In this document: positions 1 to 43,872 of the stretch, one piece after another
Layout of the letters: each line of letters begins with the position of its first letter
How positions within the stretch are numbered: position 1 is the stretch's first letter
DNA from: Singulisphaera sp. GP187
GTDB taxonomy: Bacteria; Planctomycetota; Phycisphaerae; Phycisphaerales; SM1A02
Direction: 5' to 3'
Assembly: GCA_945871445.1 (NCBI GenBank)
Contig: CAMBWI010000014.1
Span: 1 to 43,872, forward strand
Length of the DNA: 43,872 bases
Made by a program: the position numbers and the translations under genes
Notes under the pieces: model-generated
Database searches by the model: none
The model's input: only the letters and a program-made list of their open reading frames with translations
Told to the model about the DNA's origin: nothing

Positions 1-90
1 CCCACAGTATTTGAAGTTCAGAATTTCTGAGTCTTTGAATGTTTGTTTTCAATTCGGAAGTCCATCTCGGTGTTGGACAGAAAACAGAAT

Positions 91-149
91 ACGGAAAAAG
101 TTAAAAGGGAAAAAGGATAAAGGGTAAAAGGGATAAAGGGAAAAGGTTA
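91..149. repeat. A/G-rich degenerate repeat tract downstream of the SUMF1-domain gene
   Basis: The plus strand is almost pure A and G with scattered T, built from variants of the unit AAAAGGGATAAAGGG. On the minus strand it is a polypyrimidine run just past the stop codon (TAA, 149-147) of the SUMF1-domain gene. A 5-bp inverted repeat, GTCCA/TGGAC at 60-64 and 74-78, lies farther out. The pyrimidine run could serve as a transcript end or pause region, but it has no proper terminator stem. Positions 1-90 hold no gene that I can support. Confidence 0.5.
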
Positions 150-1229
150 ATCGGCAGTCCTCGCGAAACGGCAACCGACGTCGCCGATCTGGCTGCCTGG
201 GGCGTTGCCGTAGCGGAGCGAGGCACGGCAGTGGAAGGCGTCGTTGCTCCACCCCCCGCCGCGCAGCACGCGCGCCCCAAGTTCACTCTGCGCTGGACCC
301 GTTGGATCAACCACACCATCTGCGCAAGATTTGTAATAGTCGCCTTCGTACCAATCGTTGGTCCACTCCCAAACATTGCCGATCATGTCGTAGAAACCAA
401 GTGCGTTGGGGGTTTTCTGTGCAACTGGATGTGTCGTTTCCCCACTATTCCCATTGTTCCACGCGATCTGATCAAGTTCGCCGTACCTGGGCTTTCGTAC
501 ACCTGCCCGACACGCGTATTCCCACTGCGCTTCGGTTGGAAGTTTCATCCCAGTCTTTGCGCAGAACTTCTGACAGTCATCCCACGAGACTTGTTCAACT
601 GGATTTTTTGCCGTCAACAATTGGTTTGGTGATTCTGCACCAGCTTTTTCTTGCGCCTCTTGCTTGGTCAGCCCTTCTTCAATGTACTTCGCAATCACTT
701 GATCGCGTTGCTCATTGCTATTTTTCTGAAATTTGCTCGGGTTCTCTCCCATCACCTTCATCCACTGCTCTTGCGTCACTTCGGTGCGACCGAGATAGAA
801 CGCTTTCGTGATCGTCACCTCGTGGGCAGGTCGTTCTGAGTATTTGCCCTTAGGCAAATTCTCCGCCATATACTTTTCCATTGCCACCGCTTCAGTATCA
901 CCGGGGCTCATTCCCATTACAAACTTGCCTGGAGGAACAAGCAACATCTCGATGCCTGTCTTTTTGTCCTTCACTCGCCACGGCAAATTTGTTTCAGTGA
1001 TGCGCTTCAGATAATCCGCATCGGTGACAACCTTGGGATCAGGATTCTGTTCGAGAACTTCGGCCCAAGGAAATGGCGAGGCCGTTGCGGCAGGTGCAGG
1101 TTTTGGTTTTGGCTTCGGCTTCGCTGGAGCAACGCCACCTTGACTTGCACCGATGAGTGCCGCCACCATCACCACCCCAACCAACATTAGCACGATATTG
1201 CGACCGGAATTGATCTTCATAAGATTCAT
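147..1229 (-). CDS. Exported SUMF1/FGE-domain protein (formylglycine-generating-enzyme fold)
   Basis: The 360-residue protein starts with a hydrophobic segment (about residues 12-28), read as a signal peptide or anchor. A Lys-Pro repeat linker (about 35-44) follows, then an FGE-sulfatase domain from about residue 90 to the end. Family hallmarks are the IEMLLVPPGKFVMG entry, LGRTEVTQEQW, NPVEQVSWDDC, LPTEAQWEYACRAG, GNVWEWTNDWY and a C-terminal RVLRGGGW. True FGE uses a pair of copper-binding cysteines near the C-terminus. Here the first position looks like Asn329 and only Cys334 is kept, so sulfatase activation is doubtful. It may be a structural or regulatory relative, as is common in planctomycetes. 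The start ATG at 1229 has a GAGAG-type purine stretch upstream; a second ATG lies at 1220. It sits 118 bases downstream of valS on the same strand. Confidence 0.85.
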   Translation of the reverse strand: MNLMKINSGRNIVLMLVGVVMVAALIGASQGGVAPAKPKPKPKPAPAATASPFPWAEVLEQNPDPKVVTDADYLKRITETNLPWRVKDKKTGIEMLLVPPGKFVMGMSPGDTEAVAMEKYMAENLPKGKYSERPAHEVTITKAFYLGRTEVTQEQWMKVMGENPSKFQKNSNEQRDQVIAKYIEEGLTKQEAQEKAGAESPNQLLTAKNPVEQVSWDDCQKFCAKTGMKLPTEAQWEYACRAGVRKPRYGELDQIAWNNGNSGETTHPVAQKTPNALGFYDMIGNVWEWTNDWYEGDYYKSCADGVVDPTGPAQSELGARVLRGGGWSNDAFHCRASLRYGNAPGSQIGDVGCRFARTAD

Positions 1230-1347
1230 ATTACTCTCGAACTCCCACTCCTTTAAGTGCGCAGCGAGTCTCTAAAAACGAGAGTGGGCGCCCAATTCGC
1301 AGGCGGGTGCGAGTGACAGTGTCGTCAAAACGAAATCATTCAAAGTT

Positions 1348-4300
1348 TTACACCATCGCAGAAAGCACTTCCAGCGCGCGGCGAGCGGCCGCAAGATCCG
1401 CTTGTGCTTGCGAAAGCATACGTCTGGTTTCTTCGATGACTTCTGGCTTCGCTTTGGCGAGATAGCCAGCATTGGATAATTTGCCCTCAAATCCCGCAGA
1501 TTTACGCTCTCGATCCACAATGATTTCTTCCAGTCGCTTGCGCTCCGCGCCGACATCAACGGCATCGACGAGTGCGGAAAGCAGAAGTTCGCAACCTAGA
1601 AATGGAAACGGCACAGCATCGGCGGGCCGAGTCGCGCCATCGGAACATTCTGCGCGCTCGAGACCTGCAAGAGTTTCGACAGTACCACTTCCCTGCGCAA
1701 CGATGTCCATGATCTCCTTCGGTGCGTGTAACACGATGCGCCTTCGATCATGCACTTGTCTTTCGCCACGCACATTACGAATCGCCATCACCAAAGCCTG
1801 CACTCGCTGAAAAGATTCGATCGCCTGCGCATCATTGAGCGCACGATCAGGCGCTGGCCAACGAGCGACTGCAAGTAAATCAGACGAAGGCAAATCGAGT
1901 CCTCGAATTGGCGCAGTCGAAACACCTCGCACTGCAGTCCACAGAACCTCTGTCACAAATGGCATCACAGGATGCATCACGCGCAAGATGCCATCCATCA
2001 TTGCCCGCAGAACCGCTTGCTGAACTGGATCATTTTTCACCGTCGGCTTGATCGCTTCGAGATACCAATCGCAGAAATCTCGCCATACAAAGTCGTACAG
2101 GGCGTCTGCGATTGGGTTGAACTGATATTCAGCAAGTGCGTTCTCGATCGTGGTGACCATTCTGCAAAAACGAGCGACAATCCAGCGGTCTGGAAGTGAA
2201 ACGGGAGTGACTGCAGATTGGGAAGTTGTCGTCGTTGCCAACTGCGAAAGCGCAAAGCGCGATGCGTTCCACAACTTTGTCGCAAAGTTTCGCCCTAGAT
2301 CGAATCGACTGGATGTATTTCGCGCTAGAGGAATTGCATCCGTGGCAGTGACGAGACCAGCGGAAACTCCATAGGCCGTGACCATCTGCTTTGTCGGATC
2401 GGTTGGACACACCTGATTCGGCGCAGCAACGATATGCCCCGATTCGGTGGTGATGGTCTTGGGCTGAAATGCTTGCTGTGTAAATGGACAGAGCACATCA
2501 ACAGGCAGTCGAACATCCTGCGTTGCTGTGGACATTTGCGTTAATACAAAGCGCATCGCATCTGCGCCGTGCGTGGCAATGATGTCGCGAGGATCGACAC
2601 CATTCGCAAGCGACTTAGACATTTTCTGACCGTAACCATCTTGAACGATGCAATGAATGAAGACCGAATGAAATGGCAATCGACCATTCATAAAATAACG
2701 GTTGAACATCACCATACGACTGACCCACAGCGTGATGATTTCGCGTGCAGTCGAAAGGACCGCACTTGGATTAAATGTGTCCAACATCCCTTCCATCCCA
2801 AATCGATTTGGATTGGGCCATCCCAGCGTGCTCATTGGCCACAGTGCACTGGAAAACCAAGTGTCCAAAACATCAGGATCCTGCGTAAAACCTGCTGTAT
2901 TCAAGGCTGGAATGAGCGTTGTATCGAGCGCTTCTGGCGGGCAGACAAAGACTTCGATCCTTCCATCTGGAAGCGTTCGGCGAATCTCTGCTGCACCCAA
3001 ATCGGTCCACGCAGTTGCACTGGGAACTTTCGTCGCATCGAACGAACACGACCAAACTGGAATGCGGTGCCCCCACCATAATTGACGCGAGATGCACCAA
3101 TCTCGAATCCCCTCGTGCCAATGCTGAAATGTCTTGGCGTATCGAGCAGGGAAAAATTTCAAGCCGCCATCGCCTGCGTTGGCCGTGCCCGGCACCGCAT
3201 CGATCGAACCTTCGTATTGCTCACGATCCATTGCGCGCAGTGCGCTTGCGCTCAATCGTGGATCGGTGACTCGCACATACCACTGATCTGAAAGATACGG
3301 TTCAATCGCAACATGACTGCGCGATCCATGGCCGACGCTGTGTCGATACGGTTTGACTGCCTCGAGCAGTCCGTTGGATTTGAACCAAGCGACCACGGCC
3401 TTACGTGCATCTTCGCGTGAGAGTCCAATGAAAGGCTTTGCAGTTGCACTGACATCACTCCATCCATGACGATCACTGATCGAACCATCGGGCGCCATTA
3501 TGTTGATGACTTGGAGTTCGTGACGGCGACCGAGTTCCCAGTCGTTGGCATCATGCGCTGGCGTAATTTTCAGAAATCCGCTTGCAAACTGCGCTTTTGC
3601 ATCTTGAGGATCACCGCCCATTGCCACGGGCATCACAACATAATCGTCCTCGACAATTGGAATGATTCGATCGACGATCGGCAATCGAACGCGCTTGCCG
3701 CGCAACGCTGCAGCACGCGGGTCGCGCGGATTGATTCCAATTCCGCTGTCGCCAAGCATCGTTTCTGGACGAGTTGTTGCAACGGTGATGTGACCAGAAC
3801 CATCTTCGAGTGGATATTGCAAGTACCAAAAGAATCCATCCACTTCTTCCATTTCGACTTCATCATCGGAGAGCGCAGTTTGGGAAGCAGGATCCCAATT
3901 GACCAAACGCTTTCCGCGTTCGATCAGTCCATCGGCGAAGAGCCGAAAGAATGCCTCGCGTACAGCTGCAGTGCAAACAGGATCCATCGTGAAACGCGTC
4001 CGAGCCTCGTCACACGATGCTCCCATTTCTCTCAGTTGCGAAAGAATGACTGTTTCATATTCGTCCTTCCACTCTTGCACTTTCGCTACGAATGCTTCGC
4101 GTGAAAAATCCGTGCGGCGCTTGCCCTGCATCTGCAAACGCTTCTCCACAACTGTTTGGGTTGCGATTCCAGCGTGATCAGTTCCTGGCATCCACATCGC
4201 ATTCATTCCTCGCATTCGAGCGACGCGAATCAAAACATCTTGAAGCGTGTTGTTGAGCGCGTGTCCAAGATGAAGCGCTGCTGTCACGTTTGGCGGCGGA

Positions 4301-4431
4301 ATGAAGATGGAATATGGCGATCCAGAACCCTTCGGTTGCGCGTGAAAACAACCCGCTTGGGACCAGCGGGCGAGTATTGTTTTTTCGTGCTCGATCGGCG
4401 AGTACGATTTCGCGAGCGTGACTTCACTCAT
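1348..4431 (-). CDS. valS: Valyl-tRNA synthetase
   Basis: This 1027-residue class I aminoacyl-tRNA synthetase charges tRNA-Val with valine in the cytoplasm. The HIGH-type signature is HLGH at 54-57 and the KMSKS loop is at 603-607. An editing (CP1) domain lies between, with TTRPETMLGDSGI. The C-terminal part has the anticodon-binding region and a Leu/Arg/Glu-rich coiled coil ending near 1020, as usual for ValRS. It is longer than typical bacterial ValRS (about 880-950) mainly because of an insertion at about residues 644-708, between DVRLP and SSRFDLGRNFATKLWN, containing Cys648, His666 and Cys675. The start ATG at 4431 overlaps by 14 bases the start of the divergent TPR gene if that gene begins at 4418. 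No strong ribosome binding site is visible. Confidence 0.97.
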   Translation of the reverse strand: MSEVTLAKSYSPIEHEKTILARWSQAGCFHAQPKGSGSPYSIFIPPPNVTAALHLGHALNNTLQDVLIRVARMRGMNAMWMPGTDHAGIATQTVVEKRLQMQGKRRTDFSREAFVAKVQEWKDEYETVILSQLREMGASCDEARTRFTMDPVCTAAVREAFFRLFADGLIERGKRLVNWDPASQTALSDDEVEMEEVDGFFWYLQYPLEDGSGHITVATTRPETMLGDSGIGINPRDPRAAALRGKRVRLPIVDRIIPIVEDDYVVMPVAMGGDPQDAKAQFASGFLKITPAHDANDWELGRRHELQVINIMAPDGSISDRHGWSDVSATAKPFIGLSREDARKAVVAWFKSNGLLEAVKPYRHSVGHGSRSHVAIEPYLSDQWYVRVTDPRLSASALRAMDREQYEGSIDAVPGTANAGDGGLKFFPARYAKTFQHWHEGIRDWCISRQLWWGHRIPVWSCSFDATKVPSATAWTDLGAAEIRRTLPDGRIEVFVCPPEALDTTLIPALNTAGFTQDPDVLDTWFSSALWPMSTLGWPNPNRFGMEGMLDTFNPSAVLSTAREIITLWVSRMVMFNRYFMNGRLPFHSVFIHCIVQDGYGQKMSKSLANGVDPRDIIATHGADAMRFVLTQMSTATQDVRLPVDVLCPFTQQAFQPKTITTESGHIVAAPNQVCPTDPTKQMVTAYGVSAGLVTATDAIPLARNTSSRFDLGRNFATKLWNASRFALSQLATTTTSQSAVTPVSLPDRWIVARFCRMVTTIENALAEYQFNPIADALYDFVWRDFCDWYLEAIKPTVKNDPVQQAVLRAMMDGILRVMHPVMPFVTEVLWTAVRGVSTAPIRGLDLPSSDLLAVARWPAPDRALNDAQAIESFQRVQALVMAIRNVRGERQVHDRRRIVLHAPKEIMDIVAQGSGTVETLAGLERAECSDGATRPADAVPFPFLGCELLLSALVDAVDVGAERKRLEEIIVDRERKSAGFEGKLSNAGYLAKAKPEVIEETRRMLSQAQADLAAARRALEVLSAMV

Positions 4432-5455
4432 ATCAAACCAAGTCTACCGATCGACCCGTGAATGGGCGTCGTTCGATAAGTATGCGCTGGTGATAGTGAT
4501 GCTCATCTGCATTTGCGGTGGTTGTGATCAATCGAAAAACTCTGCGCCAATCGATCCCAACGATACGGTTGCGATGCGGACTGCGATGGATGCTGTCGAA
4601 AATTTGCTCAATTCGGCTCGATTTGATGAAGCACTGCGAATTGCTATGCGACTATCCGAAGTTGCGCCGACAAATGGCGATGTGTTTGAATTACTCGGCC
4701 GTACCGAAATTGCTGTTGGTCTTGCATCTGCAAATCCTGCAATTAAACAGTCAATGCGGGTTGCTGCGGCTGCTGCATATTCGCGTGCAGTCGAACTCAA
4801 CCCACCAAGCGCTGGCTTACTGAATGCAGCGGGCGTTGCTGCGCAAAGTGCTGGCGACCCGACATCTGCAGTTGGTTTTTTTGGGCGCGCTGCGGGTCTT
4901 GACCCTTCCAATCCACAGCATCCTCTCTTTGCCGGACTTGCATTATTGCAGTTAGGACAGCTTGAAAAATCAAGAGCCGCCCTTGAAATTGCTCGAACTC
5001 TCGATCCAAAATCGCCGTGGCCCGTGAGTGGGCTTTCAGGAATTGCGCTGACTTCTGGCGACGCACAAGCTGCGCTTGCGTTGGCGCGCGAGGCGCGCGT
5101 ACTTGATCCACGCAATGATGAACTGCGCGTTCCAGAGGCAAAGGCACTTCGAAAATTGGGACAACATCAAGAAGTTCTCACACTGCTTCTTGCGCTTCCA
5201 CCACAAGCGCGAATGACCGAAGCAATGGTTTGGGAAATTTCGGCCGCACACGAATCACTTGGCGATCGCCCCGCTGCAGCGCAAGCGTGGGGAAAGTGGG
5301 CTGAATTTTCTGGAAGTGCCGAAGCTGCTGCAGATGCAGTGCGCAGATGGACCGAAGCAGGCGATCCAATTCAGGCTGCGACTTGGCGACAAGTTGCTCG
5401 ACAACGTGGTTGGCGAGGCGATGAAAAATCGTCAATCCCGCCAGTACTCAAGTGA
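4418..5455 (+). CDS. TPR-repeat protein, probably exported
   Basis: The 345-residue protein has a hydrophobic segment at about residues 22-34 ending in CICGGC. That may be a lipoprotein-type signal, although the residues before Cys36 do not match a standard lipobox well. The rest is a run of tetratricopeptide-like helical pairs, for example FDEALRIAMRLSEVAPTNGDVFELLGR, AYSRAVELNPPSAGLLNAAGVAA, AVGFFGRAAGLDPSNPQHPLFAGLALLQLG and SRAALEIARTLDPKSPWPVSG. TPRs are protein-docking scaffolds, so no enzymatic function is implied. The start is uncertain: ATG 4418 overlaps valS divergently and gives a long n-region, and the only in-frame alternatives (GTG or ATG near 4490-4500) would cut into the hydrophobic segment. 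It converges on the esterase gene. Confidence 0.8.
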   Translation: MTSLISNQVYRSTREWASFDKYALVIVMLICICGGCDQSKNSAPIDPNDTVAMRTAMDAVENLLNSARFDEALRIAMRLSEVAPTNGDVFELLGRTEIAVGLASANPAIKQSMRVAAAAAYSRAVELNPPSAGLLNAAGVAAQSAGDPTSAVGFFGRAAGLDPSNPQHPLFAGLALLQLGQLEKSRAALEIARTLDPKSPWPVSGLSGIALTSGDAQAALALAREARVLDPRNDELRVPEAKALRKLGQHQEVLTLLLALPPQARMTEAMVWEISAAHESLGDRPAAAQAWGKWAEFSGSAEAAADAVRRWTEAGDPIQAATWRQVARQRGWRGDEKSSIPPVLK

Positions 5456-5486
5456 GTTTTGAAGACAGAATCTAAGACGCAATCGT

Positions 5487-5516
5487 TTGCAACTCGAAAC
5501 CGAGCAACTTTTTTAA
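5487..5516 (+). terminator. Possible weak terminator between convergent TPR and esterase genes
   Basis: CTCG-AAAC-CGAG, flanked by TTG/CAA, forms a short stem with a bulge and is followed directly by TTTTTT. It lies between two convergent genes, where transcript ends are expected. The stem is short, so the call is tentative. Confidence 0.35.
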
Positions 5517-6409
5517 GGCGACGATTTCTCTTCGGATTTGATTGGAATTTCCTTCGCGTCAGTCGAATCCCCTGCTTTGGCAGCAGGCTTTGGATGCTCT
5601 TTGAAGAAACGAACAATCAATTCTGCGGAGCCCTTTGGATATTCGTGTTTGCCTTCATGAATCGCTGTGATGAGAGGCGCGCCTTTTGTCGATTCATAGA
5701 TTGTCGCAGTGAAAACACCTTCTTTCACCCAAGGCTTCGCTTCATTAGAACAATCGTTTGCCTTGCGCACGTTGTCAAATGTTTTTTGCTGCCAAGAAAA
5801 TTTGACAAGCGGATCATTCTTCCCTGCAATGTGTAGCACTGGAATTGGAATCAAACTTGATTCAGACTTCAGACTTGCAGCTGCGACAGGCGCGATTGCG
5901 GCAAAGTTTGCACCACGAGTTTTCCAAAGCAAATATGTAAAACCACCACCGTTTGAATGCCCCGTGGAATAAATCTGACGATCATCAATCTTGTACTCCT
6001 TGCGCAAGGATGCAAGCATCGCATCGAAGAACTTTAGGTCTCGATCACCATTCTCGCCATTAGCGTGTTGCCAACCAGATTTTTTACCTTCCGGATCAGT
6101 CAATTTTCCAACTGTTGGCAATCCTTGCGGAAAAACCAGAATTGCTTCGGGCCACGCTTGAAGCATTGCCCATGAACGACTCACGCGCTCTGCACTACCA
6201 CCGTGACCGTGCCAACAAAAAACGAGCGGCATACTCGCGCTCATGTCGGATGGCACATGCACAAGCGCTGTGCGCTCGACGCCATCCACAGTCCATTGCT
6301 GTTTCACAAATGCTTCAGATTTCTTCGCAGGCACCTCGGGAGTTTTCTCTTGGGCATGAATCGGCAGTGCGATACATGAGATAGCAAGAATAAGTGACAA
6401 AATCTGCAT
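5513..6409 (-). CDS. Secreted alpha/beta-hydrolase, LpqC/polyhydroxybutyrate-depolymerase-like esterase
   Basis: The 298-residue protein has a clear signal peptide (hydrophobic 3-16, likely cleavage after IHAQ at about 20). The hydrolase fold follows, with the oxyanion-side motif CWHGHGGS (65-72) and the nucleophile elbow GHSNGG around Ser152. The order of motifs and the extracellular signal resemble the COG3509 group of esterases (feruloyl esterase, PHB depolymerase-like). A plausible catalytic His is in GKHEYPKG near the C-terminus. The substrate cannot be read from sequence; carbohydrate-linked esters or short polyesters are the family norm. The tail after about 275 is Lys/Ser/Glu-rich and probably disordered. 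It is divergent from the methyltransferase gene, with 63 bases between starts. Confidence 0.85.
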   Translation of the reverse strand: MQILSLILAISCIALPIHAQEKTPEVPAKKSEAFVKQQWTVDGVERTALVHVPSDMSASMPLVFCWHGHGGSAERVSRSWAMLQAWPEAILVFPQGLPTVGKLTDPEGKKSGWQHANGENGDRDLKFFDAMLASLRKEYKIDDRQIYSTGHSNGGGFTYLLWKTRGANFAAIAPVAAASLKSESSLIPIPVLHIAGKNDPLVKFSWQQKTFDNVRKANDCSNEAKPWVKEGVFTATIYESTKGAPLITAIHEGKHEYPKGSAELIVRFFKEHPKPAAKAGDSTDAKEIPIKSEEKSSP

Positions 6410-6472
6410 AATTTATGATATCGAATTTGTAAGAGTCAAACCGCAATCGTGCGATCGCTTTATGATTGACTC

Positions 6473-7318
6473 ATGTCGCAACCCAACGCTTCCGCAAAGC
6501 CAGATTATGTTTTAGGCACACACGACGCGGAGCATGCGCGACTTGGGAAACAACATTCGCTCTGGCGCGAATTGGTGCATGACGGGTGGAAGCGTGCTGG
6601 AATTGTTGCAGGCAGTCGAGTGGTTGATGTGGGCGCAGGCCCCGGGTTTGCAACAATGGATCTTGCTGAAATCGTCGGCAAAAATGGTCGTGTTGTCGCC
6701 GTGGAAATCTCCAGAAAGTTTGTGCAGGAAGTGAATGATCAGGCGAAAGCGCGTGGAATGGTTCATGTCAGTGGACACGTTGTTGACTTGATGCATGAAG
6801 ATATTCCAACCATTGATGGACTTTTCGATGCCGCGTGGTGCCGATGGGTCTGCATGTTCGTGCCTGATGTTTCTGTATTGGTGAATCGCATTCACCACTC
6901 ACTGCGAGATGGAGGCGTGGCGGTTTTTCATGAATATGTCCAATACGAAACGTTTGGATTGCAGCCGCCCACCGAAGGAATTTTATCATTCACACACGCA
7001 GCGATGAAAAGTTTCAGTGACCGAGGAGGAGAGACCAATATCGCTGGACGTGTGCTGAGAGAATTGCGCCAGCACGATTTTGAAATTCTCTCCATCAAGC
7101 CCATCGTGCGATCAGCGCGTCCTCACGAAGAACTTTGGCAGTGGCCCGCAAGTTTCATTCGTATCTATGTGCCACGACTGGTGGAATCTAGCCAAGAGAG
7201 TGAAGCATGGGGGAAAAAAGTTCTTGCCGAACTCGACTTCGCAGAACAAGATCCGCAGTCCATCAGGCTCACTCCCACTGTGCTTGAGATCATCGCGCGA
7301 AATCGGCGCGCTTGTTGA
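6473..7318 (+). CDS. Class I SAM-dependent methyltransferase (UbiE-like)
   Basis: The 281-residue soluble protein carries the SAM-binding glycine motif VVDVGAGPGFATMDLAE (about 49-65), an acidic residue ending the second strand (VVAVEIS) and an Asp-containing motif III region (GLFDAAWCRWV). This is the layout of class I methyltransferases. The small-molecule or lipid substrate is not apparent, and the C-terminal 100 residues show no further motif I recognise. Its neighbours (esterase, SDR) are on the other strand and give no operon context. The start ATG at 6473 is well placed relative to the conserved core. Confidence 0.82.
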   Translation: MSQPNASAKPDYVLGTHDAEHARLGKQHSLWRELVHDGWKRAGIVAGSRVVDVGAGPGFATMDLAEIVGKNGRVVAVEISRKFVQEVNDQAKARGMVHVSGHVVDLMHEDIPTIDGLFDAAWCRWVCMFVPDVSVLVNRIHHSLRDGGVAVFHEYVQYETFGLQPPTEGILSFTHAAMKSFSDRGGETNIAGRVLRELRQHDFEILSIKPIVRSARPHEELWQWPASFIRIYVPRLVESSQESEAWGKKVLAELDFAEQDPQSIRLTPTVLEIIARNRRAC

Positions 7319-7384
7319 AGAAATACCCGACGCGCACGCCACAACCAGTTGAGCAACAATCATTTTTACATTTACAGAGTTGCG

Positions 7385-8164
7385 TTATGTTGTCAACCAA
7401 CGCCCACCATCAAGCCGAAGAATCGCACCAGTCATAAAGGATGCTTCAATCGCTAACCACGCCGCACATTGCGCGGCTTCGACTGCAGTCCCTGCACGCT
7501 TGAGTGGAGTTCGTTCGATGTATCTCGCCTGGAATTCTGGATCTGCACCGACGGGCCACTCCACAACTCCAGGCGCAATGCCGTTCACTCTAATAGAAGG
7601 AGCAAGTTCCACCGCAAGCGCTTCAACAAGTGCGATCATCGCACCCTTTGATGCGAAATAGGCCGCGTGTTTCGTATACATCCGCCCCTGTGCGTGCATA
7701 TCAGTGAAACAAACAACAGAACCTCCTGCTGGCAAGATGCTCTGCGCAAGTTGCGGTCGTAACGCTTGGGTCAACAACAATGGCGCAAGTGCATTCGTGC
7801 GAAAATGCGAGAGCGCATACTCCGCATCGATATCACCAATTGCACACTCGTCATATCGACTCGCACAATGCACGATGACATCGAGCGGTTCGCTGGCAAA
7901 GGTTGCCGCCATTGCAACGACTGCTGTTGGATCATCAAGATTGGCAGCACGCAATTCGATCTTTGCATCGTGGTGACCTGCATCATGCGCTGACTTGCGA
8001 ACCATATCGCACGACGCTTGCGCAATTGCGTCAATTTTTCTAACAGCAAGCACAACATCGTGACCTCGATGAGCGAATTCAATCGCAGTTGCACGACCAA
8101 CGCGCACTGCGGCACCTGTGACGAGCGTTCGAGGAGGGCGCGACGAATTCACTTTAACTTTCAT
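7385..8164 (-). CDS. SDR oxidoreductase of the pteridine reductase/FolM type
   Basis: The 259-residue Rossmann protein has the cofactor motif TGAAVRVG (16-23). Arg in place of the usual Gly-Ile is typical of NADPH-dependent pteridine reductases (PTR1, FolM). The catalytic YxxxK is Tyr169/Lys173. The usual SDR serine is replaced by Asp155 in CFTDMHA, the same substitution as in PTR1 and FolM, whose triad is Asp-Tyr-Lys. The likely reaction is reduction of dihydropterin or dihydromonapterin to the tetrahydro form in the cytoplasm. That assignment rests on these motifs; a generic SDR with another substrate cannot be excluded. The gene is translationally coupled to the upstream small membrane protein by an ATGA overlap (8161-8164). 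Confidence 0.8.
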   Translation of the reverse strand: MKVKVNSSRPPRTLVTGAAVRVGRATAIEFAHRGHDVVLAVRKIDAIAQASCDMVRKSAHDAGHHDAKIELRAANLDDPTAVVAMAATFASEPLDVIVHCASRYDECAIGDIDAEYALSHFRTNALAPLLLTQALRPQLAQSILPAGGSVVCFTDMHAQGRMYTKHAAYFASKGAMIALVEALAVELAPSIRVNGIAPGVVEWPVGADPEFQARYIERTPLKRAGTAVEAAQCAAWLAIEASFMTGAILRLDGGRWLTT

Positions 8165-8436
8165 TGACGCTCCTCTTTTGGTGGTTCTTGGGGAGATATG
8201 CCAAACTGCTTTTCAATATCGCTTGGTGTTGGAGTGGATGCTCGACGGCCAGCCTCGGTCCATCCTTGCATTGCAGGTGGATTCTTTGCCTTCTTGCGCG
8301 TTTCCAAGGATCGCCCATTCAACCGTCGAAACACCGAACTGTTTATGGAAACAAGAACCACCAGCAAAATCAATCCAATGAGCCCCACCAAGATGATGAT
8401 GAATAATAATGATGATGGAGGCTCGACAGCATTCAT
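8161..8436 (-). CDS. Small single-pass membrane protein, unknown function
   Basis: The 91-residue protein has one strongly hydrophobic helix (about residues 9-30). A basic patch follows (RRLNGRSLETRKKAK), then a Pro/Ser/Glu-rich soluble tail with SDIEKQFGI. I do not recognise the family. Support for it being real: its stop overlaps the start of the SDR gene in the ATGA configuration (8161-8164), and it has a clean membrane topology. A start at 8436 leaves only 29 bases to the preferred start (8466) of the divergent AsmA-like gene. The positive-inside rule would place the C-terminal tail in the cytoplasm, next to the SDR it is coupled to. Confidence 0.65.
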   Translation of the reverse strand: MNAVEPPSSLLFIIILVGLIGLILLVVLVSINSSVFRRLNGRSLETRKKAKNPPAMQGWTEAGRRASTPTPSDIEKQFGISPQEPPKEERQ

Positions 8437-8465
8437 ACGATGAGTATTACCATCGCAGAGTAACC

Positions 8466-11400
8466 ATGGAAGTCGATTCGCAACAAACTCAAGTCCACCC
8501 GCAAAAGCGCGATTTCAAGCACGCACGCCAAAGATGGAAGACGCGGTTGGAATTGCTTGCGTGTGCAATTGGCGTGGTGCTTGCGGCTTTGATTATTCTT
8601 GGGCTCAATCCCCGAATCATCGGTTCAATTATCGCTCAACGGTTGAGTGATACCGCAGGAGGGACAGTCACCTTCGATTCCTTTGAATGGACGGGATGGA
8701 ATTCTGCGGAAATCAATGGAGCGCATTTAGTTGCACCAGACTGGAAAGGGCCTGGCAGTGAAATCTTAGTCATCGCGCGACTGCGAATTGAATTGGACAT
8801 GCTTTCGCTGTTGTGGGGACCCACCACGGTTCGAAACTTGGAAATCGACGGGATTCAGATGAATGTGGTCGAAGATCCAAAGCGAGGCAGCATCTATAAC
8901 TTTCAAAGTCTGCGGAGGGTTGTCACGATTGCGCCGAGCGACGATCCAGTGCATATTGAGCGCGCAGCTCTGCGTGATCTGCGCATTTCCTTTCAGCGAA
9001 TCAAGTCAAACATTGCAAGCGAAATTTTTCAAATGGTTGTGACGGCCGATCTGCGGCCATCGCCCAACGATCCATTTCAGTCCTTGGTTGATATTCGTCA
9101 AGTTGACGGATCGATTCATTTGAATGGGTGGTGGAATCAAAACACTCTTGTATTTGATATCTCTGCGCAAGGTCTGCGCGTGAACGAAAATTTAGGACTT
9201 GTCATGCCGCGAACACTTCGCGCTCTCGTCGAACACGCTGAAGCGGCAGGAACCGTGACAAGCGCAACCCTCTCTGCAGCACCAGGCAAGCCACTGCACG
9301 GAAAGATGGAAGTCTCTGATTTTCAAGCCACTTTGCCAATTGACAGCTTTGATAGTTGGGTTCGATACGAAAACGCAACGATCTCGAAGGCACTTGGCTT
9401 TCCACAGGTCAAATTGCGGACTGGCACGATTGAACTGACTGGGACATTGTTGGAGTTTCGAGATCTTGACTTTGAACTTGTTAACACTGCAGCAGATGCG
9501 CGCGTTGCATCCCTCCCCATTCGAGCGTCGCTGAGTCTTGACTTCGAAGCGTTGATGACGAAAGAATTTGACTGGGAAGATCGAGCGAAGTGGGCGCAAC
9601 AAATTCGCGACTTTGCGCCGTTCGATTTGAAAATCTTTGTGCCAGAGTTTTCGCTGGGATTTTCCAAAGGAAATGCTGCGATCGAGGTCCCCCGTTCTAT
9701 TGCTGAAATCTTGGCAACTTTCGGTGCGAGAGAAGTTCAGTCATCGGCAAATGCAAGTATGAAACGCGCAACTCCAACAACATCGGCAGATGGAACATTG
9801 ACAGCACAGCCTGTGATCGTCACTGGGCAACTCGATATCAGCGATGGAAGTGGAGCCTTTGAAGATTTTAAATATCCCCTGCGCAAGATTCAATCTGAGA
9901 TTCGCTTTTCAGGACAGGACGCGCACATCGTTGATCTGCACGGACTTGGACCCGATGGGCAGAATGTCGTGCTTACTGGCACTGTCACCAAGATGGGACC
10001 AACTGCGGGTGTCAATCTGACGATTACGGCAGAATCCATGCCAATCGATTCCACGCTTTTCCGCAGTTTTCCAAAGCAAGAAGGTGATTTACTAGAAAGC
10101 CTTTTCTGGACAGAGGGTTTTCAATCTCTCCAAGCTGCGGGCGAACTCTTCGATCAAAAACAAGTCGCCGATGCCGCCGCCGAACTTGCTGTCAGCGAAA
10201 GTCGTTTGAACGCATTGACGATGTCGAATGATCAAGGCACTTCGAAAGAAATATCCCAACTTGCAACGCGCGCAGGACAACTACGACGAATCGTCGATCA
10301 TGGATCATTTACGCCTGGTGGCCGACTTGCTCTGAATCTGCAAGTCACTCGGCCTGAAAATTCCACCGCAGACGCTTCGGTGACAGGAACAATCAGAATG
10401 CTCAATGCGAATATTCTGACAACTCTCTTCCCATATCCAATTCGTGCAAAGAGCGGCGAAATCCAATTGCATGAAGATCGAATTGATTTCGGAGATGGCA
10501 TCCCATTTGTGACATTCGATGGTGCAAAGGGAATGTTTAAAGGGCGGGTTGAAATCGACAATTCGAATGGGTCGCGAACTTTGAACCCAAAATTGGAATT
10601 TGTTCTCAATGATGACGCACTGAGCCGATTATTTTTCATGGCCATCCCACCGGAAGAGAACGAAACCGTTGTTGGCTGGCCTGGAAAAGGTCTCTCCAAA
10701 GGCGGAGTCATTCTTTCGCAGCTCGATCCGCGTGGCAACATCTCTCTCGAAGGAATGATCAAACTTTCTAAAAGTGGCACACTTGATGTCGTGTGCGATA
10801 TTTCGTTTCAGAATGGCTCGATTCATCCAATGATTCCAGCTGAAGAACTGCTCGACAGCGAAGGACTCTTTTGGCCTACGGGATTTGGTTTGGATGATTG
10901 CTCTGGAAAGTTTCGAGTGGCAGATGATGCGGTTGTGGTGCAATCATTTACTGGATTTCGCCGTGATGGTCGACTCGATGCGAGTGGATCGCTTTCGATG
11001 GATGGCAAGTCGACTGATGTGATAATTCAATTGGACAACATCGAACTTGCGGAATATGCGATCAACTTGATTCCATTTGCCGATCACTCGCGGGCTGTTA
11101 AACTTTGGGAACGCTATAACCCTGTTGGACAATTTGATGCTGATATCTTGCTCAATACTCCAAAGAATGACGGCGAAATTGTGACGGCAGTCACAGTCAC
11201 TCCAAGGTCATTTGGAATATCCCTGCGCGATGGACCGATGCGAGCAATCTTCGAATCTGGCACAATCACCATTCAAGATCAACATATTCGATTCGACGCT
11301 CTCTCGGGAACGATCGGTGCGTTCGGTGGATTGCCCAGCCGTATCTGCTTTGATGGGAGTTATGGAACGGATACCGGCGGGTTCAATCTCAGTGGTTCGA

Positions 11401-12827
11401 TAGAGAATGGATTGATTCACGGACCGCTCATTGACGAAGTTGTTCAGCACATTGACGCGGGTGGTTTGACTTCGTTTCTCAACGAATACAAGCCCGAAGG
11501 TCGCTATGACGCACAAATCTCCTATTCCATTCCCGCAGGTTCGACAGAGTCGTCCTTCGAACTCGATGCTTGGATTCAAGAACTTTCTATTGGAACCACG
11601 AGCAAACGACTCACACTTGGATTTGATCAACCCGCCCACATCAACGCACGCGGTGATGCGTTGAAAGTCTCTCCTTTTCGTGCTGTTTTCCCAGGAGGAT
11701 CGATAGAAGCATGTGGTTGGCTTGCATCGAATGATGCAGGCATGATCGATGCAGGTGAATTCGCTTTAGACCTGCATGCGATTGGCACAGGCGAGAGCGT
11801 GATCTGCGCACTGCCCGCTGTTGCCCGCGAGCCACTGAACACGATCGATTTGAAATGCCCAGACATCTTGCAAGCAAATATGACTCTGCGCTTGAGTCGA
11901 CCCAATGATATTGCGCATATTGGGATTGAGGCCAAAGTTGGAATTCATGGAGCATCGATACTTGTCGGTTCGTATCTGTCAAATCTCTCGGCTGATCTTA
12001 TGATGCATATTGCAACAGATGCAAACGAGACATCGTTTGCATCCACAGTCACAAATGCGCAGATGAATCTTGCTGGTCGCGATGTCAATCATGTTTCCGC
12101 AATTCTGCGCAAACCAAGTGACAGTTCCGACTTTTTCATCAAGTCATTTCATGGAATGCTTGGCGATGGAATCATCACTGCCAATGCAAAGGTCGATACC
12201 TTTGAACCATTCCGATATGAAGCTGACATTATTCTTGCTGGAGTACCGTTGAGGATGTTGGCACTTCCAGGCGAAGATGTTGCGACATCAAAGCCAGAAC
12301 AAACAAAAAAACAGGCGAAAACAGATCCTGGCTTGGTGGACGCACGCATCTCGATTGGCGGTGATTCTGCTGGAATCGTGACACGTCAAGGGAGAGGATG
12401 CGCTTCAATTCGACAAGCCGAACTGGCGAGACTGCCCATCGGAGTTGCGTTGTTGCAGATCACGCAATTGAGTTTGAGTCTCGATCCAATTGTTCAAAGA
12501 GGCGACTTTGATTTCACGATCGATCAGGAACGAATTCAATTTGAAAAATTTGATTTAGCATGCAAAGATTTATTATTGACTGGTGAAGGATGGCTGAATA
12601 CCGAATCAAATGAGATTGCACTTCGGCTTCGCAACCGTGGAACCATGCCAGTCATCAGCGACATTCTAGGCGGTGTGACCAACCAACTTTTCCAAATCGA
12701 TGTTCGCGGAACGATCTCAGATCCAATCGGATCACTCGCCCCACTTCCTGGACTGTCTGCGCCACCTGAATTGCCGCCGAGTACGCCGAGTGCGCCGAGT
12801 GCGCCGATTGCGAGCAGTCAACGATGA
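8466..12827 (+). CDS. Giant AsmA/TamB-like envelope protein
   Basis: The protein has about 1453 residues from the ATG at 8466. The upstream in-frame ATG at 8409 would overlap the divergent membrane-protein gene and add a non-hydrophobic stretch, so I prefer 8466. A single N-terminal transmembrane helix (about 30-50, LELLACAIGVVLAALIILGL) is followed by a very long beta-rich region with recurring patterns such as SLDFEALM, GQLDISDGSG and ASGSLSMDG. It ends with an AsmA-like C-terminal block (FDFTIDQERIQFEKFDLACKDLLLTGEGWLNTESNEIALRLR). AsmA-family proteins bridge the inner and outer membranes and are linked to phospholipid transport. The C-terminal Pro/Ser tail comes from a 9-base repeat (12781-12807). 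It is the first gene of a five-gene ATGA-coupled chain that includes pssA, which fits a lipid role. Confidence 0.8.
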   Translation: MEVDSQQTQVHPQKRDFKHARQRWKTRLELLACAIGVVLAALIILGLNPRIIGSIIAQRLSDTAGGTVTFDSFEWTGWNSAEINGAHLVAPDWKGPGSEILVIARLRIELDMLSLLWGPTTVRNLEIDGIQMNVVEDPKRGSIYNFQSLRRVVTIAPSDDPVHIERAALRDLRISFQRIKSNIASEIFQMVVTADLRPSPNDPFQSLVDIRQVDGSIHLNGWWNQNTLVFDISAQGLRVNENLGLVMPRTLRALVEHAEAAGTVTSATLSAAPGKPLHGKMEVSDFQATLPIDSFDSWVRYENATISKALGFPQVKLRTGTIELTGTLLEFRDLDFELVNTAADARVASLPIRASLSLDFEALMTKEFDWEDRAKWAQQIRDFAPFDLKIFVPEFSLGFSKGNAAIEVPRSIAEILATFGAREVQSSANASMKRATPTTSADGTLTAQPVIVTGQLDISDGSGAFEDFKYPLRKIQSEIRFSGQDAHIVDLHGLGPDGQNVVLTGTVTKMGPTAGVNLTITAESMPIDSTLFRSFPKQEGDLLESLFWTEGFQSLQAAGELFDQKQVADAAAELAVSESRLNALTMSNDQGTSKEISQLATRAGQLRRIVDHGSFTPGGRLALNLQVTRPENSTADASVTGTIRMLNANILTTLFPYPIRAKSGEIQLHEDRIDFGDGIPFVTFDGAKGMFKGRVEIDNSNGSRTLNPKLEFVLNDDALSRLFFMAIPPEENETVVGWPGKGLSKGGVILSQLDPRGNISLEGMIKLSKSGTLDVVCDISFQNGSIHPMIPAEELLDSEGLFWPTGFGLDDCSGKFRVADDAVVVQSFTGFRRDGRLDASGSLSMDGKSTDVIIQLDNIELAEYAINLIPFADHSRAVKLWERYNPVGQFDADILLNTPKNDGEIVTAVTVTPRSFGISLRDGPMRAIFESGTITIQDQHIRFDALSGTIGAFGGLPSRICFDGSYGTDTGGFNLSGSIENGLIHGPLIDEVVQHIDAGGLTSFLNEYKPEGRYDAQISYSIPAGSTESSFELDAWIQELSIGTTSKRLTLGFDQPAHINARGDALKVSPFRAVFPGGSIEACGWLASNDAGMIDAGEFALDLHAIGTGESVICALPAVAREPLNTIDLKCPDILQANMTLRLSRPNDIAHIGIEAKVGIHGASILVGSYLSNLSADLMMHIATDANETSFASTVTNAQMNLAGRDVNHVSAILRKPSDSSDFFIKSFHGMLGDGIITANAKVDTFEPFRYEADIILAGVPLRMLALPGEDVATSKPEQTKKQAKTDPGLVDARISIGGDSAGIVTRQGRGCASIRQAELARLPIGVALLQITQLSLSLDPIVQRGDFDFTIDQERIQFEKFDLACKDLLLTGEGWLNTESNEIALRLRNRGTMPVISDILGGVTNQLFQIDVRGTISDPIGSLAPLPGLSAPPELPPSTPSAPSAPIASSQR

Positions 12828-13915
12828 GTGAGAAACAAAAGGGCATGGAACCGAACATTCGTTCTGCCATTGACGCGATCATCGATCTAGCTACCCCAGC
12901 CAACAAGGTGGGGATACAAAAGTCAGACACTGACGATCATCAACGACGCCTACTCGTCGCAGAGATGGTGGCAACTTCGCTTCGCCTTCTCGATGACAAA
13001 TTGACGATCGGAGAACTCCGCCTTGTACGGCAGGCACTTCGCGAAATGCGGGCTGGTTTCACGATGTTTAATCGATATCGCACGCTGCACAAAATCGCGA
13101 TCTTTGGAAGCGCTCGAACTCCTCGCGAGCATCCAGATTATGTCGCAGCATTTGAATTTTCCAGATTGCTTGCAACACGCGGATGGATGGCGATCACTGG
13201 TGCTGGACCAGGCATTATGCAGGCAGGAATCGAAGGACCAACTCCCGAACAATCTTTCGGACTTTCGATTCGACTTCCATTCGAGGACAAACCAAATCCT
13301 GTCATAGCCAACGACCCCAAGTTGCTGAAGTTTCGTTATTACTTCACGCGCAAGTTGGCGTTCATGGGAAATGCCGACGCCGTCGCAGCGTTCCCTGGAG
13401 GGTTTGGAACGCAAGACGAATTATTTGAAGCGTTGACGTTGATCCAATGCGGGCGAAATGCCGTCGTTCCAATCGTCCTCATCGAAGGCACTTCGCCCGA
13501 TAGTGCGCTAGGGGGATATTGGAAAAAGTGGGAGCGCTTTGTTCGAGATTCGATGCATGATGCGGGATGGATCAGTCCTGAGGACAAGGAATTGTATTGC
13601 ATCGCAGCATCTCCCAAAGCTGCAGCCGACATTGTGACGAATTTCTATCGCCGCTACCAATCGAGTCGCTATGTCGATGACTTGTTGGTGATTCGCCTCG
13701 ATACTCCTCTCCCTCAAAACGCATGTGCCCAGCTTGACCGCGAATTCCCAGAACTCTTGGCATCTGGCGGATTTTTGCAGGGAAATCAACTGGATGGTGA
13801 CGATGCTCCCGATGGAACTGCTCGAGTTTGGTTTCGGCATAATCGCAAGTATTTCGGTCTTGTGCGTCGATTGATTGATCGCATCAACGCTCTGCCGAGA
13901 GTTTCGAACACATGA
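12824..13915 (+). CDS. LOG-family protein (TIGR00730-like Rossmann fold), long form
   Basis: The 363-residue protein has the LOG hallmarks. These are FGSARTP (start of the Rossmann fold), GAGPGIMQAGIEG, KLAFMGNADAVAAFPGGFGT and the diagnostic PGGFGTQDELFEALTL. Characterised LOG proteins are cytokinin riboside 5'-monophosphate phosphoribohydrolases or related nucleotide hydrolases; many were misnamed lysine decarboxylases. This copy has about 80 residues before the core and about 110 after it, so it belongs to the longer subgroup whose substrate is less certain. It overlaps the AsmA-like gene by ATGA (12824-12827) and the next gene likewise at 13912-13915. Confidence 0.85.
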   Translation: MSEKQKGMEPNIRSAIDAIIDLATPANKVGIQKSDTDDHQRRLLVAEMVATSLRLLDDKLTIGELRLVRQALREMRAGFTMFNRYRTLHKIAIFGSARTPREHPDYVAAFEFSRLLATRGWMAITGAGPGIMQAGIEGPTPEQSFGLSIRLPFEDKPNPVIANDPKLLKFRYYFTRKLAFMGNADAVAAFPGGFGTQDELFEALTLIQCGRNAVVPIVLIEGTSPDSALGGYWKKWERFVRDSMHDAGWISPEDKELYCIAASPKAAADIVTNFYRRYQSSRYVDDLLVIRLDTPLPQNACAQLDREFPELLASGGFLQGNQLDGDDAPDGTARVWFRHNRKYFGLVRRLIDRINALPRVSNT

Positions 13916-14838
13916 ACCGCTCCGTCACTTTTTTATACGCATTCATTGTGATGGTCATGGCGACACTGGCAACATTGACCATCGGTTGTGCGACAACAAA
14001 TTCCTCGAGTGATTCCTCCGCACAAGAAACGACTCAATCAGCCCCCTTGCGTCCCGAATGGGAATCGCCTTCAAACTCTCCCATGAAGCAGATCACGCTT
14101 CCTGTTGATGATGGGACGAGCGATGGAATCGCCGTCATCCGCTGGCAGATCTTCGACAACCCATCCGTCATCTCTACCTTTGTCAAGAATCATCCACCAT
14201 CTCAAATTTCAATCGAAGATCAGAAGCGACTTGCAAGCAATGGATTCTTGGTTGCAGAAGTTCAACTCTCTGCGCTTGCTGAAGCACTCAATGATCTTGG
14301 TGGGACATATGCGAATATCCGCGCGTGGCTTGGGGAAGCAACAACTTGGCATCAACTCACATCTTTTCAAATTCGTGGTTCGTACGCGGCAGTCATTGAT
14401 GGTTCGACTCGTCGACTGAATGATGGAGCGATCCAACTGCTGATGCGTGGATGGACAGTGCCTCTTGAAACTGGAGCTGTGACCGATGTCGAAATTTTGC
14501 CTGCATTTCTTGCTGGTGGCGAAGTTCCTGGAGCACGCACAACACTTCGAGAACCATTTCCGTCTGCAGGATTCTTTGTCTCGCTTCAGCGCGGAAGCGT
14601 GATCTTGATCACTGGCATGACTCCAAAAAGTAGCAAAGAATCCTCGACTCGCGGACCATTTGCGGGACCACCTGTTGTTCCACCGCCAACTCTGGGTGAA
14701 ATTTTATTGACTCGCCCCAATTCTGAATCCGACGTACTGCCACTGCGTCCGTTCATCGTCTTAATTCCACTTATTTCTGCGAACAACTTTTTTGATGATG
14801 CTGTCGTAGAATCACCCCCAGTACAGACCCCCGAATGA
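13912..14838 (+). CDS. Putative lipoprotein/secreted protein, unknown function
   Basis: The 308-residue protein has an N-terminal hydrophobic segment (about 6-25) ending at Cys26 (LTIGCATTNSSSDSS). This reads as a lipoprotein signal with a slightly atypical lipobox, followed by a Ser/Thr/Gln-rich linker. The mature part is mixed alpha/beta with no motif I recognise. It ends with a Pro-rich region (GPPVVPPPTLGE) and a final VLLPLRPFIVLIPLI-like hydrophobic strand. Position in the ATGA-coupled chain between a LOG protein and pssA suggests an envelope role, but nothing more specific. Confidence 0.7.
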   Translation: MNRSVTFLYAFIVMVMATLATLTIGCATTNSSSDSSAQETTQSAPLRPEWESPSNSPMKQITLPVDDGTSDGIAVIRWQIFDNPSVISTFVKNHPPSQISIEDQKRLASNGFLVAEVQLSALAEALNDLGGTYANIRAWLGEATTWHQLTSFQIRGSYAAVIDGSTRRLNDGAIQLLMRGWTVPLETGAVTDVEILPAFLAGGEVPGARTTLREPFPSAGFFVSLQRGSVILITGMTPKSSKESSTRGPFAGPPVVPPPTLGEILLTRPNSESDVLPLRPFIVLIPLISANNFFDDAVVESPPVQTPE

Positions 14839-15803
14839 TCGCCCAACCACCTATTTCTCCAGACGATTCTCGCCCAATGCGAAACCGTCGTCGAATTGCA
14901 ACAGTCGCTGTCATCCCAACATTACTGACATTGGGAAATTTGATTTGCGGATTCGCTGCGATTCATTATGCAAGTAAGCCAATCGGTCCAAGCAATGTCA
15001 TGGGATGGAGCACGCTGACAATTGCTGGAGCACTGGTCTTTTTTGGAATGCTCTTTGATGGACTCGACGGATTTGCTGCTCGACTGACACGATCCGCAAG
15101 CGAATTTGGCGCGCAACTCGACTCGATGGCTGACATGGTCACATTCGGTGTCGCGCCGGCTTTTATGGTCTTGCGACTGGTCAGTTATTACTACGGCGGA
15201 CCAGATCATTACACGGGAATTCTTGGACCTGACGCGGATAATGTATACGGAAAAATAATGTGGGGAGTCGCGGCGTTTTATATCTGCTGCACAGCACTTC
15301 GATTGGCGCGCTTCAATGCTGAAATCGCTTCGACCGACGAAGCGGATCACCGATTTTTCCGGGGATTGCCTTCTCCTGGCGCAGCAGGTGCGATTGCAAG
15401 TTTGATTTTGCTCCATCAACATTTGACTGTCATCCAGTTTCAAGAGGGACCACCAGAAGGATTTGAGAAAACGTCTGCTCTTCTTCTTCCCCTTGCAACT
15501 ATGGTGGTATCAGCTGCCATGATTTCGCGTATTCCGTATGCGCACATCATCAATCGCTATATGCGTGGACGACAATCATTTGCATTCGTCGCGTGGCTGA
15601 TGTTGCCAATCGCCTTTGCAATCTGGTGGTTTCAAGTAGCTCTTGCAGTTTGCTTTTGCGCATATGCCATCTTGGGACCAATTTCTCTCTTGTTGAACAG
15701 GCGTCAAAATCAAGCCAAACTTACTGATCAAAGTGGAGATGCGAACGAACTCTCTCGTAAGGTCAAGGGCGATGCTTCGAGGCGACCTACGATTCCATCA
15801 TGA
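14835..15803 (+). CDS. pssA: CDP-diacylglycerol-serine O-phosphatidyltransferase
   Basis: This 322-residue integral membrane enzyme transfers the phosphatidyl group of CDP-diacylglycerol to L-serine, the first step to phosphatidylserine and phosphatidylethanolamine. The CDP-alcohol phosphotransferase signature DGx2ARx8Gx3Dx3D is intact, starting at Asp78 (D78, G79, A82, R83, G92, D96, D100). Around it are several membrane helices, the first containing [13 protein letters not shown], a segment typical of the PssA subfamily. The C-terminus after about 300 is polar. It overlaps the gene before (14835-14838) and trpB after (15800-15803) by four bases each. Other CDP-alcohol transferases share the core motif, but the LGNLICGF segment favours PssA. 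Confidence 0.92.
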
Positions 15804-17005
15804 TGACTGTCGATTCCGCAACTCTCCTGCCCGATCGATTCGGAATCTATGGTGGGAGTTATGTTCCAGAGACTCTTGCGCATGCTCTGCACGAACTTGA
15901 AGTCGCATACATCGCTGCTCGCAATGATCCCGCATTTCTCGCTGAAGTCGACGATCTTCTGAAACACTTTGTCGGCCGCGCAACGCCGCTGACTGATGCG
16001 CCAAGATTGACTCAATTCGCCGGCGGCGCTCGAATTATTCTCAAACGCGAAGACCTCGCGCATACTGGAGCGCACAAGATCAACAATACGATCGGCCAGG
16101 GATTGTTGGCGAAGCGCATGGGAAAGAAGCGTGTGATTGCTGAAACTGGAGCGGGTCAACATGGCGTCGCAACTGCGACCGCTTGCGCGCACTATGGAAT
16201 CCCCTGCGAAATATATATGGGATCTGAAGACATGCGACGTCAAGCGCTGAATGTCTTTCGTATGAAACTGCTCGGCGCAAAGGTGGTCGAAGTCACTTCT
16301 GGATCGTGCACACTAAAAGATGCGACCAATGAAGCGATGAGAGACTGGATGGGTTCTGTGGGTGACACGCATTACATCATCGGAAGCGTTGTGGGACCCC
16401 ATCCATTTCCCACAATCGTCCGTGACTTTCAAAGCGTGATCGGTCGTGAGTGCAGAGCGCAATGTCTGGAACGATTTGGAAAACTTCCAGATGCAGTTGT
16501 TGCGTGCGTCGGCGGCGGTTCAAACGCAGCGGGAATTTTCGCACCATTCATCGCAGATAAATCCGTGCGGCTTTTCGGGATCGAAGCTGGCGGACGCGGA
16601 AATTCGGCGGGCGATCACGCAGCTCCATTATCACTTGGAAGTCCAGGTGTTTTGCACGGTTCTTATTCTTATGTGTTGCAAACTTCTGATGGCCAAACTG
16701 CTGATGTTCATTCTTGCAGCGCGGGGTTGGACTATCCAGGCGTTGGACCAGAGCATTCTTTTTGGCGGGACAGCGGTCGAGTCGAATACTCCGCAGTCAC
16801 AGATCAGCAGGCGCTCGAAGGTTTTCAATTGCTCGCAAAGCAAGAGGGAATTATTCCTGCATTAGAAACCGCTCACGCCGTTTGGGGGGCGATCGATGTT
16901 GCAAGGAAACTTCCAGCCAACGCAATCGTTGTCATTAATGTTTCTGGTCGCGGAGACAAGGATGTCAACGAGGCAATTCGGCTGCTTGCTTTGGCTTCGC
17001 CCTAG
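15800..17005 (+). CDS. trpB: Tryptophan synthase beta chain
   Basis: The 401-residue PLP enzyme condenses indole with L-serine to form tryptophan. The pyridoxal-lysine is Lys93 in [10 protein letters not shown]. Around it are [10 protein letters not shown] and [17 protein letters not shown], and the phosphate-binding GGGSNA loop lies near 235. Length and motifs are those of canonical TrpB1. No trpA or other trp gene is adjacent, so it is separated from its usual partner. It is the last gene of the ATGA-linked chain. Its TAG stop shares the palindrome CTAG (17002-17005) with the stop of the convergent nuclease-family gene. Two consecutive ATGs (15800, 15803) are possible starts. Confidence 0.97.
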
Positions 17006-18234
17006 TCCTGCGCCTGCGAATCATCTGACTTTGCATCCTTTGTATTTGCAGGCTTTGGCTTCACATCCTTTGGCGTAAAGTCGATAGCGATTGGATAGTG
17101 ATCGCTCGAATACCCGGCAGGTGGCTTGTCCTTTTTCCAATCGTACGCATCACCAGGATGCAAAGTCGACAGAACAAAAAACGAACCGGGGACAATTTCA
17201 TTTGCAAATCCTTTCGACAGAATGATGTAATCAATCGCGCGACCGGATTCATGCGTTGTGTACCGATCGCGCAAAGCATCGCGCTCCGCATCGGGCATTG
17301 ACTTGTCTTTTTCTTGCTTGCTACGATCGGCAACGGATCGATAGTCATAACCATTCAGCAAGCCAGCATCCTTATACATCTTGCGGCAAGGCGATAATGG
17401 AGTCGAATTGAAATCTCCAACGATTACCACGTTTGCGTCGGGATTCTTCGACAAATCTGCTTTGACGAATTCGATGATCTTCGCAGCTTCGGCTTCACGG
17501 TGATCGTTGTATTTCTCACCGCCTGCTTTGTGATGAATGACATATGCAGTCAGCATGTATCCATCTGGGAATTCGATTTCGACCGCAAGTGGACTGCGCT
17601 GAAACTTTGACTGGTCTTCTGGAACTTTGTTCGACGCATTGCCTTGAGATGGCGCAGCTGATTTGTCTTCCTCTGGATTGTCGTCATCAGAGGCAGTCGC
17701 TAACTTTGTATCCAGAAACACACGAGGATTCTTGATAGGAAATCGCGACAAAACTGATTGCTCGACTCCTCGGTAATACCCTGCATCCAAACTTTCAAGA
17801 TAGACATAGCCCATGTCCTTGAGATATGTATCGCGAAACCATGCGAGCGCTTCCTTTGATTCGACTTCTTCCAAGAACAGCACATCCGCATTCAAACGGT
17901 GAATCACCTTTGCGAGTGACTCTGCTCTGTCATCTAAGACAGTCAACTTCATATCGTCCCATTCGCCACTCAATGTCGGATCATCCACACGATCGAAAAA
18001 ATTCTGAATGTTGTATGCAGCCAAGCGAATCGCCTTGGTTTTCTTTGGCGCATCCGCGATGCCATATCGAAGACCAGGTCCTTGCTTCGGCTTTGCGCTT
18101 TTTTGCCCAGAATCTTTCGTATCTGTTTGTTTTGCGGATTGGGTTGTAGTCGGATTCGCAGATTGCGATGCTCCAAGTGTGATTGAAACAACAAGAGCGA
18201 ACGACCCAATAAAGAAACTTGTGTGCTTGAGCAT
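17002..18234 (-). CDS. Exported endonuclease/exonuclease/phosphatase-family protein
   Basis: The 410-residue protein has a signal peptide (hydrophobic 8-22), a low-complexity Ser/Thr/Lys linker to about 55, then the EEP fold. Motifs are [11 protein letters not shown] (70-80, with catalytic-site Asn75), FLEEVES (Glu122/123, metal binding), [11 protein letters not shown] (Asp/Asn pair) and the terminal [11 protein letters not shown] with the Asp-His pair. Family members cleave phosphodiesters in nucleic acids, inositol phosphates or sphingomyelin-type lipids. The export signal suggests an extracytoplasmic nuclease or lipid phosphodiesterase. The C-terminal Lys/Asp tail is disordered. It is convergent with trpB and divergent from the ABC transporter (32 bases between starts). 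Confidence 0.86.
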
Positions 18235-18266
18235 AGGCAGAGATAGTAACTCCCTACTATCCCACT

Positions 18267-20246
18267 ATGCCAATCTGGTCGAGCCGAAAGAGATACAAGG
18301 AATATCAAGTCGAATCTGCGGTGCGTCGTAGCAAACGACGATCGGAACGAACGATCATTTCTCGTCAAGGAACCGAAATCAGCGCCAAGCGGTCAAGATC
18401 AATCGGGCCACTACTTCGAGCCTTCTTTTCGTTCGTTCGCCACGACAAGCGTGCGGTTGCAAGCGCATTATTGTGCGCGACTGTTTCTGCAAGCCTTGAA
18501 CTCTTCCCACCTGCAGCAACAAAGATCGCTATCGACAATGTTTTTTCTGGACTTCCCCTTCCTGATTCAATCACTCGTTGGGTCCCGGACTCTTCGACCA
18601 TACTTTCAACGCCGCAATCACTTCTTGCAACACTTGCGATTGCCATCGTCACACTGTCGTTTATCGCAGTGATCTTTGGAATCATCGGCCGATGGCTTGC
18701 AACACGAACCGTAAAGTCAGTGCAGAACCGCGTGCGAAGATTGGTCTTCGGTCACGCGATGCGCTTGCCGCTCTCGCGAGTACAACAAATGCGAACAGGC
18801 GGATTCGTTGCAACTCTGCGTGAAGATGCAGGAGGCGTGGGCGATTTAGTTTTCAGCATGCTCTATAACCCGTGGCGCGCAGTCATTCAACTGATTGGTA
18901 GTTTGACTGTCCTTGCAATCACCGATTGGCGATTGCTCATCGGCGCGCTGATGATTCTCCCGGTGATCGTGATGACTCATCGGACATGGATCGGAAGAAT
19001 CCGACCGATCTTTCGCGACATTAAGACAACACGCGACTCGATTGACGCACACGCAACCGAAGTTTTTGGAGGAATGCGCATCGTGCGAGGCTTCGCTCGA
19101 ACGCGTACGGAATCTCTGCGATATTCATCGAGCGGTCACTTGATGGCTCGACAAGAATTTCTCGTTTGGTGGTGGTCGCGTGGAGTGGATCTTGCATGGG
19201 CGCTCTTTATTCCCATCGCTTCTGCCGCACTACTTTGGTATGGAGGCGTGCAAGTTTTGCAGGGTTCGTTGACCCCAGGAGACTTGGTTCTTTTCTTGAC
19301 CTATGTGATGATGCTGCTCATCCCAATCCAAATGCTTGCATCGAGCGCGACTGCTTTTCAGACAAATCTTGCAGGATTAGACCGCATTTTAGACTTGCTC
19401 GTCGAATCTCCAGAGATGCCAGATCGTCCACATGCCGTGCGACTTCCCAAGAACGCAATCGAAGGCGAAGTGCAGATGCACGAAATTGGCTATCGCTATC
19501 CCAACACCGAAAGCGATGTGCTGCAAAAAATTTCCTTCACTGCAAAGCCTGGACAGACAATCGCACTCGTCGGACCATCCGGAAGCGGCAAGACCACACT
19601 CTGCAATCTTGTCGCTCGATTCTTTGATCCAACCGCAGGTTTGATTACCGTTGATGGGCGGGACCTTCGAGACATTCATCTTGATTCTTGGAGACAATCA
19701 CTCGGCATCGTCGAACAAGATGTATTTCTCTTCGACGGAACAATCGCAGACAATATCCGTTATAGCGACCGCAATGCGAGCGAAGCGTTGGTGCGGCGCG
19801 CTGCCGACCTTGCCAATGCAACCGAATTCATCGAGCAACTTCCCAAGGGACTTGCAACGCATATTGGCGAACGCGGCGTTCGACTTTCTGGCGGACAGCG
19901 ACAGCGATTGGCAATTGCGCGAGCAATTCTCGCCGACCCACGCATCTTGATTCTGGATGAAGCGACCAGCAGTCTCGATTCCCAAAGCGAGAGGCTTATT
20001 CAATCAGCACTCTTCACTCTTGTTCGCGAGCGCACAACATTCGTGATCGCGCATCGGCTCAGCACGATTCAGCATGCGGATTTGATTTTGGTTCTCGAGC
20101 GAGGACAAATCAGCGCCGCAGGAACACACACCGATCTCATGCACAGCAGCGAGAAATATCAGCAAATGGTTTTGATGCAAACTGCCATCCCTGCGCCGCC
20201 CAAAGTTCCATTTCCAGCGGCCAATTCAAGTCGGCAAGCAAGCTGA
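18267..20246 (+). CDS. ABC exporter, MsbA-like (fused membrane and ATPase domains)
   Basis: This 659-residue half-transporter would function as a homodimer. An unusually basic N-terminal stretch (about 1-45) precedes six membrane helices (about 55-340). The nucleotide-binding domain has Walker A GPSGSGKTT at 436-444, signature LSGGQ at 540-544, Walker B ILILDEATSSLD and H-loop IAHRLST. Closest by pattern are lipid-flippase/exporter ATPases (MsbA type), which move lipid A-core or other lipids from the inner to the outer leaflet. Substrate assignment is inference. The start ATG at 18267 lacks a visible ribosome binding site. Its 3' end overlaps the convergent glycosyltransferase gene by 21 bases. 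Confidence 0.87.
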   Translation: MPIWSSRKRYKEYQVESAVRRSKRRSERTIISRQGTEISAKRSRSIGPLLRAFFSFVRHDKRAVASALLCATVSASLELFPPAATKIAIDNVFSGLPLPDSITRWVPDSSTILSTPQSLLATLAIAIVTLSFIAVIFGIIGRWLATRTVKSVQNRVRRLVFGHAMRLPLSRVQQMRTGGFVATLREDAGGVGDLVFSMLYNPWRAVIQLIGSLTVLAITDWRLLIGALMILPVIVMTHRTWIGRIRPIFRDIKTTRDSIDAHATEVFGGMRIVRGFARTRTESLRYSSSGHLMARQEFLVWWWSRGVDLAWALFIPIASAALLWYGGVQVLQGSLTPGDLVLFLTYVMMLLIPIQMLASSATAFQTNLAGLDRILDLLVESPEMPDRPHAVRLPKNAIEGEVQMHEIGYRYPNTESDVLQKISFTAKPGQTIALVGPSGSGKTTLCNLVARFFDPTAGLITVDGRDLRDIHLDSWRQSLGIVEQDVFLFDGTIADNIRYSDRNASEALVRRAADLANATEFIEQLPKGLATHIGERGVRLSGGQRQRLAIARAILADPRILILDEATSSLDSQSERLIQSALFTLVRERTTFVIAHRLSTIQHADLILVLERGQISAAGTHTDLMHSSEKYQQMVLMQTAIPAPPKVPFPAANSSRQAS

Positions 20247-21401
20247 ATCGGTCGAAATCCCCGAGCGCCCTTTCCAAGATCGCCGCCCAGTCTTTGCGAT
20301 CCACAAACTGTGCCACTGTATGAATGTGAGCAAAAGAATCCCCAGCGGATGCAAAACAATTGCTCGCAACGAATGACGGAATCTCTTTGCGAAAATCATT
20401 CGCTGAAGAGTTGCGATTGTGATTGCAACAACTGCAAGCGTAGTGACTGTCGTCGCAATTTGATTTGTAAAGAGCGCCCAAACAATCCAACCCCACGGCA
20501 AAACATGGCCAACGATGTGAATGACCGTAATGAATAGCAACAGCGCAAATGATCCGAGGCCTTCATAAGCGTTCTTCGCAAAGCCACGCCACACTTGTCC
20601 AGCGCTGCGATACATCCGGCATTCTGCAAGTTCTGTCCCATCAAAAAGGTCAGTGCGTCCGCCAACTGACCGAACTGCACGTGGCAACTTGATTCCATCG
20701 TGCATCGATTGTCGAAATGATGCATGACCTCCAGAGCGCGCCCACATTGATCGCCGCACAAACAAAAACTGACCACAACCTGCGCTCGCTGCTGGCAAAG
20801 TTGTGGTGCGCATCTGCCCCATCGGCAAATACGAAAGGAGTACGAAATGAATCAGTGGAACAATCGCATCCTCCATCCATGTTCCTGTGATCTGACGAGG
20901 AACAGTCGAGAGAAGATCGCACTTCGACGCATTTGCAGCGATCCAAGTGGTTTTCAAACAATCTGGCGAGAGTCGAACATCTGCATCGGTGAACAACAAC
21001 CACTCGCCCTTTGATGCTTGTCCCATTCGCTCGCAACCCCACTGCTTGCCATTCCAATCCAGCGGCAGATCTTGCGTATCAACGCGACGCACTCGACCAT
21101 CTTGGGAAGTCAACGCCGAGAGAATGCGTGGAGTTCCATCCGACGAATCGTCGTCATAGACCAAGACTTCTATATTCACACCGCGATTGGCGAGAACCGA
21201 ACGAACGCATGCCTCGATATTGGACTCTTCATTTCGAGCCGGAATGCACACAGAAATATGCGGGATTTCGCTTGATTCTGAGTGTTCACCGATTTCATTG
21301 CAACCAAACCGACGATAGCGGCGCAGATTGACCAATCCAAGTGCAGCAGCAGCAGCACAGCACCCAACAGAACACGCCATAAGAATTGTCACAGAGTTCA
21401 T
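20226..21401 (-). CDS. Family 2 glycosyltransferase of the carotenoid cluster (CrtQ-like)
   Basis: The 391-residue membrane-bound GT2 enzyme has an N-terminal anchor (about 5-25). Its catalytic core shows ISVCIPARNEESNIEACV, VLVYDDDSSDGTP and the DxD-type LLFTDADVRL, then a C-terminal pair or more of membrane helices. Clustering with AldH, CrtP-like and acyltransferase genes matches the staphyloxanthin-type pathway, where CrtQ glucosylates the carotenoid carboxylate. The substrate is inferred from the cluster. Its start overlaps the acyltransferase stop by ATGA (21398-21401), so the two are co-translated. It is the last gene of the minus-strand carotenoid operon. Confidence 0.82.
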   Translation of the reverse strand: MNSVTILMACSVGCCAAAAALGLVNLRRYRRFGCNEIGEHSESSEIPHISVCIPARNEESNIEACVRSVLANRGVNIEVLVYDDDSSDGTPRILSALTSQDGRVRRVDTQDLPLDWNGKQWGCERMGQASKGEWLLFTDADVRLSPDCLKTTWIAANASKCDLLSTVPRQITGTWMEDAIVPLIHFVLLSYLPMGQMRTTTLPAASAGCGQFLFVRRSMWARSGGHASFRQSMHDGIKLPRAVRSVGGRTDLFDGTELAECRMYRSAGQVWRGFAKNAYEGLGSFALLLFITVIHIVGHVLPWGWIVWALFTNQIATTVTTLAVVAITIATLQRMIFAKRFRHSLRAIVLHPLGILLLTFIQWHSLWIAKTGRRSWKGRSGISTDSACLPT

Positions 21402-22219
21402 GAAGATATTGTCGCTCTCTCCTTGGTTCGCATTGAAAGATCGATCCCGACCTTTCGACCGGTGATGCGCAACCAGAGGTCATAGACCGGATGAATCTTG
21501 GCTTTGTCTCCACCAATGATCGAAACAAATGCGTTGGGGTCGCGTGCGATCACACATTTGGCAAGTTCGTCTGCGTTGGACTGCATCGCCAGCGCAATCG
21601 CTCGTTGCCAACCCGCAGTCGTCGGTTCTGTCGGCGTGGCGATATCGCGCAAACGCAAGAACATTTCAGGTCGTGCATCTGTCCAGAATCCATACTCGAC
21701 AGCCGCTGCGACCACGCGCACATTTGGAATTTTCGCAGCCAAGACTGCTGCACCAGGCCGAATTTCGATTGGTGCTCGGACATCAAAGAATTTCCCCTGA
21801 GGGTTCAACAAGATCACAGTTCGTGGATCAATTTGGATTTCGCCTTGCACATATCGCACCATTGCAGGAAGAGTTCGCGCACTATCTGGATCAATTCCAA
21901 AAACTCCAAGCCGCCGAAACATTTCAAATCGCTGCAATTGCACGCGGTCCATCGGAGCAGTCACCCTTCGAGTTGGCACAAAAGCACCATAAAAATAGAC
22001 GAATACCAAAACATCCCACCACGCACAGTGATTCATCACAATCATCAGTGGTCCATCAGATTCATCGAATGTCTTCGATATTGCAACGCTTGATCGCTCC
22101 ATTCGCACTGCGTGAAACTTCTTGGCGAAGTGCCTGCGAACATAGAGATAGAACCATCCCGTGAATCGCGCGCTCCACTTCGCTGGCAGAATCAGACTGT
22201 CACTGCTGGCATCTGACAT
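21398..22219 (-). CDS. PlsC-type acyltransferase of the carotenoid cluster
   Basis: The protein has about 273 residues from the ATG at 22219. The reading frame stays open upstream to 22525, but that part lies inside the CrtP-like gene and has no family features, so I place the start at 22219, 28 bases inside that gene. The acyltransferase motif NHxxxxD is intact (Asn63, His64, Asp69 in VMNHCAWWDVLV). The third family block, usually PEGTR, reads NPQGKF, with Gln for Glu. By position it would acylate the sugar of a glycosylated C30 carotenoid, the step done by CrtO in Staphylococcus aureus; from memory, CrtO belongs to an unrelated membrane family. Enzyme class is well supported, the substrate is inferred. 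Confidence 0.8.
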   Translation of the reverse strand: MSDASSDSLILPAKWSARFTGWFYLYVRRHFAKKFHAVRMERSSVAISKTFDESDGPLMIVMNHCAWWDVLVFVYFYGAFVPTRRVTAPMDRVQLQRFEMFRRLGVFGIDPDSARTLPAMVRYVQGEIQIDPRTVILLNPQGKFFDVRAPIEIRPGAAVLAAKIPNVRVVAAAVEYGFWTDARPEMFLRLRDIATPTEPTTAGWQRAIALAMQSNADELAKCVIARDPNAFVSIIGGDKAKIHPVYDLWLRITGRKVGIDLSMRTKERATISS

Positions 22220-23847
22220 GTTGCGTTTCCTGCTTGAACCGAACCTTGCAACGGAATCGACATGTCCTCGCAAGCTGAACGTGCTGCAGTGACCCCGCTC
22301 ATCAACACCATCGGAACTCCTGGACCTGGATTCGCGCTTCCACCTGCGATGTATAAACCTGAAAGAACTCGGCTGCGATTGCGCGGTTTGAATCCACCTT
22401 TCAATCGACCATGCGATGCGAGACCATAGATCGCACCACCTTCTGCGTTGTACATTCGCTCGATCGACTGCGGAGTCAACGAACGCTCGAGAACGATGTG
22501 CTTCTCCAAATCTGGCATTCCACATCGCTTCAATTTCTCGATCACCACTGGGCGATACTGTTCCAAGATTCCACCCGCTCCTTCCCAGCGCTGACCATCA
22601 CGAAGCGGAGCTGTATGGATCAACGCATACAACGATTCCCCTCCTGCGGGTGCTTGGTTGGGATCAGTTCTGCTTGGCACGCAAAGATAAATCGAGGGAT
22701 CTCGCGCGGGAATTCCAGTCTCGTAAATATCTTTGAATTCTTGCTGTGAATTGCCACTAAAGAGAAAGTCGTGATGGAGCAAATGGTCGTATTGTCGATC
22801 GAGTCCGAGATAGAGAACCAATCCGCTGCATGCAGGTTTATAGTTGCCAGCGATTGCGCGTTGCGTTTTGACTCCTTTTGTACCGCCGACCAAATCTCGG
22901 TACGTTCGCTGCACATCGCAGTTGGAAACGACAATATCTGCGGCGAGAGTTGATCCATCTTCAAGTTCGACTCCTGTTGCTCGACCACCATCTTGCAGAA
23001 TTCTCTTGACGCCGCGACCCGTCAGAATTGTCGCGTGCTCTTCGCGCAAGATACGTTCAAGAGCGCGCGCTACCGAGCGAGTTCCACCCATCGAATACCA
23101 ACAACCATGATCAACCTGCGCTGCGGCGATCAACGACAAAATCGCTGGAGAAAGAAATGGACTTGATCCAACATATTGCAGAAAGTGTTCGCACAATTGT
23201 GCAAGATGCGGCTCGGAAACATGTTTATGGACTGTCCCACCAACAGTGGCGTACATACGCATCCCAAGCACATCTTTCATAAGTCCAGGTTCGCTCATCG
23301 GCGATCGGCGCATGAGATCCATCACACCTTCAAGATCCTTATAGAAGAAAACTTTTTCGCTCAATCCAAACATCCGCCTGCTGTACGAAAGAAATTCGCG
23401 CCAACCTTTTCCAACTCCTTGACCTGGAAATTGCTGATCCATTGCAATCGCCATCGCATCGACGCCATCACGAAGATCGATAACAGTTCCATCGTCATAA
23501 AAACAGCGCCACTGTGGATCGAGCCGAACCAAATCCAGATAATCGGTCACTAAACGACCGCTTCGAATGATGATTCCTCGGACAACTTGTGGAAGCGTCA
23601 AAATGGTCGGCCCCATGTCGAAGCGAAATCCAGCTTCTTCCAAGACATTCATTTTGCCGCCCAAATGCGCGTTCTTTTCAATCACCGTGACTGCAAATCC
23701 GTGCGTCGTTAATTCGACAGCTGACGCAAGTCCCGCGAGTCCCCCTCCAACGATGAGTGCGCTTGGTCGATCTGATCGATTGGATTGTTGAGTGGGCATT
23801 TGGCTGAAATTGTCTTTCATATTCTGAGTCAAGTTTTTGATTTCCAT
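22192..23847 (-). CDS. crtP: CrtP-like C30 carotenoid oxidase (phytoene desaturase superfamily)
   Basis: The protein has about 551 residues from the ATG at 23847, chosen because GGAGG lies six bases upstream; the open frame reaches 23994 but without such a site. FAD-binding GGGLAG is at 34-39, followed by HLGGKMNVLEEAGFRFDMGPT. The C-terminal FAD motif is AGGSANPGPGVPMVLMSG. Comparison from memory with S. aureus CrtP (diaponeurosporene oxidase) shows shared local patterns: GPTILTLP, YVGSSPFLSPAILSL, EGGAIYGLASHGRLKGGFK and GGSANPG. The likely reaction is oxidation of the terminal methyl of a C30 carotenoid to an aldehyde, feeding the adjacent aldehyde dehydrogenase. It overlaps aldH by 19 bases upstream and the acyltransferase downstream. 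Confidence 0.85.
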   Translation of the reverse strand: MEIKNLTQNMKDNFSQMPTQQSNRSDRPSALIVGGGLAGLASAVELTTHGFAVTVIEKNAHLGGKMNVLEEAGFRFDMGPTILTLPQVVRGIIIRSGRLVTDYLDLVRLDPQWRCFYDDGTVIDLRDGVDAMAIAMDQQFPGQGVGKGWREFLSYSRRMFGLSEKVFFYKDLEGVMDLMRRSPMSEPGLMKDVLGMRMYATVGGTVHKHVSEPHLAQLCEHFLQYVGSSPFLSPAILSLIAAAQVDHGCWYSMGGTRSVARALERILREEHATILTGRGVKRILQDGGRATGVELEDGSTLAADIVVSNCDVQRTYRDLVGGTKGVKTQRAIAGNYKPACSGLVLYLGLDRQYDHLLHHDFLFSGNSQQEFKDIYETGIPARDPSIYLCVPSRTDPNQAPAGGESLYALIHTAPLRDGQRWEGAGGILEQYRPVVIEKLKRCGMPDLEKHIVLERSLTPQSIERMYNAEGGAIYGLASHGRLKGGFKPRNRSRVLSGLYIAGGSANPGPGVPMVLMSGVTAARSACEDMSIPLQGSVQAGNATCQMPAVTV

Positions 23848-25274
23848 TTGAATCCTCCAAGAATAGACCGCAATATGCGCTGGGTCTTTCGATCTGGTTC
23901 GCCTGTGGGCATCCGGATCCATCGACTGGTATTTGAGACTGTGACAGAGCGGGTCAATTCCAATAGACCAGCTTCGCCGCGCGATACCCCCCAACCGCTT
24001 TCGCCTGTGCCACGGATCGATGCACTTGGGTGGGCTGTCGGAATCAACGAGTCATTGAAAGTGACTGACCCAGCGCGAAGTTGATCGATAAAGTGAGCAT
24101 CCCCTGCAAGTGATCGAGCCTTCTGCGAACTTGCGAAAACCGACACACTGAGATGCTTGCGAAATGATTTGTGTATCGCAAGCGCATGAGCCTCATCATC
24201 AGCGCGAATCACAGCGACTGCTGGTGAGAAGTGATTGCCCAACGCCAATTCGCTGCCCACAGGACAATCAAAGATCGCAATCGGCCGCACATTCGCTTGA
24301 TTGGAATATTCAACAACTCCGCTGAGAGAATGACCTCCAAGTGATACTGACTGTCGCACGCATGAATCCATTTTTCTTGCGGCCGCTTGTGAAATCAATC
24401 TCATTTGTTTCGCACCCGCAACCTGCGGTGCTAGATATGACAGAAATTGCCTATAAATCTGCGATTCAACGATGATTCTGCGCGGAGCCATACAAGTCTG
24501 CCCTGCATTCAGCACCACCGCTTGCCATAAACTTTTCGCAGCCAACTTCGCTTCAGCACTTGCGAAGACAATCGCAGAATCACATCCCGACAATTCCAAT
24601 GTCGTTGGCGTCAGCGATTCTGCGGCACGCTTTGCAATCACGCGCCCAACTTCAGTCGATCCTGTGAAGACGATGTGATCAAATGGAATACTCGGATCAA
24701 TTGAATGAGATTCAAACAATTCTTCACCTGCCGCACGAGTCGCTGCAGTGCGAGTCAATCTTCCTTCGGGAAGTCCTTCTGCAGCAAGACGAAGCAGTAG
24801 ACCTTGTGAACGCGGCGAATTCTCTGAAGGTTTTACGAGAGTGACATTGCCCGCAACAATCGATTGCACAAGTTGGATGCCAAGTAATTGCACTGGATAA
24901 TTCCAAGTCGCAATAATCGCCACCCGACCAACTGGCAGACGAAAAACATGATGCCGCTGACCAAGCATCCACCAAGGTCGACCAGAGAGACGTCGTGTCG
25001 CAAGTACATCAACTGCGTTGCGCAAGTGCCAGTGAATGCTCGCTCGCAGCGGAAGGATCTCGCTAGCAAATGCCTCCCAGGGGCTCTTGCCAGTTTCGAT
25101 TTGTATCAGCTCGATCAAGTCATCTGCGTGTCGGTCAATTCTGGCGCCAAATCCTTCCAGCCATTGCAGACGCAACGGCAAAGTCCACCCATTGTGCGAT
25201 GCGTCCAAATCAAATCCTCTTGCAACATTTTCTTGCGAAACGGGAGTTGGAATTTGAATTGTGTCTTGGTTCAT
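23829..25274 (-). CDS. aldH: Aldehyde dehydrogenase (carotenoid aldehyde to carboxylate)
   Basis: The 481-residue NAD(P)-dependent enzyme has catalytic Cys261 (NAGQTCMAPRR) and general base Glu227 (LELSG), 34 residues apart as in the family. The cofactor loop FTGSTEVGRVIAKRAAES is also present. Glu-Leu-Ser-Gly-Cys replaces the usual ELGGK. First gene of the minus-strand carotenoid operon, it is the expected enzyme for turning the CrtP-made 4,4'-diaponeurosporenal-type aldehyde into the acid before glycosylation. Its substrate is inferred from context. The start ATG at 25274 has AGG about nine bases upstream. Only 29 bases separate it from the divergent CrtN-like gene. Confidence 0.88.
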   Translation of the reverse strand: MNQDTIQIPTPVSQENVARGFDLDASHNGWTLPLRLQWLEGFGARIDRHADDLIELIQIETGKSPWEAFASEILPLRASIHWHLRNAVDVLATRRLSGRPWWMLGQRHHVFRLPVGRVAIIATWNYPVQLLGIQLVQSIVAGNVTLVKPSENSPRSQGLLLRLAAEGLPEGRLTRTAATRAAGEELFESHSIDPSIPFDHIVFTGSTEVGRVIAKRAAESLTPTTLELSGCDSAIVFASAEAKLAAKSLWQAVVLNAGQTCMAPRRIIVESQIYRQFLSYLAPQVAGAKQMRLISQAAARKMDSCVRQSVSLGGHSLSGVVEYSNQANVRPIAIFDCPVGSELALGNHFSPAVAVIRADDEAHALAIHKSFRKHLSVSVFASSQKARSLAGDAHFIDQLRAGSVTFNDSLIPTAHPSASIRGTGESGWGVSRGEAGLLELTRSVTVSNTSRWIRMPTGEPDRKTQRILRSILGGFKWKSKT

Positions 25275-25303
25275 GAAATACGCCTACAGTTGGCTCGAGA
25301 CCT

Positions 25304-26893
25304 ATGAGCATAGGTACAAAAATGATGAAAAACCACAGCCCTTTCATAATCCCTTCTTGCGACAAATCCGTGGCAGTGATCGGGGCTGGTCCAGGGGGAC
25401 TTGCCGCAGCAATGCAATTAGCCGCCGCGGGAATGTCCGTGCGCGTCTATGAAGCGCAGTCAGTCGTCGGAGGTCGAACTCGTCGCATCACGAAGGGCGA
25501 TTATTCGTTCGATTGCGGGCCGACATTCTTCCTAATGCCTTATGTTCTTGAAGAGATTTTCAGCGCGTGTGGATTTCGTTTGTCGGACTTCGTCGAACTT
25601 CAACGGCTCGATCCGATGTACCGATTGATCATTGGCGACAGGAATGACCCCCCAAAAATCATCGAGACAACACAGAATGTTGACGAGATGGTTCGACGCA
25701 TTTCTGAAATCGAACCTGCGGACGGTCCAGCATTTCGTCGGTTCATGGATGACAATCGAATCAAACTTGAACGATTGACGCCAGTGCTGAAAAGTCGCGT
25801 CCGCAGCATCTTTGACATGATCACACTTGAAGGACTTCAAGCAGCTCCCCATGTGAGGCCGTGGGAATCGGTCTATTCCCAACTTGGAAAATATTTCAAA
25901 AATCCCAAAGTGCGGCTTTCAGTTTGTTTTCAAGCGAAATACCTTGGGATGAGCCCTTACGAATGTCCGAGCATCTTTAGCATTCTTCCATTTATTGAAT
26001 ATGAATATGGAATCTGGCATCCAACCGGCGGATGCAACGCCATCACTTCTGCAATGGCGCGCGCATGCGAGAAGATGGGTGTTGAAATTGTGACCAACTC
26101 ACCAGTCGAGAAAATTGCGTTCGATGGAAGTCGTGTGACAGGAGTTATTGTCGACGGACATCATCATCAACACGATCGAGTCGTCGTGAATGCGGACGGG
26201 ACATGGGCGTTGAAGAATCTCGTGCCAGAGAAACTTCGTCCGCGTGACAGCGATGAAACTGTGGATTCCCGTCGATATTCCTGCTCCACCTTCATGCTGT
26301 ATTTGGGCTTGAAAGGCGCAGTTGACCTTCCGCACCACACTATTTTTATGTCTAGTCACTATGAAGATAATTTCCGTGATATCTCGCACGACGGAAAATT
26401 AAGCGAAGATCCATCTGCGTATGTTCACAATCCGTCGCCACTCGATCCATCCCTTGCGCCTGCTGGAAATAGTTCGCTCTATGTATTACTGCCCGTGACC
26501 AACAACCAACCCTCTCAGTGCCAATTGGACTGGACAGTCGAGAAATCCAGACTCCGCGAAGATGCAATGAGGCAACTCGAAACTGTCTTTGGCATCAAGG
26601 ACATTCGATCTCGAATCGAAGTTGAACATCTTGTGTCGCCTCTTGATTGGCAGAACGAGCGAATCAATCACGGAGCAACCTTCAATTTAGCGCATAATTT
26701 CAATCAAATGCTGCATCGGCGAATTCCACACACATATCCCGGGCTCGACGGTCTTCACTTCGTCGGCGGTGCCACGCACCCAGGTTCGGGATTGCCGGTG
26801 ATCTTCCTGAGTTCGACAATCACCACTCGCCACATCTGCGAATTGCATGGAATTGATCATCCTCTCGATGCCGCGACGATGGCGACCGCCTGA
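25304..26893 (+). CDS. crtN: CrtN-like C30 carotenoid desaturase
   Basis: The 529-residue flavoprotein of the phytoene desaturase superfamily has dinucleotide-binding GAGPGG at 27-32 and VVGGRTRRITKGDYSFDCGPT. The C-terminal FAD motif is HFVGGATHPGSGLPVIFLSS. The GATHPGSGLP pattern resembles CrtN (dehydrosqualene or squalene desaturase) more than CrtP, whereas the partner across the divergent junction has the CrtP-type ending. It probably introduces the conjugated double bonds into squalene or dehydrosqualene. ATG codons at 25304, 25322 and 25325 are possible starts and none has a strong ribosome binding site. Tryptophan 2,3-dioxygenase begins 22 bases after its stop. No squalene or dehydrosqualene synthase is in the window. 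Confidence 0.84.
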   Translation: MSIGTKMMKNHSPFIIPSCDKSVAVIGAGPGGLAAAMQLAAAGMSVRVYEAQSVVGGRTRRITKGDYSFDCGPTFFLMPYVLEEIFSACGFRLSDFVELQRLDPMYRLIIGDRNDPPKIIETTQNVDEMVRRISEIEPADGPAFRRFMDDNRIKLERLTPVLKSRVRSIFDMITLEGLQAAPHVRPWESVYSQLGKYFKNPKVRLSVCFQAKYLGMSPYECPSIFSILPFIEYEYGIWHPTGGCNAITSAMARACEKMGVEIVTNSPVEKIAFDGSRVTGVIVDGHHHQHDRVVVNADGTWALKNLVPEKLRPRDSDETVDSRRYSCSTFMLYLGLKGAVDLPHHTIFMSSHYEDNFRDISHDGKLSEDPSAYVHNPSPLDPSLAPAGNSSLYVLLPVTNNQPSQCQLDWTVEKSRLREDAMRQLETVFGIKDIRSRIEVEHLVSPLDWQNERINHGATFNLAHNFNQMLHRRIPHTYPGLDGLHFVGGATHPGSGLPVIFLSSTITTRHICELHGIDHPLDAATMATA

Positions 26894-26915
26894 CCGTATC
26901 CTCGTCGCCGTGACG

Positions 26916-27692
26916 ATGACATACGGCCAATATCTTCGAGTTCCAGAACTCCTCTCTCTGCAACAAACAATGTCCAAAGGGAAGGATCATGATGAGACGC
27001 TATTCATCATCATTCATCAAGTTTACGAACTTTGGTTCAAGCAACAGATTCACGAAGCGATCTTTCTGCAGCGTGCATTGGAAGATGGCAACGATCCAAC
27101 TGCGCTCTCGACTTTGAAGCGCATGCTGACGATTCTCAAGACGATGGTCGGTCAAATTGATGTGCTCGAAACGATGAGTCCAGTTTCGTTTCTCTCTTTT
27201 CGATCGCTCCTTTCAAATGCAAGTGGGTTTCAATCTTCGCAGTTTCGAGAATTCGAATTTATTTTGGGTAACAAACGTGCAGCTGCAATCGATCGGTATC
27301 CTGAAGGAAGTCCAGAGCGCATTGCACTTGCAGCTCGCCTAAAAGATTTCACTTTATGGCAGTCATTTCTCCGCAGATTGAAGCATGCAGGACACGCCAT
27401 TCCAAATCGATTGATTGAGACTCCGATGCAAGCTCTGCCAGAAACAGACGCAGAGCTGCAGGAAATACTGCTCGATGTCTATCACAATCATCCAAACGAC
27501 CGAATGCTTTGCGAATTGATGGTCGACCTTGACGAAGGAATTCAAGAGTGGCGTTATCGACATGTCAAGATGGTCGAAAGAACAATCGGTGCGCGAATGG
27601 GAACAGGTGGCTCGCCAGGCGCGGCATATCTACGCGCCACACTCTTCACTCCACTCTTTACTGATCTTTGGACGATTCGCGATCGGATTTGA
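26916..27692 (+). CDS. kynA: Tryptophan 2,3-dioxygenase
   Basis: The protein has about 258 residues from the ATG at 26916. The frame is open from 26847, but that part overlaps the CrtN-like gene, and homologues begin at the LTYGxYL motif, here MTYGQYL. The heme enzyme opens the indole ring of L-tryptophan to N-formylkynurenine. Key residues are present: HQVYELWFKQ with His34, FREFEFILGNK with Arg111, the proximal heme ligand candidate His216 in RYRHVKMVERTIG, and the GTGGSPGAAYL loop. Length fits bacterial TDO (about 260-290). It is almost certainly co-transcribed with the carotenoid desaturase upstream. No kynurenine formamidase or kynureninase is nearby. Confidence 0.93.
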   Translation: MTYGQYLRVPELLSLQQTMSKGKDHDETLFIIIHQVYELWFKQQIHEAIFLQRALEDGNDPTALSTLKRMLTILKTMVGQIDVLETMSPVSFLSFRSLLSNASGFQSSQFREFEFILGNKRAAAIDRYPEGSPERIALAARLKDFTLWQSFLRRLKHAGHAIPNRLIETPMQALPETDAELQEILLDVYHNHPNDRMLCELMVDLDEGIQEWRYRHVKMVERTIGARMGTGGSPGAAYLRATLFTPLFTDLWTIRDRI

Positions 27693-27723
27693 TCAAGCAA
27701 ACATTTTTCTTTCGCACCGACCA

Positions 27724-30462
27724 CTATTGGCCGACTGTTCCAGAACCTGATCGAATCTGAATTCGCCCAGATTGAAGATCCCAAGTCATCGCTGCCGCTC
27801 GAAGCGGAGTTCCCTGCCCCTTTGGCAAGACATTGACCAATCTTCCAGCACGCGCACGCATTTCTGCCATCTGTGTCACAACGTTGTAATCAAACTCCTC
27901 GCACTCCACATCATAATCCGGCGTGCGAATGAAACAGCGTCCGATGCCGCGCACGCGTTGCACTTCTGATGAACCACCTAAATTGAATGCAGGTTGCTTC
28001 GCATCACCGATTGCAGAAGCATCAGCAATTCGACGCTCCAAAGTCGCTTCGAGACGATCGCACGTCAGTGTCAATGTGTCTGTTTTTTGCGGACCAGCCC
28101 GCACAAGTTCGACGGATTGATCCATTGTCATAAGAAACTTTTCGTCAACGAGTCGCTTGAGATTCATCGCAGAACCCCAGCGAAATCGACTGACACCTTC
28201 GATTCCTCCCCCTGGCACTGATTGATCACGCGTTCGATTCTGTTGCGCCTTTGGATCGAGTGAACCTCCTGTTGGCACATTCACAAGAACACTTCCAGCA
28301 CTCGGCACACTCGCCTCGCCAGTCACTGCGTCATAATCGATTGTCTGCCCTTTCACTTGAAAGAGTCGAGGCTCGCCAGTGCGATTTGCGTCCAACCAAA
28401 CTTGATTCTCTATCCGTGCATCGCCAGTGGCAATCAATCGCTTTGGGCGAACATCTCCTCCAGCAGCAGTTGGTGAGTTTGCTTGAACTGCCGTTGCAAG
28501 TGCCCCATCGGCTGATGGACGACGATCCAATTCCAAGTGAACACTCTGCGCATCAAGTGCGTCATATTCTTCTGGACGGGGCTCGGCGCGAATCTTCACA
28601 TCTTTCTCAAGATCCAAAACTGCGCCATTCGTAGCAAGATCTGTAAAAAGCATTTGCCCTTTCCACTGAGCATCCATCTCGGGTTTGACTGCAGAAACTG
28701 CTGGAACTTCGATCTTTCCACGAAGGTCAGCTGCGACAATTGGTGTCTGCCAACTTCGAGCTCGACCGCCTTCGGGTGATGCTGCTGTTCGCTTGCGATC
28801 ATCGACAGACAATGTTGACATCCCGTCGATGAAGACACCGCCTCGAATGATCGAGAGCCCAGGTCCACGAAGATCCGCAAGACCTTTGGGTGGGAATGCG
28901 ATCATTCCATCTGCAAAAACGCGTGCGCCATCCTTCAGTTGAATTTGCACACCACGATCCGCATCGACACGCGTGACTTCAGAAGGACCAAGCGCGGGAT
29001 CACTTGCATTTGCGGCACGAGGCGTCGCATTCGGTTGCGTACTTTCAAACTGTGCGCGCAACGCGTCGCACCAAAGTGTTTGCGCAACATTCGTCGCCTC
29101 GACCGAACCTGTCGCAACAAGAAGTTGTGGAATCGTGCGACCAGATGCATCTTTGACAAGATCCATATCGACATCCTTCGCTCGAAGTGCAAGACCCGCT
29201 TGATTGGCCAACTCAACATCCTGGCCATCAATCCGAACATGCATTCCTTGCGGTGAATCTGGAACTTTTTCATTCGCAGATACCGGCACCATTTTTAGTT
29301 GGCCAGTAAACCGAACCACAAGAAGATCTCCAACTGGCTCGGGTGCGGCAGCGATCACTGCGCCTGCAATTCGGCTTGTGATTCCAAGTGGAAGAGTTCG
29401 CCCACGAAAGGCGGCAGGGTCTTGCGCTTCATCGGGCGCAGCATTCATCACCATTTCCTTCGCAATCAAATCGCTCTTCAGCGTGAAGATTGCGACAAGT
29501 TCATCGCCTTTCGACCACGCTCGATCAGCACCTGAATATCGCAAAATCTCGACATCATCGTGCAGTTCAAGACGATAGAAGCGCTCTGCTGGCGTCGCGG
29601 CGACTTGCTGATTCGAAGTCAGAGGCGCACGAAAATTCTCACGTCCCTCAGTACGCAAAGAAACTGGCGTCATCAACATCATGTTTGGCGCAATTTTCTG
29701 TGGCATCGCACTTGCTTGCGTGCGACTCTGTCGAGCGCGATCAATCACGATAGGACCAAGCGGATGTTCAACGGTCAATCGTTCGATTGACTTCCCATCT
29801 GTTCCAAGTAGAAGATCGAGACCTTCGCCATCGAAAGTCAAAATGTCTGTGGTCAATCGAAACGCTGATCGACATCCAAGTTGATTGAGCACTTGGTCAA
29901 ACTCCAACTGCTCGGACTCCAGAATCATCGATGGACTGTCCTTTGCAAGATTCACAACCATTCCAGGCGCAGGGCGATAAAAGCGAATGACAACATCACC
30001 ATTGAATGTTCCAGATTCAAGCGCACGATTTGGTACATAAACTCGCCCTGAACTCGCCCGCAGCGTTGCAACACGACCATCCTCCATATAGAAGACAGTT
30101 CGCGGCTCAATCATTGACATAAATGCGCCAGGCTGTGGGTCAATTTTCTGTGCGGTGTATTGCTGTGCGACTCGTCCATCTTTGCCCGCAACTTGAACCC
30201 ATGCACCCTGATCAAGTTGCACAGACGTTGTGTTGCCACGACGTGCTTGTACTGCATCACGCTCTGCATCGGTAAGCGGTTGTGGCGCAACCAAATCTTC
30301 GATCGGAGTCGATCGCTCTCGACGAGATGAAGGAAGGTCACGATCGAATCGCCACGCTGCGAAAAAGAGTCCAACAGCAACGACAACCGATAGACCGACA
30401 ACGACGATGCGAGAGGCGTTGGCTTTCATGAAGTGAGCGGAGTGTATCTCACGCCAAGTCAT
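27724..30462 (-). CDS. Large LptC/LptA-like envelope protein
   Basis: The protein has about 912 residues, with a single N-terminal membrane helix (about 18-36 from the 30462 start). A beta-rich periplasmic region follows, with repeating patterns seen in LptC/OstA-like proteins: AQKIDPQPGAFMSMIEPRTVFYM, RVYVPNRALESGTFNGDVVIRFY and, later, IDYDAVTGEASVP and FDYNVVTQMAEMRARAGRL. LptC and LptA carry lipopolysaccharide across the periplasm; each is normally about 180-200 residues, so this would be an expanded form joining several such units. The start is either ATG 30462, overlapping the upstream stop as TGATG, or ATG 30429 closer to the helix. Last gene of the rpsT - protease operon. The LPS role is inference from pattern. 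Confidence 0.65.
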   Translation of the reverse strand: MTWREIHSAHFMKANASRIVVVGLSVVVAVGLFFAAWRFDRDLPSSRRERSTPIEDLVAPQPLTDAERDAVQARRGNTTSVQLDQGAWVQVAGKDGRVAQQYTAQKIDPQPGAFMSMIEPRTVFYMEDGRVATLRASSGRVYVPNRALESGTFNGDVVIRFYRPAPGMVVNLAKDSPSMILESEQLEFDQVLNQLGCRSAFRLTTDILTFDGEGLDLLLGTDGKSIERLTVEHPLGPIVIDRARQSRTQASAMPQKIAPNMMLMTPVSLRTEGRENFRAPLTSNQQVAATPAERFYRLELHDDVEILRYSGADRAWSKGDELVAIFTLKSDLIAKEMVMNAAPDEAQDPAAFRGRTLPLGITSRIAGAVIAAAPEPVGDLLVVRFTGQLKMVPVSANEKVPDSPQGMHVRIDGQDVELANQAGLALRAKDVDMDLVKDASGRTIPQLLVATGSVEATNVAQTLWCDALRAQFESTQPNATPRAANASDPALGPSEVTRVDADRGVQIQLKDGARVFADGMIAFPPKGLADLRGPGLSIIRGGVFIDGMSTLSVDDRKRTAASPEGGRARSWQTPIVAADLRGKIEVPAVSAVKPEMDAQWKGQMLFTDLATNGAVLDLEKDVKIRAEPRPEEYDALDAQSVHLELDRRPSADGALATAVQANSPTAAGGDVRPKRLIATGDARIENQVWLDANRTGEPRLFQVKGQTIDYDAVTGEASVPSAGSVLVNVPTGGSLDPKAQQNRTRDQSVPGGGIEGVSRFRWGSAMNLKRLVDEKFLMTMDQSVELVRAGPQKTDTLTLTCDRLEATLERRIADASAIGDAKQPAFNLGGSSEVQRVRGIGRCFIRTPDYDVECEEFDYNVVTQMAEMRARAGRLVNVLPKGQGTPLRAAAMTWDLQSGRIQIRSGSGTVGQ

Positions 30463-31277
30463 CAATCGTCCGCCAAGAGCAGAACGACAGCAATGTCGTA
30501 AAACGAGTGAGTCGCAACGGCGATACCAAAGCCTCGCACAACAAACAGAATCCCGAAAAAGACTCCCGCAACAAGGAAAAATGTTGCACGCCTGACATCC
30601 AGAACCCCAGCTTCCGTTCTGAGTGGGTGATAAAGCGCGAAAAGCACAGCAGAAATGCCAATTGCGACACCGATTCCCCAGCGCTCAGGCATCCGAAAAA
30701 GGTCAACAAAAACCGTATGTAGAAGCCCTAGAAGAATCATCCTGAAAATCATTTCTTCATAGAGTCCTGCGCCAATGCTGATTGCCACTTTTCCAAAGGG
30801 GCTCAATTGCGAAATTGAATCTGGCAGAGCGGGAACGAACCCCCTTGAAATCAGTTGCGCCAAGACCAACAATGACAGCGCGAACAACGCACTTTCGATT
30901 GCCATCCCCGCGACTGTCGGTAAATGAATTGACCACGGCTTGCGCACAAGAATCTGCCAGACGATCATCACCACGATCAACGAGACAGCAGGCAAAGCAA
31001 GAGTTGGCAGATTGAGTCGCGAGGGGTCGACTCCGAAGTTTGAAAAAAATCGCAATAGACTTTCGTGCGCTGCATTGGTCAAAGTTCCTTCAGAGCCATG
31101 AAAGAAAAAAAGCAACCAGATTTCGTAAAGCAACACGAGTGGAGCTATCAACCCCAATATTTCCAGCGGTTGCTTCGAACGATCGAAATAACTTTTTTCA
31201 CCACCCCTTCGTGAATGCGATACATCAGACGATCCAGCGGATCGTTCCTTTCCCCGAAGGCCTCGACGAATCGCCAT
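30462..31277 (-). CDS. CPBP-family intramembrane metalloprotease (CAAX protease-like)
   Basis: The 271-residue multi-pass membrane protein has about seven hydrophobic segments. The CPBP/Abi motifs are EExxFR at 174-179 (YEEMIFR), a His in FALYHP (His217) and the third motif ATHSFYD (His257). These Glu and His residues form the intramembrane active site of Rce1-type proteases. Bacterial members are implicated in protein maturation or bacteriocin immunity; no partner is evident here. Four bases separate it from the rpsT stop upstream, and its own stop overlaps the start of the LptC-like gene (TGATG at 30460-30464). The basic N-terminus (1-35) is cytosolic. Confidence 0.87.
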   Translation of the reverse strand: MAIRRGLRGKERSAGSSDVSHSRRGGEKSYFDRSKQPLEILGLIAPLVLLYEIWLLFFFHGSEGTLTNAAHESLLRFFSNFGVDPSRLNLPTLALPAVSLIVVMIVWQILVRKPWSIHLPTVAGMAIESALFALSLLVLAQLISRGFVPALPDSISQLSPFGKVAISIGAGLYEEMIFRMILLGLLHTVFVDLFRMPERWGIGVAIGISAVLFALYHPLRTEAGVLDVRRATFFLVAGVFFGILFVVRGFGIAVATHSFYDIAVVLLLADD

Positions 31278-31281
31278 TTTG

Positions 31282-31560
31282 TTATGCGGACTTCGCAGCA
31301 GTCAACTTATTCAAGCGCTTTGCCAAACGACTCTTTCGACGAGCCGCTGTATTGTGATGCATGGTTGGCGTGAGCGCAAACCGATCCAACATCCCTGAAA
31401 GCAACCGAAGTGACTTTTCAGCCGCACTCTTATCGCAATCATGGATTGCCTTGAGGAACAACTTGGTCTCGTCCTTCACCTTAGTACGGCGCCAACGATT
31501 GCGCGCACTGCGGTCAATGTTTTGTCGAACTCGTTTCTTCGCTGATTCAGAATTTGGCAC
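31282..31560 (-). CDS. rpsT: 30S ribosomal protein S20, GTG start
   Basis: The protein has about 92 residues, Lys/Arg-rich and helical, starting (M)PNSESAKKRVRQNIDRSARNR, the typical S20 N-terminus. The longer open frame to 31662 has no family support. The start I choose is the GTG at 31560, which has AGGA about nine bases upstream and gives exactly the S20 beginning. S20 binds 16S rRNA early in small-subunit assembly. The C-terminal HHNTAARRKSRLAKRLNKL is also characteristic. It is first in an operon with the CPBP protease (4-base gap) and the LptC-like gene, driven by the promoter at 31623-31651. Confidence 0.93.
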   Translation of the reverse strand: MPNSESAKKRVRQNIDRSARNRWRRTKVKDETKLFLKAIHDCDKSAAEKSLRLLSGMLDRFALTPTMHHNTAARRKSRLAKRLNKLTAAKSA

Positions 31561-31622
31561 TGTGATATTCCTCGCAAAAATCGACGTCGACCGCACAAGC
31601 GACCAGAAAACGTCGGACGAAC

Positions 31623-31651
31623 AGTATCGCATAAATTTCCAATTTGTGCAA
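31623..31651 (-). promoter_or_regulatory. Sigma70-type promoter of the rpsT operon
   Basis: Reading the minus strand, TTGCAC (31651-31646), a 17-base spacer and GATACT (31628-31623) make a good match to -35/-10 elements. Transcription would start near 31616, giving an S20 leader of about 55 bases before the GTG at 31560. The spacing, and the position in front of a ribosomal protein gene, support the call. Confidence 0.65.
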
Positions 31652-31709
31652 GTGAAAAGCAAATCTGCACTTGACGAGAGATGGGGCTTTCAGCGACACT
31701 ACACGACTT

Positions 31710-33080
31710 ATGGCAATTCGCTCTGGATCTTCAGGTCCCCTTATCGCTGTCGTTGTATTTGTCATCCTCACGGTGCTGTCAATGGCGACTGCGATTTACT
31801 TTTTTACCGAACGAAACAAAAGCGATGCTATCGCGGCCGAAAGTAAAAGAGCGCTTGTTGATGTAGTAAGCGCTGGCTACTTCGAACAAGAACCAGGTGC
31901 TTCTATTCAGCAGGCTGCGAATGGTGAAAGTAAAAGCGTGGTCGATTATCTCATCTCAAAAAATGGAGAAATTGCAACTGTTCTCACTGGCGAGACGAGT
32001 ACGGATGCTGCGTCTATTCGCAGAACTTTGGGATTGAGCCCAGAACAAACAGCCAAGCAAGCTCTCGATGCGGCTCGACGAAATGTTGCCGAAGCGGCAA
32101 CAAAAACGGCAGAACAACAAAAAATAGTCGAACAAATGACAGCTCAAATGGCTGAAATCCAATCACAAGCCGACGAGAAATCAAAGAGCGCAGATGAAAA
32201 AGTATTGCAGTTGACAGCGACAATCGAGCCCTATCGAGCCTCAACTGAAGCCGCGCTTGCCTCGATTAAAGAACTCAAGGATCAACTCATCCAGGCTCGA
32301 GAAGAAGCAAAGTCTGAATATGCAAACCAGATTGCAGAAGAGAAGGACAAACAGGCAAGCCTTGTCTCTGCGAATCTCAGTTTATCGGGGCGTGTGACTG
32401 AATTGCAAAAACAACTTGATGCATTTCGCATCACACCCAATGACCCATCACTCTTAGTCGATGGTGAAATCATTGACTTGGGTGCTACGAAAGATCAGGT
32501 TTATATTTCTCTCGGCACCAAGGATCGAGTGCGTCCTGGAATGACTTTTGAGGTCTATTCAGATCCTGCTGCAATCATGTATGACCCGAAAACTGATCGA
32601 CAAAGCCCTGGCTACGCGAGTATTGAAATCATCAAAGTTGGAGACACGACAAGTACAGCCCGCGTCACTCGAAAGGCTCCACGAAAATCGATTTCCAAAG
32701 GGGATGTGCTCGCCAACGCTGTTTACAGCCCAAAATATCAATATAAGTTTCTCGTCCACGGGAGATTCGATGTGGATAATGATGGAAAAGTCACCGATGG
32801 CGAGACTGATTACATCCGTTCGAAAATCCAGGACTGGGGCGGTATTGTCGTTGAAGGCGAACAAATCACACCTGATGTTGATTTTGTAGTTATTGGACCA
32901 ATTCCAGTGAAGCCCCAAATGCGCTCGATGGGTGAGAGCGAAGCTGATTATGCCAAATCTCTCTCTGCAAGCCGTGCATACGACTCGTATCAAGAACTCT
33001 TGAACTCTGCGTCTGCTGCACAGATTCCCATCCTGAATTGGAACCGATTCCAAATTCTCACCGGCGCTGCAGAGCGCTGA
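31710..33080 (+). CDS. Membrane-anchored coiled-coil protein with BRCT-like C-terminal region
   Basis: The protein has about 456 residues from the ATG at 31710; a TTG at 31671 in the same frame is less likely. One transmembrane helix (about 12-32, IAVVVFVILTVLSMATAIYF) is followed by a long heptad-like coiled coil (about 115-235, rich in Ala, Gln, Glu, Lys). A beta-rich segment comes next (DGEIIDLGATKDQVYISLG, with RVRPGMTFEVY). The last part, from about 340, carries FDVDNDGKVTDGETDYIRSKIQDWGGIVVEG and VDFVVIGPIPVKP, whose order of GG and hydrophobic strands recalls a BRCT fold. I do not know a named family with this architecture. It is divergent from rpsT and upstream of an LpxL-like gene. 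Confidence 0.75.
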   Translation: MAIRSGSSGPLIAVVVFVILTVLSMATAIYFFTERNKSDAIAAESKRALVDVVSAGYFEQEPGASIQQAANGESKSVVDYLISKNGEIATVLTGETSTDAASIRRTLGLSPEQTAKQALDAARRNVAEAATKTAEQQKIVEQMTAQMAEIQSQADEKSKSADEKVLQLTATIEPYRASTEAALASIKELKDQLIQAREEAKSEYANQIAEEKDKQASLVSANLSLSGRVTELQKQLDAFRITPNDPSLLVDGEIIDLGATKDQVYISLGTKDRVRPGMTFEVYSDPAAIMYDPKTDRQSPGYASIEIIKVGDTTSTARVTRKAPRKSISKGDVLANAVYSPKYQYKFLVHGRFDVDNDGKVTDGETDYIRSKIQDWGGIVVEGEQITPDVDFVVIGPIPVKPQMRSMGESEADYAKSLSASRAYDSYQELLNSASAAQIPILNWNRFQILTGAAER

Positions 33081-33090
33081 TCGTAGAACC

Positions 33091-34125
33091 TTGCGTCCCA
33101 ACGGCGCCCTTCATCAAACGAACGCACTTGCGCAATACGCCGCATTGCGTGGACTCTTTGGTGTCTTTCATATGTTTGGTGTCGGTCAGAACATGCGCAC
33201 GGCGGCGAGTGCTGGCTCTCTTTACTTTCGCGCAGTTCGTAGACACCGCGAGCGTGCGATTGGACATATCAGCCGAAGTTTCCCACATCTCACGCCAGCC
33301 GAAGTCAACGATCTTGCCGAGAAATCCGTGCGAAGTCTCTTCCAAATGTTTATGGTCGAAACAGTTGCGATCCCCCGCTTACTGACTCCGACTTCTTGGC
33401 CTCAATATGTCAAGACTGGGAAGATCGAGGAATCTCTGCGGATGCTTGTGAGCCGAGATCCGATTTTGTTCGTCACGGGTCACTGCGGCAATTGGGAATT
33501 GTTGGGGTTCGTCCTTGCACTTCTTGGATTCAGAATGAGCGCGCTTGCTCGGCCTCTAGATAATCCATGGATCGATCGATGGCTGAGTGATGTGCGGGCA
33601 GCGCGCGGACTTCAAGTCATCACGAAATGGGGGGCGACAACCGAAGTGCAGAAATTGATCGAACAAGGCGGCAGAGTCGGATTCATCGCAGATCAAAATG
33701 CGGGAAATGATGGGATCTTTGTGCCATTCTTTGGTCGCCTCGCTTCAAGTTATAAATCGATCGGGTTACTTGCGATGCGATATGAAATTCCAATCGTCAG
33801 TGGCTCTGCTCGTCGATGCGACGGAACATTTTCGTATGAACTGAATCATGCGGACATCATCTATCCACGAGATTGGAAAGATCAACCCGATCCACTTTTT
33901 TATATCACCGCTCGATTCAATCGCGCAATTGAAATGGCGATTCGAGAAGCTCCAGAACAATATTTATGGGTTCATCGCCGTTGGAAAAGTCGCCCTCCAC
34001 ACGAGCGATTAGGGCGTCCAATGCCAGACAGGTTGCGCGAAAAACTCCGCCAATTGCCATGGATGACAGATGAAGAGATGGAACGACTTGAACAGCGAAT
34101 TGAGCCAGTTGTGCCGACTATATAA
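33091..34125 (+). CDS. LpxL/HtrB-like lipid A acyltransferase
   Basis: The protein has about 344 residues, with the family HxxxxE catalytic motif in GHCGNWELLGF (His131, Glu136 from the 33091 start). Typical flanks are RAIGHISRSFP (the NL-x-x-x-FP region), RPLDNPWIDRW, VGFIADQNAGNDGIFVPFFG and the C-terminal YLWVHRRWKSRPP. The reaction is transfer of an acyl chain to lipid A or a related lipid at the cytoplasmic face of the inner membrane. No ATG gives a full-length enzyme: the likely start is TTG at 33091, or TTG at 33145, because homologues need the segment before FHMFGVG. It begins about 10 bases after the coiled-coil gene, suggesting one transcript. Confidence 0.9.
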   Translation: MRPNGALHQTNALAQYAALRGLFGVFHMFGVGQNMRTAASAGSLYFRAVRRHRERAIGHISRSFPHLTPAEVNDLAEKSVRSLFQMFMVETVAIPRLLTPTSWPQYVKTGKIEESLRMLVSRDPILFVTGHCGNWELLGFVLALLGFRMSALARPLDNPWIDRWLSDVRAARGLQVITKWGATTEVQKLIEQGGRVGFIADQNAGNDGIFVPFFGRLASSYKSIGLLAMRYEIPIVSGSARRCDGTFSYELNHADIIYPRDWKDQPDPLFYITARFNRAIEMAIREAPEQYLWVHRRWKSRPPHERLGRPMPDRLREKLRQLPWMTDEEMERLEQRIEPVVPTI

Positions 34126-34218
34126 TTTTTTGTGTTTCGGACAATTCCACGCCAAGAACCACTACCCTACTGTTGGCGATGCAGACCTATCTCAGAGGCT
34201 TTGTTCACGGATGAGCGA

Positions 34219-35223
34219 ATGCCAGCACGGCTCGACTTCGAATCGAATTCAATGACCACCACTCCCACGACAGAGTTTTTAACAAGACCATCTTCTACGA
34301 TTCCGACGAAAATTTTTCTGCGGTATCTGTTGCCAGTCATTCTTGTGCATGGATTGTCAGTCTTGGCTGCTTTCCCAATGTTTTTTTCGTGGACTGGATT
34401 GATCGTCTGCCTCATTGGAATCCACATCTTTGGACAAGCGATCACAATGGGATATCACCGACTGCTGACTCACAGAAGTTTCGAGGTTCCCCGCTGGTTT
34501 GAATGGACCCTTGTCACGCTTGCACTGTGTTGCCTACAAGATTCTCCAGCACGATGGGTTGCCACGCACCGAATGCATCACGCGCACAGCGATGAGAATG
34601 AGGACCCACATTCTCCGCTTGTCGACTTTTTGTGGGGGCATATGGGATGGCTCTTCTTGCGCAATCACGATCTGACTCATGTTTCAAATTACTCTCGATA
34701 TGCACGCGACACTCTTCAAGATCCATTCTATTTCTGGCTTGAACGAAATCCCATCGCACCACTCTTTTTCTATTTTGGACAGTGCGTTCCTTACTTCGCA
34801 ATCCCTATGGGAATCTCGTGGTACTTCGGCGCATCGGTGGCAGATGCAGCGCTCTTCGCAACGAGTGTGACCATTTGGGGAGTTTTCTTGCGGACGGTTC
34901 TTGTCTGGCACATCACATGGAGCGTCAACAGTCTGACTCATATGTTTGGTTATCGCAGTCATGAGACTGGCGAGAACAGCCGCAACAATTGGCTCGTTGC
35001 TTTGATTGCCGCTGGAGAAGGCTGGCACAATAATCATCATCAGGATCCTTCTTGTTGCACAGTGCAACATCGTTGGTGGGAATTCGATCTGACATACTGG
35101 GAAATTCGTGGGCTTCAACGCTTGGGGATTGTCAGCAATATCACCCCGCGCAGAGATGAGCGTGTTCGCCGTGCAGTGAAGGCGAAATCCACTGAATCCT
35201 CTGATCAAACAGCGAAAAAGTAA
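34219..35223 (+). CDS. Membrane fatty acid desaturase (acyl-CoA/acyl-lipid delta-9 type)
   Basis: The protein has about 334 residues from ATG 34219; ATG 34252 is an alternative and the upstream open frame from GTG 34132 looks untranslated. Four membrane helices and three histidine boxes bind the diiron centre. These are HRLLTH (His80, His85), HRMHH (His117, His120, His121) and HNNHH (His270, His273, His274), in the spacing of the stearoyl-CoA/OLE1-like family. It inserts a cis double bond into saturated acyl chains using oxygen and electrons from a redox partner not encoded here. The oxygen need implies aerobic life. It follows the LpxL-like gene by about 90 bases and is closed by a terminator at 35222-35258. 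Confidence 0.92.
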   Translation: MPARLDFESNSMTTTPTTEFLTRPSSTIPTKIFLRYLLPVILVHGLSVLAAFPMFFSWTGLIVCLIGIHIFGQAITMGYHRLLTHRSFEVPRWFEWTLVTLALCCLQDSPARWVATHRMHHAHSDENEDPHSPLVDFLWGHMGWLFLRNHDLTHVSNYSRYARDTLQDPFYFWLERNPIAPLFFYFGQCVPYFAIPMGISWYFGASVADAALFATSVTIWGVFLRTVLVWHITWSVNSLTHMFGYRSHETGENSRNNWLVALIAAGEGWHNNHHQDPSCCTVQHRWWEFDLTYWEIRGLQRLGIVSNITPRRDERVRRAVKAKSTESSDQTAKK

Positions 35224-35258
35224 AAACCACCCTCTGCCACACGCGAAGGCGGGTTTTT
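35222..35258 (+). terminator. Rho-independent terminator after the desaturase gene
   Basis: The stem CCC-(TCT)-GCC pairs with GGC-GGG around the loop ACACGCGAA and is followed by TTTTT. The upstream AAAAACC can extend the pairing with GGTTTTT. It begins at the desaturase stop codon, so it should end that transcript before the small gene at 35277. Confidence 0.55.
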
Positions 35259-35276
35259 ATATTCTTATATACAGCA

Positions 35277-35588
35277 ATGAGAGTTCTTGTCGTCCTGCCA
35301 TCTGCCACGCCCTCTGATCGTGCACCACCTTCACTCGGATCGCGTGCGTCAGTGGAAAAAAATCTTCGCTTGCTGAACACGCAATCAGACTCTCAAAGCG
35401 CAGACATTTTGTACGGCCCTGGGATCCAATTTCAATTGGCACCCAATCAAGATCCTGTCGTGCAAATGATTCTTGAAGTCTCCGATGAAGACATTGGATG
35501 GCTGGTCATCGAGCGCATCGGGCGGACTTTGAAATGGAAATTCGTAGACCTCAATACAGGCAATGAGTTGGCGTTTCCTTCCAACTGA
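35277..35588 (+). CDS. Small protein of unknown function (103 residues)
   Basis: The 103-residue protein has no signal peptide or membrane helix. The N-terminal half is polar and Ser/Pro-rich. The C-terminal half looks like a small beta domain (IQFQLAPNQDPVVQMILEV, DIGWLVIERIGRTLKWKFVDLNTG). I do not recognise it. It starts 19 bases after a terminator, ends 10 bases before the next gene's preferred start, and codon use looks coding, so it is probably the first gene of a two-gene unit with the secreted protein at 35599. Confidence 0.6.
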   Translation: MRVLVVLPSATPSDRAPPSLGSRASVEKNLRLLNTQSDSQSADILYGPGIQFQLAPNQDPVVQMILEVSDEDIGWLVIERIGRTLKWKFVDLNTGNELAFPSN

Positions 35589-35598
35589 TCATTCCGTG

Positions 35599-37332
35599 AT
35601 GCGACCATTCCATCGAGTCCTTGGGATTGCCGCTTTGGGGGCGGTTGCTTTTTTTACCTTTGTAAATTCGGCATCTGCATTTTCCAATTGGGTTGAAGTT
35701 TCTATGGCGTTTCATAAAGATGATGCGCGACTGGTCTGGCCACGAACCGCCACCACTGCGACTGGAGACAAAGTCACTTTCAGTCAGCCCCAAGTCGATC
35801 AATGGAGCGATGGCATCCTCTATGCAAAGGTTGCGACGAAGGTTCAACTGGCAAATGCAACTTCACCAGTTGAAGGAACTGTCACCCTTCGCGCGCGTGC
35901 AACAATCAATCAGGCTGATCGCACAGTGACGCTGCGTGATATCACCGCCCCTGCGCTGCGATTTCCAGCGGATGAAAATCAAATCGAGGCTCTGCGCGAC
36001 ATCGCAACGACTTCTCTGCAACGCACTCCCGTGACTATCGCATTTGACGATTTAATCGCATCAATGTTGCCACAAGCCTTTCCAACTCCTACTTCGACCA
36101 TCATCAGCAACAAATCTCCCCGCATCATCTTCCAAGATTCACTTATCGCAAACGCCACCGATTTGAACGATTCTCCTGTCGAATGTATCCAAAGCGATGG
36201 CGCATTGAAGTTTGATCCCATTGTTCTAAACCAACTCGATGGGGCATCGAACACTTCGTCTCTGCTCTTCCGCGATCACGAAGGGACTTACTACCTCCTT
36301 GTATCAGGCAGATGGCTGACGGCGGATTCCCTCAATCATTCTGCGTGGGAATTTCTGGAATCCGCACAACTACCAACTGCATTCTCGGCGATTCCCGAAT
36401 CATCTCGATGGGCGGAGGCACTGGCAAGTGTGCCCAACACGACGGCAAACCGAATTGCTCTTCTCTGCGCATCATTGCCAAGCGAACGGACTCTCTCACG
36501 AACTACCACGATCAGCATTGAGTGGCAAGGAGAACCGCAATTCATCGCAACCGATTCGCCCAATCTTTTTTGTGCAATCAACGCAAATGTGCTCGTGCTG
36601 AAACTTGGAAATGATTTGTATTGCAACACGCTTGATGCATGGTTCACTGCGCCCAATCCCAGCGGGCCTTGGACGCTTTGCGTAAAAATTCCCCCAGCGA
36701 TCGCGTCTCTGCAGATCAAGTCACCGCTGTTTCACTGTCGATTTGTCCAAGTCGCAGAATCCACCCCAACAACAGTTACTTTCAGATCAACATCAGCTAC
36801 CCGCAGCGAATATGTAAATAATGGTCTTGTTGTGTACGGCAGTGGATTTCCTATTCCTTCAGAAATGGCTGGAATCAAAGCACTCCCAACTCCGACATAC
36901 AGCCAAGGTATCTGGTGGAATCCTTGGCTGCTCGGTTTTTCTACAGAGTCATGCATCTCAATTCCCAACGCAGAGCAAGTTGCAACTGAGGCGCTTGTTC
37001 CAAACGCTGCGGAAGAAAATCACTTCGTCGGACTTGATGGAAGGGTCTATGCGCATCGTGGCGATTTATGGTTTCGTAATACTTCGGATGGTCAATGGGT
37101 CGAACTGACCGAACAGCGATCGACTCTGCGAGTTTTGCGCAGTGATGACGCGGCTCGACAAGCGGCGATTACGACACGGCGTGAATTCTCTCGGTGGATT
37201 GCGAAGCAAGAATCGCTGCGATCGAAATCGGTTGATGGATGTGGGCGCATTCTTTCGATGGATGGTGTGCGACCTTCGAGCGATGGATTTCGATGCGCAA
37301 TTCCAGCGGGAAAAATTGAGCCATCAAAATAG
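35599..37332 (+). CDS. Secreted protein of unknown function with GPW-type repeats
   Basis: The protein has about 577 residues from ATG 35599, which directly begins a signal peptide (MRPFHRVLGIAALGAVAFFTF, cleavage near SASA-F). ATG 35563 in frame would overlap the previous gene. The middle part repeats a small unit of the form YYLLVSGRWLTADSLNHSAWEF and DLYCNTLDAWFTAPNPSGPWTL, that is, an aromatic-rich strand, W(F/L), then a GPW or AWEF ending. I recall similar units in large exported proteins loosely labelled carbohydrate-binding, but this is memory, not a search. The C-terminus is Arg/Ser-rich, with FVGLDGRVYAHRGDLWFRN before it. No catalytic motif is seen. Confidence 0.7.
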   Translation: MRPFHRVLGIAALGAVAFFTFVNSASAFSNWVEVSMAFHKDDARLVWPRTATTATGDKVTFSQPQVDQWSDGILYAKVATKVQLANATSPVEGTVTLRARATINQADRTVTLRDITAPALRFPADENQIEALRDIATTSLQRTPVTIAFDDLIASMLPQAFPTPTSTIISNKSPRIIFQDSLIANATDLNDSPVECIQSDGALKFDPIVLNQLDGASNTSSLLFRDHEGTYYLLVSGRWLTADSLNHSAWEFLESAQLPTAFSAIPESSRWAEALASVPNTTANRIALLCASLPSERTLSRTTTISIEWQGEPQFIATDSPNLFCAINANVLVLKLGNDLYCNTLDAWFTAPNPSGPWTLCVKIPPAIASLQIKSPLFHCRFVQVAESTPTTVTFRSTSATRSEYVNNGLVVYGSGFPIPSEMAGIKALPTPTYSQGIWWNPWLLGFSTESCISIPNAEQVATEALVPNAAEENHFVGLDGRVYAHRGDLWFRNTSDGQWVELTEQRSTLRVLRSDDAARQAAITTRREFSRWIAKQESLRSKSVDGCGRILSMDGVRPSSDGFRCAIPAGKIEPSK

Positions 37333-37376
37333 CACCCTCGCTTGCAAACTCGCCAGGCTCGAATCCGCAACCGCGC

Positions 37377-38111
37377 TTACAGCGGTTGGCGCTCTGGCTC
37401 GCCAGTTGCACGCGGATATCGCTTGGGAGTAAGACCAGTTTTTTCAATAACGACAAGCGTTCCCGTCGGAGTGCGAACTTGATCAATGACAACTCCGCGC
37501 AACACTCCAAGTGCATGCACCGACGCCGCAACTTCTGCTGCTGCCTGCTCGCCCTTGATTGCGACAAAGTGACCGCCCTGTCGCACCATCGGTAGACAAA
37601 ACTCCAAGAGACTCGGCAAGCGCGATACTGCGCGACTGACGACAACATCATTGCATTCACGCAGCTCTCCAGCGCCGAGAACTTCCGCGCGCTGCGAAAG
37701 TACGCGCACATTCTTCAATCCAAGCTGATCGACTGTCTCCTTGAGAAAATTTGCCTTTTTCCCAGTGGATTCGATCAATGTGATCTGCGAATCAGGCAGG
37801 ACAATTGCCAGCACCAGTCCAGGAAGTCCACCACCACTTCCAACATCGACCACAGACCGAGCTTGCGCTTGCTGAAGAATTGGCAGAAGAGTCAACGCGT
37901 CAAAGATGTGGCGCATCCAGGCAGTGTTGCGATCACGCACTCCAGTCAAGTTCATCTTTTCATTTGCGATATATAAGAGATCGAGGTATCGCGACATCAA
38001 TTCGACTTCGCCTGCTTCCAATTCGATTCCGTATTCTTTGATAGCAATCAAGAACTCGGCTGATGGCCCACTCGATTCAACTGGCACTTCGCCTGGCAAT
38101 TCAGAGACCAT
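37377..38111 (-). CDS. rsmG: 16S rRNA (guanine-527-N7)-methyltransferase
   Basis: The protein has about 244 residues from ATG 38111. The SAM-binding motif is VVDVGSGGGLPGLVLAI; the family N-terminal segment ends in NEKMNLTGVRDRNTAWMRHIFDAL; VVVSRAVSRLPSLLEF and FVAIKGEQAAAE follow. It methylates G527 in the 530 loop of 16S rRNA. The start forms TGATG with the rodA stop (38113-38109), and GGGG lies about nine bases upstream, so translation is coupled. Placement after rodA and mrdA is unusual for a gene more often next to mnmG or parA, but the family identity is clear. Confidence 0.95.
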   Translation of the reverse strand: MVSELPGEVPVESSGPSAEFLIAIKEYGIELEAGEVELMSRYLDLLYIANEKMNLTGVRDRNTAWMRHIFDALTLLPILQQAQARSVVDVGSGGGLPGLVLAIVLPDSQITLIESTGKKANFLKETVDQLGLKNVRVLSQRAEVLGAGELRECNDVVVSRAVSRLPSLLEFCLPMVRQGGHFVAIKGEQAAAEVAASVHALGVLRGVVIDQVRTPTGTLVVIEKTGLTPKRYPRATGEPERQPL

Positions 38112-39319
38112 CAAACGTTTCCCCTGATTGCGCTGCCACCCATCGTGCCACCAGCCTTCGCATCACGAGCTGCCATTGAAAAAAGAATTCCCATTGCAAT
38201 CCATGATGCGACAATACTTGATCCTCCGAATGAAACAAATGGAAGCGTCAAGCCGGTGATCGGCAGAATTCCAAGCGTCATTCCAATATTCACGAACGCT
38301 TGAAAACCAACCATCGCACCAAATCCAGTGCCAACCAATCGACTGTATGGGTTGCGCGAAGTGACCCCAATCCACATTGCGCCAAAAACAATTGCAGCCT
38401 CTAAGAAAATGACCATCATCCCTCCCATCAAGCCCCATCGGCATGCGACCACTGCGAAAATCATGTCGTTGTGCTCTTCGGGCAACGCGTTAAATCGAAC
38501 TAGATTCTTCGCATTTTCCACGCCATTTCCAAAGAATCCTCCCGAGCCCACAAGTATTCGCGCGCGATCCGCTTGAAATCCTATTGTTCGGTTGTAACGA
38601 TCATCGCCTTTCAATTGCGCAATGAGCGAATCAATTCTTGCTCGCTGATGTGGTTTCAACATCGGATAGGACGCAGACGCTACGACTGCTGCACTCAACA
38701 CAACAGCTCCCAAGTGCAATCGTCTGGCTCCTTGTGTCAACAACATCGCCAAGAGAGTTGGGAAAAACAATAATGCTGTTCCTAAATCTGGCTGAACGAG
38801 TATCAGAAGAACTGGAACTGCCGTCAACACGATCGGCAATAAAACTCCGGTGCGACTTCGCACATCTGCGGCGCGGCGGAGCCACCATGCTCCCGCAAGA
38901 ATCCACGCAACCTTGGCGAACTCCGCTGGTTGAACATCGATTGGCCCTAAATCAATCCAGCACCGACTTCCATTTCGAGCACGCACGATTGCTTCGGGAA
39001 CACCAGGCGCAATCAACAGCACAAGCAGTCCGAGCGTCAATAGATAAATGACAGGACTCCATCGCTCGATGATCGAGGGCAATGGAACAACGATCAGTGC
39101 CGCTGCGACAACGCCAACCACTGAATATGCGAACTGCCGAAGTGCGTAGTTTGGTTCGGTCGTCCCAATCGCCACGATGCCAATGCATGTCAGCAGTGCA
39201 GATGCAATCACTGGAATCCAACCGACATTCCACCAAGAAATGCCGAGAATTTGTGAAATCACAGGGAAGTATGGGGCAGCCTGAGTCGCACGCGCTGATC
39301 CACGAACAAATCCACTCAT
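38111..39319 (-). CDS. rodA: RodA, peptidoglycan glycosyltransferase of the elongation machinery
   Basis: This 402-residue SEDS protein has about ten membrane helices. SEDS hallmarks are ARNGSRCWIDLGPIDVQPAEFAKV, LVQPDLGTALLFFP, LPEEHNDMIFAVV and FVSFGGSSIV near the C-terminus. The large extracellular loop holds RYNRTIGFQADRARILVGSGGFFGNG. RodA polymerises lipid II glycan strands with its partner PBP2, encoded immediately upstream and overlapping by ATGA (39316-39319). FtsW is the close alternative; the pairing with an mrdA-type PBP favours RodA. Confidence 0.93.
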   Translation of the reverse strand: MSGFVRGSARATQAAPYFPVISQILGISWWNVGWIPVIASALLTCIGIVAIGTTEPNYALRQFAYSVVGVVAAALIVVPLPSIIERWSPVIYLLTLGLLVLLIAPGVPEAIVRARNGSRCWIDLGPIDVQPAEFAKVAWILAGAWWLRRAADVRSRTGVLLPIVLTAVPVLLILVQPDLGTALLFFPTLLAMLLTQGARRLHLGAVVLSAAVVASASYPMLKPHQRARIDSLIAQLKGDDRYNRTIGFQADRARILVGSGGFFGNGVENAKNLVRFNALPEEHNDMIFAVVACRWGLMGGMMVIFLEAAIVFGAMWIGVTSRNPYSRLVGTGFGAMVGFQAFVNIGMTLGILPITGLTLPFVSFGGSSIVASWIAMGILFSMAARDAKAGGTMGGSAIRGNV

Positions 39320-41586
39320 CGGACGGCACCTGCATTCAGTGGATCTTTCCCTTTACGCGTTCCATCACCGATCAAGTACCCCTCACTGACGAGAGCGCGA
39401 ATAACCGCGCCCATCACTGGTCCCGCAGTGCGGCCGCCACCACCACCATGTTCGACGATCACAGCGATGGCATAACGCGGAGTTGTCTCTCCTTGATTTG
39501 CAACCAACGATGCACACCATGCATGATCCGCGTCAGTCACTGTTCGCTCGACGACACCATCTTGATCGCGATCGACTTTCAGCGGTGGGGCTTCGGCAGT
39601 TCCGGTCTTCGCCCAAACGCGAACTCCGGGAGCATCAATAATTGGCTCACGCGAACTATCTCCATATTCCATGTGATTGCCCGTGCCATAATTTTCAGAA
39701 ACGACTCGGTGCAATCCATCCAGAGCGCGCGAGACTGCGCTTGGAGAGAAGGAATACATCGCACTCGTTTTATTTCCGCCATCCGTCATCACACTATCGA
39801 GGAACGAAGGCGTGCGAACAGATCCACCGCGCGCCAACATTGCATATGCATTTGCCATCTCCAAAGGAGTGACCGTCATCGGACCTTGCCCAATCCCCAG
39901 CGAAACTGCGGAAAACTGATCACGTCTGGAATCGACGAGTGCGGCTGCCTTCGCAGAAGGAATCGATCCGCCAAGTGTTCCAAAACCGAAGCGTCCATAC
40001 CACTCGCAGAGTCGCTCTGCGCCTAATCGATTTGCCAATGTATAGAAATAGATATTGCATGATCTTGCAAGCGCCTCTTCGACTCCCAGTGGACCGCCTG
40101 TCAATTTCGTATGCGTCGTGAACTTATACCGATCGCGATAAATCCAACAACGCGCTGCGTCAGTTCTTTCCTTGAAAAAATGCCCATTGCATTCGATCGC
40201 TTCATTCTCACGCACCACGCCTTCGGCGACCGCGGCGAGATAGACGAATGGCTTCACGAGCGAGCCTGGTGGATACCGACCTTCGATCGCACGATTGATG
40301 CTTGCCGTTTCGCTTGCCATCGAAATGCGTCCACCACGCAGTTGATCTTGTGGCAATGGAGTGGATGCTGCCGCTAAAACTTCTCCAGTGGCAACATCAA
40401 TAATCACTGCAGCAGCTGGCAACGCTTCTCCAATGCTGAGCGCTTCGCTATGTGTGTGCCAGGGCTGCACAGAGGTCAGCCCCGTGCGCGGATCGAGCGC
40501 AGCCTGAACCCGCATTTGCAATTGTGCATCAATCGAAAGGGTGACATCTTTGCCCGGAATCGGCTCTGTTCTCTCCTCCTGCAAGGAATCGAGTCGCCGC
40601 ATGGATTTTCCACGAATTCCACGCAAAATATCTTCAAACTTGCGCTCCATTCCACGCGATCCAACGGTATCGCGACTTGCTCGATATCCACCAAGATCGA
40701 TCTCCGTCGTGCCATCTTCGAGCGTTCGTTCGAATGGACGGCGTTCAATATCTTCTTTCCACGCTTCATTTCGAACCGATCCAAGAAGCAGATCCAATGC
40801 GCCATCCATCTTGAGTACGAGGGGTATTGATGTCCGAATGGGTCGAGGAAGATTTGCCCGAGGCACCTCAACCTCTGCGCTCTGCCAAGGAGTTTGCCGT
40901 CGGACTGCATCAACGATTTCGATCGCTTTGGGATACGCATCCGACAACTTACGCATTTCAAATGCTGTCTCATTGGGAACATCTCGAAACACAACATGCA
41001 TCTCTTGCATTTCACGAATCGGCTCTGGCTTGACATCCAACGCTTGGCCTCGCGATCGCCGAATCTCGATTTGTCTACGAAAAACTGCTGCGGCTTGCTC
41101 ATCAATTCGCGCCGCGATTACATTGAGGTTCTTTTGAAATTCCCCTTGCGAAAGTCCAGAACGCGTTGCAAGAATCTCCACAAGCGATCTCTGCTGTTGC
41201 TCCCATTGCGGCAATGCTTGTGCAATTTTCTCGTCTCGCTTCGCTTGCTTCAGTTTGCGCCATACACTTCCTGACTCAGCACGCGCCTGCGCTTGCGCGC
41301 GCTCTTGCGCCCAAACTCCTTTCGCCAATGAATAGCTCACTGCGACGTCATAACTCGGTAGATCTTCTGACAGCACTCTTCCCTTGCGATCAAGAAGTTT
41401 CCCTCTCCATGTTGGTAATAATTTTTCGACATCAAGTCGCTCTTCTGCTGCTTGCGACAATGCGCTGCCTTGAACAACAGTCAATGAAAAAAGACGAAGC
41501 GCAAGAATGCACGATGCCACCGCCATCAGCGTGAAAAGAATGAAAAATCTCTTGCGTAAGTCTCGTTGAGCGCTCTGGTATGCCAA
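39316..41586 (-). CDS. mrdA: Penicillin-binding protein 2 (transpeptidase), TTG start
   Basis: The 756-residue inner-membrane protein has one N-terminal helix (about 14-35). A PBP dimerisation domain begins at LPTWRGKLLDRKGRVLSEDLPSY, followed by a transpeptidase domain. The active-site triad motifs are SxxK Ser442-Lys445 (PPGSLVKPF), SxN 509-511 (SCN) and KTG 660-662 (AKTGTAEAPP). It cross-links peptidoglycan during cell elongation with RodA. A Lys/Arg/Gln-rich insertion of about 90 residues (around 90-190, EERAQ and RDEKIAQ) in the N-terminal domain makes it longer than E. coli PBP2 (633). The start is TTG at 41586: no ATG is available, and GGAGG lies five bases upstream. Three 13-base repeats lie just upstream. 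Confidence 0.94.
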   Translation of the reverse strand: MAYQSAQRDLRKRFFILFTLMAVASCILALRLFSLTVVQGSALSQAAEERLDVEKLLPTWRGKLLDRKGRVLSEDLPSYDVAVSYSLAKGVWAQERAQAQARAESGSVWRKLKQAKRDEKIAQALPQWEQQQRSLVEILATRSGLSQGEFQKNLNVIAARIDEQAAAVFRRQIEIRRSRGQALDVKPEPIREMQEMHVVFRDVPNETAFEMRKLSDAYPKAIEIVDAVRRQTPWQSAEVEVPRANLPRPIRTSIPLVLKMDGALDLLLGSVRNEAWKEDIERRPFERTLEDGTTEIDLGGYRASRDTVGSRGMERKFEDILRGIRGKSMRRLDSLQEERTEPIPGKDVTLSIDAQLQMRVQAALDPRTGLTSVQPWHTHSEALSIGEALPAAAVIIDVATGEVLAAASTPLPQDQLRGGRISMASETASINRAIEGRYPPGSLVKPFVYLAAVAEGVVRENEAIECNGHFFKERTDAARCWIYRDRYKFTTHTKLTGGPLGVEEALARSCNIYFYTLANRLGAERLCEWYGRFGFGTLGGSIPSAKAAALVDSRRDQFSAVSLGIGQGPMTVTPLEMANAYAMLARGGSVRTPSFLDSVMTDGGNKTSAMYSFSPSAVSRALDGLHRVVSENYGTGNHMEYGDSSREPIIDAPGVRVWAKTGTAEAPPLKVDRDQDGVVERTVTDADHAWCASLVANQGETTPRYAIAVIVEHGGGGGRTAGPVMGAVIRALVSEGYLIGDGTRKGKDPLNAGAVR

Positions 41587-41587
41587 T

Positions 41588-41626
41588 CAGTCCTCCATGA
41601 CTGTCCTGCATGTCTGTCCTGCTTGC
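41588..41626 (-). repeat. Three imperfect 13-bp tandem repeats in the mrdA leader
   Basis: Plus-strand units are CAGTCCTCCATGA (41588), CTGTCCTGCATGT (41601) and CTGTCCTGCTTGC (41614). On the minus strand each ends in an AGGAC-type purine run, and the unit next to the gene carries the GGAGG ribosome binding site of the TTG-started mrdA. The leader also contains ATG-GAG-GAC-TGA directly before the TTG, a possible three-codon upstream frame. A role in tuning PBP2 translation is speculation; simple slippage is enough to explain the repeats. Confidence 0.6.
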
Positions 41627-41688
41627 TCCGTCCGTGAACAAGTGACGAAAGTGTAGCGAACAGGAAGATGGTTAGTATCCCCCTCCTT

Positions 41689-42777
41689 ATGGAATGTGGC
41701 ATTGTCGGATTACCGAACGTCGGAAAAAGCACGCTCTTTAACGCCCTGACTTCGGCAGGTGCGGCGGCGGCGAATTATCCCTTCTGCACGATCGAGCCCA
41801 ATGTCGGAATCGTCTCGGTTCCAGACCCTCGGCTTGCACAAATCAACGCTTTCATACCTTGCCAAAAGATCCTCCCTGCCACACTGCGGTTGGTGGATAT
41901 TGCTGGGCTAGTCAAAGGCGCAAGTGAAGGCGAAGGCCTTGGAAACAAGTTCCTTTCGCACATCCGCGAGGTCGATGCGATCTTGCATGTTGTTCGATGT
42001 TTCAGCGACCCAGATGTCATGCACGTCGACGGGACCGTTGATCCCATTCGGGACATTGGAACTATTGAGACCGAACTGATGCTTGCCGACCTTCAGATTG
42101 TCGAAAGTCTCGTCGACAAAGCGCGCCGAACTGCAATGCACGGCGACAAAGACGCCGTTGCACGCCAAGCGATCTTGGAGAGGTGCAGTGTGGTGCTGAA
42201 TGAATCGCGACCAGTGCGCTCTCTCAATCCGACCCAAGAGGAATCTGTCATTCTTCGACAGCTTGGAATGATCTCTGCCAAACGAGTGTTATTTGTTGCA
42301 AATGTCGACGAATCTGACTCCGAAGGTAAAGGTCCGCTCGTCGAAAAAGTCCGTGCATATGCCGCTGCCAATGGCGGCATCGTATGCGTGGTCTGCGCAC
42401 GAATCGAAAGTGAACTCTCTGAACTTCCACCAAGCGATCGCGCAGAAATGCTCGAATCACTCGGCATGAAGGAACCCGCACTCGATGCAGTCGCTCGAGC
42501 GACGTATCAACTCCTTGGTCTGGAATCTTTTTTTACGGCGGGCGAGAAAGAAATTCGTGCCTGGACGATTCATAAAGGTGCGACCGCACCCCAAGCCGCT
42601 GGAGTCATTCACACTGACTTCGAAAAAGGCTTTATTCGCGCCGAGGTTTATAAGGTCAGGGATTTGCTTGAATTGAAAAGCGAAAAAGCAATTCGTGAAG
42701 CTGGACGATTACGCAGTGAAGGCAAGGCCTATGTGATGCATGATGGTGATGTTGTTCACTTCTTGTTTAATCCTTGA
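41689..42777 (+). CDS. ychF: YchF/OLA1-family ATPase (ribosome-binding P-loop protein)
   Basis: The protein has about 362 residues from ATG 41689, which gives the family N-terminus [24 protein letters not shown] 41668 would add seven atypical residues. Motifs are P-loop [19 protein letters not shown] (switch I), [20 protein letters not shown] (switch II), NVDE (replacing NKxD, the reason YchF prefers ATP) and a C-terminal TGS domain ([28 protein letters not shown]). YchF binds ribosomes and is linked to stress and redox responses. Length matches E. coli YchF (363). It is divergent from mrdA. Confidence 0.96.
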
Positions 42778-42790
42778 CCGACTGGGTGAT

Positions 42791-42817
42791 TTATTCGATG
42801 AATGCATGATCGAATAA
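42791..42817. terminator. Perfect 9-bp inverted repeat between ychF and aat
   Basis: TTATTCGAT (42791-42799) and ATCGAATAA (42809-42817) pair perfectly around the nine-base loop GAATGCATG. It lies 14 bases past the ychF stop, between convergent genes, so transcript-end processing or protection is the natural reading. It has no U-run, so it is not a classical terminator; a protein-binding palindrome is an alternative. A second, weaker stem TCTAT/ATAGA (42893-42907), followed by TTTATTTTT, sits at the end of aat. Confidence 0.45.
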
Positions 42818-42908
42818 CGCTTACAAAATTCTTCGAATTCCATCTCTGATCGAAGCGATAACACCTGCGAAATGATTGCATCTTGCGTCGCGTCTATCGT
42901 GAATAGAT

Positions 42909-43535
42909 TTATTTTTCACCGCCGAATGACGATGCCTTTGGTACGTGAATCGCCAAAGCCAATCTTGCCAGATAGTCCTCAGCAGGAATTTCGATCGCAC
43001 CAAGAGAGACAATGTGAGGATTGGCATACTGACAATCCAACAGCAAAAATCCACGGGCGCGCAGTCGATTGACCAGTGATACCAAGCAAACCTTACTTGC
43101 ATCGCGTCCCCCTTCCAGAGGTCGACTGAACATACTTTCGCCAAAAAAAGCCCCGCCGAGAGCGACGCCATACAGTCCTCCGACAAGTGCATCGCCCAGC
43201 CACGCTTCAACCGAATGAGCGTGACCTCGTCGATGAAGTTCGAGATAAATCTGCGCAAGGTCGCTTGATATCCACGACCGATTCTCGGGAGATCGATCTT
43301 GGGCACATGCCGTGATCACACGCTCGAAAGCGGTGTTGATCACCAACTTAAATTTCCCGCTGCGATGAACGCGCGAGAGAGTCTTGGAAACTTTCAGTCC
43401 TCCATCGTCGAGGGGCAAGATGCAACGGGGATCGCTGGAAAAGAATCCAATTTCGCCAGTATCTGGATCCGCCATAGGAAAAGCGCCTTCTCGATATCCA
43501 TCAAGCACGATCTGAATAGGGTCATTTGCTGTCAT
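42909..43535 (-). CDS. aat: Leucyl/phenylalanyl-tRNA-protein transferase
   Basis: The 208-residue N-end-rule enzyme adds Leu or Phe from aminoacyl-tRNA to proteins beginning with Lys or Arg, marking them for ClpS/ClpAP. Characteristic segments are GYREGAFPMADPDTGEIGFFSSDPRCILPL, the HSVEAWLGDALVGGLYGVALGGAFFGESMFS core and LLDCQYANPHIVSLGAIEI. Length is close to family size (about 200-240). The start ATG at 43535 directly precedes the conserved DPIQIVLDGYREGAFPM. It is convergent with ychF. Confidence 0.95.
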   Translation of the reverse strand: MTANDPIQIVLDGYREGAFPMADPDTGEIGFFSSDPRCILPLDDGGLKVSKTLSRVHRSGKFKLVINTAFERVITACAQDRSPENRSWISSDLAQIYLELHRRGHAHSVEAWLGDALVGGLYGVALGGAFFGESMFSRPLEGGRDASKVCLVSLVNRLRARGFLLLDCQYANPHIVSLGAIEIPAEDYLARLALAIHVPKASSFGGEK

Positions 43536-43640
43536 TAAAGTGAACCAGATTGAAAGGGACGCGTAAAAATGTAATCGGAGATTGCTACAAAAGCCTCTTG
43601 CACTAAGTCGTATTTGTAGTAACTTATTCCTTCCTTATAG
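43536..43640. other. A+T-rich spacer between aat and the hairpin-dense region
   Basis: No gene is supported here. It holds the upstream region of aat (minus strand) and the candidate plus-strand promoter at 43598-43640. The sharp change from A+T-rich to G+C-rich near 43641 is what marks the start of the candidate RNA. Confidence 0.5.
43598..43625 (+). promoter_or_regulatory. Candidate promoter facing the hairpin-dense region
   Basis: TTGCAC (43598-43603) and TAACTT (43620-43625) are 16 bases apart; a further TTATAG at 43635-43640 could act as a -10 for a later start. Either would start transcription on the plus strand just before the G+C-rich structured stretch that begins about 43641. The match is moderate. 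Confidence 0.4.
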
Positions 43641-43872
43641 AGGGGCCGTCGGTGACGGATGATCTGAAGCCTCGGCTTCGAATCAGTGGCGCCGCAAGGG
43701 GTGTCTTGGCGCGGCCAAGGGACACTCCAGCCTAGAGGAAGCCGCGGCAAGGGTCCCAGCGATGGACGCCCGACCCCGCGTCGAGCGTTTCCGTCGTCGG
43801 TTGAACCGATGCGGTGCCAACAGCGAACGCACTGTTGCATCGACTTCCCCTGCGTTGCAAGCCCTTTCGAGG
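43641..43872 (+). ncRNA. Candidate structured RNA, truncated by the window edge, family unknown
   Basis: This stretch is clearly richer in G+C than its surroundings and packed with adjacent stems. These are CCGTC/GACGG (43646-43658) and an 11-pair stem with one C-A mismatch around loop CTCG (43660-43685). An 8-pair GGGGTGTC/GACACTCC stem continues through TTGG/CCAA (43698-43728). GTCC/GGAC (43753-43767), CGTCGGT/ACCGATG (43795-43811) and CAACAG/CTGTTG (43818-43837) follow. I find no hallmark of RNase P RNA, tmRNA, SRP RNA or 6S RNA on either strand. The minus strand stays open over this stretch, but the translation is Arg/Pro-rich and unlike any protein I know. Orientation is assumed from the candidate promoter. 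Confidence 0.45.

Follow-up and report, generated by a model that had tools for sequence, protein, structure and literature searches.

Several groups of described RNAs invite comparison with the element reported here. T-box leaders (Rfam family RF00230) are structured 5' leaders linked to tRNA, a likeness that the present RNA seems to share; here, however, the tRNA gene adjoins the RNA, and no specifier or T-box sequence has been established. RNase P RNA (RF00010) is likewise a large pseudoknotted RNA, and one short stretch looks alike by eye, but the genome under study carries a separate RNase P gene. 6S RNA (RF00013) belongs to the same size class but differs in architecture, its fold being unlike the one described below. 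RNAs as elaborate and conserved as this one have often proved to be ribozymes, cores of ribonucleoprotein particles or metabolite sensors. A further likeness is to the orphan structured RNAs proposed as candidates in PMC2864571, which were also discovered through covariation and gene context and have no assigned function; a table in that paper assigns the motif Rhodopirellula-1 to Proteobacteria and Planctomycetes and gives no Rfam number for it. No description of the present RNA was found among the open-licence papers listed in literature searches. The RNA is new relative to Rfam release 15, and motifs outside Rfam, such as Rhodopirellula-1, are a separate comparison.

The window, that is, the whole stretch of 43,872 nucleotides that was analysed, is contig C14 of a 96-contig draft genome (G000), and its right edge is the end of the contig at position 43872. 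At its terminus, C14 carries the initial ~240 nt of a structured RNA, which occupies positions 43631–43872 of the plus strand as far as the contig reaches and is severed by the contig edge, as the initial annotation had already recognized. The rightward extension proposed there was provided by the end of another contig of this genome, C15, which contains the whole locus with the complete counterpart of the RNA; the shared region is 95% identical to C14 over 268 bases. The start of an aat-like gene adjoins the RNA on both contigs, and both features lie within the homologous ends (positions 42909–43872 of the window and the C15 end, L003). Because the homology includes the aat-like start, the two copies seem to be variants of a single locus rather than two genes. 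No tRNA or tmRNA was detected in the window. Beyond the RNA, C15 carries a tRNA-Gln gene, then glmU and then prs (Pfam families were checked). GlmU is usually a two-domain enzyme that includes an acetyltransferase half; the frame on C15 (L003, positions 3596–4423, minus strand) is short (276 amino acids), yields only nucleotidyltransferase-type Pfam matches and is without the acetyltransferase half.

The region had been described as a hairpin-rich block starting at 43641. The block is real, as conservation and covariation show, and it is larger than described; the proposed start omits the 5' strand of the outermost helix (43631–43636). The abrupt change in base composition reported with it is also present: the G+C content rises from 0.46 (43500–43699) to 0.61 (43600–43799). 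The predicted folding energy is unremarkable on the plus strand (z = -1.65, with 11 of 200 shuffled sequences folding as well) and on the opposite strand (z = -1.24, 22 of 200).

All elements of the fold lie on the plus strand, and the core consists, in order, of helix a, a short loop, helix b, P1 around P2, P3, the back strands of b and a, GCCGCGG and CCGCG. Helix a pairs UUCCUU (43631–43636) with GAGGAA (43735–43740); all six of its pairs have changed on both sides within the family, and 85.2% of the alignment cells are paired. Helix b (GGGC, 43643–43646, with GCCU, 43730–43733) is paired in 99.5% of the cells, and one of its four pairs has changed on both sides. P1 joins CGGUG (43650–43654) to CGCCG (43690–43694), with both-sided changes in five of five pairs, and the 3' strands of all three helices take part in the family covariation. 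The long stem with one mismatch in the initial annotation corresponds to P2 (43660–43685), a variable hairpin in which all eight model pairs have changed on both sides and in which a compensating exchange between C-G and G-C distinguishes the window copy from that on C15. The 8+4-pair stem reported there is P3 (43698–43728), where both-sided changes were found in eight of nine outer and two of two inner pairs. An obvious hairpin, CCGUC/GACGG (43646–43658), never varies and excludes the covarying P1. The apical loop of P3 (GCGGC, 43711–43715) reads GCGG in 55 of 55 rows and is the putative first side of a pseudoknot, for which a partner was sought in other orders (see below). The conserved GCCGCGG (43741–43747) is able to pair with this loop or with the downstream CCGCG (43776–43780), which is nearly invariant in the family and would be the second side of the pseudoknot.

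Further downstream, members of the genus contain a hairpin, GUCGG/CCGAU (43796–43810; both-sided changes in one of five pairs), and a 3' hairpin (helix 7, 43812–43856; three of nine pairs). A second pseudoknot within the latter interval (helix 8) pairs the loop GAACGCA with UGCGUU (one of seven pairs). Between 43751 and 43796, GGGUC/GACCC together with CGCGG/CCGCG compete in the genus with GAUGGACGC/GCGUUUCCGUC; the GAUGGACGC/GCGUUUCCGUC helix has one pair with both-sided changes in the genus alignment. A first fold, with an invariant 5' hairpin and a hardly varying helix at the base of P3, was dropped, and the a/b/P1 fold was adopted from 38 family sequences. This refined fold scores higher on family loci outside the genus (for example, from 43.8 to 76.7 bits at L126).

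Covariation supports the fold overwhelmingly. In the family alignment (A6, 54 distinct sequences), which was fitted to the model and is thus biased towards it, 38 of 43 pairs have changed on both sides and 93.6% of 1992 cells are paired. Not one of 500 shuffled alignments reached the same level on any of five measures; versions of the fold slid along the alignment were 41–57% paired. Five of the 38 changed pairs sit in P5 and seem to stem from rows that are misaligned; leaving P5 out gives 33 of 38. An alignment of the genus made without any model, for a fold that still contained two helices later abandoned, showed both-sided changes in 16 of 67 pairs; 0 of 500 shuffles were as good on four of the five measures, and for the fifth, which counts pair types, the figure was 115 of 500. 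The stems are therefore kept by compensatory changes among relatives, as expected of a structured non-coding RNA, and the proposal that the region contains such an RNA on the plus strand, new and outside Rfam, is supported. A protein-coding reading was rejected: one-base gaps at several places in the genus alignment argue against a conserved frame.

A DNA-level search of 61 genomes identified the RNA in G000 and in 17 of the 18 other genomes of the genus. Three other genomes of the order gave short matches (25–36 bases, E = 2.6e-4 to 0.007), and G009 and G017 gave second ones; all were set aside as chance. A covariance model built from the genus (R1) detected shorter relatives in the family, in 82 of 181 genomes at E ≤ 1 with the genus included, and a model of the refined fold (R2) gave 55 matches in 59 sources. 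At E ≤ 0.1, the family-wide model R3 had matches in 157 of the order's 301 genomes, comprising 110 of 117 in the RNA's own family and 47 of 184 in other families; each genome gave a single match apart from G000, where both contig ends matched. Of the R1 hits, four that have no tRNA (L156, L157, L168 and L169) were lost under the refined model and judged to be chance; in each of these genomes, R3 pointed to a different site, and tRNA-Gln was confirmed at one of these sites (L216). L235 was also judged to be a chance match.

At loci anchored on glmU, unfiltered R3 matches were obtained in 8 of 22 at E ≤ 0.0014 (f5, 5/5; f3, 1/1; f4, 1/1; f6, 1/8; genus g20 of f2, 0/4; other orders, 0/3), all eight of them upstream of tRNA-Gln by position. 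In 38 of 40 loci fetched from the rest of the class, tRNA-Gln precedes glmU; the same RNA architecture was recognized by eye in some of these loci and not in others. A sample of the phylum gave R3 matches in 16 of 392 genomes, 15 of them in the RNA's own order, although R3 also misses most loci of the class's other orders, and this sample does not settle other classes. The sole match outside the order (G421, E = 0.083) is without tRNA-Gln and was judged to be chance, and 63 stretches with a 16-base pattern in viral contigs were taken in the same way. In f106, four of five loci (L313, L314, L315 and L317, not L316) share, by eye, a different stretch upstream of tRNA-Gln, GTCGAGAG..GGTAG, which is perhaps another leader.

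The gene neighbourhood of the RNA is constant. Among the fetched genomes matched by R1, R2 or R3, all 90 have tRNA-Gln(TTG) as the next gene on the same strand, and glmU follows in all 89 loci that are long enough; the count leaves out the four tRNA-less R1-only hits, L235 and the window copy at its contig end. No credible match apart from tRNA-Gln was found among the fetched genomes. The distance between the RNA and the tRNA ranges from 14 to 231 nt. In f6, tRNA-Gln precedes glmU in seven of eight loci, though R3 detects the RNA in only one of the eight. Three f6 loci (L245 of G049, L248 of G053 and L288 of G057) also have an RNase P RNA gene within ~2 kb of tRNA-Gln or glmU; in G000, this gene is on another contig, and its neighbours seem changed relative to those in the three f6 genomes.

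A -35/-10 pair on the plus strand, TTGCAC (43598–43603) and TAACTT (43620–43625) with 16 nt between them, precedes the RNA as the initial annotation had indicated. The pair is weak in the window (7.0 of 13), and transcription would start at approximately 43631–43633. In 61 of 64 loci, the position of the best -10 agrees to within 7 nt. Using a scoring of sigma-70-type promoters, we obtained means of 9.27 before the RNA (64 loci), 7.21 in the gap before the tRNA (63 loci) and 7.05 in shuffled sequences, the mean over all 64 loci masking a failure within the genus. Outside the genus (52 loci), the means were 9.47 before the RNA versus 6.97 in the gap, and the site before the RNA was better in 47 loci, tied in 3 and worse in 2. 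Within the genus (11 loci), it was better in 2, tied in 4 and worse in 5 (means of 8.18 before the RNA and 8.32 in the gap); therefore, the tRNA there may have its own promoter. The first 68 nt past the tRNA scored 6.92 versus 7.03 in shuffled sequences (56 of 60 loci). Terminator-like sites were found in none of 60 gaps, where shuffled sequences lead one to expect only 0.1 of 60 so that the search has little power, and none was found before glmU. A single transcript that opens with the RNA would be the simplest account outside the genus, and it probably applies within the genus as well.

The three pairings available to the apical loop, GCCGCGG and CCGCG are mutually exclusive and nearly invariant in the family, so that the family alignment cannot tell the partner of the pseudoknot. 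In other orders, the P3 loop is variable (TCACGG, TCGCAG, ACGCGG and others, seven kinds). Among the 22 of 41 loci there that could be anchored, with patterns altered after a first run, an exact partner of the loop was present downstream in the locus's own sequence in 15 of 22 cases, whereas permutation led to an expectation of 4.9 (highest 13; 0 of 5000 permutations as high). In the same set, the run of pairs between the two strands of helix a averaged 6.06 (n = 18) versus 4.22, the highest of 1000 permutations being 5.39. The first anchored run (14 of 59 loci) had given nine own partners among 14 (2.8 on average under permutation, with 1 of 2000 permutations as high) and a helix a run of 6.43 versus 4.37 (highest permutation 5.86). 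As the sequences are related, these permutation figures are not strict probabilities. An anchor-free search of the 59 loci for helices a and b gave similar values for real and shuffled sequences (16.3 versus 15.8), and the 19 unanchored loci include L309, L310 and L313–L317, in which the RNA is unrecognizable by eye. The loop of P3 and the downstream CCGCG-type element thus appear to form a pseudoknot, with CCGCG as the corresponding side in the window.

Known RNA families were sought at several levels. The whole window had no Rfam match at gathering thresholds, in agreement with the failure of the first reading to recognize a family, and a covariance-model run on 43540–43872 returned two sub-threshold matches, the better with E = 0.58. 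In relatives, there was no match better than E = 2 in L002, L018 and L015, and only tRNA was found in five further loci at E ≤ 1 and in 13 loci at gathering. The element matched neither RF00010 (RNase P RNA), RF00023 or ARAGORN (tmRNA), RF00169 (SRP RNA) nor RF00013 (6S RNA), and the T-box model was absent at E ≤ 10 from the window region, L002, L018 and L015; it is accordingly not assigned to any of these five families. RNase P RNA is present in 58 of 61 genomes (in G000 on C61, 225 bits), and SRP RNA and tmRNA exceed their cut-offs in 37 and 36 of 41 genomes, respectively (in G000 on C20 and C73). 6S RNA does so in 3 of 41; G000 has a weak full-length match (C13, positions 37043–37221, E = 0.0015), and weak matches also occur in G009, G011, G012 and G016 and in none of the other 14 genomes of the genus. 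The 6S RNA of this genus may be divergent.

With RNase P RNA, SRP RNA and tmRNA on other contigs of G000 and a weak 6S match elsewhere, the idea of a divergent housekeeping RNA, which the first reading had left standing, is unsupported. More broadly, we consider it very improbable that the element is a highly divergent copy of one of these RNAs, of a T-box or of another Rfam family. Two resemblances would speak for such an origin, namely, GAGGAAGCCGCGG, which looks by eye like a conserved stretch of RNase P RNA, and ACCGCG, which T-box RNAs contain; the Rfam results for the window region and its relatives speak against it. That the RNA is a mere structured element for processing or stability of the pre-tRNA-Gln leader, with no further function, also appears unlikely. 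Its position before the tRNA in every fetched genome would fit such a role, but the distance to the tRNA varies widely, and the fold is, in our judgement, more elaborate and conserved than the role would seem to need.

Starting from the observed fold, conservation and gene order, and from where promoter- and terminator-like sequences were or were not detected, we consider it most likely (probability roughly 0.45) that the element serves as a 5' leader to tRNA-Gln, is released from the transcript by RNase P and then acts as a free RNA. The compact pseudoknotted RNA would form the 5' end of a tRNA-Gln(TTG)-glmU-prs transcript, which, judging from the promoter position, would start at or just before helix a. 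It would fold while emerging, through a, b, P1, P2 and P3, after which the P3 loop would grip the downstream CCGCG-type element and the polymerase would continue into tRNA-Gln. RNase P, which is found in G000 and most relatives, would then cleave at the tRNA 5' end, releasing the RNA, which most likely works alone as a stable RNA or an RNA-protein particle. A tentative alternative that deserves serious consideration is a leader acting in cis, for instance a riboswitch or a processive antiterminator, that governs whether transcription continues into tRNA-Gln, glmU and prs; it might sense glutamine, UDP-GlcNAc or PRPP, which are guesses from the gene set. The constant linkage to the same downstream genes (90 of 90) points to cis action and against a free RNA, and a leader of this kind would also be consistent with the one promoter detected for the whole unit outside the genus and with the mutually exclusive pairings in the family. 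However, these pairings are nearly invariant, the terminator-like sites that it might use were absent from the gaps and from before glmU (a weak point, given the low expectation), and the tRNA lies between the RNA and the start codon, so that RNase P would sever the leader from the messenger. The variable distance to the tRNA also does not suggest a fixed expression platform. The failure of the promoter comparison in the genus weakens the single-promoter argument there and favours neither of these two readings. We prefer the free-acting leader because no expression platform was seen and because the tRNA stands between the RNA and the coding sequence.

As judged from sequence comparisons, the element is probably a new, ancient RNA of the class that contains Phycisphaerales, cotranscribed with tRNA-Gln, glmU and prs, and is either an RNA machine that RNase P releases or a sensor RNA, the first to govern a tRNA gene together with two glutamine-pathway genes. 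The products of glmU and prs belong to pathways that use glutamine, and we know of no earlier sensor RNA for a tRNA gene plus two genes of this kind. Apart from the two contig ends of G000, a single copy of the RNA per genome was detected at the search thresholds; it precedes one tRNA gene in the 90 genomes inspected and is absent from Rfam release 15. It may represent a case of a structured RNA set in front of a tRNA gene, and it provides RNA biologists with a defined target, in sequence, fold and neighbours, in a poorly studied class of bacteria.
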